Made by a program: the position numbers and the translations under genes. The notes under the pieces were generated by a model. It ran no database searches and was not told where the DNA came from. It worked only from the letters and a program-made list of their open reading frames with translations. Shown here in pieces: positions 1 to 50,049 of a DNA stretch of 50,049 bases (its first letter is position 1; each line of letters begins with the position of its first letter). Origin of the DNA: Bacteroidales bacterium. Its GTDB lineage: Bacteria > Bacteroidota > Bacteroidia > Bacteroidales > UBA10428. The stretch covers positions 1-50,049 of the forward strand of contig JAFGVA010000135.1 of assembly GCA_016938235.1 (NCBI GenBank), given 5' to 3'.

Positions 1-187
1 AAGCAATTGGTTTTTGTTGAATTAATATTATCACAACAAAGATGGCCATGTTTGCTTATGCTTTTACAAACATACAGTCTTGACAATAACTCGATATTGA
101 AAAACTCCTCAATATAAAAGCAGAAAACGGATTACAAATCTGATTGATAAGGTTGCGTCATAATAATCCAGGCATGGATGCATGAAA

Positions 188-229
188 AAAATGAACTGTC
201 AGTCAATTTTTTGGCTGGTAGTTCATTTT
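188..229 (-). terminator. Intrinsic terminator of the ThiF-like gene
   Basis: A perfect 10-bp stem (AAAATGAACT at 188-197, AGTTCATTTT at 220-229) continues inward with mostly paired bases to a T-rich loop near 207-210. Read on the minus strand it is followed by a run of six T (plus positions 185-190). It starts 10 bp after the stop codon of the minus-strand gene at 239. Confidence 0.7.
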
Positions 230-238
230 ACTTTTTAT

Positions 239-946
239 TTATAATGATAATACCTGCCAGCTATTTACATGCAAAGAAAAATGAAGCATCTGCCCAGCTA
301 AAACCACTCCTTTGCTCAAGATAATCTTTATAACTTCTGCTGCCATAATACTTCCGGCTACCCCCGGAACAGCGCCAACAACACCAACAGGGTTCATTTT
401 TTCCGGTTTTTTTTCTTGAATGTTCATAGCTTCACGATATGAACCGCAATTGCCATAATTGAAAACTGACACTTGCCCCTCCCAACCATCAACAGCGCCA
501 TAAACAAAAGGCTTTCCTTGTGATTTTGAAATAATATCACTGGTTATTCGGCATGTTATATTATCGGAACAATCAATTAATACCTCATACTTTTCAAGGA
601 TTTCAGTTGCATTATCGATATTCCACTCCCTTTTGTACTTCTCAACAAAACAATCAGGGTTCAATTCCCTAATTCGTTTTGCTGCAATGTCAGCTTTCGC
701 CTTATTAATGTCAGAGCGATTATAAATCATCTGTCTTTGAAGATTACTCAATGAAACTTTATCATAATCTACAATTCCTATATTTCCAATTCCAGCTGCA
801 GCTAAATAGCTTAAAACCGGTGATCCCAGCCCTCCTACACCGATTACAAGAATTCTCGCATTCATCAGTTTTTGTTGATCTTCCTCGGTAAAATCTGTGA
901 TTAGGAGATGACGGCTGTATAATTCTTTATGAATAAGGTTAAGCAT
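239..946 (-). CDS. ThiF/MoeB/HesA-family E1-like adenylyltransferase
   Basis: Members of this family use ATP to adenylate the C-terminal glycine of a ubiquitin-like sulfur carrier such as ThiS or MoaD, in thiamine or molybdopterin synthesis. At 235 aa it has the usual MoeB/ThiF length. Visible features are the nucleotide-binding GVGGLGS (36-42), Asp60 at the end of the second strand, the NLQRQ arginine region (68-72), and the catalytic-type Asp128 in DCSDN. The two CxxC zinc pairs of E. coli ThiF and MoeB are absent: the region after residue 165 reads NCGSYREAMN with a single Cys. No sulfur-carrier, thiamine or molybdopterin gene lies beside it, so its partner cannot be named. It starts at an ATG and diverges from the hydrogenase-like gene. 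Family is certain; the pathway is not. Confidence 0.85.
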   Translation of the reverse strand: MLNLIHKELYSRHLLITDFTEEDQQKLMNARILVIGVGGLGSPVLSYLAAAGIGNIGIVDYDKVSLSNLQRQMIYNRSDINKAKADIAAKRIRELNPDCFVEKYKREWNIDNATEILEKYEVLIDCSDNITCRITSDIISKSQGKPFVYGAVDGWEGQVSVFNYGNCGSYREAMNIQEKKPEKMNPVGVVGAVPGVAGSIMAAEVIKIILSKGVVLAGQMLHFSLHVNSWQVLSL

Positions 947-1080
947 AACATAAAATTAGAGAAATAAACATTTCGGGAACTATTTAGAAGTAATCTTTTA
1001 ACAAAATAATTCTTGTGGAAGAAATTAATTTACACTAACTTAAATATGGTATTTGTTACTATAACCACAAAGATTGATCT

Positions 1081-2889
1081 ATGAAACTATCTACAGTAGT
1101 ATCGGTTGACAAGGAAAAATGTGTGAATTGTCATGCGTGTATATGGGCTTGCCCTGTGAAATTTTGCAACGATGGAAGCGGAGATTACATGAAAATAAAT
1201 GATGATCTTTGCATTGGTTGCGGAAGTTGTATCGAGGCTTGCACTCACGAAGCAAGACTCCCTGTAGATGATACCGCCAATTTTATTCATGCGCTTCAAG
1301 AAGGTGAAAAAATTATTGCTGTAATTGCACCGGCTATAGCTTCCAATTTCCCAAACCTATACCTCAACCTGAATGGCTGGTTAAAACAAATCGGAATAGC
1401 AGCCTGTTTCGATGTAAGTTTTGGAGCTGAACTCACGGTTAAATCCTATGTTGAACATATTAAGACAAACTCTCCAAAGTGTGTTATAGCTCAGCCATGT
1501 CCTGCACTTGTTAGCTATATCGAAATTTACCAGCCGGAATTAATCCAATACCTTGCTCCATCTGATAGCCCCATGTTGCACACAATAAAAATGGTAAAAA
1601 ACTATTATCCTGACTATCGCGAACATAAAGTTGCAATTATTTCACCCTGCCTGGCCAAAAGACGTGAATTTGATGAAACCGGTTTAGGTGAATACAATGT
1701 TACGATGAAAGCTTTATCCGATTATATAAGACACAACAGAATTAACCTTGAAGAATTCCCTTCCCTGATGTACGATAATCCTCCTGCTGAGAGAGCTGTT
1801 CTATTTTCCAGTCCAGGTGGTCTATTGAGAACCGCCGAAAGAGAAGTGCCCGGCATTAGTGAAAAAACAAGGAAAATAGAAGGCAAGGAACATATCTACC
1901 ATTATTTCGAAAAATTGCCCGAAATGATAAACAAAGGTATGGCTCCCCTGCTTATCGATTGTCTGAACTGTGCAAATGGCTGTAATGGCGGCCCCGGAAC
2001 CATGAACAAGGATAAATCGCCCGACGAAATCGAGTTTTATATCGAAAAAAGACGGGAGCAAATGCAGGAATATTATAAGAATAAAACTCAGAAATTAGCA
2101 ATTTCAAAGAAAAGTAAATCCTTGTTGCAAAAATATATAGATGAAAACTGGAAGCCGGTTTTATATAACCGAACCTATAGAAACCTGAAAACCAATAACA
2201 TTACAAAGCAACCCTCCGATTTTCAATTCGATGATATTTACAAACAAATGAAAAAATATGAAGAATCGGATTTTCATAATTGCACATCTTGTGGATACGG
2301 TACTTGCCAGGAAATGGCTGTTGCAATCTTTAACGGACTGAATAAAAAAGAAAATTGTCATTATTACCAGAGCAAAGTTATTCAGGAAATAGCCGGAGAT
2401 GTAAGTTCAACTGTTACCGAAGTAAACGGTTACACTAGCTCAATAACAGAGATGATAAACCTGTTCAACAAAGTAACACAAGAGTTTAACCAGATTTCTG
2501 ACTCATTCAGCGAATACAACGGGATGATTAAGGAATTCTCAAATATTGCTGACAGTATTAACGCTATTTCCATGCAAACCAACATGCTGTCTCTTAACGC
2601 TTCGATAGAAGCTGCCCGGGCTGGCGAGGCAGGAAAAGGTTTTGCTGTTGTTGCAGGTGAAGTGAGAAAGCTGGCCGAAAATTCGAATAACGAGGCAATT
2701 AAAATTAAACCTTACACCGTTCATTTGCAAAGCTTTTTCACCTCTCTCAATGAAAAAATCACAGGGACTTCTTTGGAATTCAGTAATAGCTCAAAAGTGT
2801 CGACAAGCATTACTGAGGCTTTGGAACGTATGCAGGAAATTACACTTGAACTCCAGAGAAAGGCTCTTGAGTCAAGCTCAAAGCATTAA
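1081..2889 (+). CDS. [FeFe]-hydrogenase-like sensor fused to a methyl-accepting chemotaxis domain
   Basis: A 602-aa multidomain protein with no signal peptide or membrane segment, so probably cytosolic. Domains in order: two [4Fe-4S] ferredoxin motifs (C14/C17/C20/C24 and C44/C47/C50/C54); a [FeFe]-hydrogenase large-subunit region (about 75-330) with H-cluster-like cysteines C140 (QPCPALVSY), C190 ([10 protein letters not shown]), and C297 and C301 ([11 protein letters not shown]); a Cys4 Fe-S domain (C401, C404, C409, about C426, with [10 protein letters not shown]); and a chemotaxis-receptor signalling hairpin (about 440-602) with [22 protein letters not shown] near 505-526. Sensory [FeFe] hydrogenases of this general plan are known and are thought to report H2 or redox state, usually through PAS/kinase or similar output domains. 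No HydE, HydF or HydG maturase and no che genes are visible here. Function as an H2/redox sensor is inferred. Confidence 0.85.
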
Positions 2890-2963
2890 ATGTAAGCGTA
2901 TTACCATAACCAACGCAACCAATTAGGGTTAATTTCCCTCTTTTGTTATAAACCCTAATAATC

Positions 2964-3431
2964 ATGAGAAAATTATTAATCATATTTACCTTAACAATTC
3001 TGTTTCTGGCGTGCGAAGAAAACAAGGAAACTCCGGATTCAGTTTTTCCAAATGATACAGAAATAGTAGTCGGATCGGTAGGCGGCTGGTGTTATGGTTC
3101 CGATTCCCTGGTAATAAATAACAACAACCTAAGTTATTATGCATATGCACCATGTGAACATAAAACTTACCACAGAGATTCAACAATCAGCGATACCGAT
3201 TTGCAACATATTTATTCGGATTTAAACATGGATGATTTCAGATCTATAAACATTAATACCTGCAATACCTGTGTTGATGGTGTCGATTTTTGGATTAGAA
3301 TTACCGATGCAGATGGATCACATACTATTCGCTATGGGTATCAGGATGCCGCAGTGATTGAACCTGTTTACAATTTTGTTGAGAAGGTAAATCAAATCAG
3401 GGAAAATCTGCAAGCTGGCCTTGCACAATAA
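2964..3431 (+). CDS. Hypothetical small lipoprotein
   Basis: 155 aa. The N-terminus MRKLLIIFTLTILFLAC is a lipoprotein signal with the lipid-bearing Cys at residue 17, so the mature protein is probably anchored to a membrane facing the periplasm. The mature part has a GGWCYG segment, a second Cys in APCEH, and a CNTC pair near the middle, which could form disulfides. The start is the ATG giving this signal. It follows the hydrogenase-like gene by 74 bp and may be read from the same promoter, but no functional link is visible. I do not recognise the family. Confidence 0.7.
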   Translation: MRKLLIIFTLTILFLACEENKETPDSVFPNDTEIVVGSVGGWCYGSDSLVINNNNLSYYAYAPCEHKTYHRDSTISDTDLQHIYSDLNMDDFRSININTCNTCVDGVDFWIRITDADGSHTIRYGYQDAAVIEPVYNFVEKVNQIRENLQAGLAQ

Positions 3432-3568
3432 ATCTAATACTTAATTTAATTTGCTTGGGCAGGACAATGCTTTTATTGCAGCGAAGAAAAAATCCTAAAT
3501 TTTTGCTTGTTCAACTTTCTCATCCCCCAATTAATTATTAATTTGGATTCCGCAAAAAAAGAATACAA

Positions 3569-4555
3569 ATGAAAGTAATATTTATTGGAGGCTCCGGAAT
3601 TATAAGCTCTGCAAGCACAGAACTTGCAGTAAAAAAAGGAATTGAACTATATCATATAAACCGTGGTAATTCAACAAGTATCCGAACAGTACCTGTTGAG
3701 GTTAAAACAATAATTTCTGACATCCGGAATCAGGCAGAAGCTTCCAAAGCTCTTGAAGGATATGAATTTGATACTGTTGTAGATTGGATTTCCTTTGTGC
3801 CCGAACACATTGAGAACAACTTCAAAATATTTAAATCAAAGGTAAAACAATATGTATTTATCAGCTCTGCTTCGGCCTACCAGACTCCACCGCAGAAGAT
3901 ACCCGTAACAGAAGAAACACCGCTTGATAATAAATACTGGCAATATTCTCGCGATAAAATTGCTTGCGAAGAATTTCTAAAAAAGAATGCTGAAAAATAC
4001 GGTATGAAATACACCATAGTCCGTCCTTCGCATACTTACGATAAAACCTTAATCCCCATAGAGGGTGGATATACAATTATCGACAGGATGTTAAAAGGCA
4101 AGCCGGTTATTGTACATGGCGACGGCACATCAATCTGGACACTGACAAACCATCGCGATTTTGCAAAAGCACTGGTAGGGTTACTGGACAATCCAGGGGC
4201 CATGAATGATGTTTTCCATATCACCTCTGACGAATGGCTCACCTGGGATCAAATATATCTGATGATGGGTGAAGCTTTCGGAGTGACCCCGCAACTGGTG
4301 CATATACCCTCAGAAATAATCGGAAAATACGACGATTTTTTAAAGTCTACCCTGCTGGGAGACAAGACTCACAGTATGATTTTTGATAATTCTAAAATTA
4401 AATCACTTGTGCCGGAATTTGTCTGCGAAACGCCCTTTAGCAAAGGCGCAAAAGAAATTGCCGATTGGTATAAGAATCATCCGGAACAACAAAAAATTGA
4501 TACCCGTTTAGATGCAATAATCGAAAATATTTTAGAAGATTACTGTGTTAAATAG
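3569..4555 (+). CDS. NAD-dependent epimerase/dehydratase (extended SDR)
   Basis: 328 aa, the normal size for an extended short-chain dehydrogenase. The N-terminal Rossmann glycine motif reads GGSGIIS (7-13), the Ser-containing strand is FISSASAY, and the catalytic pair is Tyr126/Lys130 in YSRDK. It resembles the CSP41-like or nucleoside-diphosphate-sugar epimerase branch that acts on sugar nucleotides or sugar-like substrates; the substrate cannot be read from sequence. No signal peptide, so cytoplasmic. It precedes an aldo/keto reductase on the same strand after 70 bp, so both may be part of a sugar or alcohol oxidoreduction cluster, which is an inference from neighbourhood only. Confidence 0.85.
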   Translation: MKVIFIGGSGIISSASTELAVKKGIELYHINRGNSTSIRTVPVEVKTIISDIRNQAEASKALEGYEFDTVVDWISFVPEHIENNFKIFKSKVKQYVFISSASAYQTPPQKIPVTEETPLDNKYWQYSRDKIACEEFLKKNAEKYGMKYTIVRPSHTYDKTLIPIEGGYTIIDRMLKGKPVIVHGDGTSIWTLTNHRDFAKALVGLLDNPGAMNDVFHITSDEWLTWDQIYLMMGEAFGVTPQLVHIPSEIIGKYDDFLKSTLLGDKTHSMIFDNSKIKSLVPEFVCETPFSKGAKEIADWYKNHPEQQKIDTRLDAIIENILEDYCVK

Positions 4556-4625
4556 TTGTATTTTTAATCAGTCTTTCAAGAGATTTCATATCTTAACGCA
4601 AACTGTAATCATTTAAGCCATTTCT

Positions 4626-5795
4626 ATGAATAAACTTAACCGTCGTTTTTTTTTAAAAACATCCGCTACAGGAGCAGCTGGAATAGCTTTTCTTACAAGT
4701 TCCAAAGCCTCGGATATTGCTAATGCATCATTGTCTGGTACAAAAACTCAGGTAATAACCCGGAACCTGGGAAATACAGGCTTAAAAATTCCGGTAGTCA
4801 GCATGGGATGCGGCAGGGTTGACAGTCCGGCAGTAGTGAAGGCTGCAATGAAAGTTGGCATAAATCATTTCGATACCGCATATGTTTACCAGCAAGGGAA
4901 TAGTGAAAAAATGCTGGGTGAAGCTTTAAAAGATTTTCCGCGCGATAGTTTTACAGTTGGCACAAAAATTAAGCCTGTAGCTACTAAAGAAGAATTTGCC
5001 ACTATGCTTGATGAAAGTCTACAACGACTTCAAATGGACTATGTTGATATTCTTTACCTGCATGCCATAAAGTCAAAAGAAGAGGCCTTAAACTCCGAAA
5101 TGGTTGCTGCTTTAAAAAAGGCTCTGGAAGATGGAAAGGCAAAATACATTGGCATGTCATCACATCAGAACGAACCAGAAGTTATTCAGGCTGCTATTGA
5201 CAGTGATTTATACAATGTGGTTTTAATAAGCTATAATTTTAAACAGGAACATGCCAAAGAAATAGAAGAAAAACTTCTTGAGGCAAAAAAAAGAGGTATT
5301 GGAATTGTAGCCATGAAGGTTATGGCAGGTGGTTTTCTTGATAAGGATAAAACAAAGCCTGTGAACTACAAAGCTGCTATGAAATGGGCTTTAAGGGAAG
5401 ACTCCGTATGTACTGCCATACCAAGCATATTAAACCTTGAACATTTAATGGATAATGCTCAGGTTTTAACAGATTTGTCACTTTCCGATGAAGATTTAAA
5501 GGAACTTGAGTTGGCATCTGCCGAGACTGGCTTGTACTGCAATGGTTGCGAAGAATGCACTACCAAATGTGTAAAAAATCTTCCAATTCCGGATCTAATG
5601 CGGGCTTATATGTATGCCTATGGATACGGTCACAGCTCCAAAGCAAAAAAACTTATTGCTGAACTGCAATTAAATGATAATCCGTGTGCCGATTGTACTT
5701 CTTGCGAGGTGAAGTGCGTGAAAGGCTTTAATGTAAGTGAAAAAATTGCTGACATAAGCTCTGTCACTCAGGTTCCCGATGCTTTTCTATCTTAA
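4626..5795 (+). CDS. Tat-exported aldo/keto reductase with two [4Fe-4S] motifs
   Basis: 389 aa. The N-terminus has a twin-arginine signal (NRRFFLKTSATGAAG), suggesting folded, cofactor-loaded export. The body is an aldo/keto reductase barrel: the conserved Asp-Thr-Ala-Tyr segment (HFDTAYVYQQG), a lysine in GTKIK and a histidine in LYLHAIKS fit the Asp-Tyr-Lys-His tetrad. After the barrel come two CxxCxxCxxxC motifs, C305/C308/C311/C315 and C354/C357/C360/C364, each able to hold a [4Fe-4S] cluster. Ferredoxin-tailed aldo/keto reductases are a known subgroup in anaerobes. It is followed after 17 bp by the DUF6599-like gene, which suggests co-transcription. Substrate and electron partner are unknown. 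Confidence 0.88.
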   Translation: MNKLNRRFFLKTSATGAAGIAFLTSSKASDIANASLSGTKTQVITRNLGNTGLKIPVVSMGCGRVDSPAVVKAAMKVGINHFDTAYVYQQGNSEKMLGEALKDFPRDSFTVGTKIKPVATKEEFATMLDESLQRLQMDYVDILYLHAIKSKEEALNSEMVAALKKALEDGKAKYIGMSSHQNEPEVIQAAIDSDLYNVVLISYNFKQEHAKEIEEKLLEAKKRGIGIVAMKVMAGGFLDKDKTKPVNYKAAMKWALREDSVCTAIPSILNLEHLMDNAQVLTDLSLSDEDLKELELASAETGLYCNGCEECTTKCVKNLPIPDLMRAYMYAYGYGHSSKAKKLIAELQLNDNPCADCTSCEVKCVKGFNVSEKIADISSVTQVPDAFLS

Positions 5796-5812
5796 TATTT
5801 TACTCTCAGATT

Positions 5813-6640
5813 ATGAAAAAAATTTTTATTCTACTCGTATTTTATTCAGCGATTTCATACGGACAGATTGATTTTCCTGAAATTGATAACTGGAAAAAAG
5901 GCAAAATTGAAACCTACAACAGTGAAAATTTATGGGAGTGCATAAATGGGGCTGCCGATTACTACCTGAATTATGGGTTTGAAAAACTTGAAGTTGCTGA
6001 ATACTTGCGAACAGAAGATGAATACCTGAAAGTAGAAATTTATCAGCATAAAGACAATCTTAATACATATGGAATATATGCATACGAAAGATACCCCGAT
6101 GCTGAGTTCCTTAATATTGGTTCTGAAGGTTATATAAACCATTCCGCCCTAAATTTCTATACAGGCAACTGGTATGTGAAAATTCACAGTCACCAGAGTG
6201 ATGACCAAACGATTGAAGCTATAAAACTGTTGGCTGATAAAGTTTCGCAACTTCAGGGCGAATCTACAGGTAAACCTGCTGCTGTGCAAAAACTTCCTGA
6301 AGAGCATTACAAACCTTACACAACAAAATATTACCCGTCGAATTATATGGGGCTCAGCTTTTTAAATAATGTTGTTGCTGCCGATTATGAAAATGACGGG
6401 CAAAAATACAATCTCTTTATAAGTGAACAGGAAAGTCCTGAAGATGCTTTACTAGTGATTCAGAAATACCTTGATTTTTCAAAAACCGACTTAAAAGCTG
6501 AGGCAGATAAAGTATTTGAAATTGACGATTTGTTTAACGGAAAAGTATTTCTGCTGGCTAAAGATAATGTTCTTTCAGGTAGCATTGGACTGGATAAAAA
6601 AGATGAAGCCAGTGCAATAATTAATATGCTTTTGGAGTAA
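5813..6640 (+). CDS. Exported protein resembling DUF6599
   Basis: 275 aa with a Sec signal peptide ending near ISYGQ (residues 1-18) and no lipobox, so probably periplasmic. The segment with LWECINGAADYYLNYGF and the later NTYGIYAYERYP matches my memory of DUF6599, a family of unknown function found in Bacteroidota and related phyla; this assignment is from pattern memory and unconfirmed. It sits 17 bp after the ferredoxin-tailed aldo/keto reductase and ends 13 bp before the convergent lipase gene, leaving no room for a normal terminator between them. Confidence 0.7.
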   Translation: MKKIFILLVFYSAISYGQIDFPEIDNWKKGKIETYNSENLWECINGAADYYLNYGFEKLEVAEYLRTEDEYLKVEIYQHKDNLNTYGIYAYERYPDAEFLNIGSEGYINHSALNFYTGNWYVKIHSHQSDDQTIEAIKLLADKVSQLQGESTGKPAAVQKLPEEHYKPYTTKYYPSNYMGLSFLNNVVAADYENDGQKYNLFISEQESPEDALLVIQKYLDFSKTDLKAEADKVFEIDDLFNGKVFLLAKDNVLSGSIGLDKKDEASAIINMLLE

Positions 6641-6653
6641 AATTCCAGTGGTA

Positions 6654-7901
6654 TTAATGCCTGTTTTTCTTAATTCTGTTTATCCACGAAATAGCATCAA
6701 CTCCCCAGGGAATAATAACATCGTTATGGTTGAGTGTTGTATCTGGATTTAGAACTAAATCAATCATACGTGCATCAGCCCCATTGAGCAAAAAATCGTT
6801 ATAAAGGTCTATGCTCTGATCCGGGAAAACACTTTTATCTCCCATGCTGTGGTAAAATCTCAGCTGCGAATTTAAAGGCCATACCCGGGCGCTGTTTGAA
6901 TCAAGTTCATTGCGCATCTGGTAAAACTTAGCTGATGTTTCAAAATTCTCTAAAAAATCGGGCTGAATAAGTTTGTCGACTTCAGATGGAAATTCTTTGT
7001 TTATATCGTTGTTACAATAACTTCCATCGAATAAGGTTGGAATTTTTGATGCATAAGGCTCCAGAAAATAATCTGTCAGACTTCCTGATATAATATTGTT
7101 TGTCATCCTGGAATAAATAAAGTAAGGCATATAAAAGGGTGTCTGGTATTCATTCAGGCTAAAAATCTCATCGCTTAAACGCCCCAGCCTGTATGCCCCT
7201 GCTCCGCAATCGGCGGCAATCGGCAGCAGGCTGCTTATTGGTCTTTCCTCAATATCTTTTAATGCATTTATAGTAGACCATCCCCCCTGGCTATAACCCA
7301 TCAGGTATAGATCACCGTTAATTTTTGCTTTAACCTTTCCACTTTCAACCAGTTCAATTGCTGATTCAATAATATCTCTAATAACTCTTACCGTTGATTT
7401 TTTATGCAGGTATGGATGAAGAATCTCATTGCTTGCTCCAAATCCAAAATAATCCGGTATAGTAACAATATATCCGCTGCTGGCAGCAAAAGCTAATATG
7501 GAATAAAGCTGGTTTCCCGAATTTTCGCTGGGTGTATTTTCATAACAGGTGTTGGTCCCGTTCTGAAAACTCAGTACAGGAAATGAACCTGCCGAGTCGG
7601 GAACACAAATCAGGCCACTTGCCAGTTGTTCTTTCCCCATAAACTCTGAACGATAAACAACCTTATAAACATTAACACCATACCTGGTAGTATTTCTGAT
7701 TGAATCTAAATCAGGATAAAGGATGGATGCCAATAGAAGTTTGGTATTAATCTGATCTTCTGAATAATAATGTTCTATTTCATGAGAAACCAAAATATCA
7801 CCAGTTGCTACATCACCTTGTTTTTCGCATGAAAAAATTAAAAATATTATCAGAAAAGCAGCTATCTTGAGCTGTCCTGAGAACTTACAAAAATCAAACA
7901 T
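6654..7901 (-). CDS. Lipoprotein alpha/beta hydrolase (secreted lipase/esterase-like)
   Basis: 415 aa. The N-terminus carries a hydrophobic stretch (AAFLIIFLIFSC) with a lipobox Cys at residue 25, so it is likely a surface or periplasmic lipoprotein. The nucleophile elbow is GYSQGGW. A later Asp in MGDKSVFPDQ and a His in LNHNDVI are the likely rest of the catalytic triad, giving the Ser-Asp-His order of secretory lipases and related alpha/beta hydrolases. The alpha/beta fold and triad are seen; lipid or ester substrate is inferred. It is transcribed toward the DUF6599-like gene and stands alone, with a promoter-like element 23-30 bp upstream of its ATG. Confidence 0.82.
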   Translation of the reverse strand: MFDFCKFSGQLKIAAFLIIFLIFSCEKQGDVATGDILVSHEIEHYYSEDQINTKLLLASILYPDLDSIRNTTRYGVNVYKVVYRSEFMGKEQLASGLICVPDSAGSFPVLSFQNGTNTCYENTPSENSGNQLYSILAFAASSGYIVTIPDYFGFGASNEILHPYLHKKSTVRVIRDIIESAIELVESGKVKAKINGDLYLMGYSQGGWSTINALKDIEERPISSLLPIAADCGAGAYRLGRLSDEIFSLNEYQTPFYMPYFIYSRMTNNIISGSLTDYFLEPYASKIPTLFDGSYCNNDINKEFPSEVDKLIQPDFLENFETSAKFYQMRNELDSNSARVWPLNSQLRFYHSMGDKSVFPDQSIDLYNDFLLNGADARMIDLVLNPDTTLNHNDVIIPWGVDAISWINRIKKNRH

Positions 7902-7923
7902 GGCTAACGGATTTGGGTCATAA

Positions 7924-7931
7924 CAAAATTA
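7924..7931 (-). promoter_or_regulatory. Candidate -7 promoter element (TAATTTTG)
   Basis: The minus strand reads TAATTTTG, an exact match to the Bacteroidota -7 consensus TAnnTTTG, placed 23-30 bp before the ATG of the lipase gene at 7901. No clear -33 TTTG is seen at the expected distance, so this rests on one short match. Confidence 0.35.
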
Positions 7932-7974
7932 CAAAATCAGAAACCTGAAATCCAGTAAATTGAAAGAAATTTTT

Positions 7975-8334
7975 TTATTCATCAATGCCTAAAACATCTT
8001 TGAATGCTTTTTTTAAACTGTCTTTCGGGAGTGCTCCCATTGCCATTTGCGGCTGCCCTTCGGAGGGTACAAAAAGTAAAGAAGGAATAGATTGGATTCC
8101 AAACATGGCAGCAAGTTCCTGCTCAGCTTCAGTGTCAACTTTATAGATATTTATTTTGCCGTCATATTCAGAACTTAACTCTTCCAGGATGGGAGCTACT
8201 GCTCTGCATGGGCCACACCAATCGGCATAAAAGTCAATCATACAGGGTTTATCTCCTTCAAACTTCCATTCCTTGTTCTTTTCAAAATTAAATACTTTCT
8301 CCTTGAAGGTATCTTTGGTTAAAAACTCAATCAT
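7975..8334 (-). CDS. trxA: Thioredoxin (WCGPC)
   Basis: 119 aa from the chosen ATG. The active site is WCGPC (C40, C43) within the DFYADWCGPCR block, and the cis-proline segment is QSIPSLLF; this is a cytoplasmic thiol-disulfide reductant of normal length. An ATG 14 codons further upstream (8376) is open, but the internal start at 8334 gives MIEFLTKDTF, which lines up with the N-terminus of the second thioredoxin at 36093 (MTLEHLTKDTF). The two proteins share most residues, so they are recent or conserved paralogues. It diverges from the CCA-adding enzyme. Confidence 0.92.
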   Translation of the reverse strand: MIEFLTKDTFKEKVFNFEKNKEWKFEGDKPCMIDFYADWCGPCRAVAPILEELSSEYDGKINIYKVDTEAEQELAAMFGIQSIPSLLFVPSEGQPQMAMGALPKDSLKKAFKDVLGIDE

Positions 8335-8507
8335 AATAACAATGTTTATTGAATGGTAAACAAGCTGTAAAATCAATTGTTCAGCTTTAAAAACGTTAAG
8401 TTATGAATTTATATAAACCGAATCCTGATTTTCAATCTAAATTAGGTGTAAACTACTGCCAAAAAAACTTTCAGTAATCATTTTTTACCGGTTTACTGAA
8501 TAAATTG

Positions 8508-8515
8508 TACTTTTA
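8508..8515 (+). promoter_or_regulatory. Weak -7 promoter-like element before cca
   Basis: TACTTTTA differs from TAnnTTTG only at its last base and lies 12-19 bp before the ATG of the CCA-adding enzyme. It is the best promoter-like match in the 192-bp divergent region. No convincing -33 element was found. Confidence 0.25.
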
Positions 8516-8526
8516 CGCGCCGTAAA

Positions 8527-9936
8527 ATGGAGCATTTTTTAAACATACCCGTATTTAAAGTAATTACAGACATTGTTGAGGAAACAGGACAACCGGCTTT
8601 TGTAATTGGTGGATTTGTGCGCGATTGTTTGCTAAACCGACCTACAAAAGACATAGACGTTGTTGTTTTGGGCAACGGAATAGAACTTGCAAAAGCTGTG
8701 GGCAAAAAAATGGGCAACCGCCCTGTAAATGTTTTCAAGAATTTTGGTACGGCCATGGTATCTCTGCCCGATTACGAAGTGGAATTTGTAGGCGCACGTA
8801 AAGAATCATACCGAAGCAACAGCCGGAAACCTATTGTTGAAAACGGAACTCTGGAAGATGACCAGAACCGTCGTGATTTTACGATTAACGCACTTGCCAT
8901 TTCTTTAAATAAGGAAAGCTGGGGAAAACTTATCGATCCTTTTGAAGGGCAAAACGACTTGGCAAAAAAGATACTCAGAACACCTCTTGATCCAGACATA
9001 ACTTATAGCGATGATCCTTTAAGAATGATGCGTGCTATACGTTTTGCAACACAATTAAGCTTCAAAATTGAAAAAAAATCGCTGGCTGCAATTAACCGGA
9101 ATGCTGAACGAATAAAAATTATTTCGCAGGAACGGGTTATTGATGAATTCAATAAAATATTGTTAGCCCCTATACCGTCTGTGGGATTAGAGCTTTTGGA
9201 AAACACCGGATTGCTGAAAATTATTTTTCCGGAATTACAAACGCTCAAAGGGGTTGAAATTAAAAAGGGGAAGGCGCACAAAGATAACTTTCTGCACACA
9301 CTTCAGGTGGTCGACAACCTTGCAGAAAAGTCCAGCAAGCTTTGGCTACGTTGGGCTGCCCTAATGCATGACATTGCAAAACCACCCACCAAACGTTTCG
9401 ATGATTCCACCGGATGGACATTTCACGGACATGAATTTCTGGGTTCTAAAATGGTGCCGGGAATTTTCAGACGACTGAAACTCCCCATGAATCAACCCAT
9501 GAAGTATGTACAAAAGTTGGTACTTTTGCATTTGCGCCCCATTGTTTTATCTCAGGAAGATGTAACCGACAGTGCTGTGAGAAGATTGCTTTTTGATGCC
9601 GGTGACGATATAGACGACCTGATGATGCTTTGCGAAGCTGATATCACTTCAAAAAATGAAGAAAAAGTTAAACGTTTTCTAAACAACTTTCAGCTGGTAA
9701 GACAAAAACTGGTTGAAATTGAAGAAAAGGATGCTGTAAGAAATTTTCAACCTCCTGTTTCGGGTGAACTTATCATGGAAACATTCGGAATTGGCCCCGG
9801 ATCTGAAGTGGGTATAATCAAAAACTGTATCAAAGAAGCCATTCTTGACGGTATAATCCATAATAACTTTGATGAAGCATACAAGCTCATGCTTGCCAAG
9901 GGTAAAGAACTTGGGTTGAAAAAGACTACGGAATAG
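8527..9936 (+). CDS. cca: CCA-adding tRNA nucleotidyltransferase with HD domain
   Basis: 469 aa. It adds or repairs the 3' CCA end of tRNAs using CTP and ATP. The N-terminal class II nucleotidyltransferase head has GGFVRD (28-33) followed by the metal-binding DID (Asp42 and Asp44), then RRDFTINALA and the YSDDPLRMMRAIRFA segment for base recognition. A metal-dependent HD domain follows, with the His-Asp pair at H281/D282 (MHDIAK). The HD-containing form of about 450-480 aa is usual in Bacteroidota. The start ATG at 8527 gives the normal N-terminus. The gene stands alone and diverges from a thioredoxin. The 3' side runs into the repeat element. Confidence 0.95.
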   Translation: MEHFLNIPVFKVITDIVEETGQPAFVIGGFVRDCLLNRPTKDIDVVVLGNGIELAKAVGKKMGNRPVNVFKNFGTAMVSLPDYEVEFVGARKESYRSNSRKPIVENGTLEDDQNRRDFTINALAISLNKESWGKLIDPFEGQNDLAKKILRTPLDPDITYSDDPLRMMRAIRFATQLSFKIEKKSLAAINRNAERIKIISQERVIDEFNKILLAPIPSVGLELLENTGLLKIIFPELQTLKGVEIKKGKAHKDNFLHTLQVVDNLAEKSSKLWLRWAALMHDIAKPPTKRFDDSTGWTFHGHEFLGSKMVPGIFRRLKLPMNQPMKYVQKLVLLHLRPIVLSQEDVTDSAVRRLLFDAGDDIDDLMMLCEADITSKNEEKVKRFLNNFQLVRQKLVEIEEKDAVRNFQPPVSGELIMETFGIGPGSEVGIIKNCIKEAILDGIIHNNFDEAYKLMLAKGKELGLKKTTE

Positions 9937-9970
9937 CTTGACTAGCGAATTTCGGCTCTTTCAGGTCATG

Positions 9971-10070
9971 TCAGTTCGAGCGTAGTCGTATCGATTCAAG
10001 CAGAGTCGTGTCAGTTCGAGCGGAGTCGTGTCAGTTCGAGCGGAGTCGTGTCAGTTCGAGCGGAGTCGAG
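9971..10070 (+). repeat. Five tandem 20-bp repeats upstream of the GIY-YIG gene
   Basis: The unit is tcagttcgagcggagtcgtg. Copies at 10011-10030 and 10031-10050 are identical and 10051-10070 differs only near its end (gtcgag). The two outer copies, 9971-9990 and 9991-10010, are degenerate, as if older. There are no spacers, so it is not a CRISPR array. The same sequence occurs in inverted orientation after the nuclease gene. Confidence 0.9.
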
Positions 10071-10095
10071 AACAGACTAGATTGAAAACAACAAT

Positions 10096-10434
10096 ATGAA
10101 ATACTACTATGTATATATTCTGAAGTGCTCCGATAATAGCTACTACACAGGTTTTACAAATAATTTAGACCGAAGGTTAGCTGAACATATTGAATGATAT
10201 AACCCAAAATCTTACACACATAAACGAAGACCAGTCCAATTAGTATTCTTTGAAACTTTTATTAACCCAAATGAGGGAATTGACTTTGAAAAGCAAGTGA
10301 AGAAATGGTCCCAAAAGAAAAAGGAAGCACTGATTGAAAGAAATTGGGATAGAATTGTTGAATTAGCAAAATGTAAGAATTCAACTTCGCATGAGAGGTT
10401 TAGGGAAGTAAGTTCTCGACTCCGCTCGAACTGA
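10096..10434 (+). pseudogene. GIY-YIG nuclease gene with in-frame TGA
   Basis: Translation from the ATG at 10096 gives a 112-codon GIY-YIG protein interrupted at codon 34 by TGA (10195-10197). The frame stays open and homologous-looking on both sides. The N-terminal half has the GIY-YIG core YYVYILKC...YYTG, then DRRLAEH with the conserved Arg. The second half has HKRRPVQLVFFET and FEKQVKKWSQKKKEAL, which carries the likely catalytic Glu. A GGA-to-TGA change (Gly to stop) would explain the break. The last codons and the final TGA (10432-10434) lie inside the inverted repeat, so the repeat itself encodes the tail SRLRSN and the stop. Family size is about 85-110 aa, so the full frame is normal. 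TGA is used as an ordinary stop elsewhere in this window, so readthrough is unlikely. Confidence 0.85.
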
Positions 10435-10468
10435 CAAAACCCTCGACTCCGCTCGAACTGACAAAACT
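10415..10468 (-). repeat. Two inverted copies of the element repeat
   Basis: The sequence ctcgactccgctcgaactga occurs at 10415-10434 and 10442-10461, each followed by caaaac, making two 27-bp tandem units. It is the exact reverse complement of the 10051-10070 repeat. The first copy ends on the stop codon of the GIY-YIG frame. Confidence 0.9.
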
Positions 10469-10492
10469 CTCAAATATACCTCCATACTATTC

Positions 10493-10548
10493 AGCCACGA
10501 ATTCTTAATCTATTGACATGGTTAATAATAATTCATGAATTCGTGGCT
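10493..10548. repeat. 12-bp perfect inverted repeat (AGCCACGAATTC)
   Basis: AGCCACGAATTC at 10493-10504 and GAATTCGTGGCT at 10537-10548 form perfect arms around a 32-nt AT-rich spacer. There is no T-run after either arm, so a terminator role for the convergent TonB receptor is weak. From memory, ATTCGTGGCT-type repeats are dispersed in Bacteroidota genomes, so this may be a second repeat family landing beside the first. Confidence 0.65.
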
Positions 10549-10582
10549 AAAACTAATGTTTCAGAATGGTAGTACAGCTTCA

Positions 10583-12973
10583 TTAAAAATTAATACGGTA
10601 AATCAAATCTGGCATCATACCAAAGGTCAGGTACTTAACATCTCCTGTTTCGATATCGTACCTTATGTCAAACGGATTCTGTCTGTTAGTTGCATTTCTG
10701 ATATCCAGAGCAATTTCCTGCGATGAATTTTTGCCTGATAGTTTCAAACCAATTCTAAAATCCAAAGAAAAATAATCGGGTAATTGTTCAGAAAAGGGCC
10801 TGCTTTCATCTGGAATTGTTGTTCCCTGTAAGGCTGACTGTTCTATATCAAGAGGTGTATAGCGCATGCCTCCCGACCATTTAACTTTCCCATCTAAAAC
10901 CAACTTTTTAACATATTTCGATGCCTCTCTCCTGCTCTTCAGATTATATTCTTTTCCTCCGAGCAAGTTTAACACATGATTGCTGTTAAAAGCCGAATTT
11001 CTGAGTATACCATCGCTCCCCCTATACTTCGATTCAAACAACGAAAGTGTAGTCAAAAAATAACTGCCGTGATCCATAAACTTTTCCATTGTCAACTCCA
11101 AACCGTAGTTATATCCCTTACCTGAATTTTTAAGTGCTCCTACATCTTCATAATCGTATGCCCTTCTGTTTAACAGGGAATAGGCATTCGATTTTTGCTC
11201 CACCACAGCATTGTAAATATACTGGTAATACAACTCCGTTTTTATTCTGAATAAACCAGAGAAAACCCTGTCGTAACCAAGTACAAAATGATGACTTTTA
11301 GTAAAGTCAAGGCCTTTGTTTGGTTCTGAATAGCTGCCATTAAAATTCCAAACCTTTTGATGCAGAATTTCGAGAGGTGTAGAAAGTGAATGTTTTCCAT
11401 ATCCAAAACTTAATTTACTTCCGGGCTTGATTTCCCAGTTTAAGCCTGCTCTTGGTTCAGGTGAAAAATGCTTTGTTTCTAATTGGGCAAAGCCATTGAT
11501 TCCCAAAGTTGCCTGCAATTTCTCACTTACTCTGTATTTATACTGAAAATAAGGTTGCAGAAAAAAATCATCCCCATTAAAATCTCTCAAAACCCTGTGT
11601 TGTTCAATCGTTCCATCATAGGCACTATCAACGGCATAAAAGTTATGTTTTGAGAAGTTCACTCCTGCGCGAAACGAGTTTTTGCTATTAATTTTGTTGT
11701 TCAGAAAAAAACGGACTGCCAGTTTAGACCGGCGAAAATCTCCAAAATACAATAAAGTAGGCGATCTATCAGTAGTGCTTAAGGAATCCCACGAATTGTA
11801 ATTTCGAATGCTGGTTGCCGACAAAATAAAACGGGTATAAGCTTTCTGGTTAAAAACATACGAGTGTGTTATCCCAAAAGAACCTGAATAATTTTTGTTT
11901 TGCATATCCATTTCGTAATCCGACTCATATGGCAAGCTTTCCCTGGGCTTTAAGGTATCCCTCTCGCTCTCCATCATCTCAATATTACTCTTACCACCCA
12001 GACCGAAAACAGAAAAATTACCCAGTTTTTTATTCGGAAAATTAAGTTTAAAAGTAAAATCCTGGTATTTTGGTATGGCATTCCCCATGGCACTTAATCC
12101 CAGGTAGCTGAGAAGTTCCAGTGTTGAGTACCTGTAATCAACAAGATATGAAGATTTACTGCTTTTATTAAGAGGACCTTCGGCACATAATTCGTAAGTT
12201 AGCAAACCTGCCTGCCCCATAAATTCATGCTTCTCGTTATTCCCATTCCTTAATCGTAAATCAAAAACCCCGGAGATGGTATTGGCAAATTCTGCCGGAA
12301 AAGCACTGGTGTAAAAGTCTGAGTTAGTAAGTAGATTGTTATTCAGCATGCTAATAACACCGCCGGTAGATGCTCCATCACCAAAATGACTGGGATTAGG
12401 AATATCCACCCCGTCGAGACGAAATAATAGCCCGAATGGAGAGTTCCCACGAATAACAATCTCGTTGGTAGTTTCGGCAGAATGGTTTACTCCGGCATAA
12501 TTCATTGCCATACGCGATACATCATTCGAAGAACCTGCATACCGTTGAGATTCTTCGACAGAGAAAGTACGGGCGCTTATTGCTGCAAAAGAATTTTGCA
12601 CCTTCTCCTTGTTACTGGTGGCTTTTATAGTTACTTCATCAAGTTTCAAGGGACTTTCCTGTAACTCAGCATTAACAATTAGTTCTTTTCCCGATGTTAC
12701 TTCAATGTTTTGGATGTTAACCGACTCGTAGCCCATAAACTGAACTGAAAGTGTATATCGTCCCACCGGAACTCTGTCAAACCGATAGTTACCTTCAGAA
12801 TCACTTATTACACCATAGGTTTGATCTGAATTATTCAGAACAACAGTTGCAAACTCAATAGACGCATGCGACTCCTTATCGATTATTTTTCCTTTAACTG
12901 TCTGGTGATAATCCTGCGCTTGCAGGTTAACTGAAAAAACAATTCCCAAAAGCAAATACTTAATTCTTATCAT
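10583..12973 (-). CDS. TonB-dependent receptor with carboxypeptidase-like N-terminal domain
   Basis: About 796 aa from the chosen ATG. It is an outer-membrane transporter energised by TonB that imports a large ligand. The order is: signal peptide (MIRIKYLLLGIVFSVNLQAQ), a CarboxypepD_reg-like beta-sandwich (VKGKIIDKESHASIEFATV), a plug domain (with ISGVFDLRLRNG), then a long C-terminal beta-barrel ending in aromatic INF. An ATG nine codons upstream at 13000 is also open, but the internal start gives a clean signal peptide. No SusD partner is next to it, so it is not a classic SusCD pair. Its ligand cannot be inferred. It diverges from the histidine kinase. Confidence 0.92.
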   Translation of the reverse strand: MIRIKYLLLGIVFSVNLQAQDYHQTVKGKIIDKESHASIEFATVVLNNSDQTYGVISDSEGNYRFDRVPVGRYTLSVQFMGYESVNIQNIEVTSGKELIVNAELQESPLKLDEVTIKATSNKEKVQNSFAAISARTFSVEESQRYAGSSNDVSRMAMNYAGVNHSAETTNEIVIRGNSPFGLLFRLDGVDIPNPSHFGDGASTGGVISMLNNNLLTNSDFYTSAFPAEFANTISGVFDLRLRNGNNEKHEFMGQAGLLTYELCAEGPLNKSSKSSYLVDYRYSTLELLSYLGLSAMGNAIPKYQDFTFKLNFPNKKLGNFSVFGLGGKSNIEMMESERDTLKPRESLPYESDYEMDMQNKNYSGSFGITHSYVFNQKAYTRFILSATSIRNYNSWDSLSTTDRSPTLLYFGDFRRSKLAVRFFLNNKINSKNSFRAGVNFSKHNFYAVDSAYDGTIEQHRVLRDFNGDDFFLQPYFQYKYRVSEKLQATLGINGFAQLETKHFSPEPRAGLNWEIKPGSKLSFGYGKHSLSTPLEILHQKVWNFNGSYSEPNKGLDFTKSHHFVLGYDRVFSGLFRIKTELYYQYIYNAVVEQKSNAYSLLNRRAYDYEDVGALKNSGKGYNYGLELTMEKFMDHGSYFLTTLSLFESKYRGSDGILRNSAFNSNHVLNLLGGKEYNLKSRREASKYVKKLVLDGKVKWSGGMRYTPLDIEQSALQGTTIPDESRPFSEQLPDYFSLDFRIGLKLSGKNSSQEIALDIRNATNRQNPFDIRYDIETGDVKYLTFGMMPDLIYRINF

Positions 12974-13289
12974 ACTAATTTGTTTTAAAATCTCTGACAA
13001 AGATTTGTAGTATTTCTATTCCAATCGTCCGCTCATGTAGAACCGAACTTATAATCAATACAGCCCAGCTTGAATATGTTGATTTTATGATGATTAGTAC
13101 CCCCGCCATTTAGGTTCGGATAAATTGGGCAGCATGTTTAATCACACAAATTGCTGGCTGGCTAACAGATTATCAAATGCATTATTGCTTATTAGCATAA
13201 ACCTTTATGTTCATATTCTGAGAGCCAATTTTTTGTGCTTATGCCTGCATTTTTATTACCTTAATCAGCGAAAACAGTCTGACTATTTT
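12974..13289. other. Divergent intergenic region between TonB receptor and histidine kinase
   Basis: 316 bp without a supported gene. An open frame reaches back to 13125 on the plus strand but encodes hydrophobic, unrecognisable sequence, so the kinase is started at 13290. On the minus strand AATCTTTG (12998-13005), one base off the TAnnTTTG element, lies about 25 bp before the receptor ATG and is the likeliest promoter piece. Nothing else stood out. Confidence 0.5.
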
Positions 13290-14840
13290 ATGAAAAACAA
13301 GCTGCACAGGATCTTAGCCCTTCTGATTTTAATGATTATTTTTCCGGTAGCCCTGGTAACTTATTATGAGTACTCTTCAATAAATGAAAATGAAGAGCTA
13401 ATCAGCCGGGTTTATAAAAATCAGCTTGAGTCAATAATCTCTTCGGTAAATTCTTACATACAGGATATTGCCGATAACTGGATCTCAAGACTTGAGAATT
13501 CCTTAGGCGCTGGTAATCAAGCCGACAGCAGTTCTTTGTACCGGTTAGTGAATGAAAACCCAGCCATAAAAGCTGTGTATACAGCCAGCAACTCGCGATC
13601 TATCCAAAAAATATATTCAACAACTGAATCATATTGCCTGAAAGACTCTATTCTGCACATCCTGCATACCAAAAAAAATGATATTGAGCAGATTAAGACC
13701 TACTATTTAAGCAATTATCAGAGAATTCTTTCTCACAGACTGAGCGATTCAGCGGGTGTGCTTTTTTTTGTTTCAGGAAATGAGCCGGATTCTCCTGAAC
13801 TTTGTTTTATTGAAATAAATATTCCTTCATTTCTTCGAAACCAGGTAAGGCCGCGCATGGAATCAATTGCAGAAGATAATTTTATCATTTCGCTTTATAA
13901 TAATCCGGTTCAGCAAGTTCTTGTATCTACCGAAAAAGAGCTGACTGATAATATCGAATATGAGCTGGAGGGTAAGCTCTGGTTATTCCCCGAAATTAAC
14001 ATCAAAATTGCCTTGAAAAGCGAAACAATAAACGACTGGATAAAACAGCGGGCAAGGCAGGGAATGTTTTTATTGGCATTGGTACTTGTGGTTTTGTTAA
14101 CAGGCATTTTTTTTCTTTATATAAGCATTCGCCGCGAAATACAACTTGCTCAAATAAAATCTGAATTTATTTCGAATGTTTCTCATGAAATACGCACGCC
14201 GCTGGCATTAATAAGCATGTAAATCGAAACACTGGAAATGGGCAGAGTAAAAACGAAAGAAAAAACAACAGAATACTACGAAATAATAAGTAAGGAAACT
14301 CAACGGCTTACCGGAATGGTGAACAAGATTTTAAACTTTTCGAAGCTCGAAAGTGGTAAGCGAAAATTAAAGTTTATCGATTGTAACCTAAATAAAATAG
14401 CCGAAGAGGTTCTTGAAACCTATAAATTCCATCTTAAGAATAAAAATTTTGAATACAAATTTTCTCCGGCAAACACCCTTCCGGGAATAACATGCGATAA
14501 TGAATCTATTGCCGACGCCTTGGTAAATCTTTTGGATAATGCCATTAAGTACAGCGGAGATACTAAATTAATAGAAATAAAAACAGGAGCTGACAAGAAA
14601 TACTCATGGATTGAAGTAAAAGACTTGGGTATTGGAATTTTAAAAAAGCACCAGAAACTTATTTTTGATAAGTTTTACAGGGTTACTCAGGGCAATTTAT
14701 CAGGAAAAGCAAAAGGTACCGGTCTCGGACTATCCATTGTAAAAGAAATTGTTGATTCACATAAAGGCAAAATATTTCTGGAAAGTAAAGTCGGAGAAGG
14801 GAGTACCTTCAGACTATATTTCCCGATAAATAAAATCTAA
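13290..14840 (+). pseudogene. Sensor histidine kinase interrupted by TAA after the H-box
   Basis: The frame starts at MKNKLHRILALLILM, a first membrane segment, followed by a periplasmic sensor region of about 240 aa and a second membrane segment (GMFLLALVLVVLLTGIFFLY). Then comes the H-box SNVSHEIRTPLALISM with the phospho-acceptor His299. The next codon is TAA (14220-14222). The same frame continues at once as IETLEMGRVKTKEK, the second part of the dimerisation helix, and then a full ATPase domain (NLLDNAIKYSG, DLGIGI, GTGLGLSIVKEI). An ATG at 14238 could restart translation. A single Tyr-type codon turned to TAA would explain the break. It would be the partner of the regulator 4 bp downstream. 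Broken in sequence; whether real, reinitiated or a sequencing error is open. Confidence 0.85.
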
Positions 14841-14844
14841 TGCT

Positions 14845-15534
14845 ATGATTCATATTTTAATTGCCGAAGATGAGCCGGCAATGCTCAAAGGATTACAAGA
14901 CAACCTCGAATTTGAAGGATACAAAGTTGACACTGCTCAGGATGGAAAAGCCAGCCTTGAGAAACTACTCGCCAATAAATATGATCTTGCCATTCTTGAT
15001 GTAATGATGCCTGAAATTTCTGGTTTTGATGTTTGCAAGAAAGTCCGTGCCCAGGGCATCAACACTCCCATAATCATGCTCACTGCTAAATCGGAAGAAA
15101 TTGATAAAGTACTGGGTCTGGAGTTTGGTGCCGACGACTATATAACAAAACCTTTTAGTTTGCGTGAATTATTAGCCCGCGTGAGGGCAATTCTAAGACG
15201 AACAAACACGATTGTAAATTCTGACACTTCTGAAATTACTACAATTGGCAATCTCCAAATAAACTTTAGTACTTACATTGCCAGCGTTGCAGGAAAAGAA
15301 ATAAAACTTTCGCATAAAGAATTTGACATTTTACATTACCTCTATAATCACCGGAATGAAACTGTTGGCCGCGATGATATCCTTGATAATATCTGGGGAG
15401 ACAATTATCAACCCACCTCTCGCACCATCGACAACTTTGTTCTCAAACTAAGACAAAAAATCGAAACAGATCCCAACAATCCCCGGTTTGTACTTACTGT
15501 TCATGGTATTGGATACAAACTCGTGATAAATTGA
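14845..15534 (+). CDS. OmpR-family response regulator
   Basis: 229 aa. The receiver domain has the acidic pocket in AEDEP, phospho-acceptor Asp52 (LDVMMPE), Thr80 and Lys102 (TKPF). The C-terminal winged helix (about 130-229) shows the KEFDILHYLYNH and SRTIDNFVLKLRQKIE segments of OmpR/PhoB regulators that bind DNA as tandem dimers. It lies 4 bp after the broken histidine kinase, so it was co-transcribed and probably phosphorylated by it. Directly after its stop is a 10-bp phased direct repeat that suits this DNA-binding class. The likely targets are the jelly-roll genes just downstream, which is an inference. Confidence 0.93.
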   Translation: MIHILIAEDEPAMLKGLQDNLEFEGYKVDTAQDGKASLEKLLANKYDLAILDVMMPEISGFDVCKKVRAQGINTPIIMLTAKSEEIDKVLGLEFGADDYITKPFSLRELLARVRAILRRTNTIVNSDTSEITTIGNLQINFSTYIASVAGKEIKLSHKEFDILHYLYNHRNETVGRDDILDNIWGDNYQPTSRTIDNFVLKLRQKIETDPNNPRFVLTVHGIGYKLVIN

Positions 15535-15570
15535 TGACAATTTATGACAATTGAAAACAGAAGCCTGACA
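15534..15570 (+). promoter_or_regulatory. Phased TGACA direct repeats, candidate OmpR-type operator
   Basis: ATGACAATT occurs at 15534-15542 and again at 15544-15552, a 10-bp period, and TGACA recurs at 15566-15570, 21 bp further on. All three TGACA cores (15535, 15545, 15566) therefore lie near the same helical face. Direct repeats at about one helical turn are the usual target layout for OmpR/PhoB regulators, and the regulator gene ends exactly here. Confidence 0.5.
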
Positions 15571-15598
15571 CTTGTAACATTTTCATTGCGCATCTTTG
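15571..15598 (+). promoter_or_regulatory. Candidate promoter for the jelly-roll genes
   Basis: A -33-like CTTG at 15571-15574 and a -7-like CATCTTTG at 15591-15598 (TAnnTTTG with one mismatch) lie immediately after the phased TGACA repeats and about 50 bp before the ATG at 15648. The position of the repeats just upstream would suit an activator. Confidence 0.4.
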
Positions 15599-15647
15599 TA
15601 TTGTTAAATTTTATCAATCAAAACCAAATTAGATAAACTATTATCCA

Positions 15648-16724
15648 ATGAAAAATGTGATTTTCTTTTTCTGTATTGTAATATTAACTCTCCAGGCACT
15701 GCTGACAAATGCACTTGCCAGCGACCTGGAACCGGTTGTAAGACTAGACGGCTACTGGAAATTCAATATCGGCGACAATATGAATTGGGCCAAACCTGCT
15801 TACGACGACTCTGATTGGGACGATTTGCGAGTTCCGGGGAGTTGGGAAGATCAAGGTTATGTGGGATATGATGGATATGCCTGGTACAGAAAAAAAATTA
15901 TGGTGCCGGAAACCTCTTCTGACAAACAACTCTATATTGAACTGGGGCATATTGATGATGTAAACCAGGTATTTATTAACGGACATGAAGTTGGAAAACT
16001 GGGAGTGTTTCCTCCTGATTACGTTACTGCCTATGATGCTCCCTTAACCTATTATATACCAAAAGGCTATATTAATTTCGGGGCTGAAAACATAGTTGCT
16101 GTTCGTGTTTATGATGATTACGAAAGGGGTGGTATATATGATGGCGATTTATTTATAGGATACGATTTGTATGCAAAATACCTCGATTATGATTTATCGG
16201 GCAACTGGAAAATTTTCTTTACAAACGAGGAAAACAACTCATTTGCAGGTGATGAGATTGAACTACATGATATTCGTGTTCCTTCGTGCTGGGAGATTCA
16301 GGGATATGCTGAATATGACGGATATGCCGGTTATATAAGAACGTTTAGTGTACCAAAAGAGTTAGAGAATGAAAGCTTGTATATATCGCTCGGTAAAATT
16401 GATGATAAGGATAAGGTTTACATAAACCGAAAGTATATAGGCTCGGTAAAAGATATGTACAGTACATCCTTTGGCAAAGGTCGATACAATGGTGGTGACT
16501 GGCAGATTAGAAGAGTGTATAAAATCCCCAAAGGCGTACTTAAACCCGGCGAGAAAAACTCCATAATTATATTGGTTCATGACGAAGGTGGAGTTGGCGG
16601 TATCCATGAAGGCCCGATAGGTTTAATGACTTACGGTAATTATAAGGAATATGAAGATGCTTTTGATGACGGTTCCTACCATTACTCCAATTTTGTTGAG
16701 TTTTTAATTGATGTTCTTGATTAA
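15648..16724 (+). CDS. Secreted protein of two GH2-type jelly-roll (sugar-binding) domains, copy A
   Basis: 358 aa with a Sec signal peptide ending near ALAS (residues 1-25). The rest is two tandem copies of the beta-galactosidase-type jelly-roll domain. The first has GYWKFNIGDNMNWAKPAYDD, then PGSWEDQGYVGYDGYAWYRK, then HIDDVNQVFINGHEVG. The second, from about residue 180, has GNWKIFF, PSCWEIQGYAEYDGYAGY and KIDDKDKVYINRKYIG. In glycoside hydrolase family 2 this domain precedes a catalytic barrel. Here there is no barrel or catalytic pair, so the protein is probably a carbohydrate-binding or sensing accessory, by inference. It follows a two-component system and is followed by a paralogue. 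Confidence 0.85.
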   Translation: MKNVIFFFCIVILTLQALLTNALASDLEPVVRLDGYWKFNIGDNMNWAKPAYDDSDWDDLRVPGSWEDQGYVGYDGYAWYRKKIMVPETSSDKQLYIELGHIDDVNQVFINGHEVGKLGVFPPDYVTAYDAPLTYYIPKGYINFGAENIVAVRVYDDYERGGIYDGDLFIGYDLYAKYLDYDLSGNWKIFFTNEENNSFAGDEIELHDIRVPSCWEIQGYAEYDGYAGYIRTFSVPKELENESLYISLGKIDDKDKVYINRKYIGSVKDMYSTSFGKGRYNGGDWQIRRVYKIPKGVLKPGEKNSIIILVHDEGGVGGIHEGPIGLMTYGNYKEYEDAFDDGSYHYSNFVEFLIDVLD

Positions 16725-16731
16725 AACAAGA

Positions 16732-17796
16732 ATGGTTCATCAGACAAAACATGAAATTCAAAAGTATAAAAAACAACAAGTGAAAAGATTTATCATTCTG
16801 ATACAGGTATTTATAGCTTCAACTTTAACATTACTCGCCTACAATATCGATGTTGATTATGAAAGGGTAATTAGTCTTAAAGGCGAATGGAAATTCATGA
16901 TTGGAGACAATATGAAGTGGGCGGGCAGCGAACATAATGTTTCCGACTGGGAAAATATTTATGCCCCTTCTACCTGGGAAGATCAAGGATTTCCGGGATA
17001 CGACGGGCATGCTTGGTATCGCAAAGATGTAGTTATACCAGAAAATCTGAATGGCTTTTCGCTGGTGCTCTACCTGGGTTATATCGATGATGTTGATGAA
17101 GTTTTTCTAAACGGCGTGAAAATTGGTAAGAAAGGTTCCTTCCCACCAAATTACTGGACTGCCTATAACACAGAACGGAAATACATAATACCATCAGACA
17201 TAATAAAATTCAATCAAAAAAATACCATTGCAGTTCGCGTATATGATTCTCAACTTCAAGGTGGAATTGTTAAGGGCGACATTGGTATATATACCTCAAA
17301 AAATGATCTCCCAATGGAGGTAAGACTTGAAGGACAGTGGAAATTCAGACTTGGCGATAATTTTGCATGGAAACAATCCGGATTGGATGACGGGGACTGG
17401 AGAACAATTATAGTACCCGGATACTGGGAAGACCAGGTTGCAAATTATTATGACGGTTTTGCCTGGTACAGGAAAACATTTAAAGCTCCAGCCTCTATGA
17501 GTGGAAACCGCTATGTTTTGTTGCTTGGAAAAATTGATGATTTAGACCAGGTGTATCTTAACGGAAAACTGGTGGGTGGAACCGGGTTCTCAACTGAAAA
17601 TAAAGTTAGCCCCAACGGCAATGAACATAGTTACGACAGATTCTATTATCTAAATGCAGAAGATATTAAACCGGGAGCAATAAATACTATTGCCGTAAGA
17701 GTATACGATAGGGGTGGCGAAGGAGGTATCTATTCCGGAGCCATCGGGTTGGTTAACCTTAAAGATTTTGTAGCCTACTGGCGTAAAAAGCAGTGA
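16732..17796 (+). CDS. Secreted protein of two GH2-type jelly-roll domains, copy B
   Basis: About 355 aa, a paralogue of the preceding gene with the same plan. A hydrophobic export signal (FIILIQVFIASTLTLLAYN) precedes domain one (GEWKFMIGDNMKWAGSE, PSTWEDQGFPGYDGHAWYRK, YIDDVDEVFLNGVKIG) and domain two (GQWKFRLGDNFAWKQ, PGYWEDQVANYYDGFAWYRK, KIDDLDQVYLNGKLVG). No catalytic domain follows. The start is uncertain: TTG 16708 and ATG 16711 overlap the upstream gene, ATG 16732 was chosen, and GTG 16780 would give the most typical short signal peptide. It ends before a strong shared terminator and is surely in one operon with copy A. Confidence 0.82.
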   Translation: MVHQTKHEIQKYKKQQVKRFIILIQVFIASTLTLLAYNIDVDYERVISLKGEWKFMIGDNMKWAGSEHNVSDWENIYAPSTWEDQGFPGYDGHAWYRKDVVIPENLNGFSLVLYLGYIDDVDEVFLNGVKIGKKGSFPPNYWTAYNTERKYIIPSDIIKFNQKNTIAVRVYDSQLQGGIVKGDIGIYTSKNDLPMEVRLEGQWKFRLGDNFAWKQSGLDDGDWRTIIVPGYWEDQVANYYDGFAWYRKTFKAPASMSGNRYVLLLGKIDDLDQVYLNGKLVGGTGFSTENKVSPNGNEHSYDRFYYLNAEDIKPGAINTIAVRVYDRGGEGGIYSGAIGLVNLKDFVAYWRKKQ

Positions 17797-17987
17797 TTTT
17801 TTTCTTATCAATTATGGAATGGGGAGCTGCATTGGTTAAATAGTTTTTTTTGCTCCCTGTTCCTTTTTTAAGGTGCGCAGATTATTCATTATAATACAAT
17901 TATTTTTTCAGATTTACCTGATGTTCTTTTCGTAAAACTAAAACCAAAAGGCCTATAACAGGAAGCAGAATTGCAGATTAGTAAGGT

Positions 17988-18020
17988 AAATAATCCCCGG
18001 AGATTCTTCGGGGATTATTT
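17988..18020. terminator. Bidirectional intrinsic terminator
   Basis: A perfect 12-bp stem, AAATAATCCCCG (17988-17999) and CGGGGATTATTT (18009-18020), encloses the 9-nt loop GAGATTCTT. A/T tracts on the outer sides allow use in both directions. It sits between the convergent jelly-roll operon and the TPR/AraC gene. The rest of the 17797-18028 gap shows nothing. Confidence 0.85.
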
Positions 18021-18028
18021 AATAAAAC

Positions 18029-19816
18029 TTACCCCCTAAAATATTCCGAAGGAGTCTTTCCTGTTGTTTTCTTAAAAAAAGTATTGAAGGTTGTCTTTGA
18101 ATTAAAGCCGCTCTCGTAGGCCAGACCCAGAATAGTAAAGTCTTTAAATTTGTTTTCTTTCTTTAGCTTTAGAAAATACTCAAGGCGGAATGAATTGATG
18201 TAATCGTAAAAATTTTTGTGCAGGAATTCATTCAAAATCTGAGACAACTGGTTTGTGGTTAAATCGACTCCCTCGGCCAAATCATACAAGGTTAATGTTG
18301 GGTTGAGCCAGGGCTTTTCTGTGTGCATGAACTTGTTCAGCTTATTGCTTATTTCAACGGCTTGAGACTCATTGATTGTCGATTTCTTATATTTTCTGGT
18401 TTGCCCGGCTGATTCTTTGTTATTCAGGTTAAATTTAAGCGCTTTTGTTGCATTTACATACCTGGGATGCATGCGCAATTCATTCCACATGCTATCTATT
18501 AAGAAAAACAGAAAGGGTGCAGCTTTATATTTCATTCCATGTTCCAGGTAGTCGAGCGCTTTTTCTTTTTCTCCGAGCATAACATAAATCTGACTAAAAA
18601 AAGCAGAATCCGGTGCATTTTTGGTAGGATCTTCCGGTTGCTCCTCTTCCATTAGCTTAAGATGCACTCTTGCATTGGCAACATCACCTTTACTGGCGTA
18701 ATAATATGCTTTTAGTTGGTTTGCCGACAAAGGTGAGCTTTCATCCTTCTCAAGCATCGTAATAGTATCCCGGGCTTCTTTATACCTTCCGAGTTTACAC
18801 AATGCCTCAACCTTGGTGAGATATTGTGCATACCAGCGCGGACATATCTTTATGTTTTCTTCAACATATTCCAGCGCCTTTTCATTTTCGTTGGTATAAT
18901 TATATATCATGCCAATGCCCGATTTTATCTGGTCGGCATAGGGGTCAAGCCTGTCGGCCTGGAACAGGCAATCAAGCGATTCTTCCACCCGCCCAAGCGA
19001 TGCTAATATTATCCCCTTAAACAAAAGTGCATCGGCATTACTTGGCTGAATTAACAATGCTTTGTTAATCATCTGAAGCGATTGGCCTATCTCCCATTCA
19101 ATCCAAAATAATTTTCCAGCTATCTGTATTAATATCTCCGGATTATCCTTATCGAGTTCCTGTATTTTTCGAATGCAATAATCAACCTTCATAAAAGCCT
19201 CCTCCGGCTTCACATTCCCGGTTGCTCCCAACCAGGTATAAACCCTGCATAATCCAACATAGGCTTTAACCAGGTTCGGATCGAGTTGAATGGCCCTCTC
19301 AAAATTATGTATCATGTTTTGGCCTTCCCTGAAATCCCATGTATTCAGCAGGTATATTCCGCGCAGGTAATAATCAAGGGCATCGGTATTATCTAACACT
19401 AGCACCGATTTTGATGTTTTCGGTTTGATATCAGCATTTACTTTCTCGGCAATAATGCCTGCAATCTCGTCCTGAACTATAAAAATGTTTTTTAGCTCCC
19501 TGTCCCAGCTGTCGGACCAGACATGAAATCCATCGCTCGATTTAATTAACTGAGCAGTAATTCTGACTACAGCTCCTGATTTTCGAATACTCCCCTCTAA
19601 AACAAAAGCCACATTGAGCTTTTTACCAATCTCCCTGGCATCTAAGTTTTGGTTTTTAAAAGCGAAAGACGATGTACGGGCAGTAACATGCAAGCCTTCA
19701 ATTTTAGTTAGTGCATTCAGAATTTCTTCGGTAATACCATCACTGAAATATTCGTTCTCTGTGTCGGAACTCATATTCGTAAAAGGCAAGACGGCTATGC
19801 TGTACTTCGAAATCAA
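18029..19816 (-). CDS. TolB-like/TPR/AraC helix-turn-helix regulator
   Basis: 595 aa without signal peptide or membrane segment. The N-terminal part (about 5-125) is the TolB-like domain often attached to adenylate cyclases and CadC-type regulators (SIAVLPFTNMSSDTENEYFSDG through GSIRKSGAVVRITAQL). The middle, about 150-440, is helical with repeating TPR-like units (YVGLCRVYTWLG, ALLFKGIILASLGRVEESL, YLTKVEALCKLGRYKEA). The C-terminus (about 490-595) is an AraC-type double helix-turn-helix (TLYDLAEGVDLTTNQLSQIL, LGLAYESGFNSKTTFNTFFK). It is a cytoplasmic DNA-binding regulator whose signal is unknown. Convergent with the jelly-roll operon; its targets are not visible. Confidence 0.87.
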   Translation of the reverse strand: MISKYSIAVLPFTNMSSDTENEYFSDGITEEILNALTKIEGLHVTARTSSFAFKNQNLDAREIGKKLNVAFVLEGSIRKSGAVVRITAQLIKSSDGFHVWSDSWDRELKNIFIVQDEIAGIIAEKVNADIKPKTSKSVLVLDNTDALDYYLRGIYLLNTWDFREGQNMIHNFERAIQLDPNLVKAYVGLCRVYTWLGATGNVKPEEAFMKVDYCIRKIQELDKDNPEILIQIAGKLFWIEWEIGQSLQMINKALLIQPSNADALLFKGIILASLGRVEESLDCLFQADRLDPYADQIKSGIGMIYNYTNENEKALEYVEENIKICPRWYAQYLTKVEALCKLGRYKEARDTITMLEKDESSPLSANQLKAYYYASKGDVANARVHLKLMEEEQPEDPTKNAPDSAFFSQIYVMLGEKEKALDYLEHGMKYKAAPFLFFLIDSMWNELRMHPRYVNATKALKFNLNNKESAGQTRKYKKSTINESQAVEISNKLNKFMHTEKPWLNPTLTLYDLAEGVDLTTNQLSQILNEFLHKNFYDYINSFRLEYFLKLKKENKFKDFTILGLAYESGFNSKTTFNTFFKKTTGKTPSEYFRG

Positions 19817-19899
19817 ATTGTAATTGTTTTATTGAATAAAAATAGGAAAGAATAGTTGGTATTCCATTAAAGTAGGTCATTATCTATCAAGGGATGGTA

Positions 19900-20146
19900 T
19901 TATTGAAATATATCCAACAAAATCGGCTTCAAACCGCTAAAGAAAAACTCCACAGCTATTACCATCATAATAAGACCCAACAGGCGAACCATAAGGTTAA
20001 TGCCCGTTTGACCAAAGAACTTTATTAATCCTGAAGCACTGTAAAGAATTAGAAATGTAAGTGTTAATACCAGGAATATACTAATTACCATTACCTTTTT
20101 TTTTAGAATACTATCAGCATTTTTTAATTCATTTAATTGTTGTTAA
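19900..20146 (-). pseudogene. Truncated MarC-family membrane protein (3' remnant)
   Basis: The 63-aa frame from ATG 20091 reads like the C-terminal third of MarC-family proteins: a hydrophobic helix (ISIFLVLTLTFLILYSA), then GLIKFFGQTGINLMVRLLGLIMMVIAVEFFFSGLK. Full MarC proteins are about 200 aa with six membrane helices. Reading back in frame adds only about 18 codons (LNELKNADSILKKK) before a TAA at about 20143, and the GNAT gene occupies the space where the N-terminus should be. So the 5' two thirds have been deleted. Whether the remnant is still translated is unknown. MarC family assignment is from pattern recognition. Confidence 0.65.
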
Positions 20147-20160
20147 AACTAACCTTCAAG

Positions 20161-20664
20161 TTACAAATCTTTGTTGAGCAAACTCATATTGTAGGTCGAC
20201 CAGTATTCTTCTTTAACTTTAAAGTTTTCTTTCATTAACCCTTCAATTTCAAAGCCACAATCGCGGTAACATTTTATGGCCTGTTTATTAAAATTGAAAA
20301 CTCCCAAATCAAGCCGGTGTAGTTTTAATTCTTCAAATCCTATGCGCACCAATTCTTTAATAATTGCTTTACCATAGCCTTTATTCCTATCCTTCAACTC
20401 TCCGACCAGAATCCGGCAGATTCGGGCACTTTTGTTTTTGTTATCGATATTATTGAGCTCTGCATGACCAATCACATCCATTGATTGATTGTCAACCACT
20501 TTATAAATTAAACGGTTGGGTGTATTTAAATACATAAATAGCTGCTCTTTAGTGACTGGCCAGCTAAAAGCAGGTCCGGCGAACTGCATCATGGCTTCCT
20601 CGCTTTTAATCCATGAAATGAACCTGTCGAAATCAGATTCTGTGAATTTTATTAAATCTATCAT
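20161..20664 (-). CDS. GNAT acetyltransferase (RimJ/RimL-like)
   Basis: 167 aa from ATG 20664; a TTG two codons upstream is the only alternative. The GNAT fold is shown by the acetyl-CoA loop (VGELKDRNKGYGKAIIKELV, a variant of RxxGxG/A), the strand-helix HRLDLGVFNFNKQAIKCYRDCGF and a late beta-strand. It transfers an acetyl group from acetyl-CoA to an amine; proteins of this branch often act on ribosomal proteins, polyamines or small molecules. The substrate is unknown. Cytoplasmic. It borders the MarC remnant on its 3' side. Confidence 0.88.
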   Translation of the reverse strand: MIDLIKFTESDFDRFISWIKSEEAMMQFAGPAFSWPVTKEQLFMYLNTPNRLIYKVVDNQSMDVIGHAELNNIDNKNKSARICRILVGELKDRNKGYGKAIIKELVRIGFEELKLHRLDLGVFNFNKQAIKCYRDCGFEIEGLMKENFKVKEEYWSTYNMSLLNKDL

Positions 20665-20772
20665 TTGCAATATATTCGAAGAATAATAGATAAATTTATA
20701 ACAATTTACGATTTAAATATTTTAATTGTAGATTTGACTATAATAACATCCTTGAAATACATAATGAAATGA

Positions 20773-20835
20773 AACGTCCATGAGCAAATAATCATTATCT
20801 CACACACAAACATGATTATTGACGAATGGTACGTT
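20773..20835. promoter_or_regulatory. Long imperfect dyad upstream of the GH127 gene
   Basis: The left arm (20773-20795) begins AACGTCCAT and ends AATAATCAT. The right arm (20812-20835), read in reverse complement, begins AACGTACCAT and ends AATAATCAT. The inner 9-bp halves match perfectly and the outer halves match with one extra base. The centre is a 16-nt spacer. It lies just before the -7-like element and 34 bp from the ATG, so it could be an operator or a leader hairpin. Confidence 0.5.
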
Positions 20836-20841
20836 CCATCT

Positions 20842-20849
20842 GACCTTTG
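20842..20849 (+). promoter_or_regulatory. Candidate -7 element (GACCTTTG) for the GH127 gene
   Basis: GACCTTTG matches TAnnTTTG except at the first base and lies 20-27 bp before the ATG at 20869. The right arm of the dyad sits about 7 bp upstream, where a bound protein could affect the polymerase. Confidence 0.35.
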
Positions 20850-20868
20850 AAAATTTAATTAAAAACAG

Positions 20869-23238
20869 ATGAAAAATATAGCCTTTATTATCCTGTCCTT
20901 TGTTTTTATTGTATCAGGCTGCAAAAAACAAACAGAACAAAAGCACTTGCAAAGCTTCAGTTTAACTGATGTTGAAATTCTTGACGGCCCCTTTTACCAA
21001 GGGCAACAGGCTGATTTAAACTATATTCTTGCTCTAAATCCTGATAGATTATTGGCTCCATATTTGAAAGATGCAGGAATTGATCCGCTAGGTGAAAACT
21101 ATCCTAACTGGGAAAACACTGGTCTTGACGGGCATATCGGTGGACATTACCTTTCGGCTTTAGCTTTTATGTATGCAGCCACCGGCAATGAAGAGCTAAT
21201 GAACCGTATCGAATACATGCTCAACGGGCTCGAAAAATGTCAGATTAAGAATGGCAACGGCTATGTTGGTGGTGTGCCAAACGGGAAAAGAATCTGGGAA
21301 GAAGTAAGTCAGGGCAATATTAAAGCAGGCAGTTTCTCGCTCAATAGTGGTTGGGTTCCACTTTACAATATACATAAGATTTTTGCCGGGCTTAACGATG
21401 TTTATGTTGTAACCGGAGAAGAAAAAGCACTCAATATGCTGGTTAAGCTTACCGACTGGTTTTATAACCTGACAAAAAATCTTACAGATGAACAGGTTCA
21501 GGATATGCTCAGAAGTGAGCATGGCGGTCTCAACGATGTCTTTGTTGAAGTGTACAGGCATACCGGAGATAAGAAATACCTTGAAATGGCCAGGAGTTTT
21601 TCAGATCATGCTGTTTTAGATCCATTACTCAGAAAAGAAGATTTTTTAACCGGAATGCATGCAAACACCCAAATACCAAAGGTTATTGGTTATAAACAAT
21701 ATGCCGATGCCGCTGATTCAGCTGCATGGTCAGAAGCTGCAAAGTTCTTCTGGAATACGGTAGTCGATAAATGGACCGTTTCTATTGGTGGTAACAGTGT
21801 CCGGGAACATTTTCATCCGGCCGATGATTTCTCATCCATGGTTGAATCGAACCAGGGACCTGAAACCTGCAATACCTACAATATGCTCAAACTAACCAAA
21901 CTGTTGTATTTGTCAGATCCACAAGCAAAATATGTAAATTTTTACGAAAGGGCGCTCTTTAACCACATTCTTTCTTCGGAACACCCCACCAAAGGAGGTT
22001 TTGTTTATTTTACTCCCATGCGGCCCCGACACTACAGGGTGTATTCACAACCTCAAAAAGGCTTCTGGTGTTGTGTAGGTTCCGGACTGGAAAATCCTGG
22101 CAGGTATGGCGAAATGATTTATGCTCACGATAACATGAACATTTATGTAAACATGTTTATTTCTTCAAAACTATCTTGGAAAAACAGGGGAGTCAACCTG
22201 ACACAAAGAACCGAATTTCCATACAAGGAATTTTCGGAAATGATAGTTCAGACTGATAGTGCAAAGACATTCTCTATTAATATTAGAAAGCCCGACTGGA
22301 TAGTTGACGATTCGTTTGAAATAAAAGTAAACGGAGAATCTCAGCCTATTGAAGGTGAACCGTTTGTTCAGGTTAAAAGAGAATGGAAATCAGGTGATTT
22401 AATTGTTGTAGCTTTTAAAATGAAAAGCACTGCTGAGTTTTTACCCGATAATTCACCCTGGGTATCATTTAAATACGGACCAATTGTGCTAGGTGCGATT
22501 AGTGATTCAAATAATCTTAATGGACTCTGGGCCGATGAAAGCAGAATGGGACACGAGGCCAGCGGTAAATATTATCCTATTGATGAATCGCCTGTAATTG
22601 TTACCAATAAAACAGATTTATCCGGAATACTTGTTCCTGTTCCCAACGAAGCTTTGCATTTTAAATTTTCAGAAAAAATATATCCTGAAAGTTTTCAAAA
22701 CCTGACTTTACAACCATTTTTCGAGATACATGAGGCAAGGTATATTGTTTATTGGCCAGTAATTGATTCGGCAGGATTTGCTGGTAGAATTCAAGAAATA
22801 AAAGAGAAGGAAAAAGCTTTTATGGCTCTCGAAGAAATTACTGTCGATAAAATTGAAACAGGAGAACAGCAACCCGAATCTGATCACTTTTTTAAAGGTG
22901 AACATACCTGGAATGGCTATTTTAAAGATAAATATTGGAGAAATACCCGGAACTATATTTCTTACAAGCTTAAAACCAAAAATAAAGAAGGTAAGATATT
23001 GCGTATTACCTACTATGGCACCGATAAAGGAAGCCTGAAAATTACAACTAATAATGTGCTTGTCGATTCAGTTACTCTGGATGGTACTATGGGTGAGAAA
23101 TTTTTCGATGTAGATTATCCGCTTTCGGAGCTGGTGTTGAATAGTGCAGAAAATGGCGTTTTTAATTTGAAAATTGAGGCTACAACAAAAGATGCCACTC
23201 CAAGAATTTTCGAAATAAGACTATTGAAGGAAGAATAA
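20869..23238 (+). CDS. GH127/GH146-type beta-L-arabinofuranosidase, lipoprotein
   Basis: 789 aa. The lipoprotein signal MKNIAFIILSFVFIVSGC puts it in the periplasm or on the cell surface. The N-terminal (alpha/alpha)6 barrel is DUF1680-like, with the typical start LTDVEILDGPFYQGQQ and GHIGGHYLSALAFMYA. The zinc-binding and catalytic residues known from Bifidobacterium HypBA1 (Glu338, Cys340, nucleophile Cys417, Cys418) have clear counterparts: E332 and C334 in PETCNTYNM, and C401 and C402 in FWCCVGSG. The C-terminal beta-domains include a DUF4986-like part. Such enzymes release beta-linked L-arabinofuranose from plant glycans or glycoproteins. It stands alone without SusCD genes. Family certain; GH127 versus GH146 cannot be told here. 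Confidence 0.92.
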   Translation: MKNIAFIILSFVFIVSGCKKQTEQKHLQSFSLTDVEILDGPFYQGQQADLNYILALNPDRLLAPYLKDAGIDPLGENYPNWENTGLDGHIGGHYLSALAFMYAATGNEELMNRIEYMLNGLEKCQIKNGNGYVGGVPNGKRIWEEVSQGNIKAGSFSLNSGWVPLYNIHKIFAGLNDVYVVTGEEKALNMLVKLTDWFYNLTKNLTDEQVQDMLRSEHGGLNDVFVEVYRHTGDKKYLEMARSFSDHAVLDPLLRKEDFLTGMHANTQIPKVIGYKQYADAADSAAWSEAAKFFWNTVVDKWTVSIGGNSVREHFHPADDFSSMVESNQGPETCNTYNMLKLTKLLYLSDPQAKYVNFYERALFNHILSSEHPTKGGFVYFTPMRPRHYRVYSQPQKGFWCCVGSGLENPGRYGEMIYAHDNMNIYVNMFISSKLSWKNRGVNLTQRTEFPYKEFSEMIVQTDSAKTFSINIRKPDWIVDDSFEIKVNGESQPIEGEPFVQVKREWKSGDLIVVAFKMKSTAEFLPDNSPWVSFKYGPIVLGAISDSNNLNGLWADESRMGHEASGKYYPIDESPVIVTNKTDLSGILVPVPNEALHFKFSEKIYPESFQNLTLQPFFEIHEARYIVYWPVIDSAGFAGRIQEIKEKEKAFMALEEITVDKIETGEQQPESDHFFKGEHTWNGYFKDKYWRNTRNYISYKLKTKNKEGKILRITYYGTDKGSLKITTNNVLVDSVTLDGTMGEKFFDVDYPLSELVLNSAENGVFNLKIEATTKDATPRIFEIRLLKEE

Positions 23239-23430
23239 AAAAGCACGGTTTTAAAGTGTCACAACTTGCAACCTAAAATCATTATCTGAATTTTAGAACA
23301 AAAAAAGAATTGATTAAGAGTCATACCCCACTGGAACCTTAAAAAATAAGGCATGGTCTCTTTTCCTGTTAAACAAAACAAAGTATTTTCACTTTTCAAT
23401 TGAACTGTTTTAATATTTAAAAGAGCAGCT

Positions 23431-23907
23431 ATGCGCCGTAAAGACCGACAAATAACTTCAGAAGAAACAATAACAGATATACTCCAAAGAGCAGAGGTTA
23501 TCCGAATTGGTTTGTACGATGGCGAAGAACCCTATATTGTGCCCATGAATTACGGTTTTGTGAAAACCGAAAAAGGGTTTGAGTTTTATATGCATTGTGC
23601 ACAGGAAGGACGTAAAATTGAGATTATTCGTGAAAATCCAAAGGTTTGTTTTGAAATTGATATTGACCACGAACTGAAATCTGCTCCCAAAGCCTGTGGA
23701 TGGACCATGACCTTTAAATCGTTGATGGGAACAGGAACTATTTCAATACTAGATGGGAATGATGACAAAAAAACTGGTCTCGGAATTGTAATGGACCATT
23801 ATAACCCTGAAGGATATGGCAAACCTTACGATTTTTCAGGTTTAATCGACAGAACAACAATCCTGAAACTTGAAAGCCACTCTTTGTTCTGTAAAGTGAA
23901 AAGTTGA
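23431..23907 (+). CDS. Pyridoxamine 5'-phosphate oxidase-like flavoprotein (Nim type)
   Basis: 158 aa. The short split-barrel flavin-binding fold is shown by RIGLYDGEEPYIVPMNYGF and FYMHCAQEGRKIEIIRENPKVCFEI. The last segment corresponds to the His-containing loop of Nim proteins, which reduce 5-nitroimidazoles in anaerobes; related proteins bind FMN or haem. Cytoplasmic, no signal. Many housekeeping members of this family have no proven link with drug resistance, so no such role is claimed. Single gene with about 190 bp of featureless upstream sequence. Confidence 0.85.
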   Translation: MRRKDRQITSEETITDILQRAEVIRIGLYDGEEPYIVPMNYGFVKTEKGFEFYMHCAQEGRKIEIIRENPKVCFEIDIDHELKSAPKACGWTMTFKSLMGTGTISILDGNDDKKTGLGIVMDHYNPEGYGKPYDFSGLIDRTTILKLESHSLFCKVKS

Positions 23908-23968
23908 AATTATTCCTTAAATAGCTCTTATTAGTGCTGACTTAAGTTTTAAACTTGAATCTCTAAAC

Positions 23969-23993
23969 CGATTCCTACCTTCGAAGGAATGAC
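23969..23993. repeat. Short palindromic repeat with CCTTCGAAGG core
   Basis: Read on the minus strand the block begins gtcattccttcgaaggtagg and ends aatcg. The core CCTTCGAAGG is a perfect 10-bp palindrome, and ATTCC/GGAAT extend it imperfectly. From memory this resembles a dispersed Bacteroidota intergenic repeat; it is the only copy seen in the window. Confidence 0.5.
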
Positions 23994-24042
23994 GCTTAAA
24001 ATAGAAGCTGTTACCTTAATAAATAAGCTTTGATATAAAAAA

Positions 24043-26985
24043 CTAATCGAACAACTCCATAATTTCTTCCTGCGATATCTTGCCCAATACATTTTCGTTT
24101 ACAAAAATGTCTGCCAGTTCTGATTTGCGCTCCTGTAATTTGATGATTTTTTCTTCGAGCGTGTTTTGAGCAATAAAACGGTAAACCATAACATTCTTAT
24201 CCTGACCGATTCTATGTGCCCGGTTTATGGCCTGCTTTTCTGAGGCAGGATTCCACCAGGGGTCGAGCATTAGCACATAACTGGCTGCGGTAAGGTTTAA
24301 TCCAACTCCTCCAGCCTTAAGCGAGATTAAAAAGAATCTGATTTCTTCATCTTCCTGGAATTCTTTGACAACCTGTTCACGGTTTCTTGTTTCCCCGGTT
24401 AGCATGGTATATTTTAAGCCCTGCTCATCAAGCCAGTTCGCAATAAGATTAAGATGTCCGACAAACGAACTGAATATCAAAGCCTTGTGATCTTCCTGGT
24501 ATAGATTGCTAATAATTCTGGTTATTTCATCAAACTTTCCTGAACCCGAGATATAATCCTCATCAACCAAAGAAGGATGGTTCGCAATTTGCCTTAACTT
24601 CATAAGAGACTGCAATATCTGCATCGATGACCTGTTAATACCATGCTGGGTTATGTGATCCAAAACAAGGTTCCTGGCCTTCGATTTTTCACGTTCATAA
24701 TAAGCTTCCTGCACATCGTTTAAATCGCAGGTTAAAATTTGTTCCGAAAGTTCTGGTAATTCAGATGCAACCTGACTTTTAGTTCTTCTTAAAATGAAAG
24801 GGGCGATAAGCTGTTGCAGACGCTCTTTTTTGTTATCATCAAAATTTCGTTCGATAGGAATCTGAAATTCACTCTGGAAGAAATTGAGATTTCCAAGTAA
24901 GCCGGGATTTATAAAATTAAACTGCGCCCAAAGGTCGGTAAGCGAGTTTTCAATAGGCGTACCTGACAACACCAGCCTGTTTTCTGCCTTAAGCTGAACC
25001 ACCGCCGCATAGGTTTTCGAACCCGGATTTTTCACCATCTGACTTTCATCTAACACCACATAATTAAATGTCTCCTGCACAAACTGGTCAAGATCGTTTC
25101 TTAGAATGCCATAAGAACAAATAATGATATCTGATTTAGCTATTAAATCGGAAAGTTTACCACGCGAAGGTCCTGTAAATGATTGTATAGAGAGCTCCGG
25201 CACAAACTTGCGGCATTCATTGATCCAGTTATGAACCAATGATGTAGGAACAACAACCAGCGAAGTAAGCTTTGTGCTTTGTCTGACAGGTTTGGCAGGT
25301 GTATCAAATAAGCTTAATTGCGTTTCTGTTTCAAACTTCGCCTTTACCTTAACATCTGATACAGGAGCATTCTCAGTAACCTTTTTCAGTAAGGTAAGTG
25401 TTTGAAGCGTTTTGCCGAGCCCCATATCATCTGCAAGGCACCCTCCAAATCCGTTCTGGTAAAGCCTCCACATCCACGAATACCCCTCAAGCTGGTAAGG
25501 TCTTAAATGTGCAGTAACCCCTTCGGGCATATCCAGCACATCTTGTTTATCAATCTCCAGAAGCGATTTTAAACTACTCCTGAAGTCTTTGTTTAATTTA
25601 GAAACACTTGTATTTAGAATCGAAAAATGTTGTTTTTTAAGCTTCAAACGCTGACCTTCAGTATTGGAAAAATTTATCAGGTCTGAATACGATTCAAACC
25701 ATTCTTCGGGCAGAATCATTACCTTATTATTGGGCAGTACATATTCCCTTATACCACTAACTATATATTCCCTGAATTCAACGAAAGGTATCTTAAATCC
25801 ATCGAAATTTACGGTAGCCATAATATCGAACCAGTCATTTGCCTGTTCCGAGACCTCAAATTTCAATTCAAAATTACCCAGGTAGAAATCTTTATCAAGC
25901 TTGCTTTGTGCTACTTCAAATCCTCCCCTGGTTAGTAGTTTTTTGTTATAGTTTAACCAGGTAATTGGCCCGTATGTACAATCGCTCTTTTCTTTTTTTG
26001 AGATGGGTTCAAAAAACGAATCTTCTTTGTTAACCAGTCCAAAAGACAATAGCTTGGTAATACTTGAATTTTCAAAGTCATAATCACGCTGGGTTTTTAC
26101 GAATTCAACTTTATCATCGATTATGTTACAACTAACCTTTATTCCTGATTTTCTGTTAGCATAATAAATGCCGTTTGACCCGTAAATAAACTTAAGCACC
26201 AGCAATAAATGACCGCTTAAGTTCCTCTCCAGCGAAATTACAGCCTTTGGTTCCGACTTCAATTCAGAAATTTCAAAACCTTCGGCTTTTACCTTATAAC
26301 GGGCAATAGCACTTTTTACAAAAGTTTCGAAGTATTTCCTTTCAGTTTTCTTCGGTATATAAATATTATCCTTGTCAAAGAAGGGAAAAACCTTTTTGCT
26401 GTCGATATCACGAAAAACAAACAATTTATCTTCTACTGCAAGACAACAAGGATCATTAACTATTACAACCCCCTCTTTTCCGTTAAGGTTAACTTCTTCG
26501 CCACTATGCTCAATGGTAAGTTTATAAAAGATACCTTCCTCTGTTCGTTTAAAATTGAAAACAGTTTCGCATTCTTCATCAATTAATTGCGCCCGGTCTG
26601 ATTCATAAATTTTATTTTGAATGGTTTTATGGTAAATAGGCACCTTATTATACCGAAGAACATCCAGACACTTTACAATTTGCTTGTCAATGTATGGACG
26701 AACATGTTCGAGGAATAAATCTTCGGGTATTGAATTTACAAAATCATGAACGGTAAGCTTTTTTTTACAAAACAGCTTATGCAAATTCTGATCGCTGTAG
26801 TTATCAATGAATTTTACAATCTGAATCTGCTCCGGACTCAGTATTTGTTCATAGCTCTTAAGTTTTTCAAGGGTAATCTTATCGTAGGTAAGATACATTC
26901 CTTTGGTCTTATCGGGCTTTACCAGATAGGGTGCCAGCACAAAACCAAGAATTCTGTGATCTGCTATTACTAAAACAAATTGCAT
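24043..26985 (-). CDS. SNF2/Swi2-family DNA-dependent ATPase
   Basis: 980 aa. It belongs to helicase superfamily 2, which translocates on duplex DNA to remodel protein-DNA or polymerase complexes. The N-terminal half (about 1-480) is a lineage-specific region. Then follow the Walker A motif DDMGLGKT (K525), motif II as VVLDESQ (Asp-Glu-Ser-Gln in place of DEAH), motif III LVLSGTPIENSLTDLW, and the C-terminal helicase half with ISLKAGGVGLNLT and NRAHRIGQDKNVMVYRFI (motif VI). Large prokaryotic SNF2 proteins of this layout, distantly like RapA, are common single genes in Bacteroidota. Nothing nearby suggests a defence or restriction context. Cytoplasmic. Confidence 0.93.
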   Translation of the reverse strand: MQFVLVIADHRILGFVLAPYLVKPDKTKGMYLTYDKITLEKLKSYEQILSPEQIQIVKFIDNYSDQNLHKLFCKKKLTVHDFVNSIPEDLFLEHVRPYIDKQIVKCLDVLRYNKVPIYHKTIQNKIYESDRAQLIDEECETVFNFKRTEEGIFYKLTIEHSGEEVNLNGKEGVVIVNDPCCLAVEDKLFVFRDIDSKKVFPFFDKDNIYIPKKTERKYFETFVKSAIARYKVKAEGFEISELKSEPKAVISLERNLSGHLLLVLKFIYGSNGIYYANRKSGIKVSCNIIDDKVEFVKTQRDYDFENSSITKLLSFGLVNKEDSFFEPISKKEKSDCTYGPITWLNYNKKLLTRGGFEVAQSKLDKDFYLGNFELKFEVSEQANDWFDIMATVNFDGFKIPFVEFREYIVSGIREYVLPNNKVMILPEEWFESYSDLINFSNTEGQRLKLKKQHFSILNTSVSKLNKDFRSSLKSLLEIDKQDVLDMPEGVTAHLRPYQLEGYSWMWRLYQNGFGGCLADDMGLGKTLQTLTLLKKVTENAPVSDVKVKAKFETETQLSLFDTPAKPVRQSTKLTSLVVVPTSLVHNWINECRKFVPELSIQSFTGPSRGKLSDLIAKSDIIICSYGILRNDLDQFVQETFNYVVLDESQMVKNPGSKTYAAVVQLKAENRLVLSGTPIENSLTDLWAQFNFINPGLLGNLNFFQSEFQIPIERNFDDNKKERLQQLIAPFILRRTKSQVASELPELSEQILTCDLNDVQEAYYEREKSKARNLVLDHITQHGINRSSMQILQSLMKLRQIANHPSLVDEDYISGSGKFDEITRIISNLYQEDHKALIFSSFVGHLNLIANWLDEQGLKYTMLTGETRNREQVVKEFQEDEEIRFFLISLKAGGVGLNLTAASYVLMLDPWWNPASEKQAINRAHRIGQDKNVMVYRFIAQNTLEEKIIKLQERKSELADIFVNENVLGKISQEEIMELFD

Positions 26986-27112
26986 AAGTTTCGAATATTG
27001 AAAAACTACAAATATAGAACTTAAGCAACTATTTCACGGCGTATTTGCAGTCTGATTTATCGCCTGGCGCAACAATTCCTGAGCATCAACAACTTGCTTA
27101 TAATTATGAGAA

Positions 27113-28111
27113 TTATTCTTTATAATATAAATCAAGAAGAACTGGCAAATGATCGCTATAACCGCCAATGTATCTAGGTCCCAGAAAAGTTCTGTAAGGT
27201 TTGCTTCCTCCATTTGCGGGGTCGTCCCTAAGTAAAAAATCCGGTCTGAAGACTTCCAGGCTTGCCGCATTTGTAAACAATCTGTCATCTTTAAACAGGT
27301 TCTGAGACACAACAAACTGGTCAAACATATCCCATGAAGTCCGGTACTTATATGTTCCATATTTATACCTCAGCCTTAAAGAGTCCGACAAATTTATCAA
27401 TCCATTTTTTGCTAAATTTCTCAGGCTTTCATTTTCGGGCTCATCATTAAAATCGCCCATAATAACAATCTTAGCAGCCTTATCAGCCTTGAGCAAAGAA
27501 TCTGTTTTAAGGCTTAAACAGGATGAGGCCAGTAGTCGGTATTTTTCAGAAGCTGATTCTCCACCTCTGCGCGAAGGCCAGTGATTAACAAATACATGCA
27601 GTGTATCATCGCTCACTTTCAGCTTTGAGTACAAAATATCCCTCGACCTCCATGCAGTATCATTCTTATAATTTAACCTGATAAATTCCTTGTAAAGAAT
27701 TTCAACTTTATCTGTTCTGCAAAGTAAGGCAACATCAATTCCCCTTCGGTCTGGAGAATCTTTATGGACTATATTGTATGCATATTTTGAAAGTGGAGTG
27801 TTTTTGATTAGGTTATTTAAGGGAATATATCCCTCAACCTCGCACAAACCAATAATCTCGGGCGGACGATATTCACCCGCTGCAGCAATAACCTGAAACA
27901 ACTTATTTACTTTATTCCAATAGCGGTAACTATTCCAGTTTTTATCTCCATCGGGTAAAAACTCTTCATCGTTTGTTGAAGGATTGTCAATAGTATCAAA
28001 AAAATTTTCGGTATTGTAAAACATAATACGAAAATCCCCTCTCCTGTTATCCTGGCAAAGGATTCCAGTCATCCACAAAGAGCCAATAACTAAAATAAGC
28101 AATTTGGTCAT
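27113..28111 (-). CDS. Exported endonuclease/exonuclease/phosphatase-family protein
   Basis: 332 aa with an N-terminal signal (LLILVIGSLWMTGILCQ). The metal-dependent DNase I-like fold shows FRIMFYNTENFFD (metal-site Asn/Glu), IIGLCEVEGY (Glu), a VNHWPSRRGG catalytic-loop motif, IVIMGDFNDEPEN (Asp/Asn) and GGYSDHLPVLLDL (catalytic Asp-His). In Bacteroidota such proteins may be nucleases or phosphodiesterases; substrate unknown. The Cys near residue 19 may be lipidated, but the lipobox is weak. It begins 6 bp after the beta-helix lipoprotein, so both are one operon. Confidence 0.88.
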   Translation of the reverse strand: MTKLLILVIGSLWMTGILCQDNRRGDFRIMFYNTENFFDTIDNPSTNDEEFLPDGDKNWNSYRYWNKVNKLFQVIAAAGEYRPPEIIGLCEVEGYIPLNNLIKNTPLSKYAYNIVHKDSPDRRGIDVALLCRTDKVEILYKEFIRLNYKNDTAWRSRDILYSKLKVSDDTLHVFVNHWPSRRGGESASEKYRLLASSCLSLKTDSLLKADKAAKIVIMGDFNDEPENESLRNLAKNGLINLSDSLRLRYKYGTYKYRTSWDMFDQFVVSQNLFKDDRLFTNAASLEVFRPDFLLRDDPANGGSKPYRTFLGPRYIGGYSDHLPVLLDLYYKE

Positions 28112-28117
28112 ATAGAA

Positions 28118-29602
28118 TTATTCTTCGCGCTCAATAGCTCCCAAATCAGGTTTACCATCAGCTAGGCGCGATTTTCCTTCAAAGTCGAACTGTAAAATAC
28201 TGTGTTGATTTACTATATCAAAACTACCTGCATCTTTTGCCGGCGAAAGCGTGTCAAGTCTGAAATCCAATTCTCCCAGTAACAGGCTGTCATTGATAAA
28301 CATTGGATCTTCATTTTCAATAATGGCATTAAAATGCTCCGAATCTTCAATATTAAAAGTGTCGTTTTTAACCAGGCAATGATCAAAGTAGAAGTTCATA
28401 AGATTCTCCTGATTATCAATGGTATCAAATTCACTTTTATTCCGCCCATAAATAATACTGTTATAGAAATTTGCTTCCACCATATCGCCGGGAATAGTCT
28501 CAACCTTAAATAAAAAGTTTTCGTCATAAGTGTAATGAGGCGAGTAAAAATTTAAAAGTGCAACTCCCAAGCCATCACTTGAGCGGCTATAAGTTTCTAT
28601 ATTGTTTGCCACAACCGAATAAGCCCCGTTTAAAGAAACTGTGGTATGATAAAAATTATATTTACCTCCCATAAAGAGCACAAGACCATGATTCTTTGCG
28701 TCAGCAATGATGCAATTGTAGGCATTAATTTCGGAACCAAAAGCCAAAAGGCCTGCCCAGGAACTATTTATAATCTGCGTATTTATTAGTTCAAGCCTGG
28801 CAAATTCTTCATCTTCGTTTGGCTGACCTACCTGTAAGCCTGCCGTTGCATTTTTTATTAAAGCGTACTGAATACTAGCTTCACTTCCCGGCATGAGCAC
28901 AATAGTACCCCATCTGCCGGCAGACTTATCGTAACCGTAATCGAAGCGATCGCCTTCAAATACAACTTGTTCTTCAAAAGTTCCCAGAACCTGAAGTTTG
29001 CCTAAAACTACAAGACTTGAGTTATAATGCAAGTAAACCTTCACGCCGGGTTTAATTGTAAGGGTGTTATCTTCGTCAACAATCAGGTTGTTGTAAATAA
29101 GATATGGTTTATCGTTGTTCCAGGTTTCACTTTCAATTACTTCTCCGCGGAACAGGTGAACATCCTGTCCGAAAGATTCAAGAATTATTTCATCGGAGTT
29201 TCCGTTTGAGTTAAAAACAATAGCATCCTCAACTACCATTGGCAAGTTATTATTCACGGGGTCAAGAGTGACTTCAACAAAAACAAACAAGCTGTCATCG
29301 GAAGGTATTAACAGATTTCGAAATTCGGTATTGTTTTCACCATCAATACTTATGCGGTAGTTCGATGATACTCCTCCCTTTAAATACGCACTTGATATTT
29401 TTATCGGTTTTTTATTGAAGTTATAAAGTTTGAACAATTTGGTTACCGAACCTACCCGGGTAAATATTGTATCAAAAGTTATTGTGTCGGTAGAATATGT
29501 TAAGCGATCAGCACTACTTGTTGTATATGATTCGTCATTACACGATGATACAAAATAAATCGCTGCAAAAAGAAAAAAAGATATTTTAAGAGTTTTTATC
29601 AT
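28118..29602 (-). CDS. Lipoprotein with right-handed beta-helix-like repeats
   Basis: 494 aa. The signal peptide MIKTLKISFFLFAAIYFVSSC has a lipobox Cys at 21. The N-terminal third is beta-rich. From about residue 170 short repeats with turn residues appear (LTIKPGVKVYLHYNSSLVVLG, EASIQYALIKNATAGLQVG, AYNCIIADAKNHGLVLF), typical of parallel beta-helices that bind or process polysaccharides or act in adhesion. The C-terminus has DAGSFDIVN and PDLGAIE, a pattern common at the end of such Bacteroidota proteins. No catalytic site is recognised. It is the first gene of a pair with the endonuclease/phosphatase-like gene. Confidence 0.75.
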   Translation of the reverse strand: MIKTLKISFFLFAAIYFVSSCNDESYTTSSADRLTYSTDTITFDTIFTRVGSVTKLFKLYNFNKKPIKISSAYLKGGVSSNYRISIDGENNTEFRNLLIPSDDSLFVFVEVTLDPVNNNLPMVVEDAIVFNSNGNSDEIILESFGQDVHLFRGEVIESETWNNDKPYLIYNNLIVDEDNTLTIKPGVKVYLHYNSSLVVLGKLQVLGTFEEQVVFEGDRFDYGYDKSAGRWGTIVLMPGSEASIQYALIKNATAGLQVGQPNEDEEFARLELINTQIINSSWAGLLAFGSEINAYNCIIADAKNHGLVLFMGGKYNFYHTTVSLNGAYSVVANNIETYSRSSDGLGVALLNFYSPHYTYDENFLFKVETIPGDMVEANFYNSIIYGRNKSEFDTIDNQENLMNFYFDHCLVKNDTFNIEDSEHFNAIIENEDPMFINDSLLLGELDFRLDTLSPAKDAGSFDIVNQHSILQFDFEGKSRLADGKPDLGAIEREE

Positions 29603-29616
29603 GAACAGGTTTTAGG

Positions 29617-29624
29617 CAAAAATA
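29617..29624 (-). promoter_or_regulatory. Candidate -7 element (TATTTTTG)
   Basis: The minus strand reads TATTTTTG, an exact TAnnTTTG, 15-22 bp before the ATG at 29602. This would give a very short leader. No -33 partner was found. Confidence 0.35.
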
Positions 29625-29758
29625 ATTATTCAATCGGGTTTATAGTCTTCATACTATGCAGAATTTACAAAAAGCGTATTATAGAGATAAAACTGAACTT
29701 GATTCATCCAAAAAAATAAACGTACATTTAACCCCTGTAGTATTTGTTTGTTTATAAA

Positions 29759-29791
29759 AATAAATCTCAGATAAAATAAAAAAGATTTATT
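29759..29791. repeat. 9-bp inverted repeat upstream of GNAT gene
   Basis: AATAAATCT (29759-29767) and AGATTTATT (29783-29791) form a dyad with a 15-nt A-rich spacer, ending about 10 bp before the -7 element of the downstream gene. The base composition is so AT-rich that chance is possible. Confidence 0.3.
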
Positions 29792-29801
29792 ATATTTAGT
29801 T

Positions 29802-29809
29802 TAGATTTG
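29802..29809 (+). promoter_or_regulatory. Candidate -7 element (TAGATTTG)
   Basis: TAGATTTG is an exact TAnnTTTG, 29-36 bp before ATG 29838. The -33 region is not clear. Confidence 0.45.
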
Positions 29810-29837
29810 TATAAAACACCGTTAATTGCATGTAAAA

Positions 29838-30338
29838 ATGAAGGTATTAAAAGCCGAACCATCTGATCTTGTTGAAGTTCTTTATTTACTGGAGGTTTGT
29901 GTGTTAGATTTAAACCGAAAAGGTTTTAAACATTGGAATAGTGCCTATCCGGGAGTTGAAAACATGAATTCAGCAATTGAAGAGGGCAGCTTATATTTAT
30001 ACAAAGAAAAAGGTGTTGCAAAGGGCATAATTGTTTTTAGTGATTCTGAACCGGAAGGCTATAATAATCTGGGTTGGAAATCAGATGGCAAGAAGCCGCT
30101 TTTTCTTAAGTTTATTGCAGTACATCCCTTATGGACAGGGAAAGGAATAGCCAGTGAACTTATTCATGCTGCCGAAATTTTTGCTAAAGAAAATAATTAC
30201 TCAGCTATACGGGTTGATGCATACAGTGGTATACAATCTGCTTTAAAGCTTTATACCGAACTTGGATACAGTGAGGTTGGAGAATATCATTCCACCTTTC
30301 AGGAAGCTCCTTACATAGCCTACGAAAAAGGCCTGTAA
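29838..30338 (+). CDS. GNAT acetyltransferase
   Basis: 166 aa from ATG 29838; a TTG four codons earlier is open but less likely. The GNAT core is visible as LFLKFIAVHPLWTGKGIASELIHAAEIFAKE, with the acetyl-CoA loop in a variant Q/RxxGxG form (WTGKGIA), then AIRVDAYSGIQSALKLYTELGYSEVGE. The early part includes LDLNRKGFKHWNSAYP, seen in a group of Bacteroidota and Firmicutes GNATs of unknown substrate. Cytoplasmic. Convergent with the TolC gene. Confidence 0.88.
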   Translation: MKVLKAEPSDLVEVLYLLEVCVLDLNRKGFKHWNSAYPGVENMNSAIEEGSLYLYKEKGVAKGIIVFSDSEPEGYNNLGWKSDGKKPLFLKFIAVHPLWTGKGIASELIHAAEIFAKENNYSAIRVDAYSGIQSALKLYTELGYSEVGEYHSTFQEAPYIAYEKGL

Positions 30339-30355
30339 CTTTCGCTACAAGCCTT
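30328..30355 (-). terminator. Intrinsic terminator for the TolC operon
   Basis: A stem of AAGGC/GCCTT and TGTA/TACA with one internal mismatch and an 8-nt loop lies across the stop codon of the GNAT gene. On the minus strand it is followed by TTTTT (plus 30325-30329). It starts about 30 bp after the TolC stop. Confidence 0.55.
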
Positions 30356-30384
30356 GTTAAAATCACCTCATCGTTTCTATTGCA

Positions 30385-31803
30385 TTATAATGTAATGGGT
30401 ATACCTCTATAAAAATCTAAGATTTTAGCTGAAAATATATATTCATATTTTGCCTGAAGCAGGTCTGATTCTGCTTTTGTAAAATTGTTTTTGGCAATGT
30501 TATACTCAACAGAATTAACAATGCCCACGTTAAATTTCTGTTCGGTATAAACAAAGGCCTCTTTGTAAGAATTCACAGCTTCAACCGCAGCATTGAATTT
30601 TTCTTTTGCCGAAACCGCATCACTGTATGCTTGTTGAATATCTTTCATTAGCTCCTGTTTTACCTGGTCTAGTTTATACTTTGAATCTTCAACTTGTATC
30701 CTGGCTTTAGCAATATTATTGTTGGTTTCCCATCTGTTTAATATAGGAATCTGAAGACCTATAGTAAGACGTTCTGACAGGTTATCGTTGAGCTGCTGAG
30801 AATAGGGATAATCAGTAGATGGTAACATTTGAGAAACTACGGTTTGCGATGGATTACTCCGAAGGTATCCTATTTCTGTTTCAAAGGGTGTTGCATTATT
30901 ATCTGTTAAAGTTCTTTGATCACTATAACCAGTATAGATACTACCCGAAAGGTAAAGCTGTGGACTTCTGGCTCCCTTCTGCATTTCAAGATAATATTCA
31001 TTGCTCTTTAATTCGTATTGTGCTCCTTTAATATGAGGCAAATAGGTTAAGGCTTCGTTATAAACTACCGGAAATGAAGGAATACTTGTAAGAAATCCGG
31101 AATCTATCGTATCAGGTACAAATACATCAAACCCGGAAATTGAATCCAAATCAAGTAATTGGCAAAGATTCAAGGTGGATAGATTAAGTGCGTTTTGCGC
31201 ATTAGTAAGTGTCAGCTTTTCATTAGCTAGTTGAGCTTTAATCTCTAATAAATTACCCTTTGCAACATTACCTGCTTCAACTAATTTTTCTGTTCTGTTA
31301 ACCTGTTGAGAAGTTACAGCCATCTGATTTTCCGCCACATTTACCAATTCCTTTTTAAATAAGATATCCAAATAAGCGGCTGATATTAAGAAAGTTATTT
31401 CAATTTTAGTTTGTTCAATACTTGTTATTGTTGCAAGTGTTGAATATTGATTTCGTTTAATGTTATTGTAATTTTGTAAGCCATTAAATAGTGAAACAGA
31501 TGAAGTTAGTTGAAAATTATCGCTCACCGAATTGTTAGTAATAAAGTTATTTGTAAAGGGGTCAACAGATCTACCAAAATTATAATTGCGGTTTATCCCG
31601 GCATTTAAATCTGGCAGAATATTTGTAACAGCCTGCTTCTCATTAATACCGGCAACATCTGCCTGTAAAACAGCCCTTTTAATCTGCAAATTATTTGAAT
31701 GCGCGTAATTTATACAGTCTTCCAGCGACCATGGTTCCTGAGCGCCTGCTGAAAACGATATGGCAATTCCCAGTATAAGAAAGAAAAGTTTAGAATATTT
31801 CAT
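30385..31803 (-). CDS. TolC-family outer-membrane efflux protein
   Basis: 472 aa. The signal peptide ends near SAGAQ (about residue 21). The protein has the internal duplication of TolC factors: two long helical halves, about 40-220 and 270-460, each with coiled-coil repeats (NVAENQMAVTSQQVNRTEKLVEAGNVAKGNL; NSYKEAFVYTEQKFNVGIVNSVEYN). It forms an outer-membrane exit duct for a tripartite pump. It is downstream of a MacB-type ATPase, but the usual HlyD-type adaptor and FtsX-type permease are not beside it. Operon order ATPase, small protein, TolC on the minus strand. Confidence 0.93.
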   Translation of the reverse strand: MKYSKLFFLILGIAISFSAGAQEPWSLEDCINYAHSNNLQIKRAVLQADVAGINEKQAVTNILPDLNAGINRNYNFGRSVDPFTNNFITNNSVSDNFQLTSSVSLFNGLQNYNNIKRNQYSTLATITSIEQTKIEITFLISAAYLDILFKKELVNVAENQMAVTSQQVNRTEKLVEAGNVAKGNLLEIKAQLANEKLTLTNAQNALNLSTLNLCQLLDLDSISGFDVFVPDTIDSGFLTSIPSFPVVYNEALTYLPHIKGAQYELKSNEYYLEMQKGARSPQLYLSGSIYTGYSDQRTLTDNNATPFETEIGYLRSNPSQTVVSQMLPSTDYPYSQQLNDNLSERLTIGLQIPILNRWETNNNIAKARIQVEDSKYKLDQVKQELMKDIQQAYSDAVSAKEKFNAAVEAVNSYKEAFVYTEQKFNVGIVNSVEYNIAKNNFTKAESDLLQAKYEYIFSAKILDFYRGIPITL

Positions 31804-31827
31804 GTTTATAGGATTTATTTTTAGTGT

Positions 31828-32103
31828 TTAACGCTTTCTAAATAAGACCACAATATTATTTTCTTCTCCTTGTGGCGGGGAAACCTGAACTACTTCCCAA
31901 TTCCTGTCGTAATTATCAATCTGAAACTTTAACTTATTAAAAACGACATCTTCGGCTTTTTTTTTATTTTCTGCCCCATCTTTACAACTGAAAACCTCCA
32001 GTTTGAAAACATCATTCTTTTCGGAATTCGGATATTCAATAACAATGTTTATTTGTTTGTCCTTGCCAAAATCCTTAATTGGTATGCAAATATCAGCTGC
32101 CAT
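31828..32103 (-). CDS. Small protein of unknown function between ABC ATPase and TolC
   Basis: 91 aa from ATG 32103 (a TTG just upstream is the alternative). No signal peptide or membrane segment. It is acidic to neutral, with one Cys, and ends in IVVLFRKR. I do not recognise it. It is 13 bp after the ATPase gene and 24 bp before TolC, so it is co-transcribed, which suggests a role with the exporter. The lack of a signal makes it cytoplasmic. Confidence 0.6.
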   Translation of the reverse strand: MAADICIPIKDFGKDKQINIVIEYPNSEKNDVFKLEVFSCKDGAENKKKAEDVVFNKLKFQIDNYDRNWEVVQVSPPQGEENNIVVLFRKR

Positions 32104-32116
32104 CAATAATTTATCT

Positions 32117-32800
32117 TTATATCGCTTTCCTGAAATTTTCAGTCAACACATGCCCGTCAAAAAGCTGGATTATGCGATTTGCCTTATCTGCATCAGATGC
32201 AGAGTGGGTAACCATAACAATGGTAGTTCCATCGCTGTTTAATTCAGTCAGTAAGTTCATTACTTCAGCGCCGTTTATTGAATCCAGATTTCCTGTTGGC
32301 TCATCAGCCAGAATAAGATCGGGATTTGTAACCACAGCTCTTGCAATAGCCACTCTTTGTTGCTGTCCACCCGACAATTGCCTGGGGAAAATATTTCTCC
32401 TGTGCGTAATCTTTAAACGCTCCAAGGCACTGTTGACTCTTTTTCTTCGCTCTGAAGCTTTCATTTTCATGTAAACTAAAGGAAGCTCTATATTTTCATA
32501 GACCGATAACTCATCAATTAAATTAAAGCTCTGGAACACAAATCCAATCTTTCCTTTTCGTAGCGCAGTTCTTTGGTAATCCGATAAACGGGCAACATCT
32601 TTCCCCTTAAACCAATAACTGCCTGACGATGCATTATCAAGCAGACCCAATATGTTTAACAAAGTTGTCTTTCCACAACCCGATGGTCCCATAATAGCAA
32701 CAAATTCACCTTCTTCTATTGCTATATTCACATCTTTTAATGCAACAGTTTCTACTTCATCAGCGCGAAATACTTTAGCCAGATTCTCTGTACGGATCAT
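32117..32800 (-). CDS. ABC transporter ATP-binding protein (MacB/LolD type)
   Basis: 227 aa. It has the Walker A motif GPSGCGKT (38-45), the LSGGQQQRVAIARA signature near residue 140, Walker B ILADEPTGNLD, and the switch His in VMVTHS. The signature and the TGNLD/THSASDADK region are typical of MacB/LolD-like ATPases, which pair with FtsX-type permeases to drive efflux or lipoprotein release by mechanotransmission rather than ordinary transport. No permease gene is adjacent. It starts the minus-strand operon and diverges from a sigma-54 activator/kinase pair that may control it. Confidence 0.93.
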   Translation of the reverse strand: MIRTENLAKVFRADEVETVALKDVNIAIEEGEFVAIMGPSGCGKTTLLNILGLLDNASSGSYWFKGKDVARLSDYQRTALRKGKIGFVFQSFNLIDELSVYENIELPLVYMKMKASERRKRVNSALERLKITHRRNIFPRQLSGGQQQRVAIARAVVTNPDLILADEPTGNLDSINGAEVMNLLTELNSDGTTIVMVTHSASDADKANRIIQLFDGHVLTENFRKAI

Positions 32801-32826
32801 GAGATGTTATTTTTACGCCCAAAATA

Positions 32827-32842
32827 TACCATTTTTTATGCC
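32827..32842 (-). promoter_or_regulatory. Weak sigma-54 promoter-like match upstream of the ABC ATPase
   Basis: On the minus strand TGGCATAAAAAATGGT resembles the sigma-54 consensus (TGGCACGNNNNTTGCW) with a good -24 half (TGGCA) but a -12 half of ATGG in place of TTGC. It lies 27-42 bp from the ATG. It would suit the neighbouring activator, but the -12 GC is lost, so it is doubtful. Confidence 0.2.
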
Positions 32843-32931
32843 ATTGTACATAATAATTTGAATTACTGTTTTTTAACATACTTATGAAATTCAATCAATT
32901 GTTTTTTTTGTTCGAATATGCGACAAAAAGA

Positions 32932-32945
32932 GTACGAATTCGTAC
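32932..32945. promoter_or_regulatory. Perfect 14-bp palindrome GTACGAATTCGTAC
   Basis: GTACGAATTCGTAC reads the same on both strands. It is in the divergent region, 40 bp before the ATG of the sigma-54 activator and about 130 bp before the ATPase gene, a normal place for an activator or repressor dimer site. Confidence 0.5.
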
Positions 32946-32984
32946 ATTGCACATAAATTCTTACTATCAAATATTTCAGCTGCT

Positions 32985-34361
32985 ATGAAGGATCTTCAAG
33001 GAAAAATACTTGCAATTGACGATAATGAAGACATTCTGTTTGCATTAAAACTGTTGTTAAAACCCCATGTGGATAAGATAACAACCATCTCTTCTCCGGA
33101 AAGGGTTATCGATCTGCTGAAGGTCGAAGATTACGATGTTATCTTGCTTGACATGAACTTCACTAAAGATGCCAGCAGCGGTCAGGAGGGTTTTAACTGG
33201 TTGTCAAAAATACTTGAACATGATCCACAGGCTGTTGTTATTTTCATTACGGCTTATGGCGATGCTGAAAAAGCTGTAAAGGCAATTAAATCCGGAGCAA
33301 CAGACTTTGTGCTTAAGCCATGGCAAAATGAAAAACTTTTAGCTACAATAAGTTCTTGTCTTAAACTTAGGCGCTCAAAACTTGAAGCCGATAAATTAAA
33401 AGTAAGCCAGAAAGCTATTTCAGAGATTATAGATGAACCTTTCAAAGATTTTATCGGCAATTCTACCGAGATGGAAGAAGTTTTCACTACCATCCGAAAA
33501 GTCGCTCAAACCGAAGCCAACGTATTGATTCTGGGCGAAAACGGAACAGGAAAAGAATTGGTTGCACGGGCAATTTATCGCCAAAGTGATAGAAAAGAAG
33601 AAGTATTTGTAAGTGTTGATTTAGGCTCGATAACAGAAACCCTTTTTGAAAGTGAATTATTCGGACATGTAAAAGGAGCATTTACTGATGCAAAAAACGA
33701 TAAACCAGGGAGATTCGAAGTTGCCTCGGGAGGTACACTTTTTCTTGATGAAATAGGAAACCTGTCTCTGCCTATGCAGGCAAAACTACTTACAGTAATA
33801 GAGCGCAGAGAAGTTACCAGGGTTGGGGCTAATAAGCCAACAAAGATTGACGTAAGGTTGATTTGCGCTACCAATAACAATGTTTACGAGATGGTAGATG
33901 AGGAACTGTTCCGCCAGGATCTGCTTTACCGGATTAATACTGTTGAGATACATCTTCCGCCTTTAAGAGAAAGAACATCCGATATTCCTGTTTTAACCGA
34001 ACATTTTCTTAAGATTTATGCAAAAAAATACAAAAAGAAAATCCAACGGCTAAGTGCTGCCGCACAAAACAAACTCAATTTGTATAGCTGGCCCGGTAAT
34101 GTCAGAGAACTTCAACATGCTTTGGAAAGAGCTGTAATAATGTGCGAATCCAACGTTCTTGAACAAGACGACATCATTCTGTCAGCTTCGAAAAAGAGAC
34201 AAAACGAAATAGATTTTGAGAACTACAACCTTGATGAAATTGAAAGGAAAATTATTACGAAGGTTATGAAACAATACCAGGGCAACATAACAAAGGCGGC
34301 AAAAGAACTTGGTTTAACCCGTACATCGCTGTACCGCAGAATGGAGAAATATGATCTTTAA
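32985..34361 (+). CDS. Sigma-54-dependent response regulator (NtrC family)
   Basis: 458 aa. Receiver domain with Asp11/Asp12 (AIDDNED), phospho-acceptor Asp56 (LLDMNF) and Lys in LKPW. The central AAA+ domain has Walker A GENGTGKE (184-191, K190) and the sigma-54 contact loop GAFTDA (231-236), a one-residue variant of GAFTGA that is common in NtrC-like proteins. A Fis-type helix-turn-helix (NITKAAKELGLTRTSLYRRM) closes the protein. It is co-encoded with a histidine kinase (11-bp overlap) and diverges from the ABC/TolC genes, its likely targets. Confidence 0.95.
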   Translation: MKDLQGKILAIDDNEDILFALKLLLKPHVDKITTISSPERVIDLLKVEDYDVILLDMNFTKDASSGQEGFNWLSKILEHDPQAVVIFITAYGDAEKAVKAIKSGATDFVLKPWQNEKLLATISSCLKLRRSKLEADKLKVSQKAISEIIDEPFKDFIGNSTEMEEVFTTIRKVAQTEANVLILGENGTGKELVARAIYRQSDRKEEVFVSVDLGSITETLFESELFGHVKGAFTDAKNDKPGRFEVASGGTLFLDEIGNLSLPMQAKLLTVIERREVTRVGANKPTKIDVRLICATNNNVYEMVDEELFRQDLLYRINTVEIHLPPLRERTSDIPVLTEHFLKIYAKKYKKKIQRLSAAAQNKLNLYSWPGNVRELQHALERAVIMCESNVLEQDDIILSASKKRQNEIDFENYNLDEIERKIITKVMKQYQGNITKAAKELGLTRTSLYRRMEKYDL

Positions 34362-35703
34362 ACGATTCAGAATAAATGTAATATTCCGGGTAATAATATT
34401 AACCCTGAGTATTTTTGTATTCTACTATTCATTCTCGACGGACTATTTTTTTACCCCGATTATTGTTGGCGTTGTAATAGCATTCGAGGTTACCTCGCTT
34501 ATTCGCTATATCGATAAAACCAATCGTGAACTTGCAAGTTTTCTTGAGTCGATAAGATTTTCGGAGTTTTCGAGGACCTTCAATATGGATGGCATGGGCA
34601 AATCGTTTGAAGAACTGAACAATGCTTTTAATGAAGTAATCAACGATTTTCAGAAGGTTCGATCAGAAAAAGAGGAACATTTTTATTATCTGCAAACTAT
34701 TCTCCAGAATATTGATGTTAGTGTGGTAGCTTACAGGGCTGACGGCACTATTGAACTCATAAACAAATCTGCCAAAAAGCTTTTCCAGGTGTCTGGCTTA
34801 AGAAATATTCAGGGACTTGAATCTTTAAGTAAAGAACTTGTTAGTATACTTTTCAGGATTCAACCCGGCCAGAATGAACTTGTGAGTGTACAGGACGATG
34901 ATGATTTCCTTCAATTAACTGTTTATGCTACCAATTTTAAAATAAAAGATAAGGTAATAACCCTGGCCACAATAAAAGATATTCAAACCGTTCTCGAAGA
35001 ACAGGAAACTGAAGCCTGGCAAAAACTTATTCGTGTACTCACGCATGAAATAATGAACTCAATAGCACCTATATCAAGTATTTCATCTACACTAAGTGAG
35101 TCGACAAAAAATTTACCCCTCACTGAAAATGGCGACCTGGTTATTGATAAAGAAACTTTGGAGGAATTCAGTCATGCGCTGCAAACAATTAATAAAAGAA
35201 GCAATGGCTTATTACACTTTGTAAACACTTACAGAAACCTGACAAAAATACCTCAACCCAACTTTAAAATCTGTAAAGTTGCTGACATATTAAACAATGT
35301 TAGCAATCTTATGGCTGATGAAATAAAAACCAAAGGCATAGATTTTCTTATAAAAACCGAACCCGAAAACATTTCCTTTACAGCCGACGGACAGCTAATT
35401 GAACAGGTGCTGATTAACCTGATAAAAAATTCGGTTCAGGCACTAAAAGAAAGACCCCATGCTACGATAAAACTCATCAGCTTTTTTAATAAAAGAGGCA
35501 GGGTTACTATTCAGGTTATTGATAACGGCCCCGGAATTTTACCGGAAGTTCTGGAAAAGATTTTTATACCATTCTTCACCACAAAGCCTTCAGGTTCAGG
35601 CATTGGCCTGGCTCTGTCAAGACAAATACTAAAGCTTCATAATGGTTCTATAAATGCCCAGTCGACCCTGGATAAGGAAACAATATTTACTCTGACATTC
35701 TGA
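34351..35703 (+). CDS. Sensor histidine kinase, partner of the sigma-54 regulator
   Basis: 450 aa. Two membrane helices at the N-terminus ([38 protein letters not shown]) with only a few residues between them, so it lacks a large periplasmic sensor. Then come a short linker, a PAS-like domain (about 115-215), the H-box with His232 ([15 protein letters not shown]), and the ATPase with N, G1 and G2 boxes ([31 protein letters not shown]). It starts at ATG 34351, overlapping the regulator stop by 11 bp, so translation is coupled. Likely signal is cytosolic or membrane-borne, by inference from the missing periplasmic domain. Confidence 0.93.
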
Positions 35704-35706
35704 CAG

Positions 35707-35913
35707 CTATACAATATCAATTATCTGGCCAAAATATTCCACCCGGTCGCCCCTGCGTATTTTTGCTCTCTTTCGGTATTCTACACTGCCATTCAGATTT
35801 ACTTCGCCATTTTCTATTTCTAACTTACCATGCCCGCCGGTTGCTACTAGATTCAATGCCTTAAGGAGTTTGTAAAGTTCGATGTATTCTTCGTTTAATT
35901 CAAATTGAATCAT
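35707..35913 (-). CDS. S4-domain RNA-binding small protein (YbcJ-like)
   Basis: 68 aa. The whole protein is an S4-type RNA-binding fold: LYKLLKALNLVATGGHGKLEIENGEVNLNGSVEYRKRAKIRRGDRV, with the NG-V-Y--R/K-R-K pattern of S4 proteins such as YbcJ. Length is normal for that family. Its stop codon is 3 bp from the convergent kinase stop. Probably an RNA-binding ribosome or regulatory accessory; target unknown. Confidence 0.88.
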   Translation of the reverse strand: MIQFELNEEYIELYKLLKALNLVATGGHGKLEIENGEVNLNGSVEYRKRAKIRRGDRVEYFGQIIDIV

Positions 35914-36092
35914 TTTTTGTGGGTTTTAGCTTCCTGAAATTACACAGCATTTACACTTTATCAGAAGTAAAATATTAACAAATTGAACATTTTTGTTTTT
36001 TTTACGTATTTACATATATAGATTCTTGTATTTTATGGCATTGTTTTTGTCAGAAACATTTAAAACTGAATAATAATTAAAAACATAATACA

Positions 36093-36452
36093 ATGACTTT
36101 AGAACATTTAACAAAAGATACTTTTAAAACAAAAGTATTTAACTACGAAACAAATAAGGAATGGAAATTTGAGGGTGTAAAACCTGCAATAATCGATTTT
36201 TATGCCGATTGGTGTGCTCCCTGTAGAATGGTAGCTCCCATACTGGAAGAACTAAAAGAAGAATACGGCGACAAGCTTGATATCTTCAAAATAAACACAG
36301 AGCAGGAACAGGAACTTGCAGGCATGTTTGGTGTTCAGAGTATTCCAAGTCTATTATTCATTCCTGCAGAAGGTCAACCGCAAATGGCGATGGGTGCTCT
36401 GCCAAAAGACACTTTTAAAAAAGCTATTTCTGACGTTCTAAAAGTAAACTAA
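36093..36452 (+). CDS. trxA: Thioredoxin (WCAPC)
   Basis: 119 aa. Active site WCAPC (C41, C44) in DFYADWCAPCRMV and cis-proline region QSIPSLLF. Ala replaces Gly in the CGPC motif, a common variant. It is a close paralogue of the thioredoxin at 7975-8334, matching in length and in most residues (FNYETNKEWKFEG, PKDTFKKA). It is followed after 1 bp by a DUF6132 gene that starts with GTG, so the two are translationally coupled. Confidence 0.95.
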   Translation: MTLEHLTKDTFKTKVFNYETNKEWKFEGVKPAIIDFYADWCAPCRMVAPILEELKEEYGDKLDIFKINTEQEQELAGMFGVQSIPSLLFIPAEGQPQMAMGALPKDTFKKAISDVLKVN

Positions 36453-36453
36453 A

Positions 36454-36687
36454 GTGAAGAACAAGAAAAGAATATACATACTTTCAGGTATCGTGCTTGG
36501 ACTTTTAGGTGGATTTATCTACTGGCGATTTGTCGGGTGCACCAGCGGCACCTGCCCTATAACTTCGAACTGGCATACCAGTACAATTATGGGTGGAATT
36601 TTTGGATACCTGCTTGCAGATAGTTTCAAATTCAAGGAAAAAAAAGAGGAGGCTGAAGATATTTCTGAAAGTAAAAAATATCAATAA
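36454..36687 (+). CDS. Small membrane protein, DUF6132-like
   Basis: 77 aa from a GTG start that is 1 bp after the thioredoxin stop. One or two short hydrophobic segments (YILSGIVLGLLGGFIYWRF; STIMGGIFGYLLADSF) flank a GCTSGTCPITS motif with two Cys, facing a common compartment. The GCxSGxCPIT motif is the hallmark of DUF6132 as I remember it. Adjacent to thioredoxin, the Cys pair may take part in thiol or sulfur chemistry, which is an inference. Charged tail at the C-terminus. Confidence 0.8.
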   Translation: MKNKKRIYILSGIVLGLLGGFIYWRFVGCTSGTCPITSNWHTSTIMGGIFGYLLADSFKFKEKKEEAEDISESKKYQ

Positions 36688-36716
36688 CCCCTATTTTGGA
36701 GGTTTTATTACAATTG

Positions 36717-36745
36717 AGGGCCGGGAGAATTTCCGGCCCTTTTTA
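36717..36745 (+). terminator. Intrinsic terminator after thioredoxin/DUF6132
   Basis: AGGGCCGG (36717-36724) and CCGGCCCT (36733-36740) pair perfectly around an 8-nt loop, followed by TTTTTATT. It overlaps the 3' end of the convergent menE gene, whose stop codon is at 36743-36745. Confidence 0.85.
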
Positions 36746-37816
36746 TTCTGCAAAAAGTCCCTGCAAAGAGTTTCTATCTACCTTGTATGACGATGTTCTG
36801 GGCAGAGTTTCAATATTTAAAAAGCGACGAGGCATCAGGTTGGAAGGCAAAATTTCCTTTAACAATTCTTTTATTTCCGCTTCATTAACTTGCTGATCCG
36901 ATTCGATAACAATAGCAATTGCCTGTCCAAGTTTTTCGTCAGGTAAACCAATTATTGCAAAATCTGCATCGATAACTTTTGCAATTGAAGCTTCAATCTC
37001 TTCCGGTTTAACTTTTATGCCTCCCGAGTTAATAATATTATCATACCGTCCCAACCATAGAAACTGGCTTTCATCGATTATATCAACCAAATCGTTTGTA
37101 TGAACCGGCTCATCGAGGAATGGCACATGAACTACCAAACAGCCCCGTGCATCTTTTTCAATTTTAATACCCGGAAGTACTTTGAAATATTTATCCGGGT
37201 TCTGTCCACTTATTTTTCTTAGAGCAATGTGCGAAGCTGTTTCAGACATTCCATAGGTTTCGTATGTTCTGTTCTGAACATCTCTGAAAGTTGCTTTTAT
37301 CTCGGAACGCATTTCTGAACCGCCAATAAGTAAAATGTCAATATTTCTGAAAAATTCGTAATTACTGAAAGAATTAAAAACCTGCAAAGGAACCATGGCA
37401 CAAAACTGAATTTTACCATATCGCGATAACACAGGCATTGATGATGGTTCTTCCCAGAAAAGATTTAACCCGCTGACAAAAGAGCGTATTATCATCATTT
37501 TACCTGCAATATAATCGACCGAAAGGCAGAGTAAAGCTTTATCGCCAAATTTTAATCCCAGAACCTGGGTGGTTAATTTAGCCGATTCTATTAATGCTCT
37601 TTTGGGAAGTTTTATCTCTTTTTGCTTCCCGGTTGTTCCTGAACTATTTTGCAGAATGTAATCTTTATCGTCAAGAAACTCGAGAATAAACAGGTAAATT
37701 TTTTTTTCAAACCCCGGAATATCCTCCTGAACTTTTTGTTTTGCATGAGTCAACAGGTCTTCTTTTGAAAACAACCTGTCATGCAGAATTATACCGGGAA
37801 AATCAAAATTTACCAT
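36743..37816 (-). CDS. menE: o-Succinylbenzoate-CoA ligase
   Basis: 357 aa. It is the ATP-dependent enzyme that makes OSB-CoA in menaquinone synthesis. The AMP-binding fold is shown by the P-loop SSGTTGKQKE, YETYGMSETASH, WLGRYDNIINSGGIKVKPEEIE and a C-terminal Lys in SYKVDRNS. At 357 aa it is shorter than E. coli MenE (about 450 aa) because the N-terminal part is reduced; from memory, shorter versions are usual in Bacteroidota. Last gene of the menaquinone operon, 3 bp after menC. Confidence 0.93.
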   Translation of the reverse strand: MVNFDFPGIILHDRLFSKEDLLTHAKQKVQEDIPGFEKKIYLFILEFLDDKDYILQNSSGTTGKQKEIKLPKRALIESAKLTTQVLGLKFGDKALLCLSVDYIAGKMMIIRSFVSGLNLFWEEPSSMPVLSRYGKIQFCAMVPLQVFNSFSNYEFFRNIDILLIGGSEMRSEIKATFRDVQNRTYETYGMSETASHIALRKISGQNPDKYFKVLPGIKIEKDARGCLVVHVPFLDEPVHTNDLVDIIDESQFLWLGRYDNIINSGGIKVKPEEIEASIAKVIDADFAIIGLPDEKLGQAIAIVIESDQQVNEAEIKELLKEILPSNLMPRRFLNIETLPRTSSYKVDRNSLQGLFAE

Positions 37817-37819
37817 ATG

Positions 37820-38869
37820 CTAATATACAAATTCAAAATTCCAATTCAGCTCAGGATTATAAAAAAGTTTCTGTCCCCTGACTTCTAACGGAGATTCGAC
37901 ATTTTGTTTAAACAAGCTTCCTGTACCCAGACCTTGCGGCATTTTAGATCCCAAATCAAAACTCCACTGTGCTATGGCATTTAAACCAATGTTTGATTCT
38001 AAAGCAGAGGTAACCCACCACCTGATATTAAATTCTGAAGCAATATTTATCCAATCGGTTGCTTCTTTAAATCCTCCTATTAAACTTGGTTTTAGTACAA
38101 TATACTGTGGTTTAATTATTTCTAACAGTTTTCGTTTATTTTCTAAAGGATATTTTCCGATAAGCTCTTCATCTAATGCAATGGGTATAGGCGTTGTGCT
38201 GCAAAGTTCTGCCATTTCCGAAATCTGTGTCGGGAATATAGGTTGTTCAATAGAATGAATATTCAAATCGGCAAGCTTATTGAGAACATCGTGAACCTTG
38301 GAATAGCTGAACGAACCATTTGCATCAACTCTTATTTCAAGATCTGAAGAACTGTATTTTTTTCTGAGGTTAGATAATAAAAAAAGTTCATCGTCGAGAT
38401 CAAGGGCACCAATTTTAAGTTTTACACAGGTGAAACCTTTTTCAATCTTTTGTTCAACCTGCCGGTACATTTCGCGCATATCACCCATCCAAACAAGCGC
38501 GTTTATGGCAATTCCTTTGGTGCCTTCAGTAAATTCCGAAGGAAAAAGCAACTTTGTTCCCTTCACCTGGTAATCGAGAAGAGCTGTTTCAATTGCAAAA
38601 TTCAGGGCGGGGAATTCATAAATCGGTTTTTCAAAATTAAATGTTCCGCGATTTATTTCACTGCAAATATCATATAATCTGGATTCTATCTGCTCCTCAT
38701 CATCGATACTCAGTCCCGGAATAATTGAACACTCTCCTATGCCCTTCATATAGGGTCGGTTGGGATCATACAGATAAACATACCAGCTGGGCTTTGATAA
38801 AAGTATACCTCTGGATGTACCTGCCGGATGCTTAAAACTTAAAATGCGCTTTTGAAAATATGCTTTCAC
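37820..38869 (-). CDS. menC: o-Succinylbenzoate synthase
   Basis: 349 aa, GTG start. An enolase-superfamily enzyme that dehydrates SHCHC to o-succinylbenzoate. The barrel carries the KxK pair (VKLKIGALD), metal ligands Asp in RVDANGSFS, Glu in SIEQPI and Asp in ALDEELIG, and a late Lys in VLKPSL. Signature order and length fit MenC. It is between menA and menE in the men operon; the 48-bp gap to menA is the largest in the run. Confidence 0.93.
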   Translation of the reverse strand: MKAYFQKRILSFKHPAGTSRGILLSKPSWYVYLYDPNRPYMKGIGECSIIPGLSIDDEEQIESRLYDICSEINRGTFNFEKPIYEFPALNFAIETALLDYQVKGTKLLFPSEFTEGTKGIAINALVWMGDMREMYRQVEQKIEKGFTCVKLKIGALDLDDELFLLSNLRKKYSSSDLEIRVDANGSFSYSKVHDVLNKLADLNIHSIEQPIFPTQISEMAELCSTTPIPIALDEELIGKYPLENKRKLLEIIKPQYIVLKPSLIGGFKEATDWINIASEFNIRWWVTSALESNIGLNAIAQWSFDLGSKMPQGLGTGSLFKQNVESPLEVRGQKLFYNPELNWNFEFVY

Positions 38870-38917
38870 AGCTTAAAAATAATAGAAAATCCTTTACAAG
38901 CTTGTCGCTAATAATTC

Positions 38918-39826
38918 TTACTGCAAAATAAGACCTGCAGAAAAGGTAACTGAAAATGCAAATGTTGTTAATGCAAGTTTTTTAAGCTCGCCATTTAAAT
39001 CAACGGGTACCGTATTGAGCATAACTGTTCGAATATCATAATATAAAAAAGGAATAGTTGCCATAAACAACAACTGCACAGGAGATTTAAAAAAAATTAA
39101 TGTGTAAATAACGGTAAGTACAATACCCACAACAACAATTACGAGATGATAAACTTTTGCTGCTTTAACGCCAATTCTGACAACCAGGGTTCTTTTTCCA
39201 TTTTCGGCATCGTTATCTACATCTCTGAGATTGTTTAAATTAAGTACCCCGGAACTAAACAGGCCAATTGATGATGCAGGAAGAAGAATCCAGGGATCAA
39301 AAAAGCCTGTATGTAAAAAAAATGTACCACACACACCAATTAAACCAAAATACAGGTACACGAACAAATCGCCCAGTCCCACATATCCGTATGGATTCCG
39401 GCCGACAGTGTATTTCACTGATGCATAAATTGCAGAAAAGCCAATAGCAAAAAACACAAGAATGGTTTTAACAGGAAATTGATTCAGGCCTACAAATATT
39501 AAAACACTACCTGCTAAAAGAGATAAAACCACAAAAAATACTATCATTCTGCGTATTGCCTGATGCGACACCTTGCCACTTTGTGTAACCCGTTCCGGGC
39601 CAATTCTATCCGGGTTATCAGATCCTTTTACGGCATCGCCGTAATCATTTGCCAGGTTCGATAAAATCTGGAGAAACAAAGTAGTAAGAATTGCAAAAAT
39701 AAAAACACCAATTCTGAAGCCGCTAAAAGAATATGCAAGAAAACTACCAACCAAAGTGCTTGAAAGAGCCAGAGGAAGTGTCCTTAACCTAAAAGCCTGC
39801 AACCATATATTAATTTTCGTTCCCAT
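38918..39826 (-). CDS. menA: 1,4-Dihydroxy-2-naphthoate polyprenyltransferase
   Basis: 302 aa, an integral membrane UbiA-family enzyme that attaches the isoprenoid tail to DHNA. It has about eight to nine hydrophobic helices. The first Asp-rich motif is NLANDYGDAVKGSD (the N-x-x-x-D-x-x-x-D signature of MenA), and the second is NLRDVDNDAENGKRTL. Six bp after the menB stop. It provides the last step but one of the pathway; the methyltransferase (menG/ubiE) is not in view. Confidence 0.95.
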   Translation of the reverse strand: MGTKINIWLQAFRLRTLPLALSSTLVGSFLAYSFSGFRIGVFIFAILTTLFLQILSNLANDYGDAVKGSDNPDRIGPERVTQSGKVSHQAIRRMIVFFVVLSLLAGSVLIFVGLNQFPVKTILVFFAIGFSAIYASVKYTVGRNPYGYVGLGDLFVYLYFGLIGVCGTFFLHTGFFDPWILLPASSIGLFSSGVLNLNNLRDVDNDAENGKRTLVVRIGVKAAKVYHLVIVVVGIVLTVIYTLIFFKSPVQLLFMATIPFLYYDIRTVMLNTVPVDLNGELKKLALTTFAFSVTFSAGLILQ

Positions 39827-39832
39827 TTAAAT

Positions 39833-40657
39833 TTAAGGTAATTTCGGATATTTTGACCAATCCGGTTTGCGCTTTTCAAGAAAGGCTTTTTTGCCTTCCT
39901 GAGCCTCCTCTGTCATATAATACAGCATGGTTGCATTTCCTGCAAGCTCCTGTATACCTGCCTGACCATCGAGTTCGGCATTTAAACCTGCTTTAATCAT
40001 ACGCAAAGCCAGCGGACTGTGTTGCATTATTTTTTTACACCATTCAACAGTTACATCTTCGAGCTGATCAAATGGTACAACTTTATTCACCAGTCCCATA
40101 TTGTATGCTTCTTTAGCTGTGTACTGTTCACATAAAAACCAAATCTCACGCGCTTTCTTTTGTCCTACAATTCTTGCCAGGTAAGATGAACCAAATCCGG
40201 CATCGAAACTGCCCACCCTGGGGCCGGTCTGGCCAAAAATGGCATTTTCTGATGCAATGCTTATATCGCAAACCACATGCAGCACATGTCCGCCACCAAT
40301 GGCAAAGCCATTAACCATGGCAATTACCGGTTTTGGGATTGAACGAATTAGTTTCTGCATGTCAAGGATATTTAAGCGGGGAACACCGTCTTTGCCTATG
40401 TACCCTGCATTGCTTTTTACATTCTGATCTCCTCCGCTGCAAAAAGCCTTGTCGCCTTCTCCCGTCAGAATTACAACATTAACATCCTGACTTTCGCGAC
40501 AATATACCATTGCCTCGCACATTTCTTTAGTTGTATCGGGAGTAAATGCATTTCTATAGCGCGGCCTGTTTATGGTAATTTTGGCAATTCCTTCGAAAAA
40601 TTCAAATTTTATCTCTTCGTATTCTTTTATTGTAGTCCAGTTTCTCACTCTGCTCAT
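39833..40657 (-). CDS. menB: 1,4-Dihydroxy-2-naphthoyl-CoA synthase
   Basis: 274 aa. A crotonase-fold enzyme that closes the second ring of the naphthoquinone from OSB-CoA. The oxyanion-hole segment ([29 protein letters not shown]) and the MenB-specific [21 protein letters not shown] are present. Length and motifs are standard. Its ATG overlaps the menD stop (ATGA at 40654-40657), so the two are translationally coupled. Confidence 0.96.
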
Positions 40658-42312
40658 TGTTTTAAATTGTTCATAAAGTTACGAAATATTTCAGCGTTCA
40701 TAAGGCCCGATGTATCAACCTCCAATAATGTTACAACACTTGATTTTTTTAATTTCAGCATTTCTGTATTCAATTCTTCAACAGATTTTGCATATAAATG
40801 GTTCACTCCAAACGCTTCGCAAATTTTATTTATTTTCACCGGGTGGTGAGCAACGAAGTATTCCTGGTAAGCATCTTGTTGCGATGGTCCATCAATTAAA
40901 CCAAAAATACCACCTCCGTTGTTATTTACCACTATGACCTTAAGATTATGAGGTAATTGCTTGTTCCATAGGGCATTTGAATCGTACACAAAACTAAGAT
41001 CTCCCAATACAGCATAAACCGTTTTACTGGTTGACATGGCAATTCCTGCAGCTGTTGACAAGCAACCATCGATTCCGGAGGTTCCCCTGTTCGAATAAAA
41101 TTTCTTGAATTGCATTTTATTTAACTGAAGATATCTTATAACACTGCTGTTGCCGGCAAAAATTATGTCCTCAGCATTAAAACATTTACTCATTTCCGAA
41201 AAAACCAACATATCGCTGTAATTAATTTCAGAAATGTTTTTGGAGTATTTTGCCCGGGCTTTGTTATGAGAATCCAACCACAGTTTCTTAAATTCAGAAT
41301 TATTTTCTGAATGGTACACAGCCGATAAAGATTCGAAAAACAAATGTGGCTTTGTTTTGATCACCTGGTTCAAGTGCTGAAAGGTATCAACTGCATTTCC
41401 TGATGGTGAAACATACCAGAATTCCGTCTTTGTTAATTTCCGGAGATAATTCTTCACCCGTTTTGAAACAAGCTGTCCACCAAAATAAATAACCAGGTCG
41501 GGAATGTATTCTTCAGTTAAATCTTCCGAGGCCATAATTATATCGGCATTTACGGCATTGTCTAATTCCGAAAGGTTACTTACAGATTCTGCTATGCATA
41601 CAATACTGTCGCTTTTTGCAAGTTTAGATAATGATTTTGCTAAAAGCTTTTCCGGAATATGCTGGCCTGCAACAATTAAAATTTTATCTGAAGCAGAATA
41701 CCTGCTCAACAATTCTGGCGAAAGTGAAAATGAAATACTTCCTGCAATTTCAAAAAGCCTGAAATCATCGAAATCGGGTATTTCTTCATACAATGGCTCT
41801 CTTAAGGGCACGTTAATATGTACCGGCCCCGGTTTATCGGATTGAGACAGGTTGGCAGCTTCATTTACAATTCGTTCGACAAAAATTTTATCATTTTCGT
41901 CTTTTATTTCAACAGGCAACTGAAACTCCCGCTTAAGGTTTGCTGTATAAATACCGTTTTGGCGAATGGTCTGGTTATCCTGCTGATCTATCCATTCCGG
42001 AGGACGGTCGGCAGTTAAAACTATAAGTGAAACTCCCTGGTGAAAAGCTTCGGCCACTGCCGGAGCAAAGTTCAGCGCTGCTGTGCCTGAGGTTGAAATA
42101 ACAACAACAGGTTTGTTTTTACGCAAGGCTATTCCCAAAGCAAAATAAGCAGCACTCCGCTCATCTACAATGCTGTGACAATTATTTCTAAAATGTCTGT
42201 AGAAAAGTTGAATCAAGGGGGCATTTCTTGAACCTGGAGATATTACAATATCTTCTACACCTTTTGCCTTGAAAATCAGGGGTAATAATGATAAATGCTG
42301 TTTTAAATGCAT
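40654..42312 (-). CDS. menD: 2-Succinyl-5-enolpyruvyl-6-hydroxy-3-cyclohexene-1-carboxylate synthase
   Basis: 552 aa. A thiamine-diphosphate enzyme that joins isochorismate and 2-oxoglutarate. The N-terminal TPP pyrimidine domain has the [10 protein letters not shown] segment and conserved Glu near [12 protein letters not shown]; the C-terminal TPP-binding motif is [35 protein letters not shown]. Length is standard. Third gene of the operon, 5 bp after menF. Confidence 0.96.
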
Positions 42313-42317
42313 TTTGT

Positions 42318-43448
42318 TTAGTTTATTTGGCGGATTACAGATAATAATGTCTCAGCTTTTATTTCGGTTTCCTGCCATTCATCTTCAGGAACAGAATCTG
42401 CTGTAATACCTCCCCCAATAAATAAGGCAAGGTTGTTTGCCAGCACTCTCATACACCTTAGATTTACAAATAAAGACCATTGCCCTTTGATTCCAATTGG
42501 TCCGAGAAACCCGGAATAATATTCTCTTTTATGTTTTTCAAGTTTACGCAATAAAAGTACACAATCTTGCTTTGGCATGCCACAAACTGCCGGTGTGGGG
42601 TGCAATTCTGACAAAAAAGCGCCCAGTTTATCCTTCAATTCGGCAGAATTGAAGGAAAAATCTGTTCGCAAATGTATAAGATTCCCAGCCTTTTTTGTAT
42701 AAGGCCCCTCTAGTTCAACATTTTTAAGATTGAATCGTGATAGTACTTTTGCAATATACCTGGTGACATATTCCTGCTCTAAGCGTTCTTTGCTATTCCA
42801 GGCACCAATATTTGTGTTTTTTTCTGAATAAGATCTTGTTCCTGCCAGGGAAACCGTTTGCATATAACCATTTTCAGCTTTAAGCAAGGGCTCAGGCGTT
42901 GCCCCAATCCATAAATGTGCACCGGCATTAAAAATATATACAAATGCATTGGGGTAAGAATCACATAGTTTGAAATAAATTTTGTTAAGCTTATCAATAA
43001 AATTACCCTTAATAATTTTTACACGGCTTAAAACAACTTTTTCAAATTTGCCTGTCTGTATACTATCAGTTATTTTATTTAGCTGTTTTAAATACTCACT
43101 ATGCGATACTTCTTCAGGAATATGTGATTCATCTGAAAGTACTGGCAAACTTTCCAAAGCATGTATCTCATTAAAATCGGACTCCGATGGATCACCTTTT
43201 ATATAGATATCTGGTTCAATGAGAAAAGATTTGCAGCAATTCATTTCATCAAAAGGAGAAACAAGAAAACCTGACAGCCTATTGTAATTATCTTCGGGTA
43301 AAATATAGTGTAATTTACTGCCCTTCTGAACTACCAGCTGGTTGTAGATACTGTTTGGAGTTCGGAACGATGCAAATGTCAGATTCTTCTGAAGACAAAG
43401 ATTCAGAATTTCTGTTATTTCAGCTGATTTTTCTATCCCCTTCAGCAC
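42318..43448 (-). CDS. menF: Isochorismate synthase
   Basis: 376 aa from a GTG start at 43448. It converts chorismate to isochorismate, the first committed step of menaquinone synthesis. The chorismate-binding fold shows KVVLSRVKII, the AGTRSY segment, LHPTPAVCGMPKQ and the active-site GFLGPIGIKG, plus the late EDEW-type acidic segment. Shorter than E. coli MenF (about 430 aa) by a reduced N-terminus. Eleven bp after the thioesterase gene. Salicylate synthase was considered and set aside given the men neighbours. Confidence 0.92.
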   Translation of the reverse strand: MLKGIEKSAEITEILNLCLQKNLTFASFRTPNSIYNQLVVQKGSKLHYILPEDNYNRLSGFLVSPFDEMNCCKSFLIEPDIYIKGDPSESDFNEIHALESLPVLSDESHIPEEVSHSEYLKQLNKITDSIQTGKFEKVVLSRVKIIKGNFIDKLNKIYFKLCDSYPNAFVYIFNAGAHLWIGATPEPLLKAENGYMQTVSLAGTRSYSEKNTNIGAWNSKERLEQEYVTRYIAKVLSRFNLKNVELEGPYTKKAGNLIHLRTDFSFNSAELKDKLGAFLSELHPTPAVCGMPKQDCVLLLRKLEKHKREYYSGFLGPIGIKGQWSLFVNLRCMRVLANNLALFIGGGITADSVPEDEWQETEIKAETLLSVIRQIN

Positions 43449-43459
43449 AAGTATTCCCT

Positions 43460-43861
43460 TTACTTTTCCTTTAAAATATTAGTAACCCTTGAAACTGAGA
43501 TAAGTTTATCCTGGCTATCGGTAATTTTAACATCCCATACATGAGTCGATTGTCCTTTATGAATTATCTCGGCACGGGCAAAAACCTCGCCTGAAGAAAC
43601 TGTAGCAACATGATTTCCATTAACCTGCAGGCCAAAAACATTGTATTTATTGTTGTCGACAATTAACATTGAACCGGCACCGGCAACCGTCTCAGCCAAA
43701 GCCAGAGAAGCACCGCCATGCAGTACACCTATAGGTTGAAATTTCTTTTGGTTAACAGGCATCTTTGCAAGCACAAAGTCTTCTCCAAAATCCAAAAATT
43801 CAATTTCAAGGTGACTGATAAATGTATTCCGGCAGATCTTATTTATTTGTTCAATGGTCAT
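43460..43861 (-). CDS. menI: Hotdog-fold thioesterase, likely DHNA-CoA thioesterase
   Basis: 133 aa. The PaaI/MenI-type hotdog fold is seen as LHGGASLALAETVAGAGSMLIV, with the catalytic acidic residue in ALAET, and GLQVNGNHVATVSSGEVFARAEIIHKGQSTHVWDVKI. Known DHNA-CoA thioesterases of this fold release DHNA before MenA acts. Its place as first gene in the men operon makes that role likely; the family alone does not prove the substrate. The promoter-like element TATATTTG lies 23-30 bp upstream. Confidence 0.85.
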   Translation of the reverse strand: MTIEQINKICRNTFISHLEIEFLDFGEDFVLAKMPVNQKKFQPIGVLHGGASLALAETVAGAGSMLIVDNNKYNVFGLQVNGNHVATVSSGEVFARAEIIHKGQSTHVWDVKITDSQDKLISVSRVTNILKEK

Positions 43862-43883
43862 TCCAAAAAGTTTTTCGATGGAA

Positions 43884-43891
43884 CAAATATA
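43884..43891 (-). promoter_or_regulatory. Candidate -7 element (TATATTTG) for the men operon
   Basis: The minus strand reads TATATTTG, an exact TAnnTTTG, 23-30 bp before the ATG of the first operon gene. A TTTTG 27 bp further upstream is farther than usual for a -33 element. Confidence 0.5.
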
Positions 43892-44015
43892 ATTAAAACC
43901 TGCATTCTATTGGTCTACCAAAATCAGGTGGCTGGTTTTTCTTTGCCATTTAGCTAATAGCCGTACAGCATTATGATTAAAGCTAAGCTTATCAGAAGGT
44001 GTTACCTCAATCTCT

Positions 44016-44624
44016 CTAAAACCTAAGACCTAATCCATACCTTAAATTGGAATATTTGGCATATCCATATTCAGCATATAAACCTAAATGGTCAAATGGA
44101 TAAAACGCCAAACCGCCGTAAATGCCATATTCCAAATAAGTATGCTTATCATTTATGCACTCATCAGATTCAAGAAGATGCACTACACCCATCTGAAAAG
44201 AGCAATAAACATCTAATCTGTAGCTTTCTTTTTTAATAAAAAAAGGTAAAATATGAAGATTTGAATTCAAACCATACATGATGGAATTGGCTGCCTCAAA
44301 ACTCCAGCTCCTATTGGTTGAATCTTCCAGTAATTTTTTCTGCGTTTCATACAAACAATATCCGAAATACAAACCGGCATCGGTATATTTATTTAGCTCA
44401 AAATCTGCTGAAAGCCTGATGTTTCCAACTTTATTGTAATTCTTATCAAAATAATCCTTTAAGTAATTAGCAAAACAAAACTCAGTATTTTGGTATTTTG
44501 AATATCCAACCTTGAAACTTAAAGATTCTCCAAGTTTCTGTTCCTGTGCCAGAATATTAATTTTAGAAATTAAGAAAACAATTGATAAAAAAACAAGCTG
44601 TAATATTAGATTATTCGTTTTCAT
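44016..44624 (-). CDS. Small outer-membrane beta-barrel-like protein B
   Basis: 202 aa from ATG 44624. This internal start gives a clean signal peptide (MKTNNLILQLVFLSIVFLISK, ending near ILAQ); an upstream start at 44675 runs into the TonB receptor gene. The body has alternating short beta-strands and ends in RYGLGLRF, with a C-terminal Phe typical of outer-membrane barrels. It resembles the 207-aa protein at 47954 in length, strand pattern and C-terminus (LYGLRFRF). It overlaps the 3' end of the TonB receptor gene by 14 bp, so it is the last gene of that operon. Function unknown. Confidence 0.72.
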   Translation of the reverse strand: MKTNNLILQLVFLSIVFLISKINILAQEQKLGESLSFKVGYSKYQNTEFCFANYLKDYFDKNYNKVGNIRLSADFELNKYTDAGLYFGYCLYETQKKLLEDSTNRSWSFEAANSIMYGLNSNLHILPFFIKKESYRLDVYCSFQMGVVHLLESDECINDKHTYLEYGIYGGLAFYPFDHLGLYAEYGYAKYSNLRYGLGLRF

Positions 44625-47043
44625 AAAAAAACCATTTTTTAAGTTTGTGTATAGTGTTATCTGTCTTATTTCCATTCGACTCTTTATTGAAATATACTTT
44701 ATATGATATTGAAGGAATAATTGGTAAGAAACTTATCTGGTAAAGCGATAAGGGTTTATACGTTTCATAATAATCAGGAGGAATCATTTCACCTGTATTG
44801 TTTGTATTATAATAATAGTAGTAAGCATTCTGCCTGTTGTAAGCATTGTATATCGAGAATATCCATTCAGCAGCGTTATTTCTTTTAGTTTCTGTACTAT
44901 AAATACAAGAAATATCTAACCGGTGATAAGGGCTTAGCCTGTCGCTGTTTCGCGGCCCATAAATAAGTGCCTCGTAGATGTCGGAATTGTAATATGCATC
45001 ATAACCTGAAGCAATTGTATTTTGTCTGCCTATTGCCGGGGTATAAGGTATGCCTGATTGATATACCCATGCCAGATTCATTTTCCATTTTTTATTCAGG
45101 GCATATTGCACATTTGTTGAGAAACAATGAGGTCTGTCGAAGTCGAATAAATATTCTTCACCCGAATTAATATCATCAAATTTTCGTGTGGCGTGTGAAA
45201 AACTATAGCCCATGAACCCCGTTACCTTTCCATAATTTTTCTTCAGGTAAAGCTCTAATCCTTTGGAGATACCTTGTCCATTACTTGTTACCTTAGAATG
45301 CCAGTTTGGACTTCCCATAAGGTCAGAATAGCCATCTTTATAGGTTGTCAGGTTTGTCATATCTTTGTAATACAAATTAAACTCTATGTCGAACATACCA
45401 TCCATCATACGTGACTGTATTCCTGTTGCAAATTGATCGACCCGTGACGGTTGAATTTGATGGTCTGACGATATCCATACTTCATTATTGCTAATGCTGC
45501 CTGATGTAAATAAAAGGTGCGTATACTGATAAGCCCTCATGTATGAAAAATTCAGAGAATAATTAGGGCTCATTTTGCAGGATAAATTTATACGGGGTTC
45601 CAGATTATTCGCAGAATAACCTTCTGTAAAGTAATTTGAATTCCTTAAACCCATATTAAGTAACATACAGTTTCCAAGCTTCAACTTATTCTCGATATAC
45701 AAATCTGCCTGGAAAGATTTTAATGATTTTGCACTTGATCCAACTGATTGATTGCTAGCGTGGTATTTATTTGGGACATTAAACAAGTAAGAGCTAAGCA
45801 CCCCATATTCAATAGAATAGGGTTTAGCAATATCGTATTTCCAGTTAGAATGAAAAGATGCATTTTTCAGAGAGGATAGGTATTCGCTGAAATAATCGCT
45901 ATACCCTGCATCACCCAGGCTCGTTCTGTCCTGTATATTCTTTAACCTATAGCGGGTATACGACAAAGTATTGGTTGAACGTAGTTTTGATGTAATAATA
46001 GATTTATATTGAGCCGATAATAACCAGTTACCCCACGTACTTCTGGTAATAGTTTTTTCACCCTCTTTAAGCTCGCTTTGCTTTACTTTATATTGAAGCA
46101 TATCATCGCCCTGGTAAAAATTAATATGCAAGGAGTTTTTAGTATTTGGTCTCCAACTGTACTTGGCATTTATATCATGAAAGCCATAGAATAGCGTGTA
46201 ATAATTACCCGGAAGGGTTTGTGATGCAAGCATACTAAATAATCCAAGGAACGATGTCCGGCCTGTCACAATATAGGATGACTTTTCTTTTACAGGCCCT
46301 TCAAGGCTTAGAGACATATCAGTCAGTCCAAAACTGAACGAACCTTTGGTATTATTTGTATTGCCTTCGCGCTGTGTAATATCTAATATTGATGATAATT
46401 TTCCGCCAAAATGAGCAGGAAAGCCTGCTTTATAAACATCAACATTATTTATTATGTCGGGGTTAAAAACAGACATAAAACCGCCTAAATGGTTTACATA
46501 AATAAGAGGGACATTGTCTATCAGATAAAGGTTTTGACCGGGATCACCACCCCTGACCAATAATAAACTCGAACCTTCGTTTTGTGTCTGAATTCCCGGG
46601 TAGAGTTGTAAAGTTTTCAGCAAATCGGGTCTTGCCCCAATCGAGGGCAGGTATTGTAATTCTTTTCCTGACAAGGATGTAATGTTCGGTAATAAGGTTC
46701 TTGTTGCTTTAACAATTACATCTTCTATTATAATGTCGGTACTTAAAAGTATATTAACGAGTGTATCCTTTTTCGAATTAATTTCAAAGAGCAATGGATT
46801 AAAACCAACATAGGTTACTTCCAGGCTGCAAGGGGTACTGGTAATTAATGAAAAATATCCATTGTTATCGGAAAGGGTATAATTATTTGTTCCTTTTTCT
46901 ACAATACTGGCAAAGATTAATGCTTCGCCAGATTCATTATCCTTTACAAAACCTGAAACCCTGATTTGCGAAAAGAGATGAAAAGGACACAACAACAAGA
47001 TGAACAGGCATATGTTTACTTTTTTAATTTTCATTATTTGCAT
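44611..47043 (-). CDS. TonB-dependent receptor with carboxypeptidase-like N-terminal domain
   Basis: 810 aa; a second ATG three codons in (47034) gives the same signal peptide (MKIKKVNICLFILLLCPFHLFS). Next come the CarboxypepD_reg-like domain (IRVSGFVKDNESGEALIFASI), the plug domain (ISSDI..., LLVRGGDPGQNLYLIDNVPL, NPDIINNVDVYKAGFPAHFGGKLSSILDI) and a barrel. It imports an unidentified ligand. It is flanked by a DUF4249 lipoprotein upstream (8-bp gap), a common pairing in Bacteroidota, and barrel-like genes at each end of the operon. No SusD gene, so not a classical polysaccharide locus. Confidence 0.93.
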   Translation of the reverse strand: MQIMKIKKVNICLFILLLCPFHLFSQIRVSGFVKDNESGEALIFASIVEKGTNNYTLSDNNGYFSLITSTPCSLEVTYVGFNPLLFEINSKKDTLVNILLSTDIIIEDVIVKATRTLLPNITSLSGKELQYLPSIGARPDLLKTLQLYPGIQTQNEGSSLLLVRGGDPGQNLYLIDNVPLIYVNHLGGFMSVFNPDIINNVDVYKAGFPAHFGGKLSSILDITQREGNTNNTKGSFSFGLTDMSLSLEGPVKEKSSYIVTGRTSFLGLFSMLASQTLPGNYYTLFYGFHDINAKYSWRPNTKNSLHINFYQGDDMLQYKVKQSELKEGEKTITRSTWGNWLLSAQYKSIITSKLRSTNTLSYTRYRLKNIQDRTSLGDAGYSDYFSEYLSSLKNASFHSNWKYDIAKPYSIEYGVLSSYLFNVPNKYHASNQSVGSSAKSLKSFQADLYIENKLKLGNCMLLNMGLRNSNYFTEGYSANNLEPRINLSCKMSPNYSLNFSYMRAYQYTHLLFTSGSISNNEVWISSDHQIQPSRVDQFATGIQSRMMDGMFDIEFNLYYKDMTNLTTYKDGYSDLMGSPNWHSKVTSNGQGISKGLELYLKKNYGKVTGFMGYSFSHATRKFDDINSGEEYLFDFDRPHCFSTNVQYALNKKWKMNLAWVYQSGIPYTPAIGRQNTIASGYDAYYNSDIYEALIYGPRNSDRLSPYHRLDISCIYSTETKRNNAAEWIFSIYNAYNRQNAYYYYYNTNNTGEMIPPDYYETYKPLSLYQISFLPIIPSISYKVYFNKESNGNKTDNTIHKLKKWFFYENE

Positions 47044-47051
47044 AAATGTGC

Positions 47052-47954
47052 TCAGTTAGGATAAATAGTATCGGAAAGTGCATAGGAATACCCTGCAAAT
47101 ATGCCATATCCGCCAGCAATATTTGAATAGATATTGAAATTGGTAACTGCTCCATTCCCAACATCCGAAGGGTATCTGCCCTTCTCATATAAATACAAAC
47201 TTTTCAGGAACATGTAATAATCAGATGATATAGCGCGAAGCTCTACAACAAAAGGGTAAAGACTGGTTTGCCAACCGTTACCATTGCTGTGTGCAGATCC
47301 GGTTGTATAGTTGACAGTCATTGTATATGATTCTTCTTCAATGAGTTCGTTACTGAAGATTAGCAAAGGTACTCCTTCATTCAGTAATATAGGGTCAACA
47401 ATTTTTTCAAGCTGTGCAAATTCCACATCCTCACCACGTAAAAGTTTAATTCCTATCTGGTAATATTGAAGTGCTTCGGGATTAGTCCTGAATTTAATTT
47501 TCACAGCCGAATAACTTGTTCCTTCTTCATCGAAACCAGACTCATTAATATGTAGAATACTGATAATTTTTGGAGTTTCCGGGATGTCACTTTTACAGTT
47601 AATATCGTTATATCCTGGTATTTTTACCTGGCATGAATAAGTGTTCATTGGTTGAACAAATAGTCTCGATTTATACGTACCATTTTCAGCATAAACCAAT
47701 GTATCAACTAGTCCATCATTTGTTTTAATGGTTACTTGTGCGTTCTCGACCCACTGTAAAATATTCTCACCAATTTTATCTGTTAGAGAAAGGTTAACAG
47801 TTAAAAGACTATCAGCAATCAATACGCTGTTTATTGCCGGAACCGAAGGGAAATCCGGGAAGTCGTCAGAAACTAGTTTACGACAGGAAGAAACTAAAAT
47901 AACTAAACCTAATACAAAAACTTTACTACACATTATGCTTTTGATAATTGACAT
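47052..47954 (-). CDS. DUF4249-family lipoprotein
   Basis: 300 aa. A hydrophobic signal ends at a lipobox Cys (GLVILVSSCRKLV, Cys at about residue 24). The N-terminal half has the beta-sandwich pattern of DUF4249 (AINSVLIADSLLTVNLSLTDKI, then WVENAQVTIKTNDGLVDTLVY, then TYSCQVKIPGY). DUF4249 lipoproteins are often encoded next to TonB-dependent receptors and may serve as substrate-binding surface partners, as SusD does for SusC, which is not established. It is followed by the receptor and preceded by a barrel-like gene whose stop overlaps its start. Confidence 0.88.
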   Translation of the reverse strand: MSIIKSIMCSKVFVLGLVILVSSCRKLVSDDFPDFPSVPAINSVLIADSLLTVNLSLTDKIGENILQWVENAQVTIKTNDGLVDTLVYAENGTYKSRLFVQPMNTYSCQVKIPGYNDINCKSDIPETPKIISILHINESGFDEEGTSYSAVKIKFRTNPEALQYYQIGIKLLRGEDVEFAQLEKIVDPILLNEGVPLLIFSNELIEEESYTMTVNYTTGSAHSNGNGWQTSLYPFVVELRAISSDYYMFLKSLYLYEKGRYPSDVGNGAVTNFNIYSNIAGGYGIFAGYSYALSDTIYPN

Positions 47955-48577
47955 TAGAAACGGAATCTTAAACCATATAGTGCATTAAAGCCCTTATGAT
48001 ATTCAAAATTCTTATAACCAATTTCAGTGTTCAGACCTATTTTCTTTGATAGATATATTGTACTTCCCAACATTACTGAATAGTCAAAATAATTTCCCCT
48101 TTGAGGTATCAAATTTTCACCCGGAGAGGTGAGCAGTGATATAAAACCCATTTTACCTGATAGATAAAAATCAAATCTTGGAATGTTTGTCTTAAAAAAT
48201 AATGGCAATATGAATATGTTAATATTTACACCATAGTGAAGAGATATAGGGTGTTTAAAATTATATGTGAGTTCGATTGAATTATCGGATTTTAAACCAT
48301 ACCATTCTTCATAAATACCAATTCCGGTATAACCTCCAATCCGTAAATGGTTATAAATATTATAATTATATCCAATTTCAGAATTGATAATATTATCCTC
48401 AAACCAATAATATTCATCCGCAATTTTTATGTTTGAAAATGATATCGACAACAAGCTCTTTTGAGCTAAAGCATTATTAATAAAGAGAGGAGTAATTAAT
48501 AAAAAAAATAATAGGAATATTTTATGAAAATTTGATCTAATAAAATTTTCATCTAAGAGATGTGAATATTGTTTCAT
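47954..48577 (-). CDS. Small outer-membrane beta-barrel-like protein A
   Basis: 207 aa. The N-terminus MKQYSHLLDENFIRSNFHKIFLLFFLLITPLFINNALAQ contains a signal peptide with an unusually long polar leader; a later start would leave a shorter one. The body alternates short strands rich in Tyr and Gly and ends ALYGLRFRF with a C-terminal Phe. It is a likely paralogue of the 202-aa gene at the other end of the operon. Its last base overlaps the start of the DUF4249 gene. I do not recognise a named family. Confidence 0.72.
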   Translation of the reverse strand: MKQYSHLLDENFIRSNFHKIFLLFFLLITPLFINNALAQKSLLSISFSNIKIADEYYWFEDNIINSEIGYNYNIYNHLRIGGYTGIGIYEEWYGLKSDNSIELTYNFKHPISLHYGVNINIFILPLFFKTNIPRFDFYLSGKMGFISLLTSPGENLIPQRGNYFDYSVMLGSTIYLSKKIGLNTEIGYKNFEYHKGFNALYGLRFRF

Positions 48578-48688
48578 TTTTTTAATATGAAATTTAAAAG
48601 GAACTCTTAAAAGCTTAATTCAAGTTTGAATAATCGATTTGATAATAAGTGATTGAATTTAGTTTAAAAGCTCCTTTTTTAATAATAT

Positions 48689-49693
48689 CTAATTACAATC
48701 CTCATCAACAGGAGACACATCATATGTATCAACCCAAACATCCCAACTTGAAAAATATGGTTGACAATCAGCTCCATTGCAAACCCCATTTAATCCTATT
48801 TTCTTACTAGCTTCATATTTATTAGTACCGATCCAGTTATGATAATATGTGAGGTCATCATTGAACCATTTATATGTAGTTGAGCTTGAAGTTGTATTTG
48901 CAACGTCCATGTAATAAAAGTATAATTTTACATCAGCTTTCATCGTTCGACTACACCAATACCATACTCCAAGAGTCTTTTTATATGGTCTTGCAAGAAA
49001 ATGGCAAGTAACATTTTGATTTAAGAATTTATCAACTTCGATTTCAACTTTTAACCTGTTTTTATTATTTTCAGATATCCAAGTTCGAGCAGTACCACAA
49101 CCTGCTGTAGTGGTTTTAAATAAGATTTTCTTATTTTTTTGATTTGGTACAAATCTACAAAGTGAATTATTTTTATAGTGTTCTACATCATTATTGTTCA
49201 ACTCTGAAATATTGATATCTTTTGAGTCTGCTATTATAGTACCTTCATCAAAGACCTTAAATATTGAGTCTCCTATTTGGTACATATGATCTTCATTTAG
49301 CATATACCTGTCAGCTCTGTTGTAAAATTTAGTTTCTAACTCAAATTCACTGTTACTATCTTTATTTAATTGAAGGTACTTGCTATTGCAACTGACAAAA
49401 GATTTAATTTCCTCAAAAGAATGAAATTTCTCAAAGTCTATTGTACTGTAAAATTCCTCACTTAATCTACCAAAAGATCTTATCCCATTTAAGTTTTCAT
49501 AGGAAATAAGATCATTTAATGATAATTCGACAATTTCTGAAATAGCTTCATTAAATTCTTCTTTAGTTTCAAACTTTAACAATTTGTTGCTATTATTATT
49601 TGTTGAATTCGACTCATCAAGAATGGAATAATCTTTATTACAAGAAATTAATGATAAAACAATTATTACAGGAAAAAATATTTTGTATTTCAT
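48689..49693 (-). CDS. Hypothetical cysteine-rich lipoprotein
   Basis: 334 aa. Lipoprotein signal with MKYKIFFPVIIVLSLISC, lipid Cys at 18, then a Ser/Asn-rich linker (DESNSTNNNSNK). The mature part has about eight further Cys in pairs or near-pairs (FVSCNSK, SLCRFV, AGCGTA, NVTCHF, WYWCSR, GVCNGADCQPY, DEDC), which suggests a disulfide-stabilised secreted domain. The sequence ends VDEDCN. I do not recognise the family. It lies 111 bp upstream of the barrel operon on the same strand; a shared promoter is not excluded. Confidence 0.6.
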   Translation of the reverse strand: MKYKIFFPVIIVLSLISCNKDYSILDESNSTNNNSNKLLKFETKEEFNEAISEIVELSLNDLISYENLNGIRSFGRLSEEFYSTIDFEKFHSFEEIKSFVSCNSKYLQLNKDSNSEFELETKFYNRADRYMLNEDHMYQIGDSIFKVFDEGTIIADSKDINISELNNNDVEHYKNNSLCRFVPNQKNKKILFKTTTAGCGTARTWISENNKNRLKVEIEVDKFLNQNVTCHFLARPYKKTLGVWYWCSRTMKADVKLYFYYMDVANTTSSSTTYKWFNDDLTYYHNWIGTNKYEASKKIGLNGVCNGADCQPYFSSWDVWVDTYDVSPVDEDCN

Positions 49694-49733
49694 TTTTACT
49701 AATTTTGAAATTAGACATTTTTAATGTTTATTG

Positions 49734-49781
49734 ACCTCATCCCTATTTAGATTGATAGTCTGTGGGATGGGGTATTTTTTT
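49734..49781 (+). terminator. Intrinsic-terminator-like hairpin with no upstream gene
   Basis: ACCTCATCCC (49734-49743) pairs with GGGATGGGGT (49764-49773) with one G-T pair around a 20-nt loop, followed by A and then TTTTTTT. On the plus strand no gene precedes it, and for the minus gene it is an upstream leader. Confidence 0.45.
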
Positions 49782-49972
49782 ATATTTTTATTGGTTCCCA
49801 ACATTACTCCTTGAGTAAATTAGAATTACTTTTTAGCATAAGTTCCTGAACCATCACCTCCTTCCTTAAATAATATTTTACTGATAGTTGTTGATAAATC
49901 TTAGGAGATCATATATCCAGTAATTCCAGAAGAGGAAGTTTTGACAATACGTATGAAAATTCTGTTACAAAG

Positions 49973-49980
49973 TAACTTTG
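49973..49980 (+). promoter_or_regulatory. Candidate -7 element (TAACTTTG) near the window end
   Basis: TAACTTTG is an exact TAnnTTTG, and lies within the dyad TACAAAG-TAA-CTTTGTA (49966-49982). It points out of the window. A gene beyond 50049 cannot be seen. Confidence 0.3.
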
Positions 49981-50049
49981 TAGAAAAGATTTGGCTTGCT
50001 TGTATTTTCATGTAACCATTATTAAACTATTAAACAATTAACATCCCCT

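Follow-up and report, generated by a model that had tools for sequence, protein, structure and literature searches.

In the window, by which the whole 50,049-nucleotide stretch of DNA analysed is meant, a small gene with a GIY-YIG nuclease domain lies between two groups of short repeats (Table 1). It is neighboured on one side by a gene at 8527–9936, which we take to be cca-like, and on the other by a reverse-strand gene at 10583–13000, which presumably codes for a protein resembling an outer-membrane receptor (both names judged from the translations). The left array consists of five head-to-tail 20-bp units (9971–10070; the degenerate fifth unit was placed at 9991–10010 from the sequence) and the right side of two inverted units (10415–10461). 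The pattern TCAGTTCGAGCGGAGTCGTG, with up to three mismatches, was matched six times (forward strand at 9971, 10011, 10031 and 10051; reverse strand at 10415 and 10442) and not at all in 100 shuffles; TRF returned a period of 20 with 5.2 copies at 9965–10068 and a period of 27 with 2.1 copies at 10415–10471. An earlier note on this DNA had described five tandem units, one GIY-YIG frame and two inverted units, with the first downstream copy coding for the tail SRLRSN and the stop codon, and both descriptions were confirmed by pattern match, TRF and translation: the frame starts with the ATG at 10096, contains one in-frame TGA and ends SRLRSN-TGA, the stop codon (10432–10434) being the TGA inside the TGACA tag of the first right repeat.

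Table 1. Genes and repeats at the window locus, with the evidence for each
Feature	Positions	Strand	Evidence
Two outermost (leftmost) degenerate 20-bp units, head-to-tail	9971–10010	+	sequence, pattern match, TRF
Two identical 20-bp units, hairpin repeats minus the 3' arm	10011–10050	+	sequence, pattern match, TRF
Complete left repeat: tag TGTCA, arm GTTC, GAGCGGAGTCGA, arm GAAC	10049–10073	+	sequence; hairpin backed by covariation
GIY-YIG nuclease gene, interrupted by a single in-frame TGA	10096–10434	+	translation, Pfam, clade-I alignment
In-frame TGA interrupting the GIY-YIG gene	10195–10197	+	translation, clade-I alignment
Complete right repeat, inverted; codes for the tail SRLRSN, its TGACA tag supplying the stop codon	10412–10436	-	sequence, translation
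Second right repeat, inverted, truncated	10442–10463	-	sequence, pattern match, TRF

The 20-mers of the window are truncated hairpins, most of them without the 3' arm; both arms are present only in the two complete repeats. In the window's own genome the repeat was matched 13 times with up to three mismatches, six of these within the window locus, and the pattern read backwards gave no match there; the repeat is rare nearby, with 3 of 60 genomes, the own genome counted in, holding it. In six congeners with the cca-like gene no GIY-YIG gene was seen behind it; what follows that gene is different DNA, and some of the stretches stop short, which leaves no clean empty site. At several places in the own genome (contigs C3, C154 and C204; L022, L023, L025 and L026) copies of the window repeat are embedded in a longer palindrome whose ends resemble TTGGCGGAGT...CCGCCAAC, perhaps a MITE. 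Two more small GIY-YIG genes of this genome (G000:C59:38121 = L017 5683–6009; G000:C97:1803 = L018) adjoin other palindromic repeats, one of them of the CGTC kind; L018 falls under the threshold of the flank test described below.

Read through the TGA, the window gene was matched by Pfam GIY-YIG with 68.3 bits (cut-off 22.6), which was its only Pfam match, an HUH Y1 (IS200/IS605-like) transposase domain not being matched. The alignment of its protein clade (clade I) matched it with an E-value of 2.8e-42. Y7, Y17, R27, H31 and E65 are invariant among 25 aligned relatives; conserved Tyr, Arg, His and Glu are the active-site residues of GIY-YIG nucleases. The closest solved structures by sequence are the UPF0213 proteins PDB 1zg2 (E 7e-19) and 1ywl (E 8e-16); further down the PDB search come SLX1 nucleases, whose sequence similarity is weak (E 0.013 or worse). 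NCBIfam gave no name for the window protein. A defence system was rejected (PADLOC without a match), as was a phage-borne gene (42 viral-contig loci; best identity 45% across the domain, 52% across a 44-residue piece).

Clade-I genes and the type I repeat

For clade I, 51 loci were chosen by protein (the best 21 of 38 plus 30 fetched, the window included; species overlap between the sets is possible). The repeat type of the window (type I) was found with up to two mismatches within 600 bp of the gene in 44 of the 51 loci, and in 40 it flanks the gene on both sides; the gene presumably serves the repeat. Of these 40 loci, 32 have their nearest copies facing outward and 5 inward, with mixed orientation in the other 3. 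The stop codon lies within the repeat in 5/51 loci, so that a repeat supplying the last codons, as described in the earlier note, holds for the window gene but was rejected as a rule. Tandem growth of the left array, also proposed there, is plausible for the window copy, but the relatives among the 51 loci have mostly inverted or alternating copies, unlike the head-to-tail 20-mers. Most repeats lie away from such a gene: among 30 loci drawn by repeat alone (the first listed copy in 30 of 79 genomes) a GIY-YIG gene was found within 300 bp in two.

The type I repeat is laid out as a TGTCA tag, a 4-nt arm, GAGC-N2/3-GTCGA and a complementary arm. Arm pairing was analysed at 90 loci, which supplied 197 strict copies that differ in context, the arms being the four bases past TGTCA and the four past GTCGA. 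Pairing was complete (4/4 positions) in 158 of the 197 copies; after 1000 shuffles of the 3' arms, full pairing reached a mean of 12.7 and a maximum of 24. Among 102 different hairpins, four pairs are formed in 64, three in 30 and fewer in 8. At least 25 different arm sequences occur, which makes this covariation rather than mere conservation. The 5-mer before the core is TGTCA in 325 of 439 occurrences (20 commonest 5-mers; the loci overlap and some were fetched by TGTCA). The repeat thus combines a YGTC tag with a hairpin, as do copies beside genes of sister clades, and has no GTAG tag. What is apparently this repeat, but with its middle part (from GAGTG to ATCGAGAA) enlarged, flanks some relatives (L062, L091, L188, L189 and L224).

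Across 295 other Bacteroidota genomes the strict repeat was found in 25/27 with a clade-I gene (E of 1e-33 or lower) and in 53/268 without one (p = 3e-14). Within the same class the counts are 20/21 (gene) versus 24/49 (no gene), and within one family (f43) 16/16 versus 9/13 (p = 0.03), so that the contrast partly follows kinship. The repeat pattern read backwards gave one match each in three genomes. Two genomes (G154 and G129) have a clade-I gene and no strict repeat, and one (G061) has 237 strict repeats, with neither a clade-I GIY-YIG gene nor a Y1 transposase found; one outward repeat pair lies in the first 20 kb of a G061 locus (L277). A RAYT as the partner of type I repeats was rejected, since a Y1 transposase was not found in 4 of 12 repeat-holding genomes and none of 30 Y1 transposase loci has a type I repeat.

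An outward pair was found in 13 of the 30 repeat-drawn loci (starts 37–57 bp apart), and the spacers in 16 gene-less outward pairs picked for reading measure 15–33 bp; the same outward pair minus the gene, REPIN-like, occurs elsewhere in related genomes. The gene can lie within a pair, as at L286, where a left arm with spacer precedes it and a degenerate right arm comes after it; at L262 the order is complete repeat pair, gene, half a pair. In one genome (G162; L258–L261) repeat pairs lie within a larger inverted repeat with ends like gaggctgtctaaaa, which is MITE-like.

Two orthologous sites, in one Bacteroidota genus, were compared in relatives with and without the gene. The gene is accompanied by repeats in 12/12 cases, and a type I repeat (up to two mismatches) was found at 0/45 gene-less sites; at both sites the repeats therefore arrive or leave with the gene. 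At the first site (named after genome G265), 27 of 30 fetched same-genus relatives (g48, which we take to be Flavobacterium) had both flanks; 11 hold the gene with 3–12 repeats and 16 hold neither, the interval then being 29–162 bp. The flank tree of this site needs at least seven changes, and presence is not clustered beyond chance, which points to repeated gain or loss. In two of its gene-less intervals (L289 and L293) a repeat pair of another type was seen. For the second site (G116) 30 relatives were fetched: one is occupied, with 3 repeats, and the other 29 are without a GIY-YIG gene or type I repeat, five of them holding 506–1408 bp of other DNA; compared with four short sites, the occupied site differs by a repeat-bounded insert in a gap of 10–25 bp. 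Ten intact genes from the G265 site gave a median dN/dS of 0.081 (43/45 pairs, 103 codons; an eleventh gene, L297, with a cut frame was excluded), and the intact copies evolve under purifying selection.

Flank repeats, sister clades and tRNA genes

For GIY-YIG domains in general, 350 bp on either side of the domain were compared and a score of at least 16 was taken as a shared repeat. A repeat common to both flanks was found at 80 of 109 domains (120 domain matches minus four doubly fetched loci and domains with short flanks; the loci are the best search matches) versus 5 of 276 windows from the same loci; without two further doubly fetched stretches (L116 and L117) it was found at 76/103. Gene-centred control ORFs reached the score in 1/43 cases (loci L043–L080) and 0/224 cases (six 50-kb Proteobacterial stretches). 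Ten one-contig genomes, picked as GIY-YIG-rich, gave 103 rows, of which 26 were dropped (25 in frames of at least 441 aa, UvrC-like and others, and one overlapping); 55 of the remaining 77 small domains have a flank repeat, tandem arrays included, and 22 have none. Tandem arrays in which three to seven GIY-YIG genes follow one another at nearly constant distances were seen at L211 (G229), L250 (G285), L111 (G295) and L103 (G191). At the threshold 29/109 domains show no shared flank repeat, and one clade (L082, L083, L085, L087, L092, L097 and L108), in which no flank repeat reaches it, perhaps consists of settled host genes.

The flank repeat type follows the protein clade. Changes of flank type were counted on a tree that comprises 171 domains; it is built from few columns, has many weak forks and includes some tandem near-copies, and the flank labels were set by the author's own rules. 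Type I flanks need 13 changes against a shuffled mean of 44.4, and tRNA-type flanks 16 against 27.0, with 0/500 shuffles as low in either case.

One large sister clade has mostly palindromic repeats in its flanks. From a plasmid collection (33 and 38 records in two overlapping sets, 20 of the 38 listed), 16 loci were fetched for diversity (14 from Proteobacteria, one from a cyanobacterium and one from Bacteroidota). A shared flank repeat was found in 13 of the 16 and none in three (L315, L316 and L321); nine carry a CGTC- or TGTC-tagged hairpin on both sides, namely loci of S. meliloti, A. lipoferum (between sufB and sufC), Rhizobium, Shinella, Neorhizobium, Sphingobium (two, the same locus), N. 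gonorrhoeae and an Aeromonas record, and in seven of these nine the nearest tagged copies point outward. Richness in tagged hairpins was analysed by random placement in five of six 50-kb stretches, where 47, 71, 60, 344 and 490 of 20000 draws equalled the surroundings of the gene; the sixth, that of Neorhizobium, stands outside this statistic and has tagged copies beside its gene.

In other clades the neighbour is a tRNA gene. In the ten one-contig genomes a tRNA gene lies within 500 bp of 16/77 GIY-YIG domains, and genes at L206, L223, L229, L230, L239, L243, L211 and others stand directly beside one; at the three loci read in detail (L206, L223 and L243) a whole tRNA gene is on one side and a duplicated part of it on the other. 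Where the tRNA was called, one tRNA-linked clade is all tRNA-Leu, two are tRNA-Met and another is mixed.

Proposed mechanism and alternatives

That the nuclease gene and the repeat are associated is very likely. Judged from its sequence, the window copy is a decayed member of a widespread nuclease/repeat pairing, and the idea put forward in the earlier note, namely that a family of repeats goes together with a small GIY-YIG nuclease and that the copy here is now dead, is supported, the link recurring across the phylum and beyond; the comparison of orthologous loci, which that note had also proposed, came out in its favour. We read the locus, with a probability of roughly 0.6, as a decayed REP-associated GIY-YIG element, the GIY-YIG counterpart of REP/RAYT. 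In such an element a single-domain GIY-YIG nuclease gene would stand between hairpin repeats whose TGTCA tags usually point outward; the nuclease would recognise the tagged hairpin, perhaps in single-stranded form while the DNA is being replicated, and cut there or close by, and the repair that follows would copy either the gene-bearing unit or a short bare repeat pair. The nuclease would then be for type I repeats what RAYT is for GTAG-type REPs and, as a second step, the CGTC-tagged REPs of Proteobacteria would have their enzymes in a sister clade. Movement of the unit and cutting of the hairpin are inferred; the observations on which the RAYT-like reading is built are the association, the covarying hairpin, the repeat type following the clade, the joint presence or absence at two sites and the purifying selection. 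A tight link between gene and repeat is weakened by the genome with 237 repeats and neither clade-I gene nor Y1 transposase and by most repeats lying away from the gene. Also counting against this reading are the repeats in 53/268 genomes without clade I, the weak contrast within f43, the two gene-holding genomes without a strict repeat, the domains without a flank repeat (29/109, 22/77 and one whole clade), the non-outward copies in 8/40 loci, the unclustered presence and the three of 16 plasmid-collection loci without a shared flank repeat.

An unlikely alternative is homing only, with the repeats (and the tRNA genes in sister clades) as pre-existing targets into which a free-standing homing endonuclease gene inserts, leaving a split or partly duplicated target. 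The tRNA-linked clades, in which a full tRNA gene borders one end and a duplicated piece of it the other end at the three loci read, fit this, as do the tandem arrays of three to seven copies and the complete pair followed by gene and half pair at L262. Uninterrupted type I targets are, however, what the gene-less sites should then hold, and a type I repeat was found in none of the 45 intervals; homing into pre-existing repeats alone is therefore insufficient, although a target of another kind is possible.

Less probable still is a host nuclease kept as a caretaker that cuts or resolves the hairpins formed by the repeats during replication, the repeats themselves spreading otherwise. Strong purifying selection on the intact genes would be expected of it, and the SLX1 nucleases among the weak sequence relatives are structure-specific; its patchy presence, with at least seven changes at one site, and the location of sister clades at tRNA genes speak against it, and the joint absence of gene and repeats suits an element better than a housekeeping gene. 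That repeat-rich intergenic regions merely recombine readily and gather small mobile genes by chance is very improbable: the repeats are indeed scattered, and two gene-less intervals hold repeat pairs of another type, but the repeat type follows the protein clade, flank repeats were found at 0/224 other ORFs, and in the 30 repeat-drawn loci no other gene family recurs beside the repeat save one gene in two of them (presumably coaD, from its sequence).

On a wider scale, single-domain GIY-YIG nucleases may constitute a large class of bacterial mobile elements of minimal size that has gone unrecognised. Each clade would be bound to its own kind of hairpin-forming DNA, be it type I repeats, CGTC-REPs or the gene for a particular tRNA, and the CGTC-REPs would be non-autonomous products of these elements; we give this an even chance. 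For the tRNA-linked sister clades the target is known, which makes them useful for comparison.

Comparison with known systems

The UPF0213 proteins 1zg2 and 1ywl are, like the window protein, single-domain GIY-YIG proteins and the nearest to it in sequence among solved structures. Free-standing GIY-YIG homing endonucleases (the kin of I-TevI) share the domain, and the tRNA-linked clades resemble their target-specific insertion; in contrast to them, no intron was seen here, the protein extends barely beyond the catalytic domain, and at two sites the presence of type I repeats follows that of the gene. With REP/RAYT (TnpA_REP) systems and REPINs the locus has in common the tag followed by an imperfect hairpin, the pairs with a short spacer, the small single gene flanked by the same repeats, and the excess of repeats over genes; most REPs do not lie beside a RAYT gene. 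It differs in its nuclease, which is GIY-YIG and not an HUH Y1 transposase, and in its tag, TGTCA or CGTCA and not GTAG. The RAYT features in this comparison were taken in part from passages of PMC3733652.

No paper linking GIY-YIG nucleases to such repeats came up in the literature search, which mostly left subscription papers and preprints outside, so that the link may be in print. The term 'GIY' is absent from the text of Di Nocera 2013 (PMC3733652) and from that of the RepRanger paper (PMC12306157), as far as the portions covered extend, and the passages of the 2006 GIY-YIG survey (PMC1564403) on repeats and mobility contain no mention of REPs.

REPs are a common class of bacterial repeats; according to passages of the 2013 paper (PMC3733652), the GTAG class has RAYT and the CGTC class, which includes dRS3 of Neisseria, was reported as apparently without a dedicated transposase. 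The same passages give the CGTC-tagged REPs an 8–9 bp stem, a 4–5 nt loop and a CCA tail and report TGTC variants of the tag. Against this description, the arms of the type I repeat in the window measure 4 bp and enclose a longer, conserved core (GAGC-N-GTCGA), and the repeat lacks the stem, loop and tail, which are present in the copies beside Proteobacterial genes. A YGTC tag with a hairpin is common to both, and matching hairpins stand on both sides of the sister GIY-YIG clade. This suggests that a well-known repeat class without a known enzyme may have a partner after all; a nuclease gene that such repeats enclose in Bacteroidota as well as in Alpha-, Beta- and Gammaproteobacteria is a concrete and testable candidate partner for the CGTC class.
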